DNA from: Sulfitobacter sp. THAF37
Lineage (GTDB): Bacteria; Pseudomonadota; Alphaproteobacteria; Rhodobacterales; Rhodobacteraceae
Direction of reading: 5' to 3'
DNA length: 64,000 nt
Assembly: GCF_009363555.1 (NCBI RefSeq)
Contig: NZ_CP045372.1
Coordinates: 2,987,501 to 3,051,500, forward strand
The notes beneath the pieces are model-generated. The model ran no database searches. It was not told the DNA's origin and saw only the letters and a program-made list of their open reading frames with translations. This document shows positions 1-64,000 of this stretch, piece by piece; the stretch's first letter is position 1; every line of letters starts with the position of its first letter. Both the position numbers and the translations under genes were made by a program.

Positions 1-511
1 CAAGCGCACCGGCAGCGTGCTGGAGGTGGGCGTGGGAACCGGGCTGTCGCTGGAGAAATACGCGCCTCACCTGTCGGTCACGGGCATTGATTTCTCGGAG
101 GACATGCTGGAAAAAGCCCTCAAGCGCGTGGATACCGAGCGCCTCGACCATGTGACCGAGCTGCGGCAGATGGATGCGCGGCAGCTTGACTTCCCCGATG
201 CCTCCTTCGACACGGTGGCGGCGATGCATGTGCTGTCCGTCGTGCCGGAACCCAAGCGCGTGATGGCCGAGATCGCGCGGGTCCTGAAGCCCGGCGGCCA
301 GGTCGTGATCACCAATCACTTCACCCGCGAGAGCGGCGTGCTGGGCAGGATCGAGCGCATTTCAGCCCCCTTTGCCGATACGCTGGGCTGGCATTCGGAT
401 TTCTCGATCGACACCGTGCTGCAACAGCCCACCCTGCGCATCGTGGCGCAGGACGGGCTGCCGCCGCTTGGGATGATGACTTTCCTGGTGCTGGAAAAGG
501 CAGACAGCTGA
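1..511 (+). CDS. pmtA: Phosphatidylethanolamine N-methyltransferase (PmtA-like), 5' end missing
   Basis: The reading frame is open to the window edge, so the N-terminus is lost. What remains begins with SAM-binding motif I (LEVGVGTG), then VTGIDFSEDML with the acidic residue that binds the SAM ribose, then FPDASFDTVAAMHVLS and the RVLKPGGQVVITNHF segment. This is a class I SAM-dependent methyltransferase. The pattern fits the Rhodobacter-type PmtA that methylates phosphatidylethanolamine three times to phosphatidylcholine at the inner membrane. The family assignment is by recognition. A ubiquinone/menaquinone-type methyltransferase is the main alternative. The gene converges on the flavoenzyme gene that follows. 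Confidence 0.72.
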   Translation, partial: KRTGSVLEVGVGTGLSLEKYAPHLSVTGIDFSEDMLEKALKRVDTERLDHVTELRQMDARQLDFPDASFDTVAAMHVLSVVPEPKRVMAEIARVLKPGGQVVITNHFTRESGVLGRIERISAPFADTLGWHSDFSIDTVLQQPTLRIVAQDGLPPLGMMTFLVLEKADS

Positions 512-562
512 CAGCTGGCCCCGGCGTTCTCCGGGACCTTTGCGCCAGAGCCTTCGGCCAGG

Positions 563-2986
563 TCATGCGCGCAGCCGCGTGCCCGCGGGGTCGAAGGGGG
601 GCGCGTCAAGCACGGTGGCGCGGTGCGGCTGGCCCAGGACCATCACCTCTACCGCGTCGCCCGGACCGGCGTCGCGGACAAACCCCAGCGCCAGGGATTT
701 GCCGACCGAGTAGCCATAGGCGCCCGAGCTTACCCGCCCGATGCCCCTGCCATCCTTGAAGATCGGCTCGCCGCCCGTCGCATCCGCGTTGGACGCGTCG
801 GTCTGAGCGCCGTCCAGCTCCAGGATGACCAGATGTTCCCGCGCAGGCTTGGCCAGGGTCAGCATCACCGCCTCCTTGTTCAGGAAATCCTTGTCCATCT
901 TGCACAGCCGGTCCAGCCCGACCTCCTGCGGCCAGTACTCCGGCGAATACTCGCGGCTCCACGATCCGTATCCCTTTTCGATCCTCAGCGACATCAGGGC
1001 GCGGCTGCCGACCGGGCCTGCCCCCATGTCGCGCCCCGCCGCCAGCAGCGCCTGCAGCAGGCGGGGCTGATCGGCAGTGGCGCAATGCAGCTCCCAGCCC
1101 AGATCGCCGGTAAAGGACACCCGCAACGCCAGCACATCGATCCCCGCCAGGGTGATCCATTTCGACCGCATGAAGGGGAAATCGGGCGTCGCCAGCGAGG
1201 TGTTGGTCAGCTTTTGCAACAGATCCCGCGATTTCGGCCCCGCGACGTTGAAGCCGCAGATGTCCACCGTCAGGCTGTCGAATGTCGTGCCCTCCGGCAG
1301 GGGCAGCGCGCCGAAGAACCGTTGGTGATAGCGTTCGGCCATGCCGGATCCGATGATCCAGAATTCATCCTCCGCCAGCCGCGTCACGGTGAAATCCCCG
1401 GCGATCCCGCCCCGCGTGCCGATCAGCGGGGTCAGACAGGACCGCCCCACGGCCTTGGGCATGGTATTGGCGAAGAGCGCGTTCAGCCAGCTTTCCGCGC
1501 CCGGCCCCTTGCAGCGGTATTTGGCGAAGTTCGAAATGTCGATGATGCCTGCATGTTCACGCAGCATCCGCGCCTCGCGGCCCACCTGATCCCACCAGCC
1601 CTGGCGGGTGAAGCCGTGGGTTTCGTCCTCTGACCCCACCGGCTGGCCATAATACAGCGGATGTTCCCAGCCGTAGTTCAGGCCAAACACCGCCCCAAGC
1701 TCCCGCTGCATCTGATAGGCCGGGCGCATCCGCATGGGGCGGCCCGCGCTGCGTTCCTCGCCCGGAAAATGGATTTTGAAGCGGTTGGCATATTGGTCGC
1801 CCACCCGCGCCCTGGTAAAGGCCGCATCGGCCCAGTCCCCGAACCGGGCCATGTCCCAGGCGAACATGTCATACCGTGTCTCGCCGCTGACGATCCAGTC
1901 GGCGGCCAAGAGCCCCATGCCGCCCGATTGCGAGAATCCCGGAATGATCCCGTTGCAGCAGAAGTAGTTGCGCAGTTCCGGCACCGGGCCGAACAGCACG
2001 TTGGAATCGGGCGACCAGATCATCGGTCCGTTGATCACCCGCTTGATACCGGCTTCGCCCACCGCCGGCACCCGTTCGATGGCGCGCAACATGTTGGGCT
2101 CGATCCGCTCAAGATCATCGGCAAACAGCTCGTGGCCGAAGCCCTGCGGCGTGCCCTCCTCTGCCCAGTAGCGCAGGTCCTTCTCGTAGGCGCCGACCAG
2201 CAGGCCCTTGCCCTCCTGCCGCAGATAGTATTCGCCGTCCCGGTCCGCGACCGATGGCAGGCGGCGGTCCATCCCGGCAATCTCGGCAATGGTTTCGGTC
2301 ACGAAATACTGGTGCTCGGTCGGTTGCAGCGGCAGTGTGATGCCCGCCAACGCAGCCACCTCCCGCCCCCAGAGACCGGCGGCGTTCACCACCCACTGCG
2401 TGTGAATATCGCCCTTTCCGGTCCGCACGATCCAGCTGCCGTCCGGCTGCTGTTCGGTCCCGGTAACGGGGCAGAAGCGGATGATCTCGGCCCCGTTCTG
2501 CCGCGCCCCCACGGCATAGGCGTTGGTCACGCCCGAGGGATCCACGTTGCCGCCGTTTTCCTCGAACATGATGCAGCGGATGCCGTCGAAATCGACCAGC
2601 GGGTGCAGCGCCTCGGCCTCCGCGCGGTCGACCTCGCGGAACGGCAGGCCATAGTATTTTGCCTTGGCCGCCTGCAGGCGCAACTGGTGTTCCCGCGCCT
2701 CGGTCTGCGCCAGATAAAGCGATCCGGGCTGGAACACGCCGCAGCTTTGCCCCGTCTCGGCCTCAAGCGCGTTGTAGAGGTCCATCGTGTAGTTCTGAAT
2801 GCGCGTGATGTTGTTGTTGTCGTGCAGCCCGTGGATATTGGCAGCCGCGTGCCACGTGCTGCCCGACGTCAGCTCCGAGCGTTCCAAGAGCACCACATCG
2901 GTCCACCCCAGCTTGGTCAGGTGATAGAGGATGGAGCAGCCGATAACGCCGCCCCCGATGATAACTGCCTGGGCATGGCTGCGCAT
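563..2986 (-). CDS. Dimethylglycine/sarcosine dehydrogenase-like FAD oxidoreductase with C-terminal GcvT domain
   Basis: 807 residues from the ATG at 2986, chosen because the FAD dinucleotide-binding motif GGGVIG (residues 11-16) then sits at the usual distance from the N-terminus; a longer frame upstream adds 25 non-conserved residues. N-terminal half is a DAO-type FAD domain; H46 in TSGSTWHAA matches the histidine that carries FAD covalently in mammalian dimethylglycine dehydrogenase. The C-terminal half (about 430-800) is an aminomethyltransferase (GcvT) fold that would pass the oxidised methyl group to tetrahydrofolate. Substrate is not fixed by sequence: dimethylglycine, sarcosine or another N-methylated amine. 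It is a paralogue of the gene at 4624-7041. Confidence 0.85.
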   Translation of the reverse strand: MRSHAQAVIIGGGVIGCSILYHLTKLGWTDVVLLERSELTSGSTWHAAANIHGLHDNNNITRIQNYTMDLYNALEAETGQSCGVFQPGSLYLAQTEAREHQLRLQAAKAKYYGLPFREVDRAEAEALHPLVDFDGIRCIMFEENGGNVDPSGVTNAYAVGARQNGAEIIRFCPVTGTEQQPDGSWIVRTGKGDIHTQWVVNAAGLWGREVAALAGITLPLQPTEHQYFVTETIAEIAGMDRRLPSVADRDGEYYLRQEGKGLLVGAYEKDLRYWAEEGTPQGFGHELFADDLERIEPNMLRAIERVPAVGEAGIKRVINGPMIWSPDSNVLFGPVPELRNYFCCNGIIPGFSQSGGMGLLAADWIVSGETRYDMFAWDMARFGDWADAAFTRARVGDQYANRFKIHFPGEERSAGRPMRMRPAYQMQRELGAVFGLNYGWEHPLYYGQPVGSEDETHGFTRQGWWDQVGREARMLREHAGIIDISNFAKYRCKGPGAESWLNALFANTMPKAVGRSCLTPLIGTRGGIAGDFTVTRLAEDEFWIIGSGMAERYHQRFFGALPLPEGTTFDSLTVDICGFNVAGPKSRDLLQKLTNTSLATPDFPFMRSKWITLAGIDVLALRVSFTGDLGWELHCATADQPRLLQALLAAGRDMGAGPVGSRALMSLRIEKGYGSWSREYSPEYWPQEVGLDRLCKMDKDFLNKEAVMLTLAKPAREHLVILELDGAQTDASNADATGGEPIFKDGRGIGRVSSGAYGYSVGKSLALGFVRDAGPGDAVEVMVLGQPHRATVLDAPPFDPAGTRLRA

Positions 2987-3103
2987 GGGTCCGTCCTGCA
3001 CTTGGTGTGTCGCCCCTACCCTGATCCCCTGGCGGCCCGAACGATTGCCCCTTAGCGACACATGCCGTCGCCCCGTGACATGGCGCGCGAGAGGTGCCCG
3101 ATA

Positions 3104-4456
3104 TCAGCTCTTCATCTCCAATCCATCATGCGGGGGACCGCCGCTGGCCAGCTTTTCCGACACCGCGTCGCGCACGCGCCGCGCCGCGCTGTTCATCAGC
3201 CGCTCACGATCCGGACCAAAGGAGATTTCGCCCAACGCGCGCTCCAGGTGGATTTCGGCGGCTTTCGCCGCGGCGTCCCGCAATCCGTCGTCAGGGTGCT
3301 GCATCAGCCCTGCCAGGGTCGCCTGAAGGGTCTGCTGCACTTCGACCACGCTGCTGCCGTCGCGGGCCAATGCGCCAAAGGCGTCCTGGATCAGGTCGGC
3401 CGGATCAAGCGGCGCGACATAAATATTGTCGAGTTTCTCGTCGCGATCCTGCGCGATCTCGTCCTTGTAATTGGTCAGGACCCGCCCGATCCGGGAAATC
3501 ACGTCAATCGCGGTGCCGGGATCGTTCACGCCCGGCGACAGCGCCTTGGAGGCGACCTCGCCCATGACGATCAGGCCAAAGCGCGGATCCTGGTCATAGG
3601 TGCGCAGATCGCCGATGTTGATGCTTTCGCGGATGCCCTTTTCGAGGGTTTCGTCGGTGTGTTCGTCGTCCACCGGATCGCCGACCCGCACAAAGCTGAG
3701 AAGCGGCTCATTGATGAAAACGAAACTGCCCACGTTGCGCGTCAGGTAAAGCTCGACGCCGTGATTTTCCGCCACGCGGTTCAGCGCCTCCGGGTAGATC
3801 AGCTGCACGTAGCCCGATTGTTCCGCGCGGATCACCTCGGCGTCGTCCGGCACACCATCCGTCAGCGCCCGCGCGCCAAGGCACGGGTTTTCAAGCCGGT
3901 CGGTGAACTGCCTGCGGGTCACCTCCTCGATCTGGCGGGTCGTGTCGATCAGACTGCCGAAGCTCTGCAAATGGAGCGTCCAACGGATCAGGTAGATCAC
4001 GATCACCGCCAGCACGATCACCGTCATGATGAACAGCACGAAGGCGCGTTCGTCCACGTAGATGCCTAGTTCGCGCATGATGATGGCGATCAGCGCATAG
4101 ACGTAAGCCCCGATGAAGACCGCCAGCGTGTTCTGCGTGGTCCGGTCCTGGATGATCAGCCGGTGGATCCGTGGGGTCCACTGGGTCGAGGACGCGCGGT
4201 AGACCGACACCATAACCGTCAGCGAAAAGGTAGTCACCGCCAACATGGCGTTGGCAATGATCGACAACAGCCGGTCCGCCGCGCTGCCGGTCAGGGAGGT
4301 CGCGATTTCGTCGGGCACGAAGCCTTCGATCAGCTGGGTCAGGCCTAGCGACAGGATCGCCATGAACCCCATCAGCACCACTCTGACCCACAATTTACGG
4401 GTATATTCCCGCGATTTGCGGATCAGGGTCGACGGGATCAGGAAATCAATATTCAT
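3104..4456 (-). CDS. DUF2254 family membrane protein
   Basis: 450 residues. Four hydrophobic segments lie in the first 160 residues (about 22-44, 62-82, 103-123, 132-156), followed by a long soluble part with the conserved stretches SPGVNDPGTAID and ASKALSPG. This is the DUF2254 pattern: an N-terminal membrane domain and a cytoplasmic C-terminal domain of unknown function. It lies between two paralogous flavoenzyme genes, 117 bases from the one at 563-2986 and divergent from the one at 4624. No regulatory or enzymatic role can be assigned. Confidence 0.8.
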   Translation of the reverse strand: MNIDFLIPSTLIRKSREYTRKLWVRVVLMGFMAILSLGLTQLIEGFVPDEIATSLTGSAADRLLSIIANAMLAVTTFSLTVMVSVYRASSTQWTPRIHRLIIQDRTTQNTLAVFIGAYVYALIAIIMRELGIYVDERAFVLFIMTVIVLAVIVIYLIRWTLHLQSFGSLIDTTRQIEEVTRRQFTDRLENPCLGARALTDGVPDDAEVIRAEQSGYVQLIYPEALNRVAENHGVELYLTRNVGSFVFINEPLLSFVRVGDPVDDEHTDETLEKGIRESINIGDLRTYDQDPRFGLIVMGEVASKALSPGVNDPGTAIDVISRIGRVLTNYKDEIAQDRDEKLDNIYVAPLDPADLIQDAFGALARDGSSVVEVQQTLQATLAGLMQHPDDGLRDAAAKAAEIHLERALGEISFGPDRERLMNSAARRVRDAVSEKLASGGPPHDGLEMKS

Positions 4457-4623
4457 GGTGTGTTATCTAGCGGCAATTCGCCCGCGTCCAGCGGCGAGGG
4501 TGCATTGTTTGCGGCACTGCCGAAGGCAGGATGTGCCAGAATCGACATATCCGGTCGGAAAACAACATGCCTGTGGCATCGGCGGACGGCACCACTGGAT
4601 CAGGCAGATACCGGAGGCACCCC

Positions 4624-7041
4624 ATGCAAACCACCACCCGCGTCCTGATCATCGGCGGGGGCGTCGTCGGCGCATCCGTCCTCTATCACCTGACAAAGCT
4701 GGGGTGGCGGGACGTCATGCTGGTCGAGCGGTCCGAGCTGACATCGGGGTCGACATGGCACGCGGCGGGCGGGTTCCACACGCTGAACGGCGACACCAAC
4801 ATGGCCGCGCTTCAGGGGTACACCATCCGGCTTTACAAGGAGCTGGAAGAGATCACCGGCATGTCCTGCGGGCTGCACCATGTCGGCGGCGTGACGCTGG
4901 CGGACAACCGCGACCGGTTCGACATGCTGCTGGCGGAACGGGCCAAGCACCGGTTCATGGGCCTTGATACCGAGATCGTGACACCGGAAGAGATCGCAAA
5001 AATCGCCCCCGTCACCAACATCGAGGGCATCATCGGCGGGCTGTACGATCCCTTGGACGGGCACCTTGATCCCTCCGGCACCACCCACGCCTATGCCCGC
5101 GCCGCGCGCATGGGGGGTGCCACCATCGAAACGCACTGCATGGTCAAGGAGACCAACCAGCGGCCCGACGGCACCTGGGATGTGGTGACGGACAAGGGCA
5201 CCATCCACGCCGAGCATCTGGTGAACGCCGGCGGCCTCTGGGCGCGCGAGGTGGGGGCGATGGCGGGCGTCTACTTCCCGCTGCACCCGATGGAGCATCA
5301 GTACCTCGTGACCGAGGAAGTGCCGCTGATCGTGGAAATGATGCAGGACGGCCGCGAGCATCCGCATGTGATGGACCCGGCAGGCGAAAGCTATCTGCGG
5401 CAGGAGGGGCGCGGCCTGTGCATCGGGTTCTACGAGCAGACCTGCCGGCCCTGGGCGGTGGACGGCACCCCGTGGTCCTTTGGCCAGGACCTGCTGCAGG
5501 ACGACTTTGACAAGATCGAGGACAGTATCGCCTTTGCCTACCGCCGTTTCCCCGATCTGGAACGCGCAGGCGTCAAGAATGTCATCCACGGCCCCTTCAC
5601 CTTTGCCCCCGATGGCAACCCGCTGGTCGGGCCGGTGCCGGGCATGCGCAACTACTGGTCGGCCTGTGGTGTCATGGCCGGGTTCAGCCAGGGCGGCGGC
5701 GTCGGCCTGACGCTGGCGCAATGGATGATCGAGGGCGAGCCGGAGCGCGACGTGATGGCGATGGATGTGGCGCGTTTCGGCGACTGGATCACGCCGGGCT
5801 ATACCCTGCCCAAGGTGATCGAGAACTACCAAAAACGCTTCTCCGTCTCCTATCCGAACGAGGAACTGCCCGCTGCAAGGCCGCACCGCACCACACCGAT
5901 GTACGACATCTTTACCGGCATGGGCGCGGTCTGGGGCCAGCAATTCGGGCTTGAGGTCGCCAATTACTTTGCCCAGGGCGATGAGCCGACATTCGAAACC
6001 CCGTCCTTCCGCCGGTCGGACGCCTTTGAGGCGACGGCGCGCGAGGTGATGACGGTGCGCAAGGCAGTCGGCATCAACGAGGTGCAGAACTTCGGCAAGT
6101 TTCTGATTACCGGGCCACAAGCCCGCGCCTGGCTGGACCGGATCATGGCGGGGCGCGTCCCGGCGCAGGGGCGCCTGTCGCTGACCCCGATGCTGTCGGA
6201 AAAGGGCAAGCTGATCGGGGATTTCACCATCTCATGCCTGGACGAGCGGACGTTTCAGCTGACCGCCTCCTACGGATCGCAGGCCTATCACCACCGCTGG
6301 TTCCTTCGTCACCTGGAACCCGGTGTAGAGGTGCAGAACATCTCGGACCGGCGCACGGGCTTTCAGATCGCGGGCCCGATGGCGCGCGAGGTGCTGCAGG
6401 CCTGCACCCGCACCGATGTCAGCGATATGAAATTCCTGGACGTCCGGCAGATGACCGTGGGCCAGAGCGCCTGTATCGTGCAGCGGGTCAGCTACACCGG
6501 CGATCTGGGGTTCGAGATCTATTGCGACCCGATGGACCAGCGCGCCCTGTGGTCGGTGCTGTGGGCGGCGGGGCAACCCCACGGGATGCAGCCCTTTGGC
6601 ATGCGCGCGATGATGTCGCTGCGACTGGACAAGTTCTTTGGCTCGTGGATGTCCGAATTCTCGCCCGACTATACGGCGGCGGAAACCGGGCTGGACCGTT
6701 TCATTTCATGGAACAAGTCCGTGGATTTCATCGGCCGTGCCGCGGCGGAAGCGGAACGGGCGGCACCGCCCGCGCGACGGCTGGTGTCCTTCGAAGTGGA
6801 CGCGCAGGATGCGGATGTGCAGGGCTACGAGCCGATCTGGCTGGACGGCGCGGTGGTGGGTTTCTGCACCTCGGGCGGTTATGCGCATTTCACCGGCACC
6901 TCTGTCGCAATGGGCTTCGTCCCGCGCGACCGGATCGCCGACGGGCTGAAGGTGGAGATCGAGATCCTCGGTCAGATGCGCCCCGCCAGCCTGATCTCGA
7001 CGCCGCTTTTCGACAGCGACGGCGCGCGGATGCGCGGCTGA
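4624..7041 (+). CDS. Dimethylglycine/sarcosine dehydrogenase-like FAD oxidoreductase with C-terminal GcvT domain (second paralogue)
   Basis: 805 residues from the ATG at 4624, which has a good Shine-Dalgarno (GGAGG at 4613-4617) and puts the FAD motif GGGVVG at residues 11-16. The putative FAD-linked histidine is H46 (TSGSTWHAAGG). The DAO domain is followed by a GcvT domain (about 430-800, with the SYTGDLGFEIY signature). Same architecture and length as the protein at 563-2986 but clearly diverged, so probably a different N-methylated substrate. Expected reaction: oxidative N-demethylation with the methyl group captured on tetrahydrofolate. The MobA-like gene starts 40 bases downstream on the same strand and may be cotranscribed. 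Confidence 0.86.
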   Translation: MQTTTRVLIIGGGVVGASVLYHLTKLGWRDVMLVERSELTSGSTWHAAGGFHTLNGDTNMAALQGYTIRLYKELEEITGMSCGLHHVGGVTLADNRDRFDMLLAERAKHRFMGLDTEIVTPEEIAKIAPVTNIEGIIGGLYDPLDGHLDPSGTTHAYARAARMGGATIETHCMVKETNQRPDGTWDVVTDKGTIHAEHLVNAGGLWAREVGAMAGVYFPLHPMEHQYLVTEEVPLIVEMMQDGREHPHVMDPAGESYLRQEGRGLCIGFYEQTCRPWAVDGTPWSFGQDLLQDDFDKIEDSIAFAYRRFPDLERAGVKNVIHGPFTFAPDGNPLVGPVPGMRNYWSACGVMAGFSQGGGVGLTLAQWMIEGEPERDVMAMDVARFGDWITPGYTLPKVIENYQKRFSVSYPNEELPAARPHRTTPMYDIFTGMGAVWGQQFGLEVANYFAQGDEPTFETPSFRRSDAFEATAREVMTVRKAVGINEVQNFGKFLITGPQARAWLDRIMAGRVPAQGRLSLTPMLSEKGKLIGDFTISCLDERTFQLTASYGSQAYHHRWFLRHLEPGVEVQNISDRRTGFQIAGPMAREVLQACTRTDVSDMKFLDVRQMTVGQSACIVQRVSYTGDLGFEIYCDPMDQRALWSVLWAAGQPHGMQPFGMRAMMSLRLDKFFGSWMSEFSPDYTAAETGLDRFISWNKSVDFIGRAAAEAERAAPPARRLVSFEVDAQDADVQGYEPIWLDGAVVGFCTSGGYAHFTGTSVAMGFVPRDRIADGLKVEIEILGQMRPASLISTPLFDSDGARMRG

Positions 7042-7081
7042 AAGGATGGCGCCCGCCGCGCGGTGGGCCTAGGGTGGCGCA

Positions 7082-7702
7082 ATGAACCATCTGATGCCGA
7101 TCATCATTCTGGCCGCTGGCGGCTCCACCCGGATGCAGGGGCGCGACAAGCTCCTGGAACCTGTGGGGGGTGTTCCGCTGCTGCGGCAACAGGCGATCAA
7201 GGCATTGGCGCTGGGGCGTGGGCCGGTGATCGTCGCCCTGCCCCCGCGGCCTCATGCACGCTATGATGCGGTGCAGGGACTGGACGTCCGGGCGTTGCCT
7301 GTGCCCGACGCCGCCGAGGGCATGAACGCCAGCCTTCGGGCCGGTATCGCCGCCCTTCCGCCACACGCCCCCTGGGCGATGGTTCTGCTGGGGGACTTGC
7401 CGGATCTGACGGTTTCCGACCTCGCGCTGGTGGCGGATGCGGCCGAACCGGAGGGGCCGGATCTGATCTGGCGCGGGGCGACGGCCTCAGGTGCCGCGGG
7501 CCATCCCATCGTCTTTCGGTCGAGCCTGTTTGCCGCGCTGTCGGGGCTCAGGGGCGACAGCGGCGGGCGCGAGGTGGTGTCGGCACATGCCGACCGGGTG
7601 GTGCTGATTCCCCTGCCCGGCGACCGCGCGCGCCTGGATCTCGATACGCCGGCGGCCTGGGCGGCCTGGCGCGCGGGGCAAGGCGCGGCAAGGGACAGCT
7701 GA
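7082..7702 (+). CDS. MobA/MocA-like nucleotidyltransferase
   Basis: 206 residues. The N-terminal LAAGGSTRM (10-18) followed by GRDKLLEPVGG is the signature of MobA-like NTP transferases, which bind a nucleotide and transfer NMP to a cofactor or sugar phosphate. ALVADAAEPEGPDLIWR and GHPIVFRSSLF resemble the molybdopterin cytidylyltransferase (MocA) subgroup. No molybdoenzyme is seen next to it, so the acceptor is open. Ends two bases from the end of the convergent SnoaL-like gene. Confidence 0.75.
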   Translation: MNHLMPIIILAAGGSTRMQGRDKLLEPVGGVPLLRQQAIKALALGRGPVIVALPPRPHARYDAVQGLDVRALPVPDAAEGMNASLRAGIAALPPHAPWAMVLLGDLPDLTVSDLALVADAAEPEGPDLIWRGATASGAAGHPIVFRSSLFAALSGLRGDSGGREVVSAHADRVVLIPLPGDRARLDLDTPAAWAAWRAGQGAARDS

Positions 7703-7703
7703 G

Positions 7704-8078
7704 TCAGCGGCCGGCGGCGGTGTCCTGAGAAAAGACGTTGCGCCAGCCGTCCAGACCCTGTTCCCAGATCGACGTGATGTACATCGCTTCGCTCTTGTTG
7801 TGGCCTGCGCGCAGGAAATCGGCACGGTAGCACAGCATGGCATAGTCGCGGCCCAGCCGTTTCACCCGATGCCCGGTCAGCTTGTAGCGCGAGATCGTCG
7901 GCCCGTCATCCAATTGCGCGGTGTGATCCGCCTTGGTCGCGAAGCCGGTCGAGTAGACGCCGAGGAAATCGGCGTGCAGCATCTTTTCATCGGTCGAGAT
8001 GTCACCCTCAACCAGCGCGTCCCACACCTGTTCTTCGCAGGCCGTGAGTTCGGTCAGAAGTTCGTTGTCGTGTTCCAT
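7704..8078 (-). CDS. SnoaL/NTF2-like small protein
   Basis: 124 residues. Sequence pattern ELTACEEQVWDALVEGD near the N-terminus, then HADFLGVYSTGF and GRDYAMLCYRADFLR fits the cone-shaped NTF2-like fold (DUF4440/SnoaL group). Such proteins range from ketosteroid-isomerase-like enzymes to ligand-binding or calcium/calmodulin-kinase association domains. No catalytic residues identify an activity. Convergent with the nucleotidyltransferase gene with almost no spacer. Confidence 0.65.
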   Translation of the reverse strand: MEHDNELLTELTACEEQVWDALVEGDISTDEKMLHADFLGVYSTGFATKADHTAQLDDGPTISRYKLTGHRVKRLGRDYAMLCYRADFLRAGHNKSEAMYITSIWEQGLDGWRNVFSQDTAAGR

Positions 8079-8126
8079 ACCCTACCGATACCCGGCCTCG
8101 GGCGCGCCGTCACCTGGCAAAACGAA

Positions 8127-8154
8127 AAAGCGGAGTGGCTGCCCACTCCGCTTT
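8127..8154 (-). terminator. Rho-independent terminator of the RTX-Hint gene
   Basis: Perfect 12-bp stem (AAAGCGGAGTGG at 8127-8138 with CCACTCCGCTTT at 8143-8154) and a 4-base loop. On the minus strand it is followed by a T-rich run (complement of 8117-8129). It lies 88 bases after the stop of the large minus-strand gene. Confidence 0.85.
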
Positions 8155-8241
8155 CCCATGCTCTCCGACCGGGGTCAGAGAAGCAGCTGCATATTCCGAA
8201 AGTGCGGTCCCCCGACCATACGAATTCCCAGTGGCGACCCG

Positions 8242-11121
8242 TTATTTGGTCAGAAGCTGGGCTTCGTATTTTTTCAGCGACCGGCGGGCCGATGCATAGG
8301 CGTCGATGCCATCCCGCGTCGCCAGTTCCGGGAACAATTCCAGGATTTCCTGACGCTGGGCGTCGCCGATACCCGCCAGCGACATGTCACCAGGCTGGAA
8401 GCTTTCCGTCCACGCGCCGTCCGACAAGATCACCTCGTGCTGGTCGAACATGATGTGGACATAAGTGGTGGACGACACCTCGACGATATCCACCCCTTCC
8501 ATGCCGGTCAGGTGCTTGGCCGCGACCAGAACCTCGCGCTCTTCAAAGTAGAGCGCCGTCTTGTCGTTGGCCACCAGAATGCGGTGGTTGGGCGACACCA
8601 TCATGTCACGCTCCGGCAAGCCGTTGCCAAGTGCGCCCTGACGGATCAGGACCGGCTTCAGGTGCGCCGCTTTTTCGAATTCGGCGGCGCTCATGTCGCG
8701 CTTGCCGACCCAACGGATTTCCTGAATGCCGTTGTCGCGGGTGATGACGCGGTCACCAACCTGCAATTCCTCGACACGACGCTCGCCCTTGGGTGTCGCG
8801 ATCTTGGTGCCGGGGGTGAAACAGGGGATGATGTTCTCGATCTCCTCGAACACCAGCTGGCCCGCCTCGTTGCCGTCTGCGTCAAGGTAGTTGACGATGC
8901 CGTCCTCGCGGTCGTCCGAGGTGTAGGTGATGGACAGGCTGCCGCCGGGTGCGGTGGACCCGCGAAGGTCGAGCGTGTCAAAGTCTACCGGGCCTGAGCC
9001 GCCGTCGACCACGTCACCGGCGTTGACGTTGACAAAGGTGTCCTGACCCGCACCGCCGGTCATCGTGTCATTGCCTGCGCCGCCATCCAACAGGTCGTCG
9101 CCCTGGCCGCCCATCATGTCGTCGTCGCCGTCGCCGCCGTAGAGTTCGTCGTCTTCGCCGCCGCCGTCCAGGCTGTCGTTGCCTTCGCCACCGTAGAGCG
9201 TGTCGTTGTCACGGTTGCCGCGCAGAGTGTCGTCACCGAGACCGCCTTCCAGCAGGTCATCGCCCTGCCCGCCGGAAACGCTGTCGTCGCCCTGGCCGCC
9301 CAGCAGCGTGTCGTTGCCGGTGTTGCCGCTGATGATGTCATCGTCGATCTGGCCGTCGATGAAATCGTCGCCAGAGCCGCCCCGCAGGGAGTCGGCATCG
9401 TCGGCGCCATAGATCACGTCATCACCTGCGCCGCCATTGACGGTGTCCATACCGTTGTCGGGGTTCCGGTCGGGTGAGAATCCGCCGGTGTCCTCGTCGG
9501 TAAGGTTCACCACGTCAGGGATCAGGTCGGGATCGTTGCCCGCATAGATCGTGTCATTACCGGCACCTCCAAGGATGCTGTCGTTGCCCTCGCCGCCGAC
9601 GATCCGGTCATCACCGGTACCGCCGTCGATGAAATCGTCGTCGATGCCGCCGTTGATCACGTCGTTGCCGGAACCGCCAAAGATTGTGTCACGGTCATCG
9701 CCGGTGCGGATGGTATCGTTGCCGGCACCGCCGTCCACATAGTCGCGGTCGTTTTCCGGATCCGCGTCGGGGCCGTAGCCCAGCGGGTCGGTTGCCGCGA
9801 AGGGATAGCCCAGATCGGGGGCCAGATCGCCGCCATCGGTGTCGATGTCGTCGTCGCCGTCACCGCCTTCGACGGTGTCGTTGCCTTCGCCCGTGATCAC
9901 GGTGTCATCACCACCACCGGCGCGCACGTAATCGTCGTCAGGCGCGGTGCCCGGCAGGATTGCCGGATCGTCGTTGACGATGTCGCCGTCGGGATCGCCC
10001 AGGTAATCCTCGTCGATCAGGTTGCCATCGTCGTCGCCGTCCACGTAGCCGTCGAGCGCCGGGCCATCACCCACGGTGACCGTCGCTGTCCCCTCGTCGG
10101 TCAGACCTTCGGGGTCGCTCACGGTGTATGTGATCGTGGCCGGGCCCGAGAAACCGGCAGCCGGGGTGAAGGTGACGGTGCCGTCGCCGTTGTCGACAAG
10201 CGTGCCCTGCTCGGCGGGAACGGTCGGATCGACCAGCGTCAGCTCGTCATTGGTATTGTCCACGTCGGTGTCGTTGCCCAGCAGGTCCACGACAACTGCC
10301 GTCTCGAAGTCCGTCGAGGCGGTGTCGTCCACCGCCACCGGCGCATCGTTGACCGGGTTCACGGTGACGTTGACGGTGCCCGTGTCGGTGCCCCCGTTGC
10401 CGTCGGAAACGGTGTAGGTGATCGTGGTCGGGCCGTTGAAATCCGGGTTCGGGGTGAAGGTGATGTCACCCTCAGGCGTGAAGGTAACGGTACCATCCGG
10501 GCTTTCGGCGCCGGTCACGGTCAGTGTGTCATCATCGGGGTCGGTGTCGTTCACCAGCACATTGACGGTCTCTGTCGTGTCCTCGTCCAGGATCAGCGTG
10601 TCGTCGACCGCGTTCGGGTCATCGTTGCCACCGCCGAAGCCGGGGTCGTCGAACGTCACGTTGTCCACGGCGCCGGAACCGGGAAAGCGCACTTCGAAAC
10701 GCACCGTGCCCGGCACGAAGAGCTGCAGTGTCACTTCGCCGCCGTCGCCAGTGGGCTCGACGAACTGATTCTGGATGACATCACCATCGGCGTTGTAGAA
10801 CACCAGCCGGGTGCCTTCGCCCTCGGTTTCCTCGATGTCCTTGAGCGTGACGGATTTCATCCGCACCGCGTTGTCGAAGTCGAAAAAGATGCTGCCGCCC
10901 GCGGCGTTGTCATCCGGGTCGCTGCTGTCACCGTCTTCGGAGACGATCAGCACGCCGCCCAGGGTATCGGAGCCGAGATCGTCATCACCGCCCGTCGGGT
11001 TGGCGCTGTCAAAGACCATTGCCTGACCGGAACCGCCGGTCGCTGAAACGGTGACGCCCTCGTATTCGTCGTCGATGACGGTACCTGCGGCAAACGGGTT
11101 GAAATCAAGTGTTCTGATCAT
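8242..11121 (-). CDS. Secreted RTX repeat protein with cadherin-like domains and C-terminal Hint domain
   Basis: 959 residues, very acidic. Order of parts: an N-terminal beta-rich domain (1-155) with no signal peptide; two VCBS/cadherin-like repeats (about 165-345, each with AVDDT, NDTD and TITYTVSD); a string of glycine/aspartate nonapeptides GGxGxDxxx (about 390-720) that bind calcium in type I-secreted proteins; and a Hint domain from C767 (CFTPGTKI) with VSPNHRILV and MFDQHEVIL. The Hint fold is the hedgehog/intein self-cleavage module. Likely exported by a type I system, but no ABC/HlyD/TolC genes are in the window. ATG at 11121 has an AGGAG Shine-Dalgarno. Confidence 0.85.
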
Positions 11122-11998
11122 GGTTCAAGTCTCCTAGGCGTTGCAGTGCGCGGCGCGCAGCGCGGCCGGTCTGGAAAATGGTGCTAAGCGGGTATGCGGC
11201 AGGCCAGTCGCATACGAAGCGAGACGTCCAAAGGACGCTTTCGGCTGGCTTGAGGGCCTTGGTACACTCTTCATCGTCATCTCACTCCGTAACAAACAGC
11301 GCCCCGCATCGGCAAAACCCTTGGCCTGGGCGACACACACATAAAAGCACCATGGAGGGGAGAACCGCAGCAAGCGGCTGGGATCATGGCGGCCATGATC
11401 CTGGCGTGTATACGATCGCAAACGTCGCGGCGTACACACGTCTCCCGCATCCGGAAATGATGCGCAGAAGTGCGGCCGCCCCCGTGACCTACAGACTTTG
11501 CCCCCCAGTTGGGCAAGACGATGGATACCCGGTGTATTGAGGCGAACAAAGCGAAAAATGTCTGAAATGTGTCTGCATCGCCCTGCTGCCGCCCCGATTA
11601 TGTCTTGGATTAATCAAGGTTTCCGGGCGACTTACGGCCCATTGTTTCCAGACCGACACTTCGCGCGGCGGCTCTGCCCCATAAGAAAAAGGGGGTTTTG
11701 TTAACTCTGAGGACATGTGCCGGTACCGGCGCGGCGGTCATTGTTGCCGCTGACGAAACAACCCACGAACATCCAGAATTTTCGCGGCTTCGCCCAATTC
11801 TCGCCCAGGTTGTCGCCGGGTTGTTTTCGGTGCCGAACCAATCGCCCGGATTGCCCGTGACTAGTGCACAAACCGGGCAGCCCGCCCCTCTATGGATCGA
11901 ATCACACGACCAGCAAAATAGGAAATCGGGCAAGAATGCGCCGCACACTCACGGCCATCCGCTGTCGCCTGCCATAGCGGCGCGGGCGTTTGTGTGAA
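11122..11998. other. 877-base region without a recognised gene
   Basis: Between the RTX-Hint gene and tRNA-Leu. Short open frames on both strands show no family resemblance or good start context. It holds the presumed promoter of the RTX-Hint gene, a 21-base palindrome at 11381-11401 and a GTGTATAC/GTACACAC imperfect inverted pair at about 11406-11440. It is more AT-rich and less codon-structured than its surroundings. Confidence 0.5.
11381..11401. promoter_or_regulatory. 21-base palindrome upstream of the RTX-Hint gene
   Basis: GGATCATGGC-G-GCCATGATCC: two perfect 10-base arms around one central base, 260 bases upstream of the RTX-Hint start codon. Symmetry and length suit a dimeric transcription factor site. 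No regulator is known for it, so the regulatory role is inference. Confidence 0.35.
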
Positions 11999-12082
11999 TG
12001 GTACCCGAGGCCGGACTCGAACCGGCACGCCTTGCGGCAACGGATTTTGAATCCGTCGTGTCTACCATTCCACCACTCGGGC
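11999..12082 (-). tRNA. tRNA-Leu (anticodon CAA)
   Basis: 84 bases including the encoded CCA (complement of TGG at 11999-12001). Acceptor arms GCCCGAG and CTCGGGT pair with one G-U. The anticodon stem ACGGA/TCCGT encloses loop TTCAAAA, anticodon CAA. The T-arm contains GGTTCGAGTCC. The long variable arm (TTGCCGCAAGGCGT) is the class II feature expected of leucine tRNAs. Reads UUG codons. Confidence 0.96.
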
Positions 12083-12201
12083 ACACTTGACCGCTTTAGC
12101 CTGCGTCCCGGACCGGGACAAGTGGTTTGTGATCGCCCGGCTCTTGACCGCAGCGGTCCCGCGTGATGATGCAGGGCGGCAATCTGATCGGACACACCAA
12201 G

Positions 12202-12780
12202 ATGATCCAACGCCTTTACGACTGGACGCTGAGCCTGGCACAGCATCCCCACGCGCTTTGGGCGCTGGCCTTTGTCGCCTTCATCGAAAGTTCGGTTTTC
12301 CCGATCCCGCCCGACATCCTGATGATCCCGATGATCATCGCCCGGCCAAACCGCGCCTTTCTGATCGCCTTTGTCGCGCTGGTGGCCTCGGTTCTGGGCG
12401 GACTTCTGGGCTATGCCATCGGCGCTTTTGCCTTCGAGGCGCTGGGCCAGCCGATCCTTGCCGCCATGGGCAAGACGCAGGCGATGGCCGAATTCTCCGA
12501 TCGCTTCAACGACCTGGGGTTCTGGGCGGTGCTGACGGCCGGGGTGACGCCATTCCCCTACAAGGTCATCACGATCATGTCAGGCTGGACCGCGATGCCG
12601 CTGGGCACCTTCATCGCCACCTCGATCCTGGCACGGGGGCTGCGGTTCTTCATCGTCGCCGCGCTGCTGTGGAAGTTCGGCGCGCCGGTGCGCGTTTTCA
12701 TCGAACGCAGGCTGGGCCTGATGTTCACCCTGTTCATCGTGCTGCTGGTCGGCGCATTCGCACTGGTGAGGTACATATGA
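12202..12780 (+). CDS. YqaA/DedA family membrane protein
   Basis: 192 residues from the ATG at 12202 (MIQRLYDW); an in-frame ATG at 12163 would add 13 residues. Several hydrophobic segments; the conserved ESSVFPIPPDILMIPM near the N-terminus and TPFPYKVITIMSG with FIATSILARGLRFF are typical of the YqaA branch of the DedA/SNARE-associated family, inner-membrane proteins linked to lipid flipping and envelope stress. The stop codon overlaps the dsbB start (ATGA at 12777-12780), implying translational coupling. Confidence 0.82.
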   Translation: MIQRLYDWTLSLAQHPHALWALAFVAFIESSVFPIPPDILMIPMIIARPNRAFLIAFVALVASVLGGLLGYAIGAFAFEALGQPILAAMGKTQAMAEFSDRFNDLGFWAVLTAGVTPFPYKVITIMSGWTAMPLGTFIATSILARGLRFFIVAALLWKFGAPVRVFIERRLGLMFTLFIVLLVGAFALVRYI

Positions 12781-13244
12781 CCCGCAAGGCCCTGATCACG
12801 CTTGCCACCCTCGGCTCTGCCGCGCTGCTGCTGGGCGCCTTCGGATTTCAGCATCTGGGCGGGCTGGCCCCCTGCAAGATGTGCCTGTGGCAACGCTGGC
12901 CCCATGCCGCAGCGATCCTGATCGGGGCGGCTCTGCTGGCCGGAGGACCGCGCGTCCTGACATGGCTGGGTGCATTGGCCGCCCTGACGACGGCGGGCAT
13001 CGGCATCTATCACGCAGGCGTCGAATGGGGCTGGTGGCCCGGTCCGTCGTCCTGCACCGGCGGAGGCATGGACCTTGACGCGATGGCCGGCGGTGATCTG
13101 TTGTCGATGGACGGACCGATGGGCGTCGTCATGTGCGACGAGATTGTCTGGCAATTCGCCGGTCTGTCGATGGCAGGCTGGAACGCCGTGATCTCGCTCG
13201 GTCTCGCGGCCCTCTGGATCGCCGCGGCGCGACTTTCAGCCTGA
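12777..13244 (+). CDS. dsbB: Disulfide bond formation protein B
   Basis: 155 residues. First periplasmic loop has CKMC (C33, C36) after the first membrane helix, followed by LWQRWPH, a DsbB hallmark. A second periplasmic loop holds C93 and C120, the pair that exchanges with DsbA. DsbB reoxidises DsbA and passes electrons to ubiquinone. ATG overlaps the stop of the preceding yqaA-type gene. The 3' end overlaps the convergent Lrp gene by 9 bases. Confidence 0.88.
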   Translation: MTRKALITLATLGSAALLLGAFGFQHLGGLAPCKMCLWQRWPHAAAILIGAALLAGGPRVLTWLGALAALTTAGIGIYHAGVEWGWWPGPSSCTGGGMDLDAMAGGDLLSMDGPMGVVMCDEIVWQFAGLSMAGWNAVISLGLAALWIAAARLSA

Positions 13245-13661
13245 TTTCCGGGTCTTGAGAAACAGGCTCGTCTCGCTCGCCACCACCCCGTCGAGCCGTC
13301 TGATCCGGGTCAGTGCCGCATCGAACTCCTCCAGCGATGCGCTGCCGATCTCGACGATCACGTCCCAGCGACCATTGGTGCTGTGCACCGCACGGACCTG
13401 AGGCATGCTGCCCAGCTGCCGGGTGATCCGCTCGGTGCCGCGCCCTTCGATCCCGATCATCATCATGCCGCGCACCGGGTCGCGGGTCACATCCGCGCGG
13501 GTGACAACCGAAAACCCCACGATCTCGCCGGTCTCGCGCAATTTCGCCAGCCGGACCCTGACCGTGGTGCGCGACAGGTTCAGCGCCAGCGCGAGATCGG
13601 AAAGCGATGCGCGCGCGTCGTGACGCAGGGCAGCGATCAGGCGATGATCCGTTTCGTCCAT
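13236..13661 (-). CDS. Lrp/AsnC family transcriptional regulator
   Basis: 141 residues: N-terminal winged helix (about 1-55; DHRLIAALRHDARASLSDLALALNLSRTTVRVRLAKLRE) and a C-terminal RAM ligand-binding domain with the pattern VRAVHSTNGRWDVIVEI. Lrp-type octameric regulators respond to amino acids. It is divergent from arginase and ornithine cyclodeaminase with about 108 bases between starts, so it most likely controls that operon and itself in response to arginine or ornithine (inference from position). Confidence 0.88.
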   Translation of the reverse strand: MDETDHRLIAALRHDARASLSDLALALNLSRTTVRVRLAKLRETGEIVGFSVVTRADVTRDPVRGMMMIGIEGRGTERITRQLGSMPQVRAVHSTNGRWDVIVEIGSASLEEFDAALTRIRRLDGVVASETSLFLKTRKSG

Positions 13662-13769
13662 TTCTGCTATCCACTTCGATCAATTCCTCCTCGATACGAA
13701 CAGTTTGGGCGGTTGTCGATCCCCCGATCTGCGCGATAGTTTCCACATCAGCACAAAGGGGATCATGTC

Positions 13770-14690
13770 ATGACCACATCGAACTGCATTCTGATCGGCG
13801 CGCCGATGGATTCGGGCAAGCGCAGCAAGGGGTGTCTGATGGGCCCGGACGCCTATCGTACGGCGGGCCTGCCGCAGGCGCTTCGCGACCTGGGCCACAG
13901 CGTCGAAGACCGGGGCAATCTGGCCCCTGCCCCCTTTACCGCCAAACCACACCCCAAGCTGGTCGCGCTGGAAGAGACGATCGCCTGGACGCAAAGCCTT
14001 GCCGATGCCTCCGAGGCGGCGATGCGCGACGGGTTGCCGATCTTCATGGGCGGGGATCACGCGCTGTCGCTGGGCTCGGTACTGGGCGTGATGCGCCACG
14101 CGCAGACGGTGGACCGTCCGCTCTTTGTGCTCTGGCTGGATGCCCACAGCGACTTTCACACGCCGGAAACCACGGACAGCGGCAATCTGCACGGCACGCC
14201 GCTGGGCTATGTCACCGGGCGCGCGGGCTTTGACGGCTTTCCGCAGGTCGACCCGCCGCTGCCCCAGCAGAACGTCGCCATCATCGGCCTGCGCTCGGTC
14301 GATGCGGCGGAACGCGCAGCCCTGCAGGAAAGTGACATCACCCATGTGGACATGCGCGAAATCGACGAAACCGGGATCGCCCGCCCCCTTCAGGCCTTTC
14401 TCGACCGGGTGGCGGCGGCCAACGGGCTGCTGCATGTCTCGCTCGATGTCGATTTCCTCGATCCCGCCGTCGCGCCCGCGGTCGGCACCACCGTACCCGG
14501 CGGCGCCACGGTGCGCGAAGGTCATCTTGTCATGGAAATGCTGCACGACAGCGGCTTGATGACATCGCTCGACCTGGTGGAGCTGAACCCCTTCCTCGAC
14601 GAACGCGGCAAGACCGCGACCCTGATGGTGGACCTCGCGGCATCGGCCATGGGCCGCCGCGTCTTCGACCGCCCCAACCGCGCATATTGA
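13770..14690 (+). CDS. Arginase
   Basis: 306 residues, usual arginase length. Mn2+ ligands are visible in MGGDHALSLGS (H97), LDAHSDFHTPE (D124, H126, D128) and SLDVDFLDP (the paired aspartates around 229-231), followed by PGGATVREGH. Hydrolyses arginine to ornithine and urea. The ornithine cyclodeaminase gene follows after 11 bases, so both belong to one operon for arginine to proline catabolism, with the divergent Lrp gene as probable regulator. Confidence 0.92.
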   Translation: MTTSNCILIGAPMDSGKRSKGCLMGPDAYRTAGLPQALRDLGHSVEDRGNLAPAPFTAKPHPKLVALEETIAWTQSLADASEAAMRDGLPIFMGGDHALSLGSVLGVMRHAQTVDRPLFVLWLDAHSDFHTPETTDSGNLHGTPLGYVTGRAGFDGFPQVDPPLPQQNVAIIGLRSVDAAERAALQESDITHVDMREIDETGIARPLQAFLDRVAAANGLLHVSLDVDFLDPAVAPAVGTTVPGGATVREGHLVMEMLHDSGLMTSLDLVELNPFLDERGKTATLMVDLAASAMGRRVFDRPNRAY

Positions 14691-14701
14691 AGGAACCAGC
14701 A

Positions 14702-15748
14702 ATGCCGACCCCCTCAGAAAAGGCTTTGGTGCCGTTTGTCTCCGTCGACCACATGATGAAACTGATCCACCACATCGGGGTGGAGAACATGCTCAGGGAA
14801 CTGGCCGACTATATCGAAGCCGACTTTCACCGCTGGGAGAGTTTCGACAAGACGCCGCGCGTGGCCAGCCACTCGGACAAAGGGGTGATCGAACTCATGC
14901 CGACCTCGGACGGGGCGGATTACGGCTTCAAATACGTCAACGGCCACCCCAGCAACACCAAGGACGGGCTGCAGACCGTGACCGCCTTCGGTCTGCTGGC
15001 CGATGTGGCGACAGGCTATCCGGTGCTTCTGACCGAAATGACCATGCTCACCGCCCTGCGCACCGCCGCCACATCGGCGCTGGTGGCACGGCTGCTGGCC
15101 CCAAAGGGCGCGCATGTGATGGCCATGATCGGCAACGGGGCCCAGTCTGAGTTCCAGAGCCTCGCCATGAAGGCCATCGCGGGGGTGGACGAGGTGCGCC
15201 TTTATGACATCGACCCGGCCGCCACCGCGAAATGCGCCCGCAACCTCGCCCACAGCGGGCTGAAGGTGGTGCCCTGCGACAGCGCCGAAGAGGCGATGCT
15301 GGGCGCGCAGATCATCACCACCTGCACGGCGGACAAGCAATACGCGACCATCCTGACCGACAACATGGTCGGCAGCGGCGTGCATATCAACGCCATCGGC
15401 GGCGACTGCCCCGGCAAGACGGAACTGGCCCCGGCCATCCTGCACCGCGCGGGCATCTTCGTGGAGTTCCCCGAACAGACCCGGATCGAGGGCGAGATCC
15501 AGCAGCTGGACCCCGACCATCCGGTGACGGAAATCTGGCAGGTCCTCACCGGCCAGGCCCAGGGCCGCAGCGACGACCGCCAGATCACGCTTTTCGACAG
15601 CGTGGGCTTCGCGATCGAGGATTTTTCGGCACTGCGCTACATCCGCGACCGGATCGACGGCACCGACATGTTCCTGCCTCTGGATCTGCTGGCGGATCCG
15701 GACGATCCCCGCGACCTCTTCGGCATGTTGCAACGCGCCCGAGGCTAA
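14702..15748 (+). CDS. Ornithine cyclodeaminase
   Basis: 348 residues from ATG at 14702 (AAGGAA Shine-Dalgarno at 14690-14695). Contains TALRTAATSALVARLLAP, the Rossmann motif MIGNGAQSEFQ, and INAIGGDCPGKTEL, all characteristic of the ornithine cyclodeaminase/mu-crystallin family. Uses NAD to convert ornithine to proline and ammonia. It follows arginase directly, which makes the ornithine substrate more likely than other members of the family such as alanine or lysine cyclising enzymes. Confidence 0.9.
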   Translation: MPTPSEKALVPFVSVDHMMKLIHHIGVENMLRELADYIEADFHRWESFDKTPRVASHSDKGVIELMPTSDGADYGFKYVNGHPSNTKDGLQTVTAFGLLADVATGYPVLLTEMTMLTALRTAATSALVARLLAPKGAHVMAMIGNGAQSEFQSLAMKAIAGVDEVRLYDIDPAATAKCARNLAHSGLKVVPCDSAEEAMLGAQIITTCTADKQYATILTDNMVGSGVHINAIGGDCPGKTELAPAILHRAGIFVEFPEQTRIEGEIQQLDPDHPVTEIWQVLTGQAQGRSDDRQITLFDSVGFAIEDFSALRYIRDRIDGTDMFLPLDLLADPDDPRDLFGMLQRARG

Positions 15749-15847
15749 GCGGCCCCCTCCTACCCACCCTGGTCTGGTGGGCCCGCAGCGCAATATCAAT
15801 AATGTAATGCCCGCGCAGCGCGCACCTTCGGATCAGCCCGGGTGCGG

Positions 15848-17008
15848 TCACTCCCGCGTCACGTCGCGTCCGTAAAGCCAATCGAATGCGCCCACCATCA
15901 GACCCGGCGCAAACCGGCTGGCGGCGCCCAACCCCAGATGCGCGGCCAGCCGCAGGGGCCCCGGCCGCAGGTGATAGCGCCAGGCATTGCGCGAAGACGC
16001 CCGGATCACCCGGCGCACCCGTTCGCGGCGCGCCGCCTGATAGGCCGCAAGTCCCGCCTGCCCTCTCTCTGCCAATCGCTCGGCCAGCACCCAGGCGTCC
16101 TCCAGCGCCATGTTGGCCCCCTGGGCAAGGAAGGGCAGCGTCGGATGCGCGGCATCCCCCAGAAGGGCCACCCCGTCCCGCTGCCAGACCTCGGCCACAG
16201 GATGCCGGTGCAACCCCCAGAGCGTGACCTCGCGCACCGCTGCGATCAATTCTCCCGCAGGGCCGCTGAAACCGTTGAATGCCGCGCGCAGGTGCGCGGG
16301 ATCGTCGGCATGGTTCCAGCCCTCCGCCGCCCAGCTTTCGCGTTCTTCCACCGCGACCAGATTGACCAGCCGTCCGCCCCGCACCGGGTAGCTGACAAGG
16401 TGCCGGCCCGGCCCCATGCCCACCCGCGCCTCTGCCGGATGACCTCCCATGTTCTCCACCAGCGCCCGCCAAGCCACCTGGCCGGTAAACGCCGCCTGAT
16501 CCGCCCCGTTCAGCACCGGGCGGGCCACGGAATGGATGCCATCCGCGGCGATGACCACTTCCGCCTGCCGGGTGCCCCCGCCCTCCAGCTGCACCTGGGG
16601 CAAGGCCCCCGGGCGCACGCTGGCGACGGGCGTGCCGAATTCAAAGCTGACATTGGCACGGCGCGCCAGACCGGCGAGCATGTCCACCAGATCGGCCCGA
16701 TGCAAAAAGACATAGCGTTGATCGGGACGCAGGCGTTGCAGATCCAGCCGGGCCACTTCGCGGCCCTTTTCGGTTTGCAACACCACTGCCCGGCCCGCGA
16801 CGGCTTCCTTGCGGGTCAGCTCTGCCTCCAGCCCCAGTGCCCGCAGCACGGCAAGGCCATTGGGGCTGACCTGCAGGCCCGCGCCGACCTCGCCCAGCCG
16901 TCCGGCCCGTTCCAGCACCGTGACCGCCACGCCGCGCCGCGCCAGGGCGGCGGCCACGGCCAGCCCGCCGATCCCGGCGCCGATCACGATGGCATTGGAA
17001 ATCCGCAT
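15848..17008 (-). CDS. FAD-dependent aromatic monooxygenase (salicylate hydroxylase-like)
   Basis: 386 residues. N-terminal GAGIGGLAVAAALARRG (GxGxxG, FAD ADP-binding), middle DG motif (VVIAADGIHSVARP) and C-terminal GDAAHPTLPFLAQGANMALEDA (GD motif) define group A flavoprotein monooxygenases. Closest by pattern to salicylate or 6-hydroxynicotinate-type hydroxylases; substrate unknown. Lies alone downstream of the dksA terminator, convergent with the arginase operon. Confidence 0.82.
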   Translation of the reverse strand: MRISNAIVIGAGIGGLAVAAALARRGVAVTVLERAGRLGEVGAGLQVSPNGLAVLRALGLEAELTRKEAVAGRAVVLQTEKGREVARLDLQRLRPDQRYVFLHRADLVDMLAGLARRANVSFEFGTPVASVRPGALPQVQLEGGGTRQAEVVIAADGIHSVARPVLNGADQAAFTGQVAWRALVENMGGHPAEARVGMGPGRHLVSYPVRGGRLVNLVAVEERESWAAEGWNHADDPAHLRAAFNGFSGPAGELIAAVREVTLWGLHRHPVAEVWQRDGVALLGDAAHPTLPFLAQGANMALEDAWVLAERLAERGQAGLAAYQAARRERVRRVIRASSRNAWRYHLRPGPLRLAAHLGLGAASRFAPGLMVGAFDWLYGRDVTRE

Positions 17009-17025
17009 CCCGCCTCACATGAAAA

Positions 17026-17047
17026 CGCCGGGGCACAGGCCCCGGCG
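17026..17047 (-). terminator. Terminator of dksA
   Basis: Stem CGCCGGGG/CCCCGGCG (8 bp) with a 6-base loop, followed on the minus strand by TTTTC. It sits 31 bases after the dksA stop and just before the monooxygenase start, so it separates the two minus-strand genes. Confidence 0.75.
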
Positions 17048-17077
17048 GATTGAAAATCACTCACGTCAGATCAAACC

Positions 17078-17500
17078 TCAGTCGTCGCGGTGCACCTTTT
17101 CGCGGCGTTCGTGCTTTTCCTGCGCTTCAAGGCTCATGGTCGCGATGGGCCGCGCGTCCAGACGCTTGAGCGAGATCGGATCGCCGGTCACGGAGCAATA
17201 CCCGAATTCTCCCTCTTCGATCCGGCGCAGCGCCGCGTCGATCTTGCCCACCAGTTTACGGGCACGATCACGGGTCCGCAGTTCCAGTGCGCGGTCGGTT
17301 TCTTCGCTTGCGCGATCCGCGACGTCGGGAATGTTCCGCGTGCCGTCCTGCAGCCCTTCGATGGTGTCCCGGCTGCCCGCCAGCAGCTCTGCTTTCCAGT
17401 TCAGCAGCTTGCGCCGAAAGTACTCCAGCTGCTTGTCGTTCATGAATGGTTCATCTTCTGCCGGCGAATAATCGTCCGGCAGGAAAACTTCCTGTTTCAT
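17078..17500 (-). CDS. dksA: RNA polymerase-binding transcription factor DksA, zinc-ligand-poor form
   Basis: 140 residues from ATG at 17500 (MKQEVFLPDDYSP, the usual alphaproteobacterial start; an in-frame ATG at 17533 is less likely). Central coiled coil carries the functional tip DVADRAS (D59, D62, A64) that inserts in the RNA polymerase secondary channel. The globular part has only one of four zinc cysteines: C102, then T105, S123 and A126 in place of Cys. Such cysteine-poor DksA proteins occur in Rhodobacterales. Works with ppGpp on rRNA and amino acid promoters. Confidence 0.9.
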   Translation of the reverse strand: MKQEVFLPDDYSPAEDEPFMNDKQLEYFRRKLLNWKAELLAGSRDTIEGLQDGTRNIPDVADRASEETDRALELRTRDRARKLVGKIDAALRRIEEGEFGYCSVTGDPISLKRLDARPIATMSLEAQEKHERREKVHRDD

Positions 17501-17668
17501 TGGTTGTCCCTCAACAGTTTTTAGCCCTGACATGTGAGACCTATCTCCCCGAGACCGCTCCCTGCCGCAGCGTCTACCCCAGCGCCCCTGTTTTGTCACT
17601 ACACAATCCCAGCGTTTTTTGGTTAAAGACAACCAGTCAAACAGCGGATCACAGAGGATTGAAACCAA

Positions 17669-18508
17669 ATGAAATTTCAAGGCACCGCCGATTACGTCGC
17701 GACCGACGATCTCACCATTGCGGTGAACGCCGCCGTGACCCTTGAGCGCCCTCTGCTGGTCAAGGGGGAACCTGGCACCGGCAAGACGGAGCTTGCGCTG
17801 CAGGTCTCCTCGGCGCTGGGTCTGCGGATGATCGAATGGAACATCAAATCCACCACGCGGGCGCAGCAGGGCCTTTACGAATATGACGCGGTCAGCCGGT
17901 TGCGCGACAGCCAGCTGGGCGAAGAGCGGGTTCACGATGTGAAGAACTACATCCGCAAGGGCAAGCTCTGGGAAGCCTTCGAGGCGGACGAGAAGGTCGT
18001 GCTGCTGATCGACGAGATCGACAAGGCGGATATCGAGTTTCCCAACGACCTGCTGCAGGAGTTGGACAAGATGGAATTCCACGTCTACGAAACCGGCGAA
18101 ACGATCAAGGCCCGCCACCGCCCGATCGTGATCATCACCTCCAACAACGAAAAGGAACTGCCCGACGCCTTCCTGCGGCGCTGCTTTTTCCACTACATCC
18201 GCTTTCCGGAGATGGACACGCTGAAGCAGATCGTCGAGGTGCACCATCCTGGCATCAAGGAAAACCTGCTGACCACCGCGCTGACACAGTTCTACGAGAT
18301 CCGCGATCAGGCCGGACTGAAGAAAAAGCCGTCCACATCCGAGGTACTGGACTGGCTGAAGCTGTTGCTGGCCGAGGACATGGATGCCGCCGACCTGAAA
18401 AAGGACGGCGCCAGCGCCCTGCCCAAGCTGCATGGCGCACTGCTGAAGAACGAACAGGACGTGCATCTGTTCGAACGTCTTGCCTTCATGGCGCGCGGCC
18501 AGAGGTGA
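17669..18508 (+). CDS. MoxR family AAA+ ATPase
   Basis: 279 residues. Walker A GEPGTGKT (33-40), Walker B VVLLIDEIDKAD (about 110-121), sensor 1 IVIITSNNEKELPDAFLRRC with arginine finger region. MoxR ATPases act as chaperones that insert cofactors or activate partner complexes together with a VWA protein; such a VWA protein is encoded 2.2 kb downstream at 20710. The gene between codes for a lipoprotein and a small membrane protein. Confidence 0.88.
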   Translation: MKFQGTADYVATDDLTIAVNAAVTLERPLLVKGEPGTGKTELALQVSSALGLRMIEWNIKSTTRAQQGLYEYDAVSRLRDSQLGEERVHDVKNYIRKGKLWEAFEADEKVVLLIDEIDKADIEFPNDLLQELDKMEFHVYETGETIKARHRPIVIITSNNEKELPDAFLRRCFFHYIRFPEMDTLKQIVEVHHPGIKENLLTTALTQFYEIRDQAGLKKKPSTSEVLDWLKLLLAEDMDAADLKKDGASALPKLHGALLKNEQDVHLFERLAFMARGQR

Positions 18509-19151
18509 CGCCGGGGACGATGCAAGACCCTTGGGTATCGTGAACAGTGGCTGCTGCCGCCTCTCGGGCCGGCGGCGGCACTCCTCGGGTGCGGGGCTGC
18601 CCGGTAGCAGTGTCGCCCCCACCATGCGGACACCCATGCCAGACATCGGGCCCGGGTGTCCGCTGGCGCGGCGCATCGCCAGCAGCCCGACCCCGCCCCC
18701 TTTGACCCCGACAGCCTGTTCGCGTGCTCAATAGCTGGCCTGCGGGCAAATCTGCAGTGGCAACACGGCCTCGCGCGTGCGTCCCATTTTGCCCCGCCGG
18801 ATGTCGCGACCGATCTCATGGCAGAGTTTTTGTGGCCTAGCAGAGTCTTGTGGCTGAACCGTCGTTCTGCCCCGTCGTGCCTGCTTTTTCAGGCACTCAA
18901 CCACCTGTGCGAGCGTGGTGCAGATGCCATATTTCGCGCTGCAGAAATTGCGGTCCCGGTTCGCCTCTATTTCGCCTCAATTCCTGCCTAGGCAGGTCGG
19001 CAAGATAGGAAAACCGATTTGACTCCGGCAGCCAGAAAGAGCGCAGACAACCATCCATGAGCAGCAGAACACCGCGCCCCTACGGCGCAAACAGACATAC
19101 CATCTCGCGAAGATCCTCACCCAACACCCTGTCACCTAAGGATTTGTCCTT
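18509..19151. other. 643-base region without a recognised gene
   Basis: Between the MoxR gene and the DUF2927 gene. It contains GC-rich inverted segments and a frame of 111 codons (18656-18991) with no family resemblance, biased composition and no clear Shine-Dalgarno. It may be a decayed gene or a long untranslated region. No insertion sequence ends are seen. Confidence 0.4.
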
Positions 19152-20519
19152 GTGAACGGACGTTTCGTTCTGCCACTTGTGATGCTGCTGAACGCCTGCG
19201 TGCCCGCCTCCGACCCGGATGTGGCGACCCGTGCGGCAGTCAATACCGGCGCCAGCACGCTGCCGCCGATGAAGAATTTCGCCGCCAGCCGTCCCGAGGC
19301 TCCGGTGCGGTCGAACAACGACCTTGCGCTGGATTTCATCGAATTGTCCTTCCAGATGGAAAGCGGCCGCGCCCTGCCGGTGCTGACCCGCTTCGAGGGC
19401 CCGATCACACTGCGCGTCACCGGCGCACCACCCCCCACGCTGATGCCTGACCTGAACCGGCTGTTGGCGCGGTTGCGCAACGAGGCGGGCATCGACATCA
19501 CGCAGTCGCGCTCGGACACGGCACATATCACCATTCAGGCCGTCACCCGAGAGGACATTCGCAAGGTCCTGCCGCAGGCCGCCTGCTTTGTCACGCCCAA
19601 TGTGACGTCGATCCAGGACTACCGCAGCGCCCGCCGCCTGCCCAGAACGAACTGGACGCTGTTGAAAACGCGCGAAAAAGTCGCGATTTTCCTGCCCAAT
19701 GACGCCAGCCCGCAGGAGGTGCGCGATTGCCTGCACGAAGAGCTGGCGCAGGCCCTGGGGCCGCTGAATGACCTCTATCGCCTGCCCGACTCGGTCTTTA
19801 ACGACGACAATGTGCATACGGTCCTGACCGGCTTCGACATGCTGATCCTGCGGGCCTATTACGACCCGGCGCTTCGGTCCGGCATGACGCGCGGCCAGGT
19901 GGCCGCCGCCCTGCCCGCGATCTTTGCCCGGATCAACCCGAAAGGGACGGGTAAACCGGCGCGATATGCCACCCGCACGCCAGAGGAGTGGAGCCGCGCG
20001 ATCCAGACCGCCCTGGGGCGGCAGGTCTCTCTCAAGAGCCGCCAGAACGCGGCGCAGAAAAGCATCCGCATCGCGGCTGAAATGGGCTGGGAGGACCACC
20101 GCCGGGCCTTTGCCCATTACGCCATGGGCCGCGCGATCCAGTCCACCGACCCCGAGCTGGCGCAAAAGCACTACCTGACCGCTGACCGCTACTATGCCCT
20201 GACACCGGGCACCCGCCTGCACCGGGCCTATGTGGCGACACAGCTGTCGGCCTATGCGATCTCGACAGGAGACGCGGACCGTGCCCTGCGGCTGATTGCA
20301 CCGCATATCCAGACCGCGGAACAGTCGGAGAACGCGGCACTGCTGTCCACGCTGCTGCTGTTGCGCGCCGAGGCGCTGGAACTGCAAGGCCGCGCGACAG
20401 AGGCCCGTGGCGTCAGGCTGGACAGCGTCGGCTGGGCGCGTTACGGCTTTGGGCCAGATTGGGCCGTGCGGGCCAAGCTGCGCGAAATCGCGTCTCTCAA
20501 CCCGCTGAAGGGCTCGTAA
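19152..20519 (+). CDS. DUF2927 lipoprotein
   Basis: 455 residues starting at GTG 19152, with TAAGGA 8 bases upstream. Signal peptide with lipobox-like LLNAC (Cys at residue 16), so probably membrane-anchored in the periplasm. The middle (about 50-270) holds the DUF2927 pattern: LDFIELSFQMESG, VLTRFEGPITLRV, ECL-type HEELAQALGPLND and VLTGFDMLILRAYYDPALR, reminiscent of a metalloprotease-like fold but without an HExxH. The C-terminal 150 residues look helical and TPR-like. Sits between MoxR and VWA genes. Confidence 0.78.
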   Translation: MNGRFVLPLVMLLNACVPASDPDVATRAAVNTGASTLPPMKNFAASRPEAPVRSNNDLALDFIELSFQMESGRALPVLTRFEGPITLRVTGAPPPTLMPDLNRLLARLRNEAGIDITQSRSDTAHITIQAVTREDIRKVLPQAACFVTPNVTSIQDYRSARRLPRTNWTLLKTREKVAIFLPNDASPQEVRDCLHEELAQALGPLNDLYRLPDSVFNDDNVHTVLTGFDMLILRAYYDPALRSGMTRGQVAAALPAIFARINPKGTGKPARYATRTPEEWSRAIQTALGRQVSLKSRQNAAQKSIRIAAEMGWEDHRRAFAHYAMGRAIQSTDPELAQKHYLTADRYYALTPGTRLHRAYVATQLSAYAISTGDADRALRLIAPHIQTAEQSENAALLSTLLLLRAEALELQGRATEARGVRLDSVGWARYGFGPDWAVRAKLREIASLNPLKGS

Positions 20520-20535
20520 CCACGGGCGGAAGACA

Positions 20536-20706
20536 ATGATCGTAATCGTTTTGGCGCTTGTCGGGGCCCTGTTCGGCGGGCTGACCGCGCGCAAACGGGC
20601 GGGCAACCGCAAGGATGTGGCGCAATACGCCGCCGGATATGCCATCGCATTTGCGATCGTCGGCATGATCCTGACCGTCATCATCGACCGCAGCTTGATG
20701 GGCTGA
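20536..20706 (+). CDS. Small two-helix membrane protein
   Basis: 56 residues, ATG 20536 to TGA 20706, with AGGGCGGAAGA-like purine stretch before the start. Two hydrophobic segments (residues 2-16 and 33-50) flank a basic loop ARKRAGNRKD. It fills the gap between the DUF2927 gene (16 bases) and the VWA gene (3 bases), so it is probably cotranscribed with both. Similar short proteins are found at this position in related bacteria (recognition, not checked). Function unknown. Confidence 0.7.
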   Translation: MIVIVLALVGALFGGLTARKRAGNRKDVAQYAAGYAIAFAIVGMILTVIIDRSLMG

Positions 20707-20709
20707 CGG

Positions 20710-21897
20710 ATGTTCCTGCCCTTCTTCGAACAGCTGCGCGCCCACAAGGTCCCCGTTTCCATGCGGGAATTCCTGGCGTTCCTGGACGGTATGGCTGCCG
20801 GAATTGCCACCTATGACGTGGAGGCGTTCTACTACCTTGCCCGCGTGTCGATGGTAAAGGACGAACGCAACATCGACAAATTCGACCAGGCTTTTGCCGC
20901 AGCTTTTAAAGGCTTGGAAAACATCAGCTTGGACGACGTTCTTGAAGCTGTCGACATCCCGCGCGACTGGCTGGAGAAGATGGCCGAAAAACACCTCAGC
21001 GAGGCCGAAAAGGCCGAGATCGAAGCTTTGGGAGGCTTCGACAAGCTGATGGAAACACTCAAGAAACGGCTTGAAGAGCAAAAGGGCCGCCACCAGGGCG
21101 GCAGCAAATGGGTCGGCACGGCAGGCACCTCGCCTTTCGGCGCCTATGGCTATAATCCCGAGGGCGTGCGCATCGGCCAGAAGGAAAGCCGCCACCAGCG
21201 CGCGACCAAGGTTTGGGACAAACGCGAGTTCCGCAACCTGGATGACAATGTCGAACTGGGGACACGCAACATCAAGGTGGCGTTGAAACGCCTGCGCCGC
21301 TGGGCCCGTGACGGCGCGCAGGAAGAACTGGACCTGCGCGGCACCATCCGCGCCACGGCGGAACACGGCTATCTCGACGTCAAGACCCGCCCCGAGCGGC
21401 GCAACGCGGTCAAGGTGCTGCTGTTTCTCGACGTCGGCGGCTCCATGGATCCGCATGTGAAGGTGGTTCAGGAACTGTTCAGCGCCGCCAAGGCAGAATT
21501 CAAGCATTTCGAGCATTTCTATTTCCACAACTGCCTTTACGAAGGCGTGTGGAAGGACAACCGCCGCCGCTGGGACGCGCAGATCAGCACCCATGAGATC
21601 CTGCGCACCTATGGGCCGGACTACAAATGCATCTTCGTCGGCGATGCGTCGATGTCGCCCTACGAGATTGCCTATCCCGGCGGGGCGAACGAACACTGGA
21701 ACCCTGAAAGCGGCGCCACTTGGCTGACCCGCGCGCGCGACCAGTGGCAGAGCAACCTCTGGATCAATCCGGTGCCCGAAAAATACTGGCCCTACACCCA
21801 GTCCATCTCGATGATACAAGAGATCTTCGGTCCAGAGGCCATGGTTCCGATGACGCTTGACGGGCTGTCCCGCGGCATCAAAACGATGACCCGATAA
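20710..21897 (+). CDS. VWA domain protein (CoxE/YehP-like partner of MoxR)
   Basis: 395 residues. N-terminal helical region, then a von Willebrand factor A domain from about residue 230 with the MIDAS start FLDVGGSMD (D241, G243, S245). The FVGDASMSPYEI segment supplies further metal ligands. Proteins of this type pair with MoxR ATPases to mature or remodel metalloenzymes or membrane complexes. Its gene lies in the same local cluster as the MoxR gene at 17669. The target of the pair is not evident here. Confidence 0.82.
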   Translation: MFLPFFEQLRAHKVPVSMREFLAFLDGMAAGIATYDVEAFYYLARVSMVKDERNIDKFDQAFAAAFKGLENISLDDVLEAVDIPRDWLEKMAEKHLSEAEKAEIEALGGFDKLMETLKKRLEEQKGRHQGGSKWVGTAGTSPFGAYGYNPEGVRIGQKESRHQRATKVWDKREFRNLDDNVELGTRNIKVALKRLRRWARDGAQEELDLRGTIRATAEHGYLDVKTRPERRNAVKVLLFLDVGGSMDPHVKVVQELFSAAKAEFKHFEHFYFHNCLYEGVWKDNRRRWDAQISTHEILRTYGPDYKCIFVGDASMSPYEIAYPGGANEHWNPESGATWLTRARDQWQSNLWINPVPEKYWPYTQSISMIQEIFGPEAMVPMTLDGLSRGIKTMTR

Positions 21898-22089
21898 GTT
21901 TTCCACGCACTTTCAAACCTCTAATGCAATTTGTTCAAGTCATGGATTAAGTCCGTCAATGCGGCAGGGCGGCTGCTCTGTCGGATCTGGCAAAGCGGCC
22001 TGAATGTCTCCCCCATCTTCTGCCCGCGCAAAGGAACGTACACCTCGGTGATGCGTTGAGCGACAGCACAAGAATGAAAGGATGCTATC

Positions 22090-22518
22090 ATGGCGATCAA
22101 GAAATCAGGCTCCGCGAAGTGGACAGGCGATCTGAAGACCGGCAAAGGCCACGTCTCGACCGAGACCGGCGTGCTGAGCGATCAGCCCTACGGGTTCAAC
22201 ACCCGGTTCGAAGACGGCAACGGCACCAACCCCGAGGAGCTGATCGGCGCTGCCCATGCGTCTTGTTATTCGATGGCGCTGTCGATGATTCTGGGCCAGA
22301 GCGACCTGACCCCCGACAGCATTCAGACGACCGCCACCGTGAGCCTTGAAGAAAAAGACGGCGGCTTTGCCGTGACCAAGGTGCATCTGGACGTTCAGGC
22401 GACCATTCCCGGCGCCAGTCAGGAGCAGTTCGCAGATGCGGCCAATGCCGCCAAGGAGAACTGCCCGATCTCGAAACTGCTGAACGCCGAGATCACGATG
22501 GACGCCAATCTGTCCTGA
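22090..22518 (+). CDS. osmC: OsmC family peroxiredoxin
   Basis: 142 residues. The two redox cysteines are C59 in AAHASCYSMAL and C125 in ENCPISKLL, with EELIGAAHASC before the first and GFNTRFEDGNGTNPEE near the N-terminus. These match OsmC rather than Ohr. OsmC reduces organic hydroperoxides in the cytoplasm. ATG at 22090 follows GAAAGGATG. Single gene, convergent with the DUF421 gene. Confidence 0.9.
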   Translation: MAIKKSGSAKWTGDLKTGKGHVSTETGVLSDQPYGFNTRFEDGNGTNPEELIGAAHASCYSMALSMILGQSDLTPDSIQTTATVSLEEKDGGFAVTKVHLDVQATIPGASQEQFADAANAAKENCPISKLLNAEITMDANLS

Positions 22519-22526
22519 TATAGATT

Positions 22527-22551
22527 GCGGGACCGCTAATGGCGGTCCTGC
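22527..22551. terminator. Hairpin between convergent osmC and DUF421 genes
   Basis: 10-bp stem with one G-T pair (22527-22536 with 22542-22551) and a 5-base loop TAATG. It overlaps the stop codon of the DUF421 gene. No T-tract follows on the plus strand, so termination is only likely. Confidence 0.45.
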
Positions 22552-23042
22552 ACCCCCTGCATGATCGCATCGTCGACGTCACCATGCCCGTGCAGTACCG
22601 ACACATCCCCCGTCTGTTCGAAAATCGCAAACCGTACGTCGCTAAGTCGAAACACATTCGCTTCGCGCAGCTTTGCGATCAGATCACCGTGGGTCATCCG
22701 GGACCTGTGCAAGTTCTCTTCAAAAATCTCCCCATCTTTCATGATGAGCAGCGCATCGTTGTCCATCGCGTTCCTGACAGTCTCGCTACTGACACGTCGG
22801 CGGGACAGGACTGCCTGAACAAGGAACAGCGCGGACATGGCAGCCAGACCGGTCACGAAGTCAGTTTCCTTTGACACCACGACGGACGCCAGGACAGAGC
22901 CCATGGCCACCGTAATTCCAAAATCGTAGCCCGACATCTTCGAGAACGACCGAAGACCCTGCATGCGGGTCAGAACGATGAAGGTCACGATGATGAAGGC
23001 CGCGTCGAAGAAAGGCCAAATAAGTGCGGGAAGATCGGGCAT
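22536..23042 (-). CDS. DUF421 (YetF-like) membrane protein
   Basis: 168 residues from ATG at 23042 (AAGGAG Shine-Dalgarno; longer in-frame starts lack one). Three hydrophobic segments in the first 85 residues, then a soluble domain with GSVLASVVVSKETDF, the conserved RRRVSSETVRNAMDNDALLIMKDGEI and SDVRFAIFEQTGDVSV. This is the DUF421/YetF architecture; Bacillus members are spore membrane proteins, and the function here is unknown. Confidence 0.8.
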   Translation of the reverse strand: MPDLPALIWPFFDAAFIIVTFIVLTRMQGLRSFSKMSGYDFGITVAMGSVLASVVVSKETDFVTGLAAMSALFLVQAVLSRRRVSSETVRNAMDNDALLIMKDGEIFEENLHRSRMTHGDLIAKLREANVFRLSDVRFAIFEQTGDVSVLHGHGDVDDAIMQGVQDRH

Positions 23043-23182
23043 TTTAGGCTCCTTTGAAGTATTCAGATACCAGATGGTGCGCGGCATCCGATTGTCGCGC
23101 CGGAACTGGGATTTCCTATGTGAAGCGGGCAATCGCGGTCTTGCCTGCTTGCCCCTGCCCGCCGCGCCCCCATATTGGACCC

Positions 23183-23866
23183 ATGATCCGCGTTCTTCCG
23201 ATCCTGCTTGCCATCCTCTATGCGCTGGCGATGTACCGGTTTTCCACCTGGCGCACCGCGCGCGAGCTGGATGCCAAGTCGACGCGCCTTGCCGATCCTG
23301 CGCTGAAGGAAGTCAGCGACCGGCTGGCCCGTGCGCTGGACCTGCCGCAGATCAAGGTTCACATCTACGAGATCGACCCGGTGAACGGGCTGGCGGCACC
23401 GGACGGGCGCATCTTCATCACCCGCGGGTTCTACAACAAGTTCCGGTCGGGCGATGTCTCGGCCGAGGAAATGGCATCGGTCATCGCGCACGAACTGGGC
23501 CACGTCGCACTGGGGCATTCGCGGCGGCGGATGATCGACTTTTCCGGCCAGAATGCCATTCGCACTGTGCTTGCCATGGTTCTGGGGCGGTTCATTCCAT
23601 TCGTCGGCGTGTGGATCGCCAACATGATCACCACGCTGCTGGCCGCGCGGCTGTCGCGGGGGGACGAGTACGAGGCCGACGCCTATGCCGCCGCCCTGCT
23701 GACAAAGGCGGGGATCGGCGTGGGACCGCAGATTTCACTGTTTCGCAAGCTTGAGGCGCTGACGCAAAGCAATCACGGCACCTCTCCGGCGTGGCTGCTG
23801 AGCCACCCCAAGACCGAAGAGCGTGTGGCGGCCCTGCAAAAGCTCGAAGCGCGCTGGTCGCGCTGA
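23183..23866 (+). CDS. M48 family zinc metallopeptidase
   Basis: 227 residues from ATG at 23183. N-terminal membrane anchor (residues 2-18), zinc motif HELGH (H103, E104, H107) in VIAHELGHVALGHS, and the third ligand region GDEYEADAYA around 180. Hydrophobic stretches flank the active site. HtpX/Oma1-like M48 proteases degrade misfolded membrane or envelope proteins. Start is chosen because upstream in-frame sequence has no membrane or catalytic features. Confidence 0.85.
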   Translation: MIRVLPILLAILYALAMYRFSTWRTARELDAKSTRLADPALKEVSDRLARALDLPQIKVHIYEIDPVNGLAAPDGRIFITRGFYNKFRSGDVSAEEMASVIAHELGHVALGHSRRRMIDFSGQNAIRTVLAMVLGRFIPFVGVWIANMITTLLAARLSRGDEYEADAYAAALLTKAGIGVGPQISLFRKLEALTQSNHGTSPAWLLSHPKTEERVAALQKLEARWSR

Positions 23867-23926
23867 ACGGTCGCGCCGCTCAGGAACCGGGTCCTTCGCG
23901 CCGGGTCCTGCGGGCACCTGACCCCG

Positions 23927-24469
23927 TCAGCGGGTCAGCGCGCGGGCCAGACGGGGCAGCCGTGCTTTCTTCAGCAGGGGCCGCATTTCCCACGCCTCTC
24001 CCGACAGGGTGCGCGCGGTCTCCAGAACCCTGCCGGCCACCCGTTCGACCGCCGCCGGTTGATCGACCCACAGGGCGGCCAGGTGGTGGTCCGGGTCGAT
24101 CCGGTCCAGGCCTTCCTCGGCCAGGGTTCCCTTGGGAAAATCCTTGGCGTTCAGGGTCATGATGGCATCGGCGCTGGCATCGACCGCCACGGCCAGGACA
24201 TGCAGATCGTTCGGATCCGGCAGCCAGAGCCGCGCCGCCACCCCTGGTGCGGGGGGACGTTCGGCGGTGGGCCAGTCGCGGCGGAGCAAGGCGATTTCCG
24301 TTCGCGCCTGTGCCTCGCCTGCAGGGCCGAGCTTGACCGCCGCACGGGCCCATTCCTCAAGAATGCGGGCGGACCATACGGGGTCGAACAGCCCCTCTGC
24401 CGCCACGCCCAGCACCATTTCGCGCATCACCGTCGGGTAAAGCACGCAGGTGTCGATCAGGACCCGCAT
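23927..24469 (-). CDS. PIN domain ribonuclease-like protein
   Basis: 180 residues. RVLIDTCVLYP (D6) and RILEEW (E near 40) with NDLHVLAVAVDASADAIMTLNAKDFP give the acidic set of a PIN_3-type nuclease domain (about 1-130). Its ATG overlaps the stop of the rRNA methyltransferase gene by one base, so translation is probably coupled. No antitoxin-like gene is next to it, so a toxin role is unproven; an RNA-processing role alongside the rRNA methyltransferase is an alternative. Confidence 0.72.
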   Translation of the reverse strand: MRVLIDTCVLYPTVMREMVLGVAAEGLFDPVWSARILEEWARAAVKLGPAGEAQARTEIALLRRDWPTAERPPAPGVAARLWLPDPNDLHVLAVAVDASADAIMTLNAKDFPKGTLAEEGLDRIDPDHHLAALWVDQPAAVERVAGRVLETARTLSGEAWEMRPLLKKARLPRLARALTR

Positions 24470-25704
24470 CAGAGGCGGAAGAACAGCGATTTCAGGTAGC
24501 CGCTTTCGGCCAGTTGCGGCAGTTGCGGGTGATCCGGTCCGGCAAAGCCGGTGTGCAACAGCACGCCACGCCGTCCGGCCCGCCCGATGCCCCGCACGCT
24601 GGCCACCCGGAACTGCGCCAGATCCGCCGCGTGCGAGCAGGAACACAGCCCCAGAATGCCGCCCTCGGCGACCAGGGGGGCGGCCAGCCGCGCGATCCGC
24701 TCATAGGCGCGCAAGCCTGCCTCCAGCGCCGGGCGGGCGGGGGCAAAGGCGGGCGGATCGCAGATCACCACGTCGAATTCGGCTCCCTCGGCGCGCAGCG
24801 CCGCCAGCACGTCAAAGGCGTCACCCTGCCGGGTCGTGAAACGATCCGCGACGCCTGCGGCCTCTGCCCCGCCCCGCGCAAGTTCAAGTGCGGGGCCGGA
24901 GCCGTCCACCGCCATCGCGCTTGCGGCACCGGAGGCCAGCGCGGCGAGGGAAAATCCGCCCACATGCGCAAAAACATCGAGCACCCGCGCCCCGCGCGAC
25001 AGATTGGCGGCGAAGGCGTGATTGGGCCGCTGGTCATAGTATAGGCCGGTCTTCTGCCCGCCCGTCAGGTCGGCAAGGTAGGTCGCGCCGTTCATCTGTA
25101 CCGGCACGGGGCCTTCCGGGGCCACACCGGCAAGAACACCGTTCACGTCGTCCAGACCCTCCAGCGCGCGGGTCCGGCCACTGGCGTTCTTCAGCACATG
25201 GGTCACGCCCGTCACCGCCACCAGCGCGGCGCTGAGCGGTTCGATGAGCGCCTCGGCCCAGGCCGCGTTGGGCTGCACCACGCAGGCATCGCCGAACCGG
25301 TCTATCACCACCCCCGGCAGGCCATCCGCCTCCGCATGGATCAGGCGGTAGAAAGGCCCATCGAACAGACGGTTGCGCAGGTCCAGCGCCCGCGCGATAT
25401 GCCCCTCGAACCAGGACTGGTCGATCACCGCCGCCGGATCACGGTCCAATATCCGCGCGATGATCTTGGAGTTCGGATTGACCGCAACAAGGCCAAGGGG
25501 CTGGCGGTCCGCGTCCTCCAGCAGCGCCAGCGCGCCGGGGTCCAGTTTGCGGGTCCGGCGGTCGGTGACCAGTTCGTTGGCATAGACCCAAGGAAAGCCG
25601 TGGCGGATCGCGCGGGCGTTCGCCTTGGGCATCAGCCGGACCACCGGCAGGTCAGTGCCGGAAGTGCCGTCAGTCGGGCGGGAAGGAGAATGGGGCGCTG
25701 TCAT
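24469..25704 (-). CDS. Class I SAM-dependent rRNA methyltransferase, RlmI-like
   Basis: 411 residues. N-terminal PUA-like domain (IRHGFPWVYANELVTD, about 30-110), central EEHB-type region, and a Rossmann methyltransferase domain from about 215 with LDVFAHVGGFSLAAL (motif I), DGSGPALELARGG, and VVICDPPAFA (the NPP-like motif IV). Fits the RlmI/RlmK group that makes 5-methylcytosine in 23S rRNA. The stop codon overlaps the start of the PIN gene. Confidence 0.85.
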   Translation of the reverse strand: MTAPHSPSRPTDGTSGTDLPVVRLMPKANARAIRHGFPWVYANELVTDRRTRKLDPGALALLEDADRQPLGLVAVNPNSKIIARILDRDPAAVIDQSWFEGHIARALDLRNRLFDGPFYRLIHAEADGLPGVVIDRFGDACVVQPNAAWAEALIEPLSAALVAVTGVTHVLKNASGRTRALEGLDDVNGVLAGVAPEGPVPVQMNGATYLADLTGGQKTGLYYDQRPNHAFAANLSRGARVLDVFAHVGGFSLAALASGAASAMAVDGSGPALELARGGAEAAGVADRFTTRQGDAFDVLAALRAEGAEFDVVICDPPAFAPARPALEAGLRAYERIARLAAPLVAEGGILGLCSCSHAADLAQFRVASVRGIGRAGRRGVLLHTGFAGPDHPQLPQLAESGYLKSLFFRL

Positions 25705-25748
25705 GGCGCCCCGTCTAGTGCTTTCCTGTGGCCTGTGAAAGCCTGTAT

Positions 25749-26420
25749 TTACGAGCGGAACAGCGCCAGGCCAGGTTTCGGCGCCTCGGCATCGGCGGGC
25801 CGGGCAAGTTCCTGCCGGATCACCTGCGCAAGATGCCCGGTAACACGCACCTTCTGGGTCTGCCCACGGCTTTCGGCTTCGATCGCCTTCTTACCGCCGT
25901 AGGCTTTCAGATTGGTCTCAACAACTCGGGTCGGCCCCAGAGGCAGGCCGGTCTCGGCGGACAGGACTGTCAGCTTGAACTCCATGTTGTGCACCCCGCC
26001 GACGCTGTAACGGGTCTTTTCCGTGACGGAGTGAAAGCGGGTCACTTCCACGTCCAGTACCGCGTCGGTCTCGCCAGAGAGGTCCCGGGTCCCGTTGGCG
26101 AGCGCGGCTTCGAAGATGTGCTGCACCTGCGCGTGCCGGTCGCCGAGGGGATCACCGCGCCAGACGATATCGGCCACAGGGTAGTAGTGGTTCGCTTCTG
26201 ACACCGACAGGCTGTCCGGCACGCGCACGTCGATCCGTGTGACGCGGAGATTTCTGGTCGGCGTGATCTGCGTCTGCGGCTGTGCAATGGACGCGGTGTT
26301 CTGGCCGGGCACCGGTGTCATCTCCAACGGGACGTTCCGGCTGGCGACGTCGGGCATCGCCCCACAGGCGGAGACAAGGGCGGCAAGGCCGATTGCGGCA
26401 AAGACTTTCACTGTTTTCAT
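25749..26420 (-). CDS. Putative lipoprotein, DUF6778-like
   Basis: 223 residues from ATG at 26420 (signal peptide starts MKTVKVFAAIG). Lipobox LVSAC with Cys19. The mature part contains RNLRVTRIDVRVPDSLSVSE, YPVADIVWRGDP and LDVEVTRFHSVTEKTRYSVGG, a pattern seen in uncharacterised Rhodobacterales lipoproteins. No enzymatic motif. A longer in-frame start at 26495 would bury the signal peptide and is rejected. Confidence 0.7.
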   Translation of the reverse strand: MKTVKVFAAIGLAALVSACGAMPDVASRNVPLEMTPVPGQNTASIAQPQTQITPTRNLRVTRIDVRVPDSLSVSEANHYYPVADIVWRGDPLGDRHAQVQHIFEAALANGTRDLSGETDAVLDVEVTRFHSVTEKTRYSVGGVHNMEFKLTVLSAETGLPLGPTRVVETNLKAYGGKKAIEAESRGQTQKVRVTGHLAQVIRQELARPADAEAPKPGLALFRS

Positions 26421-26558
26421 CCGGTCCTCTTTCCGGGCGTCCCTGCGCCCCTGTTTAACAGTCAAGGCGAACTTGATGCGGAAATGAGGCGACATTTGGC
26501 CGATAGTGGATTAAGAATGGGGTCATTTGACGACCCTGGCAGTACCGCCGCACGGACG

Positions 26559-26831
26559 TCAGTTTCGCGGCCGTCCACGCCATCCGCCCCGGCGGCGCGG
26601 CGCGGTACTGCCGCTACGTCCCTCGGTCAGGACCTGGGTCATCGGGTGGTGCGCCGCATCTCCGCCATACTGCGCCAGCAGTGCGCGGATCGCGGCGGTG
26701 GTGTCCCGCTCCATCGGCAGGCTCAGCGCCCAGTCCAGAAAGATCGACCGGCATTCCGCAAGGGTTATCCCCTCGATCCGGTAGCTTTCTCGGATCAGCC
26801 CCTTGGGGTCGTGCTCGGAACCTTTGCTCAT
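26559..26831 (-). CDS. Conserved hypothetical protein downstream of glnE
   Basis: 90 residues. N-terminal two thirds (HDPKGLIRESYRIEGI, ECRSIFLDWALSLP) look like a compact helical fold; the last 20 residues are Arg/Gly-rich. Its ATG overlaps the glnE stop by four bases (26828-26831), which implies coupled translation with glnE. I recognise it as a protein that accompanies glnE in related genomes, but know no function. Confidence 0.65.
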   Translation of the reverse strand: MSKGSEHDPKGLIRESYRIEGITLAECRSIFLDWALSLPMERDTTAAIRALLAQYGGDAAHHPMTQVLTEGRSGSTAPRRRGGWRGRPRN

Positions 26832-29629
26832 GGTGTCTGCCCCTTTTCGCCCGAACCGATCGCGCGCCCGATGATCGCTGCCGCGCCGTCATAGGTCCGC
26901 TGCAACTGCGTCTCCAGTCCCGCCAGATCTGCCGCCCCCTGCGCACGGGCGAGAAAGGCGGCACCGGCCTGGCCAAGTGTTCGTTCCTTTACCGGTTCGG
27001 ACGACAGCAGACGGCCCGTGCATTGCAGCGCCCAGCACCGGGCATAGGCCTGTTTCAAGGTCTCGGCCTCTTCGGCGCTGATCAGCCCGACCCCTTCGGC
27101 GGCGTCCAGCGCCTGCGGAATGTCCCGTGCGGTGGTCCCCGAAAGCAGCGCCCCGGCCTGGGCAAGCAGTTCGATGTCCTGCAGGCGGCCGGGCCCGATC
27201 TTGGCGTCCCAGGGGCCTGCGGGCGCCTTGGCCTGTGCGATCCGGTCGCGCATCTGCGCGACCTCTGACAGCACGCGGCCGCGGTCCGTCCCGTTTGCCA
27301 GCACCGCGTCCCGCAGCGCATGGACCGTGCTGGCCAGATCGTAAGGGCCTGCGACCACGTCGGCACGGGTCAGCGCCAGGTGTTCCCAGACCCAGGCCTG
27401 CTCGCGCTGGTAGCTTTCGAAGGCGGTCAGCGACGTCGCCACCGGCCCCTGATTGCCCGAGGGACGCAGCCGCATGTCGATCTCGTAGAGTTTGCCCTGC
27501 GACATGGGCGCGGTCATCGCCGTGACCATGGCTTGCGTCAGCCGCGCATAGTAGCTGCGCGAAGCAAGCTGTCTCGGCCCGTCCGAGCTTTCCTGGCCTT
27601 CGGCATCGTAGATCACCAGCAGATCGAGGTCCGATGTCGCAGTCAGCCGTCCCGCGCCCAGCGACCCCATGCCCATGATCACCGCACCCCGGCCCGGCGG
27701 GGGCCCGTAGCGTTCGGCGAAGTGTTCGACCACCACCGGCCACAGGCAGGAAAGCACCGCCCGCGCGAGGTCGGCATATTGGCCGCCTGCCGTGCGCGCG
27801 TCGGTCAGCCCGCGCAACAGATGCACCCCGATGCGGAAATGCCATTCCCGCGCCCAGCGTCGGGTGCCGTCCAGCCGCGCCTCGTAGTCCGCTTCACGCG
27901 CGAGCGTCGCTTTCAATGCAGCCTTCAGCGCCTCCTCTCCGGGCCAGTCGCTGAAGAAGTCGCCGCCGATCACCGCATCCAGCACCTGCGCATTGCGCGA
28001 CAGATGCGTGGCCAGCGCGGGTGACGTGCTGACCACGTCGATCAGCAGATCGGCCAGCTGGGGGTTGGCCCTGAGCAGGGAAAACAGCTGCACCCCCGCC
28101 GGGAGGCCGGCAAGAAAGCCGTCGAACGCCATCAGGGCCTCGTCCGGCTTGGCCGCATCCGCCAGCCGCGCCAGCAATTCGGGCTTGAGCCGCTCGAATA
28201 TCTCGGCCCCGCGTTCCGAACGCAGGGCGGGATAGCTGGGCCAACGGTCGAGGATCGTGGCATCGAATGCATGCGGGGCCGCCGATGTCTCAGCACCCTT
28301 GCGCGAGGCGGCAAAGAACCCTTCCGTCATCTCGTGAACCGCGCTCAGACGGCGGTGCAGGTCCTCTCTCAGCACCGCGACATCCATGTCCATCATCGCC
28401 GCCAGCCGCGCGAAGCCGTCGTCGGAGGTTGGCAGATCGTGGGTCTGGGCATCCCGGACCATCTGCAGGCGGTGCTCCACCGTGCGGTGGGCGCGGTAGT
28501 GGTCGGTCAGCTCCTCCGCGACCGCTACCGGCACCCAGTCCTTTTCCGCCAGCACCTTGAGACCGGCGCAGGTGCCACGCTGGCGCAGATCCGGATCTCG
28601 CCCCCCCGCGATCAGCTGCCGGGTCTGGGTGAAAAACTCGATCTCGCGGATGCCGCCGCGTCCCAGTTTCATGTTGTGTCCCGGCAGGGTGATCGGCCCG
28701 CCCAGCCCCTTGTGCTCGCGGATGGCCAGGCGCATGTCATGGGCATCCTGGATGGCGGCGAAATCCAGGTGCTTGCGCCAGACAAAGGGGCGCAGGTCGT
28801 CAAGAAACCGGCTGCCTGCCGCCATGTCCCCGGCGCAGGGCCGCGCCTTGATATAGGCGGCCCGTTCCCAGGTCCGGCCGAGCGATTCGTAATAGCGTTC
28901 CGCGGCCTCCATCCCCAGGCAAACCGGGGTGACAGAAGGATCGGGGCGCAGCCGCAGGTCGGTGCGAAAGACATAGCCCTGGCCGGTCAGATCGCCGAGC
29001 GTGGCCGCCATTGCCCGCGTCGCCCGCACGAAGGCGCTGCGCGCCTCGTGAAACACCTCGGGGTCGAAACGGGTCTCGTCAAACAGGCAGATCAGGTCGA
29101 TGTCGGAGGAATAGTTGAGCTCGCGCGCGCCCATCTTGCCCATCGCCAGGACCACCATGCCCCCCGCATCGTCAAGAGCGTCCAGCGTGACCCCCGGCAG
29201 TTTGTTGCGCCGCACCTGCGTCACAAGCCCCGCCTGCAACGCGGCGGCACAGGCAGCGTCGGCGTAATCGGTCAGCGCGCCGGTCACGTCCTCCAGCGAC
29301 CAGGCCCCGCCAAGGTCGGCCAGCGCCGCCATCAGCGCCACCCGGCGCTTGCCCTGCCGCAGCCCGTCTGACAGCGCGTCGGGCGCGAGGGTCGCGGCTG
29401 TCCGGATCACCGCCTGAACGGCGGCTTCGGGGTCGGCCACGGCATCGGCCAGCCAGTCGCGTTCCTTTTCCAGCAGTTCGGCAAGATAGGGTGCGCAGGC
29501 CCCTGCCCCGATGGCCAGGTCGCGCACTGCCGGGGGCAGATCGCCGGTGAGCGCCTTCATATCCGCCACACGCCCCAGCTCATGGGGGCGTGGGCAGCGT
29601 GTGACACGGGCTTCGAGCGTGCTTGTCAT
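26828..29629 (-). CDS. glnE: Glutamine synthetase adenylyltransferase/adenylyl-removing enzyme
   Basis: 933 residues from ATG at 29629; the frame upstream is antisense to the ybaK-type gene and not coding. Two nucleotidyltransferase modules are visible: MGKMGARELNYSSDIDLICLFDE (about 220-242) and GMGSLGAGRLTATSDLDLLVIYD (about 650-675), each with the G-S/T and DxD metal residues. GlnE adds AMP to or removes it from glutamine synthetase in response to PII and glutamine. Divergent from the ybaK-type gene with 28 bases between starts. Confidence 0.93.
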   Translation of the reverse strand: MTSTLEARVTRCPRPHELGRVADMKALTGDLPPAVRDLAIGAGACAPYLAELLEKERDWLADAVADPEAAVQAVIRTAATLAPDALSDGLRQGKRRVALMAALADLGGAWSLEDVTGALTDYADAACAAALQAGLVTQVRRNKLPGVTLDALDDAGGMVVLAMGKMGARELNYSSDIDLICLFDETRFDPEVFHEARSAFVRATRAMAATLGDLTGQGYVFRTDLRLRPDPSVTPVCLGMEAAERYYESLGRTWERAAYIKARPCAGDMAAGSRFLDDLRPFVWRKHLDFAAIQDAHDMRLAIREHKGLGGPITLPGHNMKLGRGGIREIEFFTQTRQLIAGGRDPDLRQRGTCAGLKVLAEKDWVPVAVAEELTDHYRAHRTVEHRLQMVRDAQTHDLPTSDDGFARLAAMMDMDVAVLREDLHRRLSAVHEMTEGFFAASRKGAETSAAPHAFDATILDRWPSYPALRSERGAEIFERLKPELLARLADAAKPDEALMAFDGFLAGLPAGVQLFSLLRANPQLADLLIDVVSTSPALATHLSRNAQVLDAVIGGDFFSDWPGEEALKAALKATLAREADYEARLDGTRRWAREWHFRIGVHLLRGLTDARTAGGQYADLARAVLSCLWPVVVEHFAERYGPPPGRGAVIMGMGSLGAGRLTATSDLDLLVIYDAEGQESSDGPRQLASRSYYARLTQAMVTAMTAPMSQGKLYEIDMRLRPSGNQGPVATSLTAFESYQREQAWVWEHLALTRADVVAGPYDLASTVHALRDAVLANGTDRGRVLSEVAQMRDRIAQAKAPAGPWDAKIGPGRLQDIELLAQAGALLSGTTARDIPQALDAAEGVGLISAEEAETLKQAYARCWALQCTGRLLSSEPVKERTLGQAGAAFLARAQGAADLAGLETQLQRTYDGAAAIIGRAIGSGEKGQTP

Positions 29630-29657
29630 GGGGCAAGCTTTGCGACAGTCTGCGCCC

Positions 29658-30140
29658 ATGAGCAAGAGCATGAAAAGAGTCCGCGCCGCCCTTGAGGCCG
29701 CCGGCATGTCCGCCGATATCCGGGAAACCGCTCTGGCCCGCACCGCCGCGGACGCCGCACGGGCCGTCAACTGCGAGATCGACCAGATCGCCAAGTCCAT
29801 CGTCCTGCGGGGCGAGAGCAGCGGCAAGGCGGTCGTATTCATCACCGCGGGGGGCAATCAGGTGGATCTGGACCGCGCCGCGACCCTCGCGGGTGAACCT
29901 CTGGGCAAGGCGGACGCGGCTCTCATCCGGGCGCAGACCGGCTTTGCCATCGGGGGCGTATCGCCGGTGGGGCACCTGTCGCCCTGCCGCATGTGGTTCG
30001 ACCGCCGCCTGCTGGATTTCCCCCTGGTCTGGGCCGCAGCGGGCACGCCGCACCATGTTTTCGGCCTTGCGCCGACCGACCTGATGCGAATTTCTGGCGC
30101 ACAACTATCTGATTTTTCACAGATTCCAGAGAAAATGTAA
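29658..30140 (+). CDS. YbaK/EbsC family aminoacyl-tRNA deacylase-like protein
   Basis: 160 residues from ATG at 29658. Contains CEIDQIAKSIVLRGE (with the conserved lysine of the YbaK fold), GFAIGGVSPVGH, and FPLVWAAAGTPHHVFGLAPTDLMRI. These are typical of the YbaK/ProX editing domain, which hydrolyses mischarged aminoacyl-tRNA such as Cys-tRNA(Pro). Divergent from glnE. Confidence 0.86.
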   Translation: MSKSMKRVRAALEAAGMSADIRETALARTAADAARAVNCEIDQIAKSIVLRGESSGKAVVFITAGGNQVDLDRAATLAGEPLGKADAALIRAQTGFAIGGVSPVGHLSPCRMWFDRRLLDFPLVWAAAGTPHHVFGLAPTDLMRISGAQLSDFSQIPEKM

Positions 30141-30268
30141 AAACACTTCACATTTCCCCTTGCACGACAGGCCACAATGCCCATCTTGGATGATGTAAAA
30201 GGCATTCACATAAGACCTTTTGGAACCGAGGCCGCAGTCAGGCCTTACCACCAAGAAAGGCTTGTCAC

Positions 30269-30679
30269 ATGACGACCATGACCGAAACCGCCACCTACGG
30301 CAGCCGCCAGAACTGGTTCACCCGGACCGAAGGCTGGCTCGACGACAAGGGCAAGGGCGCCTGGATCGCCGCGATGGTGCTTGGCTTCATCTTTTTCTGG
30401 CCTGTCGGCCTGGCCCTTCTGATGTACATGATCTGGAGCAAACGCATGTTTTCCGGCCCCTCCTGCGCCCGTCGCAGCAAACGCACGATGATGACAACCC
30501 GCAGCACCGGCAACGCCGCCTTCGACGCCTACAAGGCTGACACGCTGCGCCGCCTTGAGGAAGAACAGACGAACTTTGAATCCTTCCTGGAACGGCTGCG
30601 CGAAGCCAAGGACAAGGCCGAATTCGACCAGTTCATGGACGAACGCGCCAAGCGCGCCGATGGCCCTGCCGAGGCCTGA
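30269..30679 (+). CDS. DUF2852 membrane protein
   Basis: 136 residues. One strong hydrophobic stretch (about 32-54; WIAAMVLGFIFFWPVGLALLMYMIW), a short basic loop, then a charged helical tail from about 80 (LRRLEEEQTNFESFLERLREAKDKAEFDQF) that looks like a coiled coil. This is the DUF2852 pattern common in Alphaproteobacteria. Followed by an RDD-type membrane protein gene after 82 bases. Function unknown. Confidence 0.8.
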   Translation: MTTMTETATYGSRQNWFTRTEGWLDDKGKGAWIAAMVLGFIFFWPVGLALLMYMIWSKRMFSGPSCARRSKRTMMTTRSTGNAAFDAYKADTLRRLEEEQTNFESFLERLREAKDKAEFDQFMDERAKRADGPAEA

Positions 30680-30761
30680 AACCCCAGCCGCGGCCCCGCG
30701 CGGGCCGCGCCCCCTGACCGGCTCCGGCACCCTGCCGGGGCCGATTTTTCAAGGATCCGAC

Positions 30762-31187
30762 ATGACCCCCGACCCTCTCGAACAGCCTGAATTCTACGAT
30801 GGCATCCTGACCAAGCGGTTCATCGCCTGGATGGTTGACGGCCTGCTGATCGTGGCGCTTTGTCTGTTGATCCTGCCGTTCACTGCTTTCACCGGCGTGT
30901 TCTTTTTCCCCGCGCTGATCCTGGTGATCGGTTTTCTCTACCGGCTGGCGACCCTGTCGGGCGGATCGGCCACCTGGGGCATGCGCCTGGTCGGGATGGA
31001 GCTGCGCGACAGCCGCGACCGGCCTCTGGACGGCGGCACCGCCTTTCTGCACACGCTGGGCTATAGCGTCAGCGTCACGGTCGCGCCCCTGCAGCTGGTG
31101 TCGATCATCTTCATGATCCTGTCGCCCCGGCGCCAGGGCCTGACCGACATGCTGCTGGGGACGGCGCCGCTGAACCGGCGGAAATGA
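30762..31187 (+). CDS. RDD family membrane protein
   Basis: 141 residues from ATG at 30762 (AAGGATC upstream). RFIAWMVDGLLIV near the N-terminus matches the RDD signature start (Arg-x2-Asp region), then two hydrophobic segments and TWGMRLVGMELRD, with a C-terminal PRRQGLTDMLLGT, the usual end of RDD domains. Members are thought to act in transport or ion homeostasis. Lies between DUF2852 and bpt. Confidence 0.82.
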   Translation: MTPDPLEQPEFYDGILTKRFIAWMVDGLLIVALCLLILPFTAFTGVFFFPALILVIGFLYRLATLSGGSATWGMRLVGMELRDSRDRPLDGGTAFLHTLGYSVSVTVAPLQLVSIIFMILSPRRQGLTDMLLGTAPLNRRK

Positions 31188-31272
31188 TCCGAAAGAAGGT
31201 TGCCATTTTGTAAAAAGCCCTCTTGGCCCCTAGCTTGACGATGGTTATCATTTCACAAACCGAAGGAAAGTC

Positions 31273-32094
31273 ATGCGCCACAGTCTACCGCTCACGCCGC
31301 AGTTCTACGTGACCGCGCCACAGCCCTGCCCCTATCTGGAAGACCGGATGGAGCGGAAGCTGTTCACGGCGCTGCAGGGCGACTCGGCGACAGAGCTGAA
31401 CGACAGCCTGTCGGCACAGGGGTTCCGGCGGTCGCAGAATGTATTGTACCGGCCCTCCTGCGCCGATTGCGCCTCGTGCCTCTCGGCACGGATCGACGTG
31501 AACGCCTTTACCCCGTCCAAGGGTCAGAAACGGACCCTGAAACGCAACAGCCACCTGGTGCGCCGCGCCACATCGCCCTGGGCGACGGAAGAACAATACG
31601 CGCTCTTCCGCCGGTACCTGGACAGCAGGCACGCCGACGGGGGCATGGCAGACATGGACATCTTCGAATTCGCGGCGATGATCGAGGAAACCCCGATCCG
31701 CAGCCGGGTGATCGAATATATCGACCCGGAAACCGATGCCCTGATGGGCGTCTGCCTGACCGATGTGCTGGCCGATGGTGTCAGCATGGTCTATTCCTTC
31801 TATTCCCCTGACCTGCCCCGCAACGGTCTGGGCAACTTCATCATCCTGGATCACATCGAAATCGCCCGCGCCGCCGGCCTGCCCTATGTCTATCTGGGCT
31901 ACTGGGTGCCGGGCAGTCCCAAGATGGGCTACAAGGCCAAGTTTTCGGGGCTTGAGATCTACCTTGGCGGGCAGTGGCAGAAACTGCGCGATCCCGACAG
32001 CTTCGAACCTGAACAGCATCCGCTCAGCAACGACCCCATCGCTGAACAGGTGGCCAACATCGCCCTGCCCGACATGGCCCGCCACCGGCGCTGA
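31273..32094 (+). CDS. bpt: Aspartate/glutamate leucyltransferase (arginyltransferase family)
   Basis: 273 residues. N-terminal CxxC-type region [16 protein letters not shown] (about 62-76) with [11 protein letters not shown], and a GNAT-like C-terminal half with [22 protein letters not shown] and [20 protein letters not shown]. This fits Bpt, which transfers Leu to N-terminal Asp or Glu and so feeds proteins to ClpS/ClpAP. Preceded by AAGGAAAG before ATG 31273. Confidence 0.9.
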
Positions 32095-32248
32095 CGCACC
32101 GCCGATCCATTTTTTTGCCAGAATAACCGGGGATCCGCCGCAAATACTGTTTGCGCTGTCCGATGCCGCGTGGACAAGGGCACGAAACCGTCCGGACCAA
32201 CGCGAAAAGCGCCCCGCAGGGCGCCCTGGTGACGGAACACCAAAAGAA

Positions 32249-32274
32249 AAGGCCGCACCTGATGGCGCGGCCTT
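32249..32274 (-). terminator. Terminator of the rplM-rpsI operon
   Basis: Stem AAGGCCGC/GCGGCCTT (8 bp) with a 10-base loop, followed on the minus strand by TTTTCTTTTGG. It lies 22 bases after the rpsI stop. Confidence 0.8.
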
Positions 32275-32296
32275 CCCCAAACCTTGAAACGTCGGC

Positions 32297-32806
32297 TTAA
32301 CGCTTGGAGAACTGGAAGCTCTTGCGCGCCTTGGCCTTGCCGTACTTCTTGCGCTCGACCACACGGCTGTCGCGGGTCAGGAAGCCTGCGGCCTTCAGCG
32401 CACCGCGCAGCGACGGATCGTACAGCTGCAGCGCCTTGGAGACGCCGTGCTTGACCGCACCGGCCTGACCGGACAGACCGCCGCCCTTGACGGTGGCGTA
32501 GACGTCGAACTGGCCTTCGGTGTTGGTGATGCCGAACGGCTGCGCCAGGATCATCTGAAGCACGGGGCGTGCGAAGTATTCGTTCTGCGGCTTGCCATTG
32601 ACCACGACCTTGCCGGAGCCCGGCTTGATCCAGACGCGGGCGACCGCGTCTTTCCGCTTGCCCGTGGCGTAGGAACGGCCCAGTTCGTCGCGAACCGGCT
32701 CACGGCTGATCGCTTCGTCCGCGGCCGCGCCTTGCACGCCGCCGATGTCTTCGGTCACGACATCCTTCAGATCGTCGAGTGTCTTGATTTCGTCAGCCAT
32801 GCTCAT
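32297..32806 (-). CDS. rpsI: 30S ribosomal protein S9
   Basis: 169 residues. The conserved S9 body starts at [23 protein letters not shown] and ends [16 protein letters not shown], the tail that contacts P-site tRNA. The N-terminal 40-residue acidic extension is common in this order. ATG 32806 overlaps the rplM stop (ATGA); ATG 32800 (MADEIK) is an equally good alternative. Confidence 0.96.
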
Positions 32807-33264
32807 GCGCTCCGGGTGTTTTTCTTGTTCATGGATTTGACATCCAGAACTTCAGGGCTTTGCGCCTCGTGCGGGTGCTCGCCGCCTGCATAGACGCGCA
32901 GATTGGTCATGATCTGGCGGCTCAGGCGGTTGCCGGGCAGCATGCGCTTGACGGCCTGGGTCACGACCCGCTCGGGGTGCGCACCTTCGAGGATCTGCGC
33001 CTTCGTGCGGCTCTTGATCCCGCCGGGGTGGCCGGTGTGCCAGTAGAAGTGCTCTTCGCGCTTCTTGCCGGTCATCTGGACCTTGTCGGCGTTGATCACG
33101 ATGACATTGTCACCGCAGTCCATATGGGGGGTAAAGGACGGCTTGTGCTTGCCGCGCAGACGCGTGGCGACGATCGAGGCAAGACGGCCCAGCACGACGC
33201 CTTCGGCGTCGATGATGATCCATTTCTTGTCGATGTCTGCCGGTGTCGCAGAAAAGGTTTTCAT
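32803..33264 (-). CDS. rplM: 50S ribosomal protein L13
   Basis: 153 residues. [53 protein letters not shown] and [21 protein letters not shown] are L13 hallmarks. First gene of the usual rplM-rpsI pair, with a four-base overlap to rpsI. Confidence 0.97.
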
Positions 33265-33519
33265 CGGTCATTCCCGTTTGATGGTGAAGACGACCCGCAA
33301 GACGCGTCGCCCGTAAACTGATGGGCGGGTTATAGCCATCCCATCCGCCCGGTCAAGCGCAGCTTTGCCGAAATTATCACGTCAAAACAATAGCTTGAAA
33401 ATAAGGTATCATTTTACCCCACTCGTGAACCGCGCCGAGGCGTTTTTTCGCGCGCCCGGTTCCCGCCAGCCTGCCCGGCGTGATAGGACGAGGGGCGATT
33501 TTGCACACTTGGTTCATCT

Positions 33520-33834
33520 ATGTCCTCGCTCTTCGGCCCCCTGAGTGCCACCCTCGTTCTGCTGATGCTCTCCACCGCCATCGGAATTGCCCCGGTGATC
33601 AAGCTGATCCGCGTCTACGAGGCGCGTCACGAATTGCGCCCCGGGTCCGCCGGTCGCATCCGGTCCCTCGCCGGCTGGGCGGTGATTGCCTTTTGGCTGA
33701 TGGCCACGTGGTTTTTCGCGACCATCATCGGGGACTGGCATGTGACAGGCGACTTGTCGGGGGCGGTTGACCGATCCTGGTTGCGGTTGCGCATCCTGCT
33801 GGAAATCGCCGCCGCCCTTGGGGACAACGACTGA
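33520..33834 (+). CDS. Small membrane protein of unknown function
   Basis: 104 residues with two hydrophobic segments (about 7-27 and 48-70) and a polar C-terminus. The stop overlaps the start of the next gene (TGATG at 33832-33836), so the two are probably coupled and may form a complex. No family recognised. Confidence 0.6.
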   Translation: MSSLFGPLSATLVLLMLSTAIGIAPVIKLIRVYEARHELRPGSAGRIRSLAGWAVIAFWLMATWFFATIIGDWHVTGDLSGAVDRSWLRLRILLEIAAALGDND

Positions 33835-34895
33835 TGCCCCCTGACAGCACCGACCGGGTTGTCGCCGATCAGGCGGACCTTTCCTGCGCCAACTGCGGCG
33901 GGCATTGCATCTTTTCCCCGACGCAAGGCAAGCTGGAATGCACCAGCTGCGGCACGCTCCGCCCGCTTGAGACACCCGGCGATGGCGATGCGGCCCCGGA
34001 ATTCGCCTATGACCCGGACGCGCCCGAGAACGATCCGCCCGAGCTGACCCATGGCCGAATCCATCAGTGCCGCAACTGCGGCGGTGCCGTCCTGTTCGTG
34101 GGCGCGGCACTTTCCGAACACTGCCCCTATTGCAACGGTCCCGTCGTACTGGGCCCCGCCGATGCCGGCTATCGCACCAAGGCGCTGATCCCCTTTCAGG
34201 CCGATCGCGGTTTCGCCCGCCGACAGATGCGGGCCTGGGTGGGCAAGCGTCTGGCTGCGCCGCGCGGTCTGCCCGAACTGCTGGACGACGCACGGCTGGT
34301 CGGGCTTTATGCGCCCTTCTGGACCTTCGACAGTCACGAGGCCCTGACATACTGGGCCCAATACACCACCGGCAGCGGCAACAACCGCCGGACCCGCAAG
34401 ACGTCGGGCGCGCTGCAGATCGCCTTCGACGATCTGCTGATGCCCGCCTCGCCCCATGTCACACCGCTGATCCGCGACGGCATCCTGCATGACTTCGACC
34501 CCGCCGCGCTGCGGCCCTACCGGGCGGCGTACCTTGCCGGGTTCGCGGCGGAGCGGCACCACCAGAGCGTTGCACAGGGGCTTGCCGCCAATGCCCCGGA
34601 CAAGGATCTGCTGATCCGGAACCGGATCAAGCGTCATATCAACAAATCCGGCGTGCACGCCATCCGGTTCCAGACCGACACGACCGGCATCCACTATCGC
34701 CGCATCCTGCTGCCGGTCTGGATCGCGCATTACACATATGACGGCACGCCCATGAAGGTGGTCATCTCTGGCATAGACGGGCGGACCTTTGGCGAACGCC
34801 CCTTTTCGACATGGAAACTCGCCGCATATGCTGCGGCGATGTCTGCGGCGGCCATCGGGCTGGGGCTGGCCTGGGGCGCGGGTGGACTGCTGTGA
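33834..34895 (+). CDS. Zinc-ribbon protein with C-terminal membrane helix
   Basis: 353 residues. Two zinc ribbons: C19-C22 with C38-C41 (CANC...CTSC) and a second with CRNC...CPYC at about 78-101. A middle domain has FWTFDSHEALTYWAQYTTGSG and RTRKTSGALQ, and a C-terminal helix (about 328-350) anchors it. Resembles primosomal-protein-N'-like 'replication restart helicase' annotations in databases, but only through the zinc ribbons; the helicase motifs are absent. Coupled to the small membrane gene upstream. Confidence 0.65.
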   Translation: MPPDSTDRVVADQADLSCANCGGHCIFSPTQGKLECTSCGTLRPLETPGDGDAAPEFAYDPDAPENDPPELTHGRIHQCRNCGGAVLFVGAALSEHCPYCNGPVVLGPADAGYRTKALIPFQADRGFARRQMRAWVGKRLAAPRGLPELLDDARLVGLYAPFWTFDSHEALTYWAQYTTGSGNNRRTRKTSGALQIAFDDLLMPASPHVTPLIRDGILHDFDPAALRPYRAAYLAGFAAERHHQSVAQGLAANAPDKDLLIRNRIKRHINKSGVHAIRFQTDTTGIHYRRILLPVWIAHYTYDGTPMKVVISGIDGRTFGERPFSTWKLAAYAAAMSAAAIGLGLAWGAGGLL

Positions 34896-34922
34896 TCTCG
34901 GTCGATTTCATGACGCAGATCA

Positions 34923-34951
34923 TTGAAATGTCCCGGCCCTTCCCCTATATC
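34923..34951 (+). promoter_or_regulatory. Promoter of ssrA
   Basis: -35 TTGAAA at 34923-34928, 17-base spacer, -10 TATATC at 34946-34951. The predicted start near 34958 falls just before the acceptor piece of the tmRNA. Confidence 0.65.
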
Positions 34952-34957
34952 TGTCTT

Positions 34958-35275
34958 GTTCTTCGGAACTATGGACATAAACGCGCTCGTAATAAGCGGA
35001 TCGGACCCGGGGGCGGTACCCGGCGACTCCACCAAACATCCTTCATTTGGGGATCATGGGGTCGAAACAGGATCGACGAACGTCTAAAGGAGTTTGCTTT
35101 GTCTCGGCTGACTGCCACCGTTATCGGCGTAAAATGTACAATTGCAAATGACAATCGTGCTCCAGTTGCGATGGCCGCGTAAGCGGTTTCAGCGACTGAA
35201 ACTTAACTCCTTGGGTTTAGCGACCTAAGGCGGGGTTCGCAGGCACCTGGCAACAGAAGCCTGCACTTCTCCCCT
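34958..35275 (+). ncRNA. ssrA: Circularly permuted two-piece tmRNA
   Basis: Acceptor piece comes first and ends CGACTCC-A-CCA at 35023-35033, with T-stem CCGGG/CCCGG at 35006-35022. After a 24-base intervening segment the coding piece begins GGGGTCG at 35058-35064, which pairs with CGACTCC to form the acceptor stem. Tag frame is 35144-35182. After it, stems GGGG/CCCC (35232-35235 with 35271-35274) and GCAGGC/GCCTGC (35239-35244 with 35259-35264) close the coding piece. This order (3' half before 5' half, cut by processing) is the known alphaproteobacterial form. The ends given are estimates to within about 10 bases. Confidence 0.92.
35144..35182 (+). other. tmRNA tag reading frame
   Basis: GCA resume codon to TAA encodes ANDNRAPVAMAA. 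The N-terminal ANDN is the SspB-alpha contact and the C-terminal MAA the ClpX contact. SspB is encoded at 42263. Confidence 0.9.
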
Positions 35276-35481
35276 TATAATTGAACGATCCTGCCGCAAT
35301 AATGCCGGTTTCCCGCCGTCATTTATGAGGTGATCGGGTCACACTGTGTTAAATTCCCGCTGATTGACGGGAAAATCGGTGACTTGCACCCCGCACTTCC
35401 CGAATAAATAGAATAGTTATGGTTAGTGTTTAGAGGGTTGAGACGGTTACAACACGGCAAGTACAGGAAGTAAGACCAGTC

Positions 35482-37584
35482 ATGGTGACCCGCCTTTTGG
35501 GAAATCGCCCGTCGCAGCACCGTTCCTTGCGGGTATGGGCGCCACGCTGTTTGCTGATTGCCATGGTCTGCGGGCTTATCCTGACCTTCGGCAAGCGCAT
35601 AGAAGACCTCTCCTACCAGACATATCTGCAGAACCTTCGCATCAACGCGGCGATTGACCTGTCGACCATCCGTGAGAAATTCGAGGCACAGATGGTTGAC
35701 CGGGTGCTTCGGCTTAACCAGCTGGCCAGCGCCCTGGCGGCAAACCCCGACATGAACCAGACCGAGTTCAATATCAAAGCGGTGGATTTCCTGTTGCAAA
35801 GCAACGATGTGATCAACATCGCGGCGGCGCCCGACCTGGTGGTCGAGATGGTATTCCCCAAGACCGGCAACGAGACCGTTCTGGGCCTGAACTACCGCAA
35901 CCACCCGAAACAATATGCCAAGGTCCGCGAGGCCCTGCGCAGCCGGCGCGGCCAGATCGACGGCCCGGTTCAGCTCGTCCAGGGGGGACGCGGCCTGATT
36001 TTGCGCCAGCCCGTCTTTGCCCGGCAAGGCACCAGCAGCGCGGAGGAGCCCTGGGGGATCGTTTCGGTCGTGCTGGACTACGATTCCTTTATCAACAGCA
36101 TCAGTTCCGACCATCTGACAGCGCAATACGATATCGTTTTGCGCGAACGGCGTCCCGACAATCGACCGGGCACGGAGCTTTTGCTGGGCGAGGTCGCCGC
36201 CCTCAGCCGGGACCCGGTGGTGATGACGGTGAACGTCCCGTTAGGCGTCTGGGAATTGGCGGCGACACCGATAGACGGCTGGCCCAAGCACCGCCCCATG
36301 TACCTGTGGCATTGGTTTCTGCGTGTGCTCTTTGCCTCGCTGGTGGGTTTCGGCCTGTTCTACGTGCTGCGACTGGCCGACAACCGCCGCCGCGCCGAAT
36401 CTCGGCTGACCAACGGGATAGAGGCGCTTCCGCATGGTTTTGTCATGTTCAACCCCGAGGGTGAGCTTGTCGCGATGAACAAGCGATACGCCGAAATGCA
36501 CGGTGCGTCCTCGGTCGTCAGGTTGGGTGTGCACTACGAGGATATCGTCAAGTCGAGCCTTTCCAAAGGGATCATCCGCAGCGCCATCGGGCGCGAGGAA
36601 GAATGGCTGGAAGAGTGGCGCAACCGGCCTCTGGACGGGTCGCTGGACCCCGAGCAGGTGCTGCCGAACGGCCGCATCATCCAGACCTCCGACCGCCTGA
36701 TGGACGACGGCAGCGTCGTCGGACTGCGCATCGACATTACCGATCTCAAGCGCGCGCAACAGGCCGCAGAGGCGGCCAACAAGGCCAAGACCGACTTCAT
36801 GGGCGTTCTCAGCCACGAACTGCGCACACCGCTGACCGTGATCCTGGGTCATGCCCGCCTGGCCCGGCATATCGACCGTCTGCCGCCTGCCAAGGCGCTC
36901 GAAGACGCGCTCGCCGCGCACCCAGAAGCGGCGCAGGAGATCAAACCGCTTCTGGACGCTCTGACCTCGCAAGTGACCGGCATGATGGCAAGGCTCGAAC
37001 GCTCGGGCGATCATCTGCTGTCGCTGATCAGCGAAATTCTGGACTTCGCCAAGCTCGAATCCGGCAGCCAGACACTCCAGTGCGAAACCCGCAACATCGA
37101 CGACATCGTCGGGCCGGTAGAGGACCAGATGCGTCCGATGATCGAAGAGAAGGGCCTGCATTTCAACGTCAAGGCCGATACGGGCGATATCCATGCAGAT
37201 CCCAGCCGCATCCGTCAGGTGCTGATCAACCTGGTCGGCAACGCCAGCAAGTTCACCAAGGAGGGGGGGATCGACCTGACGGTCAAGGTCGGCGACGACG
37301 AGGTGGAATTCAGCGTGAAGGATTCCGGTATCGGCATCCCCGAAGACCAGGTCAATCGCGTGTTCGAAGCCTTTCACCAAGTCGATTCAACCTCTACCCG
37401 GCAGTTCGGCGGCACGGGTCTGGGTCTGGCCATCTCGCGCGATATCGCCGAGGCGCACGGCGGTACTCTGACCGCGTCGAGCGTTCCGGGCGAAGGCAGC
37501 ACCTTTGTCCTGCGCCTGCCCCGCACCGCCCATGACGCCACCGTCGACAACAGCGACGACACCCGCCGTAACCTCGTGGCCTGA
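35482..37584 (+). CDS. Membrane sensor histidine kinase (CHASE-like, PAS, HisKA, HATPase)
   Basis: 700 residues. Two membrane segments (about 20-38 and 277-297) bracket a periplasmic domain with YRNHPKQYAKVREALRSRRG and VFARQGTSS, a CHASE-type ligand pocket. Then a PAS domain (about 305-430, GIEALPHGFVMFNPEGELVAMNKRYAEMH), HisKA with phospho-acceptor H445 in LSHELRTPLT, and a HATPase with N-box LINLVGNASKFTKEGG, DSGIGIP and GGTGLGLAI. No receiver domain and no adjacent response regulator, so its partner is elsewhere. Signal unknown. Confidence 0.87.
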   Translation: MVTRLLGNRPSQHRSLRVWAPRCLLIAMVCGLILTFGKRIEDLSYQTYLQNLRINAAIDLSTIREKFEAQMVDRVLRLNQLASALAANPDMNQTEFNIKAVDFLLQSNDVINIAAAPDLVVEMVFPKTGNETVLGLNYRNHPKQYAKVREALRSRRGQIDGPVQLVQGGRGLILRQPVFARQGTSSAEEPWGIVSVVLDYDSFINSISSDHLTAQYDIVLRERRPDNRPGTELLLGEVAALSRDPVVMTVNVPLGVWELAATPIDGWPKHRPMYLWHWFLRVLFASLVGFGLFYVLRLADNRRRAESRLTNGIEALPHGFVMFNPEGELVAMNKRYAEMHGASSVVRLGVHYEDIVKSSLSKGIIRSAIGREEEWLEEWRNRPLDGSLDPEQVLPNGRIIQTSDRLMDDGSVVGLRIDITDLKRAQQAAEAANKAKTDFMGVLSHELRTPLTVILGHARLARHIDRLPPAKALEDALAAHPEAAQEIKPLLDALTSQVTGMMARLERSGDHLLSLISEILDFAKLESGSQTLQCETRNIDDIVGPVEDQMRPMIEEKGLHFNVKADTGDIHADPSRIRQVLINLVGNASKFTKEGGIDLTVKVGDDEVEFSVKDSGIGIPEDQVNRVFEAFHQVDSTSTRQFGGTGLGLAISRDIAEAHGGTLTASSVPGEGSTFVLRLPRTAHDATVDNSDDTRRNLVA

Positions 37585-37708
37585 CCCCGCTGCGACGGCT
37601 TGACAGAACCGCCGGACGATGCTGTCTTGCGGCACGGGGTTTTCCGCGAGCGCCCCGTGAGGCGCCAGCCGGAAGTTCGCATGTTTCCCGATTGAGAGGA
37701 CACATGCC

Positions 37709-37789
37709 ATGGCTGCCCCGAATGAAATCACACGACGACGATCGCTGCGACTGATCGGCACGCCGGATTGCCCGGTCATCCGGTCATGA
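37709..37789 (+). CDS. Possible 26-residue leader peptide of chrA
   Basis: ATG 37709 to TGA 37787-37789 encodes a basic peptide beginning MAAPNEITRRRSLRLIG. GAGAGGA lies 9 bases upstream, and the stop overlaps the chrA start (ATGA at 37786-37789). It could be a coupling leader, or the truncated N-terminus of a twin-arginine signal left by recombination. No independent evidence of expression. Confidence 0.3.
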   Translation: MAAPNEITRRRSLRLIGTPDCPVIRS

Positions 37790-39039
37790 GCACGGCACAG
37801 TCCTGGCAAGAGCTGGCCCGCGTGTTCGGACGGATCGGCCTCCTGTCCTTTGGCGGGCCTGCCGCGCAGATCGCGCTGATGCACCGCGAACTGGTCGAAG
37901 AGCGCCCCTGGCTGAGCGAGGCCGCCTTTTTGCGGGCGCTGTCGCTGTGCATGTTGCTGCCGGGGCCGGAGGCGATGCAGCTTGCCACCTACGCGGGCTG
38001 GCGGCTGCGCGGCGGTGCCGGGGGCCTGCTGGCGGGGTTCCTCTTTGTCGCGCCCGGCGCGCTGGTGATCGCCGTTCTGGCCCTGGGATACGCGTATTAC
38101 GGTGACGTTCCACTGGTGCAGGCGGCGTTTCTGGGGATCAAGGCGGCGGTGATCGTGGTGGTCTTTCAGGCGCTGCGCAAGGTGGCGGCCAAGGCGCTCG
38201 ACGGCGCGCAGGGCTGGATCCTGGCGGTGTGGTCTTTCGCCGGGATATTTGTTCTTGGCCTGCCCTTCCCGCTGATCATCCTCGGCGCCGGGCTATGGGG
38301 CATGGCACGGGGGCGGGCCGGCGGACACGACGGGGCAGACCCCCTGCCCGTCCGCGCGGCGCAATCATGGCGCACCCTGCTGGTATGGTCCGCCCTCTGG
38401 TCGGCGCCTTTGCTGGCGCTCTGGGCGCTGGGTCAGGATTTCCTGCTGCAACTGGGTCTGTTTTTCTCGAAACTGGCGGTCGTCACCTTTGGCGGGGCCT
38501 ACGCGGTCCTGGCCTACATGACCCAGACGGTGGTGCAGGATTACGGCTGGATTTCCACCGACCAGATGATCGACGCGCTGGGTCTGGCCGAAACCACGCC
38601 GGGGCCGCTGATCCTGGTGACGGAATTCGTGGCCCTGCTTGCAGGCTTTGCGCAGGCCGGGATCGGCGGCGCGCTGGCGGCGGGTCTGCTGGCGCTCTGG
38701 GTGACATTCACACCCTGCTTTTTATGGATTTTTCTGGCTGGTCCCTATCTGGAGCGGATTTCCGCCCAGCCGCGCCTTGCCGGGGCGTTGCAGGCCATCA
38801 CCGCCGCTGTTGTCGGTGTGATTGCCAACCTTTCGGTCTGGTTCGCGCTGCATGTGCTGTTTGACCGGGTCAGCCCTGCCGCGATTTTGGCGGTGCCGGT
38901 TCCCGACCCCGGCAGTTTCAACCTCTGGGCTGCGGTTCTTGTGACCGCGGGCATGGTGCTGATGCTCGGTCTGCGGTGGGGTTTCGTGCTGACGATGTGT
39001 ACCCTGACCGCCGCCGCGCTGATGATCGCCGCGGTTTGA
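37786..39039 (+). CDS. chrA: Chromate transporter (ChrA, CHR family)
   Basis: 417 residues from ATG at 37786. Two homologous halves, each beginning with the CHR pattern: GRIGLLSFGGPAAQIALMH (about 14-32) and FFSKLAVVTFGGAYAVLAYM (about 225-245), then LGLAETTPGPLI in the second half. Around ten membrane helices. Long-form CHR proteins export chromate using the proton gradient; sulfate-related functions are possible. Its TGA (39037-39039) lies inside the target duplication of the mobile element that follows, so insertion left the gene intact. Confidence 0.9.
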   Translation: MSTAQSWQELARVFGRIGLLSFGGPAAQIALMHRELVEERPWLSEAAFLRALSLCMLLPGPEAMQLATYAGWRLRGGAGGLLAGFLFVAPGALVIAVLALGYAYYGDVPLVQAAFLGIKAAVIVVVFQALRKVAAKALDGAQGWILAVWSFAGIFVLGLPFPLIILGAGLWGMARGRAGGHDGADPLPVRAAQSWRTLLVWSALWSAPLLALWALGQDFLLQLGLFFSKLAVVTFGGAYAVLAYMTQTVVQDYGWISTDQMIDALGLAETTPGPLILVTEFVALLAGFAQAGIGGALAAGLLALWVTFTPCFLWIFLAGPYLERISAQPRLAGALQAITAAVVGVIANLSVWFALHVLFDRVSPAAILAVPVPDPGSFNLWAAVLVTAGMVLMLGLRWGFVLTMCTLTAAALMIAAV

Positions 39040-39043
39040 CTCC
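39036..39043. repeat. Left target-site duplication (TTGACTCC)
   Basis: Direct 8-base repeat directly outside the left inverted repeat. The same eight bases follow the right inverted repeat at 42186-42193. Confidence 0.9.
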
Positions 39044-39064
39044 GGTAGTGGGTCAGTTTGAAAT
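39044..39064 (+). repeat. Left terminal inverted repeat
   Basis: GGTAGTGGGTCAGTTTGAAAT (21 bases by position), exact reverse complement of 42165-42185. The next bases (TAGAA) continue the similarity to the internal copy at 40656. Confidence 0.92.
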
Positions 39065-39094
39065 TAGAAAGTGAACCCTCGCGCGAGGCACCAT

Positions 39095-39123
39095 TTGCAC
39101 GGCGAGGGGATCGGTACTATCTT
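39095..39123 (+). promoter_or_regulatory. Possible promoter of the small basic protein gene
   Basis: -35 TTGCAC (39095-39100), 17-base spacer, -10 TATCTT (39118-39123). The ATG is only 7 bases after the -10, so a transcript would be leaderless. Confidence 0.35.
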
Positions 39124-39129
39124 ATAAAC

Positions 39130-39375
39130 ATGACAGACAAACCCAAGAGACCCCGTGACGCCAACCAGCTTGCCAAGTTTATCGTGGACATGGCGACGGG
39201 TGAAGAGGCTGAGTATAACCCTGATACGTCGGCCCAGCGCAAAGGTGGGTCAAAAGGTGGAAAGGCGCGGGCAAGAAATCTGACTAAAGCTGAACTCAAG
39301 GCAATTGCTCGTAAAGGTGGCGAAGCTAAATCGCAAAAAGCTCCCCCTGCTCAGGAGACGAAAGAGCGTTCATAG
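39130..39375 (+). CDS. Small basic histone H1-like protein in the mobile element
   Basis: 81 residues. N-terminal KPKRPRDANQLAKFIVDMATGEE, then a Lys/Gly/Ala-rich stretch RKGGSKGGKARARN and LTKAELKAIARKGGEA. This matches a family of short basic proteins, often labelled histone H1-like or RNA-binding, found near IS1-like transposases in Alphaproteobacteria (recognition). Probably binds nucleic acid. Its last 50 bases overlap the 3' end of the convergent ATPase gene. Confidence 0.6.
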   Translation: MTDKPKRPRDANQLAKFIVDMATGEEAEYNPDTSAQRKGGSKGGKARARNLTKAELKAIARKGGEAKSQKAPPAQETKERS

Positions 39376-40630
39376 CATCTTGAGGTATGATTTCAGCTTG
39401 AATCCCCTTCATGAGAACATAGGGCTGCATTGCTGGTTCGGAAAATCTAAATCGGAAATTCCTGACTGATCCTTTTTGTTGAAGAATCTTACCCCTTTTA
39501 TCGGAAGCAAAATCTGTCAGATTGCCGTTAAAGTACTCAACCGTCCGTTTTTCTCCGATAATACCGCTGAATGGCTGTTCTACATCTTTGGGCATAAACC
39601 AGCCACTTGCGTCTGTCTTAGTTAAAGCACATGCAGTCAGAAGCTGGCGAAACGTAGCTCTAGCCTGGTTACTGTTCGTGGCCGCTTCATAGGCACTTTT
39701 CAGTGTGTATTGAGAACTCTCAATCGCCGCCAATATGCCGTTGTCTATGTCCACCTCAGCTATTTTCAAACTACGTCGTTCAATTGCGGAATAAACGGAA
39801 GCCCGCCCCAATGCATGGGCGAAAGAAGGCAGTCCCTTCGAAAGCCCTGTGATCTTCCATTTTGCATCCCCTTCAAGCGACATACCAAGTTGCTTAACTC
39901 TTTGACTTAGCAGCAACTGAATTTCCTCTGTTTTCATACGAGGCATCAAAACTTCTTCGGAACATCGTATGATAGAGCCATGCCCTCGCACCAGTTCATC
40001 GACGTTATCTCCAACTCCTACAACCACAATGGTCGCAGGTGTACCTTCGTCGGAAACAGCCTTTACAGTCTCTGACATAAGGCGAGCTGCTTCATCATCT
40101 TTAAGTTGCTGGAACTCATCAATAACGATGATCGGAATCACGGACTCCCCAAAATAGTTCAGTTCCCTCACAACATCCGAGGGTGTTATGTTGTCGGGGT
40201 AAAGGTCCGCAACGTTGTACTCTTGATAAATGCCGTCTCTGTGCGCTTGAAACTTAATGCTTCTAAAAACATTCTCCCAGATTGAAGTAAAAGTGTCAGT
40301 ACTAACAACTGCTTTCCGTACGTATTGCACGCTCTTCAATCCCCTAGGAACAAAGTATTGCAATAGCTTAGCAATTGACGTTTTCCCTACTCCGGGTTCG
40401 CCAAACAAAATCGCATGACGCCCACGCTCCGCCACGGCCTCTACCAGCTTATCTATCTGAGCCGACCGCCCCGCGAAAAGCTCAGTGGTTGTCACGGGGC
40501 TTGATGGCGTAAAAAGATCCGCAGCTAAGAATTTCAATGTTCGCCAATCATCTTCTGTTCTACTAACCACTAGAGCTAATCCCTGCCTTACTATCCTTAG
40601 TCTGGCTTTTACTAAGGATAGTAGTCGCAT
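39326..40630 (-). CDS. AAA+ ATPase carried by the mobile element
   Basis: 434 residues from ATG 40630, or 414 from GTG 40570. Walker A GEPGVGKTS (77-85), Walker B IIVIDEFQQ (167-175), sensor 1-like TIVVVGVGDN (about 202-211), then a helical lid and a winged-helix-like C-terminus (about 320-400). Overall closest to Orc1/Cdc6- or TniB-like ATPases by layout; no HNH, TIR or nuclease domain. GC is clearly lower than neighbours, which marks it as foreign. A 13-base palindrome spans its first codons, favouring the GTG start. Role unknown: target selection, immunity or defence are all possible. Confidence 0.75.
   Translation of the reverse strand: MRLLSLVKARLRIVRQGLALVVSRTEDDWRTLKFLAADLFTPSSPVTTTELFAGRSAQIDKLVEAVAERGRHAILFGEPGVGKTSIAKLLQYFVPRGLKSVQYVRKAVVSTDTFTSIWENVFRSIKFQAHRDGIYQEYNVADLYPDNITPSDVVRELNYFGESVIPIIVIDEFQQLKDDEAARLMSETVKAVSDEGTPATIVVVGVGDNVDELVRGHGSIIRCSEEVLMPRMKTEEIQLLLSQRVKQLGMSLEGDAKWKITGLSKGLPSFAHALGRASVYSAIERRSLKIAEVDIDNGILAAIESSQYTLKSAYEAATNSNQARATFRQLLTACALTKTDASGWFMPKDVEQPFSGIIGEKRTVEYFNGNLTDFASDKRGKILQQKGSVRNFRFRFSEPAMQPYVLMKGIQAEIIPQDAMNALSSPEQGELFAI
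40589..40623. promoter_or_regulatory. 13-base inverted repeat at the start of the ATPase gene
   Basis: TACTATCCTTAGT (40589-40601) and ACTAAGGATAGTA (40611-40623) are exact reverse complements, 9 bases apart. If the ATPase starts at GTG 40570 this lies in its leader and could be an operator or an RNA hairpin. Confidence 0.55.
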
Positions 40631-40646
40631 TCAAGGTATCTTTTTC

Positions 40647-40675
40647 TTGACTGTCGGTCAGTTTGAATTTAGATT
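40647..40675 (+). promoter_or_regulatory. Possible transposase promoter
   Basis: -35 TTGACT (40647-40652), 17-base spacer, -10 TAGATT (40670-40675). The internal terminal-repeat copy lies within it. The transposase ATG follows at 40682 after GGAGG that is too close to act as a normal Shine-Dalgarno. Confidence 0.4.
40656..40673 (+). repeat. Internal copy of the element's left end
   Basis: GGTCAGTTTGAATTTAGA matches 39051-39068 (GGTCAGTTTGAAATTAGA) at 17 of 18 positions and in the same orientation. With the right end it would delimit a minimal 1.5-kb element holding only transposase and toxin. Confidence 0.75.
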
Positions 40676-40681
40676 GGAGGC

Positions 40682-41569
40682 ATGAGAAAACTTGACACCA
40701 AATCCCGCGCCCTGATCCTCCGCCTTCTCGTGGAGGGCAACTCTATCCGCGCCACAGCACGCATTGCTGACGTGTCCAAGAACACCGTCACAAAGCTGCT
40801 TGAGGATGCTGGCAAGGCATGTGCGGCCTACCACGACGCAAACGTACGCGGCGTAGAGGCAAGCCATGTGCAGGCTGACGAGATATGGGCTTTCTGCTAT
40901 GCTAAAGAACGCAATGTGAAGGACGCTAAAGCGGCACCTGCGGACGCTGGCGATATCTGGACGTGGACCGCGATGGATCGCGATAGCAAGTTGATGATCT
41001 CCTACACCGTGGGCGACCGTTCGCAGGCGACAGCGCGTGAGTTCATGTTCGATCTGGCGGGGCGTCTTGCTGGTCGCATCCAACTGACCACGGATGGCCA
41101 CGGTGGCTACCTCAAGGCGGTTACAGATGCATTCTCCGGCGATGTAGACTACGCCATGCTGATCAAGCAGTACGGCGACCCCACAGGCCAGAAGGGCCAC
41201 GAGCGCAAGTATTCGCCCGCCGAATGCACTGGTGCGAAGAAAGAGGCGATCTTTGGTAAGCCCGACATGGATCAGGTCGGCACCAGCCACATTGAGCGCC
41301 AGAACCTGACAATGCGGATGGGAATGCGCCGATTTACGCGCCTAACCAACGCTTTCAGCAAGAAGGCAGAAAACCACGCATACGCGGTTGCGCTACACTT
41401 CATGCACTACAACTATTGCCGTATCCACAAGACGCTGCGGATCACGCCAGCGATGGCCGCAAACCTTGTCGCATCGCCTTGGACCGTTGACGAAATTGTC
41501 GCACTGGTTGAAAAGGAAGAGGAAGCAAAGCCAAAGACGCGCGGTCCTTACAAAAAGAAAGCGGTTTGA
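40682..41569 (+). CDS. IS1-like DDE transposase
   Basis: 295 residues. N-terminal helix-turn-helix (about 10-42; EGNSIRATARIADVSKNTV), then catalytic acids D66 in VQADEIWAF, D138 in LTTDGHGGY and E205 in SHIERQNLTMR, with the family sequence RRFTRLTNAFSKK and HFMHYNYCRIHKTL. The single-frame arrangement is typical of the alphaproteobacterial IS1-like group, unlike enteric IS1 with its frameshift. All three acids are intact, so it is probably active. Confidence 0.9.
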   Translation: MRKLDTKSRALILRLLVEGNSIRATARIADVSKNTVTKLLEDAGKACAAYHDANVRGVEASHVQADEIWAFCYAKERNVKDAKAAPADAGDIWTWTAMDRDSKLMISYTVGDRSQATAREFMFDLAGRLAGRIQLTTDGHGGYLKAVTDAFSGDVDYAMLIKQYGDPTGQKGHERKYSPAECTGAKKEAIFGKPDMDQVGTSHIERQNLTMRMGMRRFTRLTNAFSKKAENHAYAVALHFMHYNYCRIHKTLRITPAMAANLVASPWTVDEIVALVEKEEEAKPKTRGPYKKKAV

Positions 41570-41968
41570 TTGCCCATTAATTTCCATCCCCGCGCTGGTC
41601 AGATTCTAATGTGTGACTTCAAAGGGTTCGTAGAACCCGAAATGGTGAAAGTCAGACCGGTGATGGTGATTTCCCCGAAATTGCCCTATCGATCTGAGAT
41701 CGCTGCCATTGTGCCTATCAGCCTGAGCGCGCCACGACGTGATCTCCCCTATGTGGTAAAGCTGTCCAAAAACTATCACCCAAAAGAGAGTGACAACCTC
41801 CCTTGCTGGGCTAAGTGCGACTTGGTCATGAATATCGGACTATATCGCCTTGAAGGCTTCAAGATTGGACGCCGCCAGTGGGCTACACCACAAGCCACTC
41901 CGGAGGATTTACACGCCGTTAGGAGTGCTGTGCTACACGGGTTGGGTGTTCACAATTTCGGGCAGTAG
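41570..41968 (+). CDS. PemK/MazF-like toxin in the mobile element
   Basis: 132 residues starting at TTG 41570, directly after the transposase stop, so probably translated by termination-reinitiation. GQILMCDFKGF, then VRPVMVISPK and AAIVPISLSAP follow the PemK/MazF beta-barrel pattern (arginine and proline of the RPV/A motif). MazF enzymes cut mRNA at short sequences. No antitoxin gene is seen beside it. The assignment is by motif only; a non-toxin PemK-fold protein is possible. Confidence 0.65.
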   Translation: MPINFHPRAGQILMCDFKGFVEPEMVKVRPVMVISPKLPYRSEIAAIVPISLSAPRRDLPYVVKLSKNYHPKESDNLPCWAKCDLVMNIGLYRLEGFKIGRRQWATPQATPEDLHAVRSAVLHGLGVHNFGQ

Positions 41969-42115
41969 CCACTTCTGACTTGATTTGGTGGCAGGTGGTC
42001 ACTAGTTAATGAGATGTATCCCGTTTATCGGGCTTTAAGACCTAGATCACTAGGCAGGCTGATCACTGGGCGATGACAAGCCTCGATTAGCCTAGATATT
42101 GTCAAAGTCCTTGAA

Positions 42116-42137
42116 GGCCCCGCTTCGGCGGGGTCTT
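42116..42137 (+). terminator. Terminator inside the right end of the mobile element
   Basis: Stem CCCCGC/GCGGGG around a TTCG tetraloop (42118-42133), with outer G-T and G-C pairs and then TCTTCTT. It would stop transcription from the transposase-toxin operon before the right repeat. Confidence 0.7.
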
Positions 42138-42164
42138 CTTGCATCTGGCCCATCAAAATAAGAT

Positions 42165-42185
42165 ATTTCAAACTGACCCACTACC
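42165..42185 (-). repeat. Right terminal inverted repeat
   Basis: Exact reverse complement of 39044-39064. Confidence 0.92.
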
Positions 42186-42193
42186 TTGACTCC
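42186..42193. repeat. Right target-site duplication (TTGACTCC)
   Basis: Same eight bases as 39036-39043, directly outside the right inverted repeat. Confidence 0.9.
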
Positions 42194-42262
42194 GCACCCC
42201 CTTTTCCTTGGCGGTGAATGGGCTATGCTGACACAGCCCGAAGGGCCCAACCGGAGACCGTG

Positions 42263-42733
42263 ATGAGCCGCAAAATCGACTATGGCAACCTGATGCACGA
42301 GGCCATGCGGGGATTAATCCGCAAGGTGCTGCTGGATGTCGCGGATCGGGGCCTGCCGGGGAATCACCATTTCTTCATCACCTTCGACACCTCGCACCCG
42401 GATGCGGAACTGGCCGACTGGCTGTCCGACCGTTATCCCGGCGAGATGACGGTGGTGATGCAGCACTGGTACGACAAGCTGGAGGTCAGCGAAGACGGCT
42501 TTGCCATCACGCTGAACTTCGGCGATGCGCCCGAACCGCTTTATATTCCGTATGACGCCATCCGTACCTTTGTGGACCCGTCGGTGGAATTCGGCCTGCG
42601 GTTCGAACAGCAGGACACCGATGAGGAGACGGCGGCGGACGACCTGCCCCAGCAGACCGAAGACGAGCTGGAAGTGCCTGAAGAGGCCCATAAGGACGCC
42701 GAGATCGTTTCGCTCGATTCGTTCCGCAAGTAG
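42263..42733 (+). CDS. sspB: SspB-alpha, ClpXP specificity adaptor
   Basis: 156 residues from ATG at 42263 (CCGGAGACC upstream). Folded domain at 1-115 (HHFFITFDTSHPDAELADWLSDRYPGEMTVVMQHWYDKL, LYIPYDAIRTFVDPSVEFGLRF), then an acidic linker and a short C-terminal tail IVSLDSFRK that would dock on ClpX. This is the alphaproteobacterial SspB, which delivers ssrA-tagged proteins whose tag begins ANDN, as encoded at 35144 in this window. The mobile element lies just upstream but leaves the gene intact. Confidence 0.88.
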   Translation: MSRKIDYGNLMHEAMRGLIRKVLLDVADRGLPGNHHFFITFDTSHPDAELADWLSDRYPGEMTVVMQHWYDKLEVSEDGFAITLNFGDAPEPLYIPYDAIRTFVDPSVEFGLRFEQQDTDEETAADDLPQQTEDELEVPEEAHKDAEIVSLDSFRK

Positions 42734-42833
42734 AACGGTCCGGCACGGCCTGTTAGCGCCACCCCCCGATTGCGCCGGATGACGCGGGCCGCTAAACCCT
42801 TGGCCAACCGATCCAGGACATCAGGAGCCCAAC

Positions 42834-44225
42834 ATGGCCGACACCCGCACTGAAACCGACAGCTTCGGCCCCCTCGAAGTACCCGCAGACAAGTACTGGG
42901 GCGCGCAGACCCAGCGGTCCATCATGAACTTTCCCATCGGCTGGGAACGCCAGCCCGTCGCGATCATCCGCGCACTGGGCGTGATCAAGAAGGCCGCGGC
43001 GACCGTGAATGAAGGCTTCGGCGATCTGGACGCGGAACTGGCGCCGGCGATCAAACAGGCGGCACAAGAGGTCATCGACGGCAAGTTCGACGACAACTTC
43101 CCGCTGGTGGTGTGGCAGACCGGGTCGGGCACCCAGTCGAACATGAACGCGAACGAGGTGATCTCGAACCGCGCGATCGAGATCATGGGCGGGCAGATGG
43201 CCTCGAAAAGCCCGGTCCACCCCAATGACCATTGCAACATGGGCCAGTCGTCGAACGACACCTTCCCGACCGCGATGCACGTGGCGATCGGCATGGTCGC
43301 CCGCGACACGCTGCTGCCCGGCCTGCGCAAGCTGCACAAGGCTCTGGCGGCGAAGTCCGAGGAATTCAAGGACATCATCAAGATCGGCCGCACCCATACG
43401 CAGGATGCCACACCGCTGACGCTGGGCCAGGAATTCGGCGGCTACGCACACCAGATGGCCAAGGGGATCGCGCGCATCGAAGCCTGCCTGCCGGACATCT
43501 ACGAACTGGCGCAGGGCGGCACGGCGGTCGGCACGGGGCTGAACACCCGCAAGGGCTTTGCCGAAAAGGTCGCGGCGGAAATCGCCGAAATCACCGGCCT
43601 GCCCTTCGTCACCGCGCCCAACAAGTTCGAGGCGCTGGCCGCCCATGACGCGATGGTCATGTTCTCGGGCGCGCTGAAGACTGTGGCAGCGTCGATGTTC
43701 AAGATCGCCAACGACATGCGCTTGCTGGGCTCCGGCCCCCGCTCTGGCCTGGGCGAGCTGATCCTGCCGGAGAACGAGCCGGGGTCGTCGATCATGCCGG
43801 GCAAGGTCAACCCGACCCAGGCCGAGGCGCTGACCATGGTCTGCGCCCATGTGATGGGCAACGACGCCGCCGTGGGTTTTGCAGGCTCGCAAGGCCATTT
43901 CGAACTCAACGTCTACAACCCGATGATGAGTTACAACGTGCTCCAGTCCATGCAGCTGCTGGGCGATGCGGCGGGCAGCTTTACCGACAATATGGTTGTG
44001 GGCACCGAAGCCAACGTGGAACGGATCGACAAGCTGATGAAGGAAAGCCTGATGCTGGTCACGGCGCTGGCGCCTACCATCGGTTATGACAACGCCACCA
44101 AGGTCGCCAAGACGGCGCACAAGAACGGCACGACCCTCAAGGAAGAGGCGATCGCGCTGGGGTTTGTCGATGCCGAAGAATTCGACCGCGTGGTGCGCCC
44201 CGAAGAGATGATTGGCCCGAAGTGA
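42834..44225 (+). CDS. fumC: Fumarate hydratase class II
   Basis: 463 residues. [15 protein letters not shown] near the N-terminus, [31 protein letters not shown] and the signature [13 protein letters not shown] identify class II fumarase of the aspartase/fumarase superfamily. Iron-independent TCA cycle enzyme, fumarate to malate. Followed without gap by two small genes whose starts overlap (GTG 44222). Confidence 0.96.
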
Positions 44226-44398
44226 GCACACCGGTCAACCTGAACAAGATCCGCAAGGAACGCGACCGCGCGGCCCGCAAGGCCCGCGCGGACGAGAACG
44301 CGGTGAAGTTCGGACAGACCAAGGCACAGAAGGACGCGCAGAAAGCGCGGGCGGCGCAACAGGACCGCGACCTAGACGGCCACAAGCGCGAGACATGA
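44222..44398 (+). CDS. DUF4169 small basic protein
   Basis: 58 residues starting at GTG 44222, which overlaps the fumC stop. Starts [30 protein letters not shown], nearly all charged and helical, which is the DUF4169 pattern. Its stop overlaps the next start (ATGA at 44395-44398). Probably a small DNA- or protein-binding partner of the RHH protein. Confidence 0.75.
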
Positions 44399-44619
44399 GC
44401 GGGCGGCCGGTCAAGCATTCGGTCACGCTGAAAGGGCACCGGACCAGCGTATCGCTGGAGGATGAATTCTGGGCCGAGCTGCGCGCGCTGGCGGCGGTCC
44501 GCGACCTGCCGATCAACGCGCTTGTGGCCGAGATCGACGCGGCGCGCGGGATGGAGACGGGGCTTGCCTCCGCGATCCGGCTCTACGTGCTGCGCGCGTT
44601 AAAGGATCGTTTACCCTGA
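44395..44619 (+). CDS. Ribbon-helix-helix protein
   Basis: 74 residues: KHSVTLKGHRTSVSLEDEFWAEL (beta strand and first helix), then RDLPINALVAEIDAARG and LASAIRLYVLRALKD. Matches the RHH_4 family of short DNA-binding proteins. Coupled by overlap to the DUF4169 gene and through it to fumC; this three-gene arrangement recurs in related bacteria (recognition). Confidence 0.78.
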   Translation: MSGRPVKHSVTLKGHRTSVSLEDEFWAELRALAAVRDLPINALVAEIDAARGMETGLASAIRLYVLRALKDRLP

Positions 44620-44636
44620 TCCGCAATGATCGGGGG

Positions 44637-44867
44637 ATGCAGATGCTCTCAGGCCCCCTTTCCGCCGAAACCTGGCTGCGTGACGTGTTCAGTGCCAAGC
44701 AGGTGCTCACCGGCGGCATCATCCGGCGCAAGACGCGGGATATCGAACGCTACGTCGGGCGCGAGGCGTTCGAGACCGAAGTGCGGCGCAGGGGATACCA
44801 GGCGATCGAAAACGCGGGCCACATCATCGTGTTCTGCAACCAGGAACGCATCAGGCGCATCGTGTAG
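44637..44867 (+). CDS. Small conserved hypothetical protein
   Basis: 76 residues: SAETWLRDVFSAKQVLTGGIIRRKTRDIERYVGR then EVRRRGYQAIENAGHIIVFCNQERIRRIV. Compact alpha/beta-looking sequence with codon usage like real genes here. I do not recognise its function. It follows the RHH gene by 17 bases and may be in the same operon; an alternative ATG is at 44643. Confidence 0.6.
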   Translation: MQMLSGPLSAETWLRDVFSAKQVLTGGIIRRKTRDIERYVGREAFETEVRRRGYQAIENAGHIIVFCNQERIRRIV

Positions 44868-44988
44868 CGTTTTCCGCGCGGAAAACGCCCTGGAATTCCC
44901 CGAGAATTCCAGGACAATGGCCCATTGGTCCGCACCCCACGACTGTTTTTCTCGCAGGAAAACAGGCCGGAATTCTCGTAGAATTCCG
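44868..44988. repeat. Array of four hairpins between convergent genes
   Basis: 1) 44868-44887, perfect 20-base palindrome CGTTTTCCGC/GCGGAAAACG. 2) 44889-44913, 10-bp stem CCTGGAATTC with 5-base loop. 3) 44943-44965, 9-bp stem CTGTTTTTC with loop TCGCA. 4) 44968-44988, stem CGGAATTC with loop TCGTA. Hairpins 2 and 4 share GGAATTC...GAATTCC; hairpins 1 and 3 share TTTTC/GAAAA. They would end transcription from both sides. Confidence 0.7.
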
Positions 44989-44993
44989 CCCCT

Positions 44994-45887
44994 TCAGGTC
45001 ACTGACGCGCGGTAGATCTTGTCGATGTTCTCGCCCAGGGCGGCGTTGAAATCGGCATCCGACATCTTCACGTTCAGCCCTTCGGTCAAGGCCCGCGAAA
45101 AGCTGGCGATCATCTTGGAGTTCTGGCTGAGACGGCGGCAGGCCTCGTCGGTGGAATACCCGCCCGACAACGCGACAACCCGCAGCACATTGTCATGCCC
45201 CGCCAGCGCGTCGTATATCCCTGCCTCTTCCGGGATCGTCAGCTTCAGCATCACCAGCTGATCCGCGTCGAGTTCGGAGACATGCGTCATCAGCGCACGT
45301 GCCAGCATCTCTTCGGCCATCGCCTTGGTCTCGGAGTTGATGTTCACCTCCGGCTCGATGATCGGCACCAGCCCGGCGGCGCAGACGGTTCTTGCGACCT
45401 CGAACTGCTGGGCCACCACCGCCTCGATCCCGGCCTCGTTCGCCTCGTGAATGACCGAACGTTCCTTGGTGCCGAAGATGCCCTTGTCCGCCGCGCGGGC
45501 CAGAAGCCCCTCCAGGTCCGGCATCGGTTTCATCAGCTGCACATCGCGGTCGGCCTCCTCAAGCCCCTTGTCGATCTTGAGGAACGGCACCACCTTGCGG
45601 TCTTCCCACAGCAGCTGCGCCACCGGCTTGCCGTCTATCTCGGCGTCCATGGTACGTTCGAACAGGATCGCGCCGATGACCTTGTCGCTGGAAAAATCAT
45701 CCGCCAGAATGATCCGCGACCGCATGGCATGCATCGCCGCGAACATCTCTTCGTCGCCGGTGTAGTCCGTGGGTTCCACCCCGTAGAGGGCAAGGGCCTT
45801 GGGGGTCGATCCGCCCGATTGATCCAGTGCGGCGATGAACCCCTTACCGCTTTGCATCTGCATCTTCTGCGCCGAATTGAGTGCCAT
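44994..45887 (-). CDS. Fructose-bisphosphate aldolase class I
   Basis: 297 residues from ATG at 45887 (MALNSAQ; the longer frame upstream is non-coding). Contains IAALDQSGGSTPKALALYGV at the N-terminus, VVPFLKIDKGLEE, IIEPEVNI and VMLKLTIPE, where the lysine forms the Schiff base with dihydroxyacetone phosphate, and VVALSGGYS for phosphate. Metal-independent aldolase for glycolysis and gluconeogenesis. Single gene. Confidence 0.92.
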   Translation of the reverse strand: MALNSAQKMQMQSGKGFIAALDQSGGSTPKALALYGVEPTDYTGDEEMFAAMHAMRSRIILADDFSSDKVIGAILFERTMDAEIDGKPVAQLLWEDRKVVPFLKIDKGLEEADRDVQLMKPMPDLEGLLARAADKGIFGTKERSVIHEANEAGIEAVVAQQFEVARTVCAAGLVPIIEPEVNINSETKAMAEEMLARALMTHVSELDADQLVMLKLTIPEEAGIYDALAGHDNVLRVVALSGGYSTDEACRRLSQNSKMIASFSRALTEGLNVKMSDADFNAALGENIDKIYRASVT

Positions 45888-45985
45888 GGGGACCCTGCCT
45901 GTACTGTGATTCCAATCCTGCACGTACATAGGCCAAGACGGCGGTCGATGGTAGAGAGGCCCGGAGATGATAGCGCAAACGGTGC

Positions 45986-47338
45986 TCAGCGCCGCGTCAA
46001 TCGCAACCAAATGCCGCTTTGCGACCGCACGGTCAGGTGCGCGACGGGCACCGGCACACGGCCCGGGACCGCCTCCACCCGGTAGTCGCGCAGGATTCGC
46101 GACAGGATCAGCGGGCCCTCGATCATGGCGAACCCTGCCCCGGTACAGACCCGCGCCCCGGCGGAGAAGGGGATATAGGCCTCGCGCTGGCATTTCTGCC
46201 CGTTCTCGGTGCCCCAGCGCCCCGGGTCGAACCCGTCCGGATTGTCCCACAGCCGTTCATGCCGGTGCAGGTGCCAGGGGCTGAGCACCAGTTGCGCGCC
46301 GGGGGCGACGTCGCGGTCGCGAAAACGCTCGGGACAGGTGCTTTCGCGGACCATCATCGGCACCGGCGGGTACAGTCGCAGCGCCTCGCGGAACACATCG
46401 CGACTGAGGCGCAGTTTCGAGACCACGGCGAAGTCGCAGGCCTGCAAGACCTGTGCCTCCTCGGCCAGGCGGTCCTGCCAGTCCGGGTGCGTCGCCATCA
46501 GGTACAACGTCCAGGCCAGGGCCGAGGCGCTGGTCTCATGCCCCGCCAGAAAGAAGATCGCCACCTGGTCCACCATTTCGTCGGTATCGAAACGCGCAGC
46601 GGTCACGGGGTCGGCGGTGGTCATGATCTTGGTGGCCAGGTCGTCCGGCGCAGTACCCGCCTCGATCTCGGCCATCCGCTGTTCTGTAAGCTCGGTGATC
46701 AGCCGCCGGATACGCGCGGCGCTCGCCCGCGTGCCGCGCCGGAAGAACCGCGGCATCCAGCGCGGCAGCGGTACGAAGGCCGCAAGGTTCAGAAGCGGCT
46801 GGCTGCGCTGGTAGGCCTTGAACTCTTCAAAGACCTCGCGCGCAAGGCGATGTTCGATGGGGATCGAAAACAGCGTTCGAAAGATAACGTCCGCCGCCGC
46901 ATGGCTGGTTTCCGCTTCGATCTCCACCACGCTGTCGGCATGGCGGTCCAGCCGGGCCGCCGCCGCCTCCGCCGCGTCCCACATGGCTGGAAAGGTCTCG
47001 CGCAGGCGTCCCCCTTCGAAGGCGGGGTCGATGATCCGGCGCTGACGTTTCCAGGTCTCGCCATTGGTCAGAAAGACCGAATTGCCCAGAAGCGGGCGCA
47101 GCCCTTCGCTTATCCGGTCGGACTTGGGGAAGTCGTCGGGCCGGTCCTTCAGCACGGTTTTCACCAGCTCCGGCTGATTCATCAGGTAGCTGCGAAAGAA
47201 CGGCGTGCGAAATTCCGCCATCCACGCGCGGTAAAGCCGCGCCGGTTGGGCCGACAGGATGTCTGCGCGGAACAGCCGCGCATAGCGCCAGAGAGAGACC
47301 TTGTCCGGGCGGCTGAGAGGTTTCGGTGGCAGGCTCAT
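45986..47338 (-). CDS. Cytochrome P450
   Basis: 450 residues from ATG at 47338. I-helix FFLAGHETSASALAW, K-helix ExxR in REALRLYPPVPMMVRES, and heme-binding FSAGARVCTGAGFA with the axial cysteine. No membrane anchor, so soluble bacterial type. Substrate unknown; overall like CYP families acting on fatty acids or terpenoids. The start overlaps the hydrolase stop by four bases, so the two genes are coupled. Confidence 0.9.
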   Translation of the reverse strand: MSLPPKPLSRPDKVSLWRYARLFRADILSAQPARLYRAWMAEFRTPFFRSYLMNQPELVKTVLKDRPDDFPKSDRISEGLRPLLGNSVFLTNGETWKRQRRIIDPAFEGGRLRETFPAMWDAAEAAAARLDRHADSVVEIEAETSHAAADVIFRTLFSIPIEHRLAREVFEEFKAYQRSQPLLNLAAFVPLPRWMPRFFRRGTRASAARIRRLITELTEQRMAEIEAGTAPDDLATKIMTTADPVTAARFDTDEMVDQVAIFFLAGHETSASALAWTLYLMATHPDWQDRLAEEAQVLQACDFAVVSKLRLSRDVFREALRLYPPVPMMVRESTCPERFRDRDVAPGAQLVLSPWHLHRHERLWDNPDGFDPGRWGTENGQKCQREAYIPFSAGARVCTGAGFAMIEGPLILSRILRDYRVEAVPGRVPVPVAHLTVRSQSGIWLRLTRR

Positions 47339-48579
47339 GCGGCCTGCGAAGTGTATTTGCTGACCGCCCTGTCGATGCGCGATTTCGACGGTGGTCGGCC
47401 GGCGTACCGCGCGCCAAGCGTCAACGGCCCGGCGGTGATCTGGAAGTAATCGTAGTCCTTCGGACGGTCGAAGGCGCAGAGGTACTGAAAATGCAGGCGG
47501 AAGAACCGCCAGCGCAGTTCTTTCCAGCGGGCGGGACTGAGCGACTGGGTGAAGGCGGCGGAAAAGACCAGCGGCCATTTCTTGCCCGCCGGGGCCACCC
47601 CGGACACCGCCACCGGATCGCATAGCGCAAAGGCACATCCGTCGCCCGGCGCGGTCACATCGATCCAGGTCAGTTCATCGCGGCACGAGAGATAGGCAAG
47701 GTCCGCACGCAGGCGGTGCGCCTGCGGCAGAAAGGACACCATCGGCACCACCTGCCCGAGGCTGAGAAAGGACAGCACGGCCCCCTCGCCGGGCGCCCGC
47801 CCCGCGCGGATCAGATCAGCCAGTACCGACACCCCAAGATGCGCGCCGGACGAATGCCCGACCACCAGCACCTCGTCGACGTCCTCCTCCAGCGCCGCGG
47901 CGATGACCGCGCCGAATTCGGCCATCCGCGCCTCCAGCGCGGGCGGATTGGCACCACGCGTGGCCGCGGAATAGGCGTAGTCATGCATCAGGTAGTAGGC
48001 GAAAAACTTGCCGTCCTTCTTGCGGAACCAGCGCAGCACGGCGATGGCTGTTGCGACACCGGCCAGCGCCGCCGCGCCGCCTGCCAGAACGACGGGCAGC
48101 TGGACTGCAAGCTGGCTTCCGAGCCAGAGCACCAGATGCCCCACGCCCGCGCCCAGCAGAATCGAGAGCACCAGTTGCGCCAGCAACATGCCCACGGGGT
48201 AAAGCGCGGCGATCACCGGCCCCTTGCGCAGCTTCATCAACCGCCACAATGCGCCCGACGCGATGTAGATCCAGGCCGTGCGCAGCAGCTGGAGGTAGGT
48301 AGCAGGGATCGAATTGCTCATGCTGTCGCGCACGATGTCGGACCAGACCAGCACTTCGACATCCGCACGCACGACTTTGCCGTCCACGCGGGCATCCACC
48401 TGCCAGCCGTAGTTTTCCCCCTTGCGCGGCTTCAGCGCGATGTCATAGCCGGAAATCCCGGCCTGGGCGGCCGCTTCCTTGCGATAAAGCTCGCGGTAGC
48501 GGCGGGGGTGAATCGGGTCGTAACCGGGGATGTAGAACACCCGCCGTCGCGCCACACGATTGTCCGAAATTTCCGCCAT
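47335..48579 (-). CDS. Membrane protein with alpha/beta-hydrolase domain
   Basis: 414 residues. N-terminal RVFYIPGYDPIHPRRYRELY resembles the first strand of an alpha/beta hydrolase with an HPxR loop. Two hydrophobic segments (about 125-150 and 160-182) follow, then the nucleophile elbow VLVVGHSSGAHLG with the serine near residue 255. Acts at the inner membrane; substrate unknown. The gene order hydrolase then P450 with a 4-base overlap suggests joint action on one lipid-like substrate. Confidence 0.72.
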   Translation of the reverse strand: MAEISDNRVARRRVFYIPGYDPIHPRRYRELYRKEAAAQAGISGYDIALKPRKGENYGWQVDARVDGKVVRADVEVLVWSDIVRDSMSNSIPATYLQLLRTAWIYIASGALWRLMKLRKGPVIAALYPVGMLLAQLVLSILLGAGVGHLVLWLGSQLAVQLPVVLAGGAAALAGVATAIAVLRWFRKKDGKFFAYYLMHDYAYSAATRGANPPALEARMAEFGAVIAAALEEDVDEVLVVGHSSGAHLGVSVLADLIRAGRAPGEGAVLSFLSLGQVVPMVSFLPQAHRLRADLAYLSCRDELTWIDVTAPGDGCAFALCDPVAVSGVAPAGKKWPLVFSAAFTQSLSPARWKELRWRFFRLHFQYLCAFDRPKDYDYFQITAGPLTLGARYAGRPPSKSRIDRAVSKYTSQAA

Positions 48580-48742
48580 GACCTGCCGCTTGATGCCCGT
48601 CTGCCTTGAAAAACACTAGCCAGAAATCCGGGCGAGAGTAAGGCGCATTCGCGCAAACGGTAAGGCCGGTGGCACCCGGCCGGATATCGCTGTCCCACGG
48701 GATGACCTGCCGGGCAGCCCTGCGGCCAAGACATGGCAAAGT

Positions 48743-48766
48743 AGACATGTCATTTTTGACATGTCT
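48743..48766. repeat. 24-base inverted repeat (AGACATGTCA/TGACATGTCT)
   Basis: Two perfect 10-base arms with a TTTT loop between the hydrolase gene and ccdA. It may be an operator, since it lies 160 bases upstream of the hydrolase start, or the terminator of ccdA. Confidence 0.5.
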
Positions 48767-48775
48767 TCATTTGAG

Positions 48776-48871
48776 GTGCATCGGGCTGACCGTGCATCGG
48801 GCCGACCGTGCATCGGGCTAACCGTGCGTCGGCCTGACCATGCATCGGGCTGACCGTGCATCGGGCTGACG
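48776..48871. repeat. 16-base tandem repeat, six copies
   Basis: Unit GTGCATCGGGCTGACC repeated six times, with one to three changes in copies 2, 3, 4, 5 and 6. The unit is not a multiple of three and no gene crosses it, so it is not coding. The whole gap 48580-48972 holds no gene; besides this array it has the inverted repeat at 48743. Confidence 0.85.
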
Positions 48872-48972
48872 GGAACTTGGGAATTACCGGATGAGGCGGA
48901 CGATCGGGCCGACAGACGCGCCTCAGGCCGCGGGCTCCGCCCGGCCTCGCATGCCGGTCGCCGCCGCCATCG

Positions 48973-49725
48973 CTACCCCAGCGATCCAAGGGCCGGAAAC
49001 GTCTCCAGCAGCCAGAAGGCAAAGCTGGAGAACGCACCCGTCACCATGGCCAGCCCCACCAGAACCAGCAGGATGCCCATGATCCGCTCGATCAGCGACA
49101 TGTGCCGCTTGATCCGGTTCATCAGCCCCATCGCACGGGTGATGAACATCGCCGCCAGCAGAAAGGGGATCCCAAGACCCGCCGCGTAGATGCCAAGCAA
49201 CAGCGTGCCCCGCGTCACCGAAGCCTCGGACGCGGCCAGCGACAGGATCGCGCCCAGCTGCGGGCCGATGCACGGGGTCCAGCCAAAGGCGAACGCCAGC
49301 CCCAGCACATAGGCGCCAAAGCTCGACCCGCCCTTGTCCCCCGCTTCGACCCGCGCCTCACGGTCGAGAAAGGGAATACGAAACAGCCCGAGAAAATGCA
49401 GACCGAAGACGATGATCACCACACCGGAAACACGCGCGAATAGAACCTGATTCTGCAAAAAGAACGCGCCGAAGGCCGACGCGGTAAAGCCAAGGATCAG
49501 AAAAACCGTACTCAGCCCCAGCACAAAGAACAGCGCCGCCAGGACGGCCCGCCGCCGCGCGGCGCCGACACTCGACATGTCGCCCAGGCTCACCCCGCTC
49601 ATATACGCCAGATAAGGCGGCACGATGGGCAGCACACAAGGGCTGAGAAAGCTGATCACCCCGGCCAGAAGCGCCACCAGCATCGCAGGCAGCAGCCCCG
49701 CGTCGATGAGTTCGATACCAAACAT
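48973..49725 (-). CDS. ccdA: Cytochrome c biogenesis protein CcdA
   Basis: 250 residues from ATG at 49725. Six membrane helices. The redox cysteines are in ISFLSPCVLPIVPPYL and AFGWTPCIGPQLGAIL, the CcdA signature. CcdA carries electrons from cytoplasmic thioredoxin to periplasmic proteins that reduce apocytochrome c or other targets. Divergent from the tusA-like gene. Confidence 0.9.
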   Translation of the reverse strand: MFGIELIDAGLLPAMLVALLAGVISFLSPCVLPIVPPYLAYMSGVSLGDMSSVGAARRRAVLAALFFVLGLSTVFLILGFTASAFGAFFLQNQVLFARVSGVVIIVFGLHFLGLFRIPFLDREARVEAGDKGGSSFGAYVLGLAFAFGWTPCIGPQLGAILSLAASEASVTRGTLLLGIYAAGLGIPFLLAAMFITRAMGLMNRIKRHMSLIERIMGILLVLVGLAMVTGAFSSFAFWLLETFPALGSLG

Positions 49726-49817
49726 GCGCAACCCATAGACCTGTTGCGCCTCCGCGTCACGCCCCCGCCGGTCACAAGCCTGTGGACGGGCTGAAACAAC
49801 TGCCCTATCCCGGCGGC

Positions 49818-50045
49818 ATGACCACTCATGACCTCGACGCCACCGGGCTGCTCTGCCCCCTGCCCGTTCTCAAGCTGCGCAAGCGTCTGGTGCCGCTTGC
49901 GCCCGGAGACTGTATCGAAATGCGCGCGGACGACCCTGCCGCGATCGTCGATGTGCCCCATTTCTGTACTGAGGCCGGTCACACATTGGTCGAAACCCGC
50001 GACGAGGGGGCGGCACAGGTCTATCTGGTGCGCAAGGGCGCATAG
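49818..50045 (+). CDS. TusA-family sulfurtransferase
   Basis: 75 residues from ATG at 49818. DATGLLCPLPVLKLRKRL carries the conserved sulfur-carrying cysteine with the CPxP motif, and the remaining fold is typical of TusA/YedF. Such proteins hand persulfide sulfur to tRNA thiolation, molybdenum cofactor or sulfur oxidation. Which one cannot be told here. Confidence 0.85.
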   Translation: MTTHDLDATGLLCPLPVLKLRKRLVPLAPGDCIEMRADDPAAIVDVPHFCTEAGHTLVETRDEGAAQVYLVRKGA

Positions 50046-50052
50046 CAAAAGA

Positions 50053-50073
50053 CGGGCCCGGGGGCCCGCCTTT
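50053..50073. terminator. Shared terminator of tusA-like gene and rne
   Basis: 7-bp perfect stem CGGGCCC/GGGCCCG (50053-50068) then CCTTT on the plus strand. It lies between convergent genes that end at 50045 and 50101. Confidence 0.6.
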
Positions 50074-50100
50074 CGGAACTTGAGAAATTCTTGTCGGCCG

Positions 50101-52923
50101 TCAGCCGCCCAGTGACCACCAGCCGCGTTTCTTCGGCTTCTTTTCCTCGGCCTCTTTGGCGTCCGCCTTCGCGGCCTCGGCCTCGGCGGCTTTGGCCTCC
50201 GGGTCCACGGGGACGCCCGGCAACGGTGTCTCGGTCGGAGACGCGGTGGCCTGGGCTGCCATTTCGGCCTTTTCATCCACCGCAGGCTCCGGCGTGTCCG
50301 GCTGGGTTTCAGCCGGGGCTGCCGGTTGCTCGGGGGCCACCTCGACCGCGGATGCCTCCGGCTCGACGGCGGCTGCGGCCACCTTCGGCTTCGCGCGGCT
50401 GCGGGTCGATTTGGGCTTGGCGGCAGTCTCAGCCGCGGGGTCGTCCTTGGCCGCGTCATCCTTCTTCGATGCGGCGGCCTTCGACTTCGACGTGCTGCTG
50501 CGCGAGCGGGTGGATTTCGGCTTTGGCTTCTCCTCCGCCGCTGGCTCCGCCTCTTCTGCAGGGGTGGCGGTTGTGGCGTCGGTGTCGCTGGCCGCTTCTG
50601 CTTTGGCCTTGGACGACGAACTGCGCGAGCGGCTGCGGGATGTCGGCTTTTTCTTGGCCTCAGGTGCAGCGGCGGCGGTGTCCTCAACCTCGGCTGCCTT
50701 GTCCTCTCCCGTCTCAACTGACGGCTGAGCAGGCTTGCCGGCATCGCCGTCGGACTGCTGGCCTTCATCGTCAGAGCGGTTGTCGTCGGACTGTTCGTCA
50801 CTGCCCTGGTGCTCACCGTTCGACTTGCTCTTCGACCGGCTGCGACGGCGGCGGCGGCGGCGCTTGGGCTTGCCTTCCCCCGCGGAAGAACCGGAGGAGG
50901 ACGAGCCGTTGGCCTGCCCGTCCTTACCTTCGGCGGCATCAGCCTCTTCCTCGGCCTGTTCGGCCGCGTCATCTTCGTCGATCTGGTCCATCAGCGACGT
51001 GTCCGCCGACACCACATGGCTCGACGGGGCCACCACGCGGCTCGCCGTCTTGAACTTCTCCATGCTGAAATCGGGGCTGACCAGATGGGGGTCGCCCTCG
51101 ATCCGCACGGACAGGCCATAGCGGGCCTCGCATTGCGCGATGTGTTCCCGCTTCTGGTTCATCAGGAAGTTCGCAATGCCCACCGGCGCCTTGATCAGCA
51201 CCTCGCGAGACCGTCGGCGGGTACCCTCTTCCTCGATCTGGCGGATGATCGACAGCGCCAGATTGTCGTCCGACCGGATCAGCCCGGTGCCGTGGCACGC
51301 ATGGCAGGGTTGGGTCGTCGCCTCGATCATGCCGGGGCGCAGACGCTGGCGCGACATCTCCATCAGGCCAAAGCCGCTGATCCGGCCCACCTGAATACGG
51401 GCGCGATCGGTCTTCAGCTTGTCCTTCATCCGCTTTTCGACGGCGCTGTTGTTCTTGCGCTCGTCCATGTCGATAAAGTCGATCACGATCAGCCCGGCAA
51501 GGTCGCGCAGACGCAGCTGGCGCGCCACCTCGTCGGCGGCCTCCAGATTGGTCTTGAGCGCGGTCTGCTCGATCGAGCCTTCCTTTGTCGCCCGGCCGGA
51601 GTTGACGTCGACGGCGACAAGCGCCTCGGTCACGCCGATCACGATATAGCCGCCCGACGGCAGTTGCACGGTCGGGTTGAACATACCGCCCAGATAGGTC
51701 TCTACCTGATAGCGCGCGAAGAGCGGCAGACGCTCCTCATAGCGTTTCACGTTCTTGGCGTGGGACGGCATGATCATCTTCATGAAGTCCTTGGCGATCC
51801 GGTAGCCGCGCTCGCCCTCAACATGGATTTCGTCGATGTCACGGTTGTAGAGGTCGCGGATCGAGCGTTTGATCAGGTCGCCTTCCTCATAGATCTTGGC
51901 CGGTGCCATGCTCTTGAGGGTCAGTTCGCGGATCTGCTCCCACAGACGCTGCAGATATTCGTAGTCGCGCTTGATTTCGGCCTTGGTCCGCTTGGCCCCG
52001 GCGGTGCGCACGATCAGACCGGCCCCCTGGGGCACCCTGATCTCTCCGGCGATCTCTTTCAGCTTCTTGCGGTCCGCTGCGTTGGTGATCTTGCGCGAAA
52101 TACCGCCGCCACGGGCGGTGTTGGGCATCAGCACGCAGTAGCGGCCCGCCAGGCTGAGGTAGGTCGTCAGGGCCGCACCCTTGTTGCCGCGCTCTTCCTT
52201 GACCACCTGCACCAGCAGGATCTGGCGCACCTTGATGACTTCCTGGATCTTGTAGCGTTTGGGCCGCGGCTTGCGCGCCGGGCGGATTTCCTCGCTGTCG
52301 TCCTCGTCGGCAACGGATTCGATGCTGTCGTCGCGGTCTGCGGCGCTTTCGGCTGCGGTGTCGTCATCCGCATCGTGATCGTCTTCGTCGACCGCCGGGG
52401 TCTCCACCGGGGTTTCACCGACCCGCTCCATGGGGGACGACGCCTCGTCGTCGCTGACCTCGACCTCGTCGCCATCGGACAGATCGACCGTTTCCATGCC
52501 GTTGATATCGCTGGATGTGGTGGCATCGTCCGAGCTGACATCCTCCGCCTTGGACTTTGACCGGCTGCGCGAACGGGAGCGGGAGGACCGCTTGGGCTTG
52601 TCCTCTTCCTCTTCGCGGGCGGCCTGCGCCTCGGCAAAGGCGCGTTCCTCTTCCAGCAGCGCCTGCCGGTCGGCGACAGGGATCTGGTAGTAATCGGGGT
52701 GAATCTCGGAAAAGGCGAGGAACCCGTGGCGGTTGCCGCCGTAGTCGATGAAGGCCGCCTGAAGCGACGGCTCGACCCGCGTTACCTTGGCGAGATAGAT
52801 GTTGCCAGCGAGCTGGCGCTTGTTTTCGGATTCGAAATCGAATTCCTCGACCTTGTTTCCGTCCACGACCACGACACGCGTTTCCTCCGCGTGGGTGGCA
52901 TCGATAAGCATTTTCTTAGGCAT
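50101..52923 (-). CDS. rne: Ribonuclease E
   Basis: 940 residues from ATG at 52923 (MPKKMLIDATHAEETRVVV). S1 domain at the N-terminus, interrupted by a long acidic, Ser/Arg insertion (about 95-220) seen in alphaproteobacterial RNase E. The 5'-sensor/DNase-I-like region includes LIVIDFIDM with the catalytic aspartates, and a zinc-link CHACHGTG (about 540) holds the dimer. From about 625 to the end the protein is low-complexity, rich in Ala/Glu/Lys/Ser/Pro, the degradosome scaffold, ending PKKRGWWSLGG. Essential for mRNA decay and rRNA processing. Confidence 0.93.
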   Translation of the reverse strand: MPKKMLIDATHAEETRVVVVDGNKVEEFDFESENKRQLAGNIYLAKVTRVEPSLQAAFIDYGGNRHGFLAFSEIHPDYYQIPVADRQALLEEERAFAEAQAAREEEEDKPKRSSRSRSRSRSKSKAEDVSSDDATTSSDINGMETVDLSDGDEVEVSDDEASSPMERVGETPVETPAVDEDDHDADDDTAAESAADRDDSIESVADEDDSEEIRPARKPRPKRYKIQEVIKVRQILLVQVVKEERGNKGAALTTYLSLAGRYCVLMPNTARGGGISRKITNAADRKKLKEIAGEIRVPQGAGLIVRTAGAKRTKAEIKRDYEYLQRLWEQIRELTLKSMAPAKIYEEGDLIKRSIRDLYNRDIDEIHVEGERGYRIAKDFMKMIMPSHAKNVKRYEERLPLFARYQVETYLGGMFNPTVQLPSGGYIVIGVTEALVAVDVNSGRATKEGSIEQTALKTNLEAADEVARQLRLRDLAGLIVIDFIDMDERKNNSAVEKRMKDKLKTDRARIQVGRISGFGLMEMSRQRLRPGMIEATTQPCHACHGTGLIRSDDNLALSIIRQIEEEGTRRRSREVLIKAPVGIANFLMNQKREHIAQCEARYGLSVRIEGDPHLVSPDFSMEKFKTASRVVAPSSHVVSADTSLMDQIDEDDAAEQAEEEADAAEGKDGQANGSSSSGSSAGEGKPKRRRRRRRSRSKSKSNGEHQGSDEQSDDNRSDDEGQQSDGDAGKPAQPSVETGEDKAAEVEDTAAAAPEAKKKPTSRSRSRSSSSKAKAEAASDTDATTATPAEEAEPAAEEKPKPKSTRSRSSTSKSKAAASKKDDAAKDDPAAETAAKPKSTRSRAKPKVAAAAVEPEASAVEVAPEQPAAPAETQPDTPEPAVDEKAEMAAQATASPTETPLPGVPVDPEAKAAEAEAAKADAKEAEEKKPKKRGWWSLGG

Positions 52924-53480
52924 AAATCCACTTTGCACACCACGCGCGCCGCTGTCCGCCCGGGGGGCGCCAGCGGTTGCCTGGTGTGACTTGTCAGGGC
53001 GATGGGGGACGCGGCAAAGACGGGGCCGAAACCGGCCTCTGGTCGTCTGCTCATGGCTCTCGCGCGCGTCATCGCGGTTCTTCTCCGATATGCGCCGCCC
53101 CTTGGGGCGGACATACCCATTATTTACTGCGGTTTTTCGTGGGGCTTGGCCCGGACCGTCAGCGGTTCTTTGGCCGTTTCCGGCCCTATCGGTCTGTCCG
53201 GCGGTCCTGGAGGACGCGCACGCACAGCGAAACTCATCGTGGGGTGCAGGTTCGGCGCGTGAACGCGTCAAACCACCCTGCCCTACAGTTAAGGGGTTTG
53301 GGGGGCAAATGACAATGGGCAATCGTTCCGGAGTGTTTCGAATGCCGACCAAATTGGCACTGCGCTTGACAACCCGCCGCCGCTTCGGGACAGTCGCTGC
53401 GCGCGGACCGGCTGCCGGTGTCTGCGCCCCCACGCATCAGGGCGGCCCGTTCAGGCCGCCACGACACCAAAGGACCTTAC
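52924..53480. other. 557-base divergent intergenic region (rne leader)
   Basis: No gene recognised. It should hold the rne promoter and a long 5' leader, as expected of autoregulated rne, and the lipoprotein promoter. On the minus strand AGTAAATAAT (complement of 53119-53128) resembles a -10 region, about 195 bases before the rne start. Not confirmed. Confidence 0.4.
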
Positions 53481-53771
53481 ATGCCGACACTTCTGCGCCC
53501 CGCCCTTATCATCGCCCTGCTGGGCGTCGCCGCCTGTGACGAGGTCGCGGTCGCGAACGACCCGGTTGCGCGGGCCGAATTGAGGGCAACCAAGAGCTGC
53601 ATCGCGGCGGTGGAGAACGAAACCGGCGTCAGCGGGGCCACGATCAACACCACGATCCCGATCATCGAGCTGAACCAGTACATCGTGAACGTGCCCAATG
53701 CCCCCTACTGGACATGCACCACGAACGACCAGGGCCAGGCGCTGACGATTACCCAGAACCAACGGGGCTGA
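53481..53771 (+). CDS. Small putative lipoprotein
   Basis: 96 residues from ATG at 53481 (AAAGGACC upstream). Signal peptide with lipobox LGVAAC (Cys at 20). Mature part has one more cysteine pair: SCIAAVENETG and YWTCTTNDQGQ, likely one disulfide. No family recognised. It ends in a clear terminator, so probably a monocistronic gene. Confidence 0.65.
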   Translation: MPTLLRPALIIALLGVAACDEVAVANDPVARAELRATKSCIAAVENETGVSGATINTTIPIIELNQYIVNVPNAPYWTCTTNDQGQALTITQNQRG

Positions 53772-53823
53772 GGGGACCGCCCCTTCGAGGGTTCCGGGCA
53801 CTCGTCCCTCAGACGGGGTTGAC

Positions 53824-53852
53824 ACAGGCCGCGCCGCCGGGGCGGCCTGTTT
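53824..53852 (+). terminator. Terminator of the small lipoprotein gene
   Basis: 9-bp stem ACAGGCCGC/GCGGCCTGT (53824-53832 with 53842-53850), 9-base loop, then TTGCGTTTCT. Confidence 0.8.
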
Positions 53853-53858
53853 GCGTTT

Positions 53859-55193
53859 CTACAGGTAGTCCGACCGTTGCAGGCCGTATTTGGCCATCTT
53901 TTCGTTCAGGGTCCGCCGGGGCAGGCAAAGTTCGTCCATCACGCTGGCGACGGAGCCCTTGTGCCGACGCATGGTGTTGTCGATCAGCATCCGCTCAAAG
54001 GCTTCGACGTATTCCTTCAGCGGCTTGCCTTCGGTGGTCATCACCGGTTGCATCTCGTCATGGTCGCTCATCAGCAGGGATGCGATGGTGCCGGATCCGC
54101 GACGCGACTGCAGCACGGCGCGTTCGGCCACGTTGATCAGCTGCCGCACGTTGCCCGGCCAGGGGGCCTGCAGCAGCTGCGCGGCCTCCTGCGCGCTGAC
54201 CTGCGGTGCCTCGCAGCCGTATTCGTCGGCGAACTGTTCGCTCAGCCGGGTAAACAGCGTGAGAATATCCTCGCCGCGCTGACGCAGGGGCGGCACCGTG
54301 ATCCGCAGCGCCGCCAGCCGGTAGAACAGATCCGACCGCAATGCGTCTTCCGATGTCCGGCCCGCTTCCTGCAGGTTGGAAATCGCCACAATCCGCGTCT
54401 CGGCGGGCGTGCCCTGTTCGTTGATCACGTTCAGCAGCCGCGCCTGAAGGGTCTCGGACAGCGCCTCGATGTCCTCCAGGACAAGGGTGCCGCCGCGCGC
54501 CTCCTCGACGGCGGGCAGCTGGGTGTCCTCGGGCAACATCGGCCCGAAGAGACGCTTGCTCAACGCTTCTTCTTCCAGCGCGCCGCAGCTGACCAGCACG
54601 AACTTCTTGCCCGCCCGGCTGCCCACGGCATGCAGCGCATGCGCCACGAGCGTCTTGCCGGTCCCGGTTTCGCCGTCGATCAACACGTGACCGTCGGCCT
54701 GGCCGAGGTCGAGTATATCTTCGCGCAGCCGCTCCATCACCGGGCTCTGGCCGATCAGCTTCTTCATCAGCTGGCCGCCGTCCGACAGCTCGCGCCGCAG
54801 GGCCCGGTTGTCCATCGTCAGCCGCCGCGCCAGCGTCGCCTTCTTGGCCAGCTCGTTCATCCGGTCTGGGTTGAAAGGCTTCTCGAGAAAGTCGAACGCC
54901 CCCACCCGCATCGCCTCGACCGCCATGGGCACATCGCCGTGGCCGGTGATCATGATCACCGGCAGGGCGCTGTCGTTGCCCATCAGCTTTTTCAGGAACT
55001 GCATCCCGTCCATGCCCGGCATCTTGATGTCCGAGATCACGATGCCGGGATAATCCGGCCCCAGTTTCTTCAGCGCATCCTCGGCCGATCCGAAGGTTTC
55101 CGTGTCGTAACCCGACAGGGCCAGCCACTGGCTGATGGACTGCCGCATGTCCTGTTCGTCATCGACGATCGCGATCTTCATTGCCTGTGCCAT
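53859..55193 (-). CDS. DctD-type response regulator lacking the GAFTGA loop
   Basis: 444 residues. Receiver domain (5-120) with DDE and phospho-acceptor in VISDIKMPG, AAA+ domain with Walker A GETGTGKT (about 170-177), and a Fis-type HTH at the C-terminus (KGSVASVMDELCLPRRTLNEK). In place of ELFGHexGAFTGA it reads RLFGPMLPEDTQLP, and Walker B reads LEDIEA instead of LDEIEA. So it should not activate sigma-54 in the standard way. It follows the DctB-like kinase gene by 6 bases. Likely regulates C4-dicarboxylate uptake. Confidence 0.85.
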   Translation of the reverse strand: MAQAMKIAIVDDEQDMRQSISQWLALSGYDTETFGSAEDALKKLGPDYPGIVISDIKMPGMDGMQFLKKLMGNDSALPVIMITGHGDVPMAVEAMRVGAFDFLEKPFNPDRMNELAKKATLARRLTMDNRALRRELSDGGQLMKKLIGQSPVMERLREDILDLGQADGHVLIDGETGTGKTLVAHALHAVGSRAGKKFVLVSCGALEEEALSKRLFGPMLPEDTQLPAVEEARGGTLVLEDIEALSETLQARLLNVINEQGTPAETRIVAISNLQEAGRTSEDALRSDLFYRLAALRITVPPLRQRGEDILTLFTRLSEQFADEYGCEAPQVSAQEAAQLLQAPWPGNVRQLINVAERAVLQSRRGSGTIASLLMSDHDEMQPVMTTEGKPLKEYVEAFERMLIDNTMRRHKGSVASVMDELCLPRRTLNEKMAKYGLQRSDYL

Positions 55194-55199
55194 TGCCGT

Positions 55200-56957
55200 C
55201 TACTCCGCCGCTTCCATAGTGTCCGTGTCGCCCAGAATGGGCAGTTGCATTTCAAAAACTGCGCCGCCAGCCTGTCCGTTCCGCGCCGTGAGCCGACCGC
55301 CCAGGTCGGCGACGATCCCGCTGGAGATCGCAAGCCCCAAGCCAACGCCGTCGCCGGGCTGCTTAGTCGTGTAGAACGGTTCGAAGAGCGCGTCGAGGTC
55401 CTCGATCCCCGGCCCGTTGTCGCGCACCGTCAGTGTCGCAGTCTCCCCCGCGCTCAGCATGATTTCCACATGCGGGTTCCTTTCCGATTTGGTGGCGTCG
55501 AGCGCGTTGCGCAAGAGGTTGACCATGACCTGCTCGATCCGCATCCGGTCGCCCATGACCATCACCGGCGCATCGGGCAGGATACGGCTGATCTGGACCT
55601 GACGCTGGCGCAGCTGCGGTTCCATCATCGACAGGGACGAGGCCAGGGCCGCGCCCATGTCCACCGGCGAAAATGCCTCCTGCCCCTTGCGGGCATAGGA
55701 TTTTAGCTGCCGCGTGATCGCGCCCATGCGTTCGATCAGGTCGTCGATCCGCCCGAAGGACGACAGCGCCTCTTCGGGGCGATTGCGCCGCAACAGCAGC
55801 CGCGCGCCCGCCAGATAGGTCTTCATCGCCGCCAGCGGCTGGTTCAATTCGTGACTGACAGCGGCCGACATCTCGCCCAGGGCGGCCAGCTTGCTTGACT
55901 GTTCCAGCGTCTGTTCCGCCACCGCGAGGGTCTCCTGCACGCGCTTGCGTTCGGCGATTTCCCGCTGAAGCGCCGCGTTCAGCGCCCGCAATTTCGCGGA
56001 CTCGCGCTGGAATATCGCCAGCCGCCCGGCTGTGCGGCGGCTGAGGAAGTAGAACGTCAACGCCAGCAGGATGGCAAATCCCATGACCTCCAGCGCCAGC
56101 ACACCGTTCACTTTCTCGCGCACGGAGGCATAGGTGGTATAGCTGGTCATCCGCCAGCCCCGGAACGGGATCTTGCTTTCCAGCCGCATCACCGCCTCGC
56201 CCTGAAGATAGGCATCGGGCGGCAGGGCCGTCCAGTCCGCGGTCGCCTTGATCGCGCGTTCGATGGCGCTGCGCGCAGGCTGGGTCGACAGCGCGTCGGG
56301 TTCGGTCAGGCCGCGCCAGCGCGGTTCGGTCGCCAGGATGATCTCACCGGTGCTGTCCATCACGATGACCGCGTCGGAAATGCCCGCCCAGGCGCGTTCG
56401 AACTTTTGCAGATCGACCTCGACGGCAATGACGCCCAGCGTCGCGCCGCCCTCCTGAATACGCCGCGAATACATGAACTTGTAGCCGCCGCCGTCCCTCT
56501 TGATCGTGCTGAAGATCGTGGCGTTGGACCGGATCGCATCGACAAAATAGGCTTCGGACCGGTGGTTCGACCCAAGCCGGTTGCGGTCCGTGGCCGCGAC
56601 GGTCCGCCCGTCCACATCATAAAGCATGAGAGACGCCGCCCCGATCTCCTCGACAAAGGAGATCAGCCGCTGGGTCGACAGCGAATAATCCGCCGTCTGC
56701 AGGGCGCTGATCAACGTGGGGTCACGGGCCAGCAGCTGCGGCACGATCGCGTTCTGGCGCAGCTCCGCCAGCAGGTTCCCGGAATAAAGCGCGATCCGCA
56801 GCTCGGCCCGGCTGCGCGTGCTTTCGGTAAAGCGGTCGGTGAGCAGGCTGTTCGTGACCGAAATGACCACCACCGCCAGCACCATCAGTGCGCCAATGGC
56901 CAGCCGGATCCGCCAGGAGACCGTCAGAGTACGCCTATTGTCAGTTGCTTCCGCCAT
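55200..56957 (-). CDS. DctB-type sensor histidine kinase
   Basis: 585 residues. Membrane helices at about 17-37 and 285-307 enclose a periplasmic double-PDC-like sensor domain (SRRIQEGGATLGVIAVEVDLQKFERAW). A coiled coil follows (about 315-365), then HisKA with H in AAVSHELNQPLAAMKTYL and HATPase with LRNALDATK, DNGPGIEDLDALFEPFYTTK and GVGLGLAIS. This layout is that of DctB, which senses succinate, fumarate or malate. Operon with the regulator. Confidence 0.86.
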   Translation of the reverse strand: MAEATDNRRTLTVSWRIRLAIGALMVLAVVVISVTNSLLTDRFTESTRSRAELRIALYSGNLLAELRQNAIVPQLLARDPTLISALQTADYSLSTQRLISFVEEIGAASLMLYDVDGRTVAATDRNRLGSNHRSEAYFVDAIRSNATIFSTIKRDGGGYKFMYSRRIQEGGATLGVIAVEVDLQKFERAWAGISDAVIVMDSTGEIILATEPRWRGLTEPDALSTQPARSAIERAIKATADWTALPPDAYLQGEAVMRLESKIPFRGWRMTSYTTYASVREKVNGVLALEVMGFAILLALTFYFLSRRTAGRLAIFQRESAKLRALNAALQREIAERKRVQETLAVAEQTLEQSSKLAALGEMSAAVSHELNQPLAAMKTYLAGARLLLRRNRPEEALSSFGRIDDLIERMGAITRQLKSYARKGQEAFSPVDMGAALASSLSMMEPQLRQRQVQISRILPDAPVMVMGDRMRIEQVMVNLLRNALDATKSERNPHVEIMLSAGETATLTVRDNGPGIEDLDALFEPFYTTKQPGDGVGLGLAISSGIVADLGGRLTARNGQAGGAVFEMQLPILGDTDTMEAAE

Positions 56958-56993
56958 CCGCCCAATCTACGCGCAAGGGCCAGCGCACTCAAG

Positions 56994-57662
56994 TCAGGCG
57001 TCGGCGAGCGCCCCTGCCAATGCGCGGAAGAGCGCCACCCCGTCGGTGCCGCCATGGCCCGCGTCGGCCGCCCGTTCCGGGTGCGGCATCATCCCCAGCA
57101 CCCGCCGGTTTGCCGACAGGATGCCCGCAATATCCGCCTGTGCCCCGTTCGGGTTGTCGGTGTAGGTAAAGGCCACCCGATCCTCATCCTGCAGCCGTCT
57201 GACCGTGTCGGCATCCGCAAAGTAATTGCCGTCGTGATGGGCAATCGGGATGTCGATCACGTCGCCCGCGGCATAGCCTGCGGTAAAGTCACTGGCCGAG
57301 GTTTCGACCTTCAGGCCCACGGTGCGGCAGATGTATTTCAGGCCTGCGTTGCGCAACAGCGCTCCCGGCAGAAGCCCGGTCTCCGTCAGGACCTGGAAGC
57401 CGTTGCAGACCCCCAGGACATAGCCGCCGCGGTCGGCATGCGCCCTGACCGCGCCGCAGATCGAAGACTGCGCTGCGATGGCACCGCAGCGCAGGTAGTC
57501 GCCGTAGGAAAATCCGCCGGGTATGCCAACGATGTCAATGCCCTCGGGCAAGGAACTGTCCTTGTGCCAGACCATCTCGACCTCGGCTCCGGCCGCGCGG
57601 AAGGCCACGGCAAGATCGCGGTCGCAGTTCGATCCGGGAAACACGATGACGGCTGCACGCAT
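56994..57662 (-). CDS. purQ: Phosphoribosylformylglycinamidine synthase subunit PurQ
   Basis: 222 residues from ATG at 57662. Class I glutamine amidotransferase: nucleophile Cys in [11 protein letters not shown], His/Glu in MMPHPERA, plus [10 protein letters not shown] and [10 protein letters not shown] at the N-terminus. Supplies ammonia to PurL for FGAM formation. Separated from purS by an alcohol dehydrogenase gene. Confidence 0.95.
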
Positions 57663-57672
57663 GAGGGTTCTC

Positions 57673-58716
57673 CTAGGACTGAAAATCGGTGATGACGGCG
57701 ACACCCGGCGGGGCCGGCCCGTCGAAGACGGCCAGTTCCGCGGTCGCATCGGACAGCGCGACACGCCGGGTCACAAGGGGGGACAGGTCGAGATCGGTCG
57801 CCGCGATCAGCGACAGCAGCGAAGGGTACCGCCAGGCGGGCATGCCGCGGGTCCCGAACAGCGCCAGCTGCCCGCCATAGACGGCATCCATCGGCACCGG
57901 CATGGTGACATGGTCGCCCGCGGGCATGCCGATCTGCACCATCCGGCCCAGCTTGCGCAGGCATCGGATGGCGTTGGCGGTGGTCTCGGGCAGTCCCAGC
58001 GCCTCCAGCGCGACGTCGGCCCCGCCCCCGGTTATCTCGTGGATGGCCGCCACCGGATCGGCCTCGGCCGCGTTCACGACCTCGGTCGCGCCCAACGCGA
58101 GCGCCGTCGCCAGTTTTTCGGGCACAACGTCCACCATGACGACCCGCGCGCCCAAGGCCCGCGCCAGCAACAGCGCCGACAGCCCCACACCGCCCGCGCC
58201 AAAGACCGCGACCCATTCGCCTGCCCGCACCGCCGCACGGCCCGTCAACGCATGGTAGGCGGTCGTCACCCGGCAGCCCATCGCGGCGGCGATCGCAGGA
58301 TCCAGCCCCTCGGGCAGCGGCGTCAGGTTCGTGTCGGCAAAGGGCACCGCAACCATCTCGGCAAAAGATCCGGCCTGGGTGAACCCCGGCAGCACCTGCC
58401 GGGCACAGACGGTCTGATGCCCCGCCGCGCAGTCCGGGCAGCTTCCGCAGGCCAGGATGAAGGGCGCGATCACCCGGTCGCCCACGCGCCAGCGTGTCAC
58501 GCCCGCGCCGACCGAGACCACTTCGCCGCAATACTCATGTCCGGGAATATGGGGCAGCACCACGTCGGGGTCTGCGCCTGTCCAGACGTGCCAGTCGGAC
58601 CGGCAAATGCCACAGGCCAGCACCCGCAGCAGCACGCCGCCGTCGGGCACCGGGGGCGTCTCCACTTCGACCAGTTCGAGCGGTGCGCGCCATTGCGTCA
58701 ACCGCGCAGCACGCAT
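57673..58716 (-). CDS. Zinc-dependent alcohol dehydrogenase, within the purine operon
   Basis: 347 residues from ATG at 58716. Catalytic zinc ligands in [11 protein letters not shown] and GHEYCGEV, structural zinc cysteines in [15 protein letters not shown], and NAD-binding [19 protein letters not shown]. Medium-chain dehydrogenase/reductase; substrate unknown. Its start overlaps the purS stop by one base and purQ starts 10 bases after its end, so it is transcribed as part of purC-purS-adh-purQ. Confidence 0.88.
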
Positions 58717-58946
58717 CAGGCCATCTCCACCGTGTAGGATTCGATGACCGTGTTGGCCAACAGCTTCTCGCACATGGCAGAGACATCCGCCTCGGTGGTG
58801 CCCTCGGCAAGGTCCAGCTCGATCACCTTGCCCTGACGCACGCCGTTCACGCCGTCGAAACCCAGCGCGCCGAGCGCATGGCGCACCGCCTCGCCCTGGG
58901 GGTCCAGGACCCCGTTCTTCAACATCACATGCACCCGTGCCTTCAT
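58716..58946 (-). CDS. purS: Phosphoribosylformylglycinamidine synthase subunit PurS
   Basis: 76 residues, KARVHVMLKNGVLDPQGEAVRHAL and VRQGKVIELDLAEGTTEADV are standard PurS sequence. Small structural subunit that links PurL and PurQ. Its stop overlaps the dehydrogenase start. Confidence 0.94.
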   Translation of the reverse strand: MKARVHVMLKNGVLDPQGEAVRHALGALGFDGVNGVRQGKVIELDLAEGTTEADVSAMCEKLLANTVIESYTVEMA

Positions 58947-58998
58947 GGCGCGTCCCCTCGCTTCTTTATGCCCAAAATACTCCGGCGCCCGGCCGGTC

Positions 58999-59760
58999 TC
59001 AGTTGATGAGGGTTGGTTTGGAAATCGGCGTCGACGATTTCGGCATCACCCCCAGCCGCCGCGCCACTTCGGTATAGGCGTCGGTCAGCGACCCCAGGTC
59101 GCGGCGGAACACGTCCTTGTCCAGCTTCTGGCCGGTCTCGATGTCCCACAGGCGGCAGCTGTCCGGGCTGATCTCGTCCGCGATGATCAACCGCTGGAAA
59201 TCGCCGTCATAGACACGGCCGATCTCGATCTTGAAGTCCACCAGCTTGATGCCCACGGCCATCATCACGCCGCTGAGGAAATCGTTCACCCGCAGCGCAA
59301 GGCTGAGTATATCGTCCATGTCCTGCTGACTGGCCCAGCCGAACGCGGCGATGTGTTCCTCTGTCACCAGCGGATCGCCCAGCTTGTCGTCCTTGTAGCA
59401 GTATTCGACGATGGGACGCGGCAGCTGCATGCCTTCCTCGATCCCCAGCCGCTTGGCCATGGTACCGGCGGCAAAATTGCGCACGATCACTTCCAGCGGG
59501 ACGATCTCGCACTGGCGGACCAGCTGTTCGCGCATGTTCAGCCGTTTGATGAAATGCGTCGGCACCCCGATCTGGTTCAGCCCGGTCATGAAGAATTCGC
59601 TCAGGCGGTTGTTCAGCACGCCCTTGCCCTCGATCACGTCCTTCTTCTGCGCATTGAAGGCGGTGGCGTCGTCCTTGAAATACTGAACGAGGGTGCCCGG
59701 TTCGGGACCTTCGTAAAGGATCTTTGCCTTGCCTTCGTAGATCTTGTTGCGCCGGGCCAT
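58999..59760 (-). CDS. purC: SAICAR synthetase (PurC)
   Basis: 253 residues. [35 protein letters not shown] at the N-terminus, [20 protein letters not shown], and [10 protein letters not shown] then [11 protein letters not shown] are PurC signatures. ATP-dependent coupling of aspartate to CAIR. First gene of the purine operon here, 52 bases before purS. Confidence 0.96.
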
Positions 59761-59934
59761 GAGCGTCCTTTCCGCAAAGGGGGCCAGCCGGGAAGAAAGT
59801 TGCGTGGCCCGTTCGCGCTCCTCTTAGTCTATGGGTGCGGCCACCGCAAGCACGCCTTGGCCCGGTTTTCCCTTGCGCGGTGGGCAACGCGCACCCACAT
59901 TCAGACCCAGACATGCTTTGCCAGGGAGACCCAG

Positions 59935-60252
59935 ATGTCCACGATGAAAGACCGCGAGAACGCTTTCGAGAACAAGTACGCCCACGACGCCGAAATGCAG
60001 TTCAAGGCCGAGGCGCGGCGCAACAAGCTGCTGGGACTCTGGGCTGCCGACCTCTTGGGCAAGACCGGCGAGGATGCCGCCGCCTACGCCCGCGAAGTGA
60101 TCAAGTCGGATTTCGAGGAAGCAGGCGACGAGGATGTGTTCCGCAAGGTCTCGGGCGATCTCGACCACCGCGCGGACGAGGCCACGATCCGCGCCAAGAT
60201 GTCGTCGCTGATGACCGAGGCCAAGGCGCAGATCCTCAGCGAAACGGACTGA
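59935..60252 (+). CDS. F1-ATPase zeta inhibitor subunit (DUF1476)
   Basis: 105 residues from ATG at 59935 (CAGGGAG Shine-Dalgarno). MKDRENAFENKYAHDAEMQFKAEARRNKLLGLWAADLLG is the DUF1476 N-terminus; the remainder is an alpha-helical bundle. In Paracoccus and relatives this protein (zeta) inhibits ATP hydrolysis by F1FO-ATP synthase through its N-terminus. Single gene, divergent from purC. Confidence 0.9.
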   Translation: MSTMKDRENAFENKYAHDAEMQFKAEARRNKLLGLWAADLLGKTGEDAAAYAREVIKSDFEEAGDEDVFRKVSGDLDHRADEATIRAKMSSLMTEAKAQILSETD

Positions 60253-60308
60253 CCGGCCACTGTTGGTCAGCCCTGCCCGCCAAACCGCCGGGAAAAGGGG
60301 ATCATTCG

Positions 60309-60341
60309 ACGCGCCTTTCATTCAAATGGAGGGCGCGTTTT
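60309..60341 (+). terminator. Terminator of the zeta subunit gene
   Basis: Stem ACGCGCC (60309-60315) with GGCGCGT (60332-60338), inner arm CATT/AATG, then TTTTCTCTT. Confidence 0.8.
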
Positions 60342-60422
60342 CTCTTGGTTCTCCGGTCTTCTTAACGGTTTGCAGGGCACCTGCCGCCTATACGCGTCAC
60401 CGCGCAGGACGGGGGGCGGATC

Positions 60423-62300
60423 ATGGCAGGACTGGTTTCAGCGGCACGACAACTGGCGCGGGCTGCACGGTACGCAGGACCGCCGGGCTTGGCCCTTGGC
60501 TGCCTCTGGCTGGTCTGGCGGCAGCTGGGCGACACGCCCTGGCGCGCCCTGCCCGCCGGGCTGCGCGACATCGGCGCGGCGGAGCTGTCCCTGGCGCTGG
60601 TCTGCGTCGCCCTGAGTTTCGCAGCCGTCGGACGCTACGACGCGCTGTTCCACCGCCACTTCGACACTGGCCTTTCGCCCCGCCGTGCGCGGTACAGCGG
60701 CACCGTCGCAATCGCGCTGTCGCAAACGCTGGGCTTTGGCGTTCTGACCGGGGCACTGGCGCGCCAGCGGCTGCTGCCGCAGCTCGGCGCCCTGGGGGCG
60801 CTGCGACTGTCGGCCTGCGTCGCTGGCAGCTTTCTGCTGGCCTGGGGCTGGATCACCGCACTGGCCTGTCTCGCCCTGCCCGCCCCCGGGTGGACCACCC
60901 TGCCCGCGCTGGCGGTGCTGACGGGTCTGCCGGTCATCGCCGGGTTCGCCGCCTTTGGCCCGCGCCTGACGCTGCCGACGCTGATGCGCTGGCTGCCCGG
61001 GGTGCCGAGCCTGCCCGCCACGGGGGCGATCCTGCTCTGGGCCGCTTTGGACCTGGCCGCGGCGGGGATGGTGCTGTATCTGATGTTGCCCCAGGACGCT
61101 GTGGCGCTGACGGCGTTCCTGCCTGTTTTCCTGCTGGCTTACGGCGCGGGCCTGCTGTCGGGGGCGCCCGGCGGGGTCGGCCCGTTCGAACTGATGCTGC
61201 TGGGCCTGCTGCCCGATGTCCCACAGGGCGACCTCGTGGCCGCCGTCATGGGCTATCGCGCGCTCTATTACGCTTTGCCTGCCGTTTTGGGGGCGCTGGC
61301 ATTGCTCCATCCGCCGGCCTGCCGGGAGGAGCGGCGGGCCGTGCCGACCGACCCGCCGATGCCGGGGGCCGAGCTGGGCCTGCTGCGCCAGAACGGGGGT
61401 CAGGTGGCGGCGCTTGCGGGCGGCCCGGCGGCGCTGTGGCCCACACCGCAGGCGCTGGTGGTCCTGCCGGGCGGCGCACCGCTGACCGGTGCCGCACTGA
61501 ACGACCTGCGCCGCCGCGCGCGGGGCGGCAACCGGATCGCGACACTCTACAAATGCACCGCGTCCGAAGCCGCCCGCGCCCGGGCAGCAGGCTGGCAGGT
61601 GATGCGCATCGCGCGCGAGGCTTTGCTGAATCCGCAAACCTTCGACCTCGACAGCCCCGCGCGCCGGGGATTGCGCCGCAAGCTGAGGCAGGCGGCAAAG
61701 GCGGGGGTGCAGGTTCAACGGGCCGAGGTGCTGCCCCTATCCGAGATGGCCGCGCTCGATGCCTGCTGGCAGCGGCGAAACGGCCGCGCGCGGGGTGGCA
61801 CCATGGGCAGGTTCTGCCCCCGCTACGTGGCAGGGCAGCAGGTCTTCCTTGCCTGGCAGGGTGAACAACTGGTTGGTTTTGTCACTTTCCACGCAGGGCC
61901 GCATGACATGGCCCTGGACCTCACGCGCCTGTCCGCGCAGGCCCCCCAAGGGACGATGCAGTCGCTGGTCGCCGCGGCACTGGCGCAGGCACGGGCGCAG
62001 GGGCTGAGCCGACTGAGCCTCGCCGCGGTGCCGGATTTCCCCGCGCTGAACCACCCGCTGCTGGCACCGCTGCGCGGTCGCGTGCTGGACCGCGCCGGGG
62101 CCGCCGGACTGATCCGGTTCAAATCCGCCTTCGCGCCAAGCTGGTCGCCGCGCTATGCCGCTGCCCCCGGCCGCGCCGGACTGGCGCTGGCCCTGGCCGA
62201 CATCGCCCGCGAGGTGCATCATCCATACGCGCTGCGGCATGGAAACCTGTTTCATGAACAAGATGAAGAATATGAACTTGCCCCCCGACGGGCTGCGTGA
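60423..62300 (+). CDS. MprF-like membrane protein with phosphatidylglycerol lysyltransferase-type domain
   Basis: 625 residues from ATG at 60423. The first 300 residues form 8-9 hydrophobic helices with LLPQLGALGALRLS and YGAGLLSGAPGGVGPFELMLLGLLP, the MprF flippase pattern. The C-terminal half (about 330-610) is a soluble DUF2156/GNAT-like domain with RRKLRQAAKAGVQ and GRFCPRYVAGQQVFLAWQGEQLVGFVTFH. Such proteins add an amino acid to phosphatidylglycerol and flip it, lowering surface charge. Amino acid not predictable. Start may vary by a few codons. Confidence 0.82.
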   Translation: MAGLVSAARQLARAARYAGPPGLALGCLWLVWRQLGDTPWRALPAGLRDIGAAELSLALVCVALSFAAVGRYDALFHRHFDTGLSPRRARYSGTVAIALSQTLGFGVLTGALARQRLLPQLGALGALRLSACVAGSFLLAWGWITALACLALPAPGWTTLPALAVLTGLPVIAGFAAFGPRLTLPTLMRWLPGVPSLPATGAILLWAALDLAAAGMVLYLMLPQDAVALTAFLPVFLLAYGAGLLSGAPGGVGPFELMLLGLLPDVPQGDLVAAVMGYRALYYALPAVLGALALLHPPACREERRAVPTDPPMPGAELGLLRQNGGQVAALAGGPAALWPTPQALVVLPGGAPLTGAALNDLRRRARGGNRIATLYKCTASEAARARAAGWQVMRIAREALLNPQTFDLDSPARRGLRRKLRQAAKAGVQVQRAEVLPLSEMAALDACWQRRNGRARGGTMGRFCPRYVAGQQVFLAWQGEQLVGFVTFHAGPHDMALDLTRLSAQAPQGTMQSLVAAALAQARAQGLSRLSLAAVPDFPALNHPLLAPLRGRVLDRAGAAGLIRFKSAFAPSWSPRYAAAPGRAGLALALADIAREVHHPYALRHGNLFHEQDEEYELAPRRAA

Positions 62301-62332
62301 AATAGGCAGATCACCACGCGCGGAGTATACCA

Positions 62333-63349
62333 ATGTCCAATGCACTGACCGATCTTCTGGCCGAAAAGGGCTATCTGCTGGCCGACGGGGCCACCGGCAC
62401 CAACCTGTTCAACATGGGGCTGATGTCCGGCGACGCGCCCGAGATGTGGAACGTGGAACAGCCCGAGAAGATCATCAAGCTCTACCGGGGGGCGGTGGAC
62501 AGCGGCAGCGACCTGTTCCTGACCAACAGCTTCGGCGCCAATGCCTCGCGGCTGAAACTGCACGGGGCGCAGGATCGTGTGCACGAACTGGCGCGCGTGT
62601 CCGCCGAACTGGCACGCGAGGTGGCCGACACCGCCGGGCGCAAGGTGATCGTCGCGGGCTCGGTCGGCCCGACGGGCGACATCATGGAGCCTGTCGGCAC
62701 GCTCAGCCATGCCGAGGCGGTGGAGATGTTCCACGAGGCTGCGGACGGGCTCAAGACCGGCGGCGTCGACATCGGCTGGCTGGAGACCATCAGCGCGCCC
62801 GAGGAATACAAGGCCGCCGCCGAAGGCTTCGCACGCGCGGGCCTGCCCTGGTGCGGCACCATGAGCTTTGACACCGCCGGGCGCACGATGATGGGCCTGA
62901 CCTCGGAAGGCATGGTGGACATGGTCGAAGGTCTGGACGAACGGCCGCTCGCCTTTGGCGCCAACTGCGGCACGGGCGCGTCCGACCTGCTGCGCACCGT
63001 ACTGGGGTTCACATCAAAGAACCCCTCCCTGCCTGTCATCTCCAAGGGCAACGCCGGTATTCCCAAGTACCACGACGGCCATATCCACTATGACGGCACG
63101 CCCGAACTGATGGGCAAATATGCGGTCATGGCGCGCAACTGCGGGGCCACGATCATCGGCGGCTGCTGCGGCACCATGCCGGAGCATCTGGTGGCGATGC
63201 GCGCCGCACTGGACAGCCAACCCAAAGGCGATGCGCCGACGCTGGACGAGATTACTTCAGTCCTCGGGCCGTTTTCCTCCGACAGCGACGGCACCGGCGA
63301 TGAAGCCCCGGCCAAGCGCGAACGGCGCGGCGGACGGCGGCGCGGCTGA
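62333..63349 (+). CDS. bmt: Betaine/S-methylated donor:homocysteine methyltransferase
   Basis: 338 residues. Zinc cysteines in FGANCGTGASDLL and IIGGCCGTMPEH, with LLADGATGTNLFNMG and LTNSFGANASRL at the N-terminus. Single-domain homocysteine S-methyltransferase close to the Rhizobiales/Rhodobacterales Bmt, which uses glycine betaine to remake methionine. Dimethylglycine formed would suit the flavoenzymes near the start of this window (inference). C-terminal 25 residues are Arg/Gly-rich. Starts 32 bases after the MprF-like gene. Confidence 0.86.
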   Translation: MSNALTDLLAEKGYLLADGATGTNLFNMGLMSGDAPEMWNVEQPEKIIKLYRGAVDSGSDLFLTNSFGANASRLKLHGAQDRVHELARVSAELAREVADTAGRKVIVAGSVGPTGDIMEPVGTLSHAEAVEMFHEAADGLKTGGVDIGWLETISAPEEYKAAAEGFARAGLPWCGTMSFDTAGRTMMGLTSEGMVDMVEGLDERPLAFGANCGTGASDLLRTVLGFTSKNPSLPVISKGNAGIPKYHDGHIHYDGTPELMGKYAVMARNCGATIIGGCCGTMPEHLVAMRAALDSQPKGDAPTLDEITSVLGPFSSDSDGTGDEAPAKRERRGGRRRG

Positions 63350-63446
63350 AACCTGCCGGGCCGCAGGAACGGGTTCCGGGCCAGGAAATCCCCTGTCGAT
63401 CCTGATGTGCACCCGGCCAACGCCGCGCGGCGTTTGGCAGAAGAGG

Positions 63447-64000
63447 TCAGAACAGCGACAACTGGGCCGTCTCCTTGACCGGCGGGCGGAACAGGTCGCA
63501 GCGCATGGGCGGCGCGCGCAGCCCAAGGCCCAGCCGTTTTACAGCCACGTCGAAACGCCGCGCGATGATCTCGGCATAGGGTCCCTCCCCCCGCATCCGG
63601 CGATGCCATGTGGCATCGTATTCCTTGCCGCCATGCATCTCGCGCAGGCGGGCCATGATCCGCTCTGACCGATCTGGGTAATGGCGGGCAAGCCAGTCCT
63701 GCACCAGCGGCGACACCTCGCGCGGCAGACGCAGCATGATCCAGCTGGCATGGCGCGCACCGGCGTCGCGCCCCGCCTTGAGAATGTCCTCCAGCTCGGG
63801 GTCCGTCAGCGCGGGGATCAGGGGCGCGGCCATGATGCGCACCGGCACCCCCGCGCCCGACAACGCCCGCACCACCTGCAACCGCCGCGCCGGGGCCGGC
63901 GCGCGCGGCTCCATCAACCGGCTGAGCCTGGCATCCAGGGTGGTGACTGAAATGCCCACCCGCACCAGACCGCGCCGCGCCATATCGGCCAGAATGTCGA
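63447..64000 (-). CDS. Radical SAM protein (PA0069 family), N-terminus beyond window
   Basis: The frame is open to the window edge; about 184 C-terminal residues are seen. VGISVTTLDARLSRLMEPRAPAPARRLQVV, VRIMAAPLIPALTDPELEDIL and DATWHRRMRGEGPYAEIIARRF match the end of the PA0069-type radical SAM proteins (SplB-like). The CxxxCxxC iron-sulfur motif would lie outside the window, so the radical SAM call rests on family recognition. Convergent with bmt. Confidence 0.75.
   Translation of the reverse strand, partial: DILADMARRGLVRVGISVTTLDARLSRLMEPRAPAPARRLQVVRALSGAGVPVRIMAAPLIPALTDPELEDILKAGRDAGARHASWIMLRLPREVSPLVQDWLARHYPDRSERIMARLREMHGGKEYDATWHRRMRGEGPYAEIIARRFDVAVKRLGLGLRAPPMRCDLFRPPVKETAQLSLF

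Follow-up and report, generated by a model that had tools for sequence, protein, structure and literature searches.

Insertion sequences of the IS1 family share GGnnnTG ends and target duplications of 8-9 bp, and in classical members the transposase is encoded by two overlapping frames, insA and insB, that are joined by a frameshift. ISfinder lists some long IS1-family members, and that IS1-like elements can have passengers may already be known. Known vehicles of defence genes are phages, satellites, plasmids and islands. Among the closest described systems, transporter ISs (tIS) are presented as IS derivatives that carry passenger genes (PMC9330008), and Tn3-family transposons as having a transposition module with exchangeable toxin-antitoxin (TA)-type genes in it (Lima-Mendez et al. 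2020, PMC7157771). Defence hotspots are described in P2 and P4 phages (PMC9122126, 2022), and PD-lambda-2 is reported to defend against phage (PMC9519451, 2022).

We analysed a window of 64,000 nucleotides from the genome of Sulfitobacter sp. THAF37, which contains an element of 3142 bp (39044-42185) with 21-nt arms that are 100% complementary. The left arm (GGTAGTGGGTCAGTTTGAAAT, 39044-39064, plus strand), recognised by end comparison and by its conservation in the family described below, starts GGTAGTG and fits the GGnnnTG form; the right arm (42165-42185, minus strand) was placed by the same end comparison. Both are abutted by an 8-bp duplication, TTGACTCC, at 39036-39043 and, from sequence reading, at 42186-42193. 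The perfect inverted repeats, the duplication and the intact DDE transposase put forward in the original prediction were thus all confirmed in the window sequence. Three more genes are present besides the transposase, as had also been claimed, but one of them, encoding a small basic protein (ORF1), belongs to the core and not to the cargo. Shortly before the right arm, a terminator-like feature (42118-42133, plus strand), made up of a G+C-rich hairpin with a T-rich stretch behind it, was noted by eye.

The whole gene set recurs between matching ends elsewhere in the same genome, as a second copy of the 3142 bp that is 100% identical and is flanked on both sides by its own 8-bp duplication, GCGACCCC. 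A congener (G007) has the empty site and reads straight over the joined flanks, so that the ends do mark the junctions. The two identical copies, each with a duplication of its own, and the empty site show that the window element is a genuine IS1-like unit transposon that carries cargo and has moved recently. Chance does not account for it, since the full length recurs without a mismatch at the second site and the end sequence is rare in the genome (four occurrences at up to 3 mismatches, none for a reversed control pattern). A second congener (G031) carries an element with identical 21-bp ends and the duplication CGGGCGAT; its transposase is 92% identical in protein to that of the window, and its cargo is wholly different.

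A survey yielded 117 complete elements whose ends, target duplications and transposase are of one kind, namely 115 of 164 loci together with the window and G031. At the other 49 loci contigs were cut or no recognisable repeat pair was present; L055 and L130, which have repeat pairs of another type, were dropped before counting, and duplicated elements were counted (L075/L076, two copies in one genome; L140/L141; L162/L163; L187/L188). Lengths range from 1323 to 5556 bp with a median of 3123 bp. In an even sample of the class, the transposase was found in 29 of 289 genomes, or about a tenth (own genome and partial copies included). Twenty long matches were picked from the 33 in this sample, leaving out the window genome's own two and G098, and 15 of them lie within complete elements (2.6-4.0 kb), of which at least three (L249, L250 and L258) had already appeared in the first set. 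The family is large and mainly alphaproteobacterial, with a fixed core of left end, ORF1, transposase and right end. The proposal of an undescribed class of self-maintaining IS1-like transposon holds in so far as the class exists, but it is not the combination of ATPase and toxin that defines it: the class is defined by its ends, transposase and small basic protein, with swappable cargo. We found no description of the family in the openly licensed PMC literature. Like a tIS, family members have one transposase between IS-type ends plus passengers, and the window element moves as a unit. In contrast to tIS as outlined in PMC9330008, 113 of the 117 complete elements contain another predicted ORF of 100 aa or more, none is shorter than 1.3 kb, and the family has two conserved genes in its core, two slots for cargo and a recurrent pool of cargo genes that are largely of defence type.

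The transposase gene (40682-41569, plus strand; 295 aa) was characterised with Pfam, NCBIfam and an alignment. Its ORF is open and matches PF03400 (9.2e-10, 39.4 bits, cut-off 24.1); an HTH_7 match in Pfam is below cut-off. In the alignment all 117 family members share D66, D138 and E205; only L167 among them has a mid-gene stop (L132 and L193 have stops at the very end). At the left ends G1 and T6 occur in 117 elements and G2 and G7 in 116 each, and the target duplications are 8 bp in 116 of 118 cases and 9 bp in two. The window element therefore resembles the IS1 family in its IS1-type DDE transposase, GGnnnTG ends and 8-9 bp duplications. It departs from that family in that its transposase is a single ORF and not two overlapping frames, and scores below the cut-off of the NCBIfam IS1 equivalog (NF033558, 69.8 bits, cut-off 100). 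It also exceeds the length of about 0.7-1.6 kb that the original prediction named for IS1 elements, and members of the family are mostly 2-4 kb with cargo and a near-universal ORF1. We propose that the transposase would act on the 21-bp ends and insert the 3.1-kb element in full, duplicating 8 bp of the target.

Upstream of the transposase is a putative promoter, TTGACT-17-TAGATT (40647-40675, plus strand; hexamers picked by eye), whose spacer overlaps a site that is 90% like the left end (40653-40673). In 81 of 117 elements CTTGAC lies no more than 70 bp upstream of the transposase, compared with 2.9% of control stretches. Internal end-like sites (at most 2 of 12 mismatches, within 150 bp before the transposase) were found in 30 of 117 elements, 12 direct and 19 inverted, where shuffled sequences gave about 0.4 and 0.65, respectively. 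Because the site overlaps promoter-like sequence in the window and in G031, we favour an operator, and a relic of a smaller IS is disfavoured. The transposase probably limits its own expression, since its promoter overlaps the end-like site.

Cargo occupies two slots, one between ORF1 and the transposase and one downstream of the transposase. In the window these hold an AAA ATPase and a PemK/MazF-like protein, respectively; other members carry PD-lambda-2-like, Abi, restriction-modification, NYN, SocA and protease genes. Cargo was identified from a Pfam scan that covered, besides the ATPase, 20 of the first 30 clusters with a single representative each, and from Pfam and PADLOC scans of 76 representatives of at least 110 aa from the clusters numbered 30 and up. 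Four of five scanned proteins of the HigA-ImmA cluster match PD-Lambda-2_B (7e-39 to 2.4e-43, up to 147 bits) and the fifth matches RmrA (3e-191); cluster 0, formed by single linkage, holds both PD-lambda-2-like and RmrA-like proteins. HigB, identified by Pfam for one member, stands together with HigA-ImmA and a third gene, in that order, in 7 of 117 elements. These fullest sets have the gene order given for PD-lambda-2 in PMC9519451. Unlike the system described there, they ride a transposon, and among two HigB and four third-gene proteins scanned, none matched a PADLOC PD-lambda-2 model. Abi-like cargo matches PD-T4-5 (3.6e-14 and 1.3e-13), a system of the same study (PMC9519451), and type IIG and BglII-like restriction proteins are also among the cargo.

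Recognisable cargo of toxin-antitoxin-like, abortive-infection-like, NYN or DNA-methylase type is found in about half of the members, and because of this we read the family as a defence-gene shuttle. Overall, we consider it likely that the element is a compact unit transposon of such a large family, with a fixed core and swappable cargo in two slots. The P2/P4 hotspots, as described in PMC9122126, similarly join a fixed mobile core to a swappable defence slot, although the vehicle here is a 3-kb transposon and no phage.

Toxin-type cargo could instead serve addiction, killing or arresting cells that lose the element. PemK, HigB, SocA and HigA-type genes do belong to toxin-antitoxin families, and the TA pairs that PMC7157771 places within the Tn3 transposition module are a precedent, with exchangeable TA-type genes in the transposition module in both cases; relative to the Tn3 elements of that account, however, the transposase here is unrelated, the families listed for scanned cargo include no resolvase, and the cargo is wider than TA pairs. 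In the window, the PemK-like gene (41570-41968, plus strand; 132 aa; PF02452, 8.1e-11, 42.5 bits, cut-off 23.1) has no visible antitoxin beside it, the only ORF found at a minimum of 45 aa being a 48-aa antisense frame between it and the right end. A PemK-like gene occurs in just 4 of 117 elements. In all four it starts at the transposase stop codon, with a TTG directly after the TGA in the window. The idea that a toxin stabilises the element is thus unsupported, as the gene is infrequent, lacks a recognisable partner and is joined end to start to the transposase; from the TGA|TTG junction, the putative RNase may be translationally coupled to the transposase. Many cargo sets consist of restriction, Abi, protease or NYN genes, and the three-gene HigB/HigA-ImmA type resembles PD-lambda-2, for which PMC9519451 reports anti-phage activity. 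Addiction in place of defence is therefore somewhat unlikely, but the two are compatible and not mutually exclusive.

The ATPase gene (39326-40630, minus strand; 434 aa as listed) encodes a protein of the Cdc6/Orc1-STAND type, with nSTAND1, AAA_16, AAA_22 and AAA above the Pfam cut-offs. Its true start is probably further in, as relatives begin near TEDDW. Target choice or blocking of nearby insertions had been suggested for it, which would make it a transposition regulator like TniB, MuB, IstB or TnsC, and the element a specialised ATPase-dependent IS1-like transposon. It scores 14.5 bits with TniB (cut-off 22.4) and 12.8 with the IS21-type helper (cut-off 200), and only 8 of 117 complete elements carry it, the other 109 doing without. 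ATPase and transposase identities are discordant (70.5% with 62.6%, and 39.3% with 77.2%), and for 39 of 44 relatives on viral contigs the fetched flanks, a number of them truncated where the contig stops, contain no family transposase. A TniB/MuB-like partner was rejected on this distribution, a targeting role appears unlikely because the ATPase is exchangeable cargo, and the regulator reading as a whole is very improbable. Relatives lie in the variable region of a cluster N phage and, in the case of a distant one, in the interval that separates replication genes from portal genes in a P2-like record. Because these phage relatives occupy two known defence-hotspot positions, we see a roughly even chance that the window ATPase is a stand-alone, single-gene anti-phage defence; slot 1 of the window copy would then hold a Cdc6/Orc1-like ATPase acting as an anti-phage gene.

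That the internal genes are random chromosomal neighbours trapped between two ends, as a composite or capture artefact, is scarcely credible: close relatives differ in cargo, and the median G+C of cargo (0.523) is unlike that of transposase (0.583) and flanks (0.613), but 144 of 238 cargo ORFs from all 117 elements recur among elements against 1 of 558 flank ORFs that occurs as cargo (flanks of loci L034-L113 only; 56 of the 558 recur in other flanks), the window genome contains two copies of the entire unit, and the slots are fixed around ORF1 and the transposase. From these comparisons, cargo appears exchangeable and replaced largely independently of the core. It hardly tracks the transposase tree, a quick tree with 34 of 110 inner branches open, on which the ATPase (8 elements) requires 7 changes (shuffled mean 7.9), HigB (9 elements) 8 changes (8.8) and P63C (10 elements) 9 changes (9.8).

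More tentatively, and with somewhat less than an even chance of being right in full, these elements may form an undescribed, abundant, defence-shuttling IS1-like family that swaps anti-phage and toxin-type genes among alphaproteobacteria and their phages, in which ORF1 would be a required cofactor, the ATPase a new single-gene defence, and PemK coupling a tie between transposition bursts and growth arrest. A family that seems to do little but carry defence genes would be among the smallest vehicles for such traffic. It also gives a handle for discovery: when a gene of unknown role lies between these ends next to ORF1, it is a candidate for a defence gene or a toxin.

ORF1 (39130-39375, plus strand; KRPRDANQLAKFIVDMATGE ... 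KGGSKGGKARA) encodes a basic protein of 81 aa, defined by ORF reading and by an HMM rebuilt from its own matches over three rounds. The HMM has a match in every element but L155 (116 of 117); it lies on the plus strand in 114 and on the minus strand in two (L139 and L192). Because of this presence ORF1 is core, and its listing as an extra gene of the window element is not borne out. No Pfam family is above cut-off for ORF1, a Pfam domain is absent from all 120 ORF1 matches listed, and a sequence search of the PDB gave nothing at E <=5. The predicted structure has three helices (pLDDT 76, pTM 0.37) and no usable fold match. The ORF1 family has at least 7997 members; all of the 7997 candidates that were scored reached E 0.001 or better. 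ORF1 probably serves transposition or the left end as a DNA-binding accessory, and the transposon context provides a first testable role for this large family, which has no domain name. When loci were sampled by ORF1 first, the left end preceded it at 9 of 9 loci and a transposase was present at five, one of them a fragment (L273). L272 and L276 retain the left end alone, and L274 and L275 are transposase-less elements of less than 0.9 kb. Shorter, transposase-less or decayed members of the family (L273-L275) therefore exist.

The IS1-like element occupies 3142 bp (window 39044-42185) between perfect 21-bp inverted repeats and is flanked by an 8-bp duplication (TTGACTCC). It carries ORF1, encoding a small basic protein of 81 amino acids (39130-39375, plus strand), an AAA ATPase gene (39326-40630, minus strand) that overlaps ORF1 tail to tail by 50 bases, a gene for an IS1-type transposase (40682-41569, plus strand) and a PemK/MazF-like gene (41570-41968, plus strand), confirming the original observation of a transposase and further genes between such repeats and duplications. 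The source genome contains a second copy of the whole gene set, identical over all 3142 bases and flanked by a different duplication of its own (GCGACCCC); the end sequence (up to 3 mismatches) was found four times in this genome, only at the ends of the two copies. An empty-site query of 500 bases, in which the window flanks were fused across one copy of the duplication, matched 24 of the 40 genomes searched (source genome included). The congener G007 gave a single unbroken match to bases 1-500 at 84% identity, gap-free at the insertion point and with one single-base gap farther right, and 11 further congeners matched almost the entire query at 68-74% identity. The window element is mobile.

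Another congener, G031, carries an element whose 21-bp ends are identical to those of the window element and whose duplication is CGGGCGAT; it has ORF1, and its transposase shows 92% protein identity to that of the window. Its cargo is unlike the window's, consisting of 227-aa, 160-aa and 389-aa proteins; the first matches PD-T4-5 (1.3e-13) and AbiD (1.3e-4), the last matches PD-Lambda-2_B (4.6e-40), and inspection of the element's ORFs found no PemK gene.

We surveyed 164 loci holding relatives: 80 taken out of at least 569 confirmed by a transposase-alignment search of genomes, 80 out of 141 from the same search of viral contigs, and 4 from plasmids. An element counted as complete if its duplication was exact over 8 or 9 bp and its 20-bp ends nearly matched each other, as was the case at 117 loci; two with other repeats were dropped and the window and G031 elements added, giving 117 complete elements of 1323-5556 bp (median 3123). 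At one surveyed locus (L055:1448-11531), about 10 kb around the transposase is bounded by perfect inverted repeats of 20 bp (ACTCGACAGAATTTTTTCGT), each flanked by the 8-bp AGTGCACT; this repeat pair is not of the family type. The left end is strongly conserved, with positions 1, 6, 14 and 16 invariant in all 117 elements, as are the catalytic residues D66, D138 and E205 of the transposase. An HMM detected ORF1 in 116 of the 117 elements, 114 times on the plus strand, and in 108 of these no more than 700 bp separate its start from the left end; ORF1 is therefore part of the core and not one of the extra genes among which it was originally listed.

Cargo occupies two positions. In slot 1, between ORF1 and the transposase, the minus strand bears the largest ORF (100 aa or more) in 74 elements and the plus strand in 37; slot 2, downstream of the transposase, is present in 39 elements, and the right end falls within 60 bp past the aligned transposase in 58 of 117. 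In 113 elements, a further ORF of 100 aa or longer was predicted. The main cargo clusters, whose names rest on one scanned representative each, were HigA-ImmA type (40 of 117 elements), a 160-aa neighbour of HigA-ImmA whose representative had no family match (24), P63C-domain (10), HigB (9), the window's ATPase (8), ClpP/SDH protease (6), NYN (5), and DNA methylase (the scanned one has an HNH domain), SocA/Panacea and PemK (4 each). Rarer cargo included a type IIG enzyme, a BglII-type endonuclease, MT-A70, HipA-like and AAA-15/21 proteins, and PADLOC matches to RmrT, PDC-S13, HEC-04 and AriA. In 58 of 117 elements, the cargo included one or more recurrent clusters of TA, NYN, methylase or Abi type; much of the remaining cargo had no assignment. 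Five scanned proteins of the HigA-ImmA cluster matched PD-Lambda-2_B (four) or RmrA (one). The fullest cargo set, HigB followed by HigA-ImmA and a third gene (all three together in 7 elements), has the PD-lambda-2 gene order given in PMC9519451; the scanned third-gene and HigB proteins gave no match to PD-lambda-2 models. Of 238 cargo ORFs with 100 aa or more, 144 had a relative in another element, and among 558 flank ORFs one had a relative in another element's cargo and 56 in another flank.

With the ATPase in 8 and PemK in 4 of the 117 elements, the idea that the ATPase chooses targets and the toxin stabilises a self-maintaining IS1-like transposon is not upheld. What stands is a family of unit transposons of the IS1-like type in which one small protein is near-universal and the cargo is swappable and largely of defence type. 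The literature searched (ISfinder was outside its scope) held no description of such a swappable-cargo family, and the proposal of an undescribed transposon class survives to that extent, though the class is not defined by a combination of ATPase and toxin. At locus L024 (3590-5245; Mycobacterium phage Kevin1), a relative of the ATPase, gp30, directly follows gp31, a gene annotated as a HicB-like antitoxin whose product may be its partner.

On the transposase tree, the ATPase required 7 changes for 8 carriers (mean of 7.9 with shuffled labels; 63 of 500 shuffles needed no more than 7), and HigB and P63C were likewise near the shuffled values (110 and 109 of 500 shuffles). HigA-ImmA (29 changes versus a shuffled mean of 33.5; 19 of 500) and NYN (15 of 500) were slightly clustered; PemK, with 4 carriers, was too rare for the test to inform. 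Loci L161 and L167 have ATPases 70.5% identical and transposases 62.6% identical, and at L073 and L100 these values are 39.3% and 77.2%. On both counts, cargo and core move largely independently.

The window PemK gene begins one base past the transposase stop, and in all 4 carriers the offset between that stop and the PemK start is -1 or 0 (at L081 the start was taken at an in-frame Met, 30 codons into the listed ORF); most other plus-strand slot-2 ORFs begin at least 48 bases from the stop. The simplest reading of this spacing is that PemK translation would be coupled to that of the transposase. No antitoxin-like gene was found beside PemK among the adjoining ORFs.

The window transposase is preceded by a promoter-like TTGACT-17-TAGATT whose spacer is an end-like site. 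In 81 of 117 elements, the 70 bp ahead of the transposase contain CTTGAC, compared with 2.9% of control stretches; 30 of the 117 have end-like sites before the transposase. From this arrangement we infer that the transposase probably binds its own promoter and limits it, at least in a subset of elements. In 26 of 117 elements, the transposase promoter is overlaid at its -35 region by a palindrome, TGCTTGAC-N(2-6)-AAGCA, which looks like an operator unlike the end-like site in kind.

In an even class sample of 289 genomes (source genome included), the transposase was found in 29 and ORF1 in 27. Twenty long transposase matches were chosen from the 33 in this sample; 15 lay within complete elements of 2610-4013 bp, at least 3 of which repeat members of the first set, and in 16 of the 20 ORF1 precedes the transposase in the same orientation. 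A phylum sample yielded ORF1 in 13 of 398 genomes (source genome included), all from the window genome's class. The transposase search gave a few named relatives outside that class, e.g. in Oxalobacter and Dechloromonas. The Oxalobacter formigenes member (L111:3784-7897), which is non-alphaproteobacterial, carries two proteins between variant ends (GGTAGTGGTCTAGTTTGAAAT), one of which is a type IIG restriction-methylation protein. Brevundimonas phage vB_BpoS-Gurke, whose genome is 321 kb, has an unannotated transposase relative (32% identity, 94% covered) at ON529850.1:174791-175666.

At nine more ORF1 loci from the phylum sample, the left end precedes ORF1 in every case; a transposase is present at five, in one of them as a fragment, whereas two are elements lacking it and two have the left end alone. 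The two transposase-less elements, both below 0.9 kb, contain only two ends and ORF1 (L274:2990-3869 and L275:2877-3693, reverse-complement coordinates) and look like non-autonomous derivatives retaining ORF1. L275 is flanked by the duplication TGCGCCCG, its right arm being poor (5 mismatches), and the two duplications of L274 differ at one base. Additional direct end-like copies lie just within the right end of L274 (about 3787-3822, reverse-complement coordinates), as if an end had undergone duplication.
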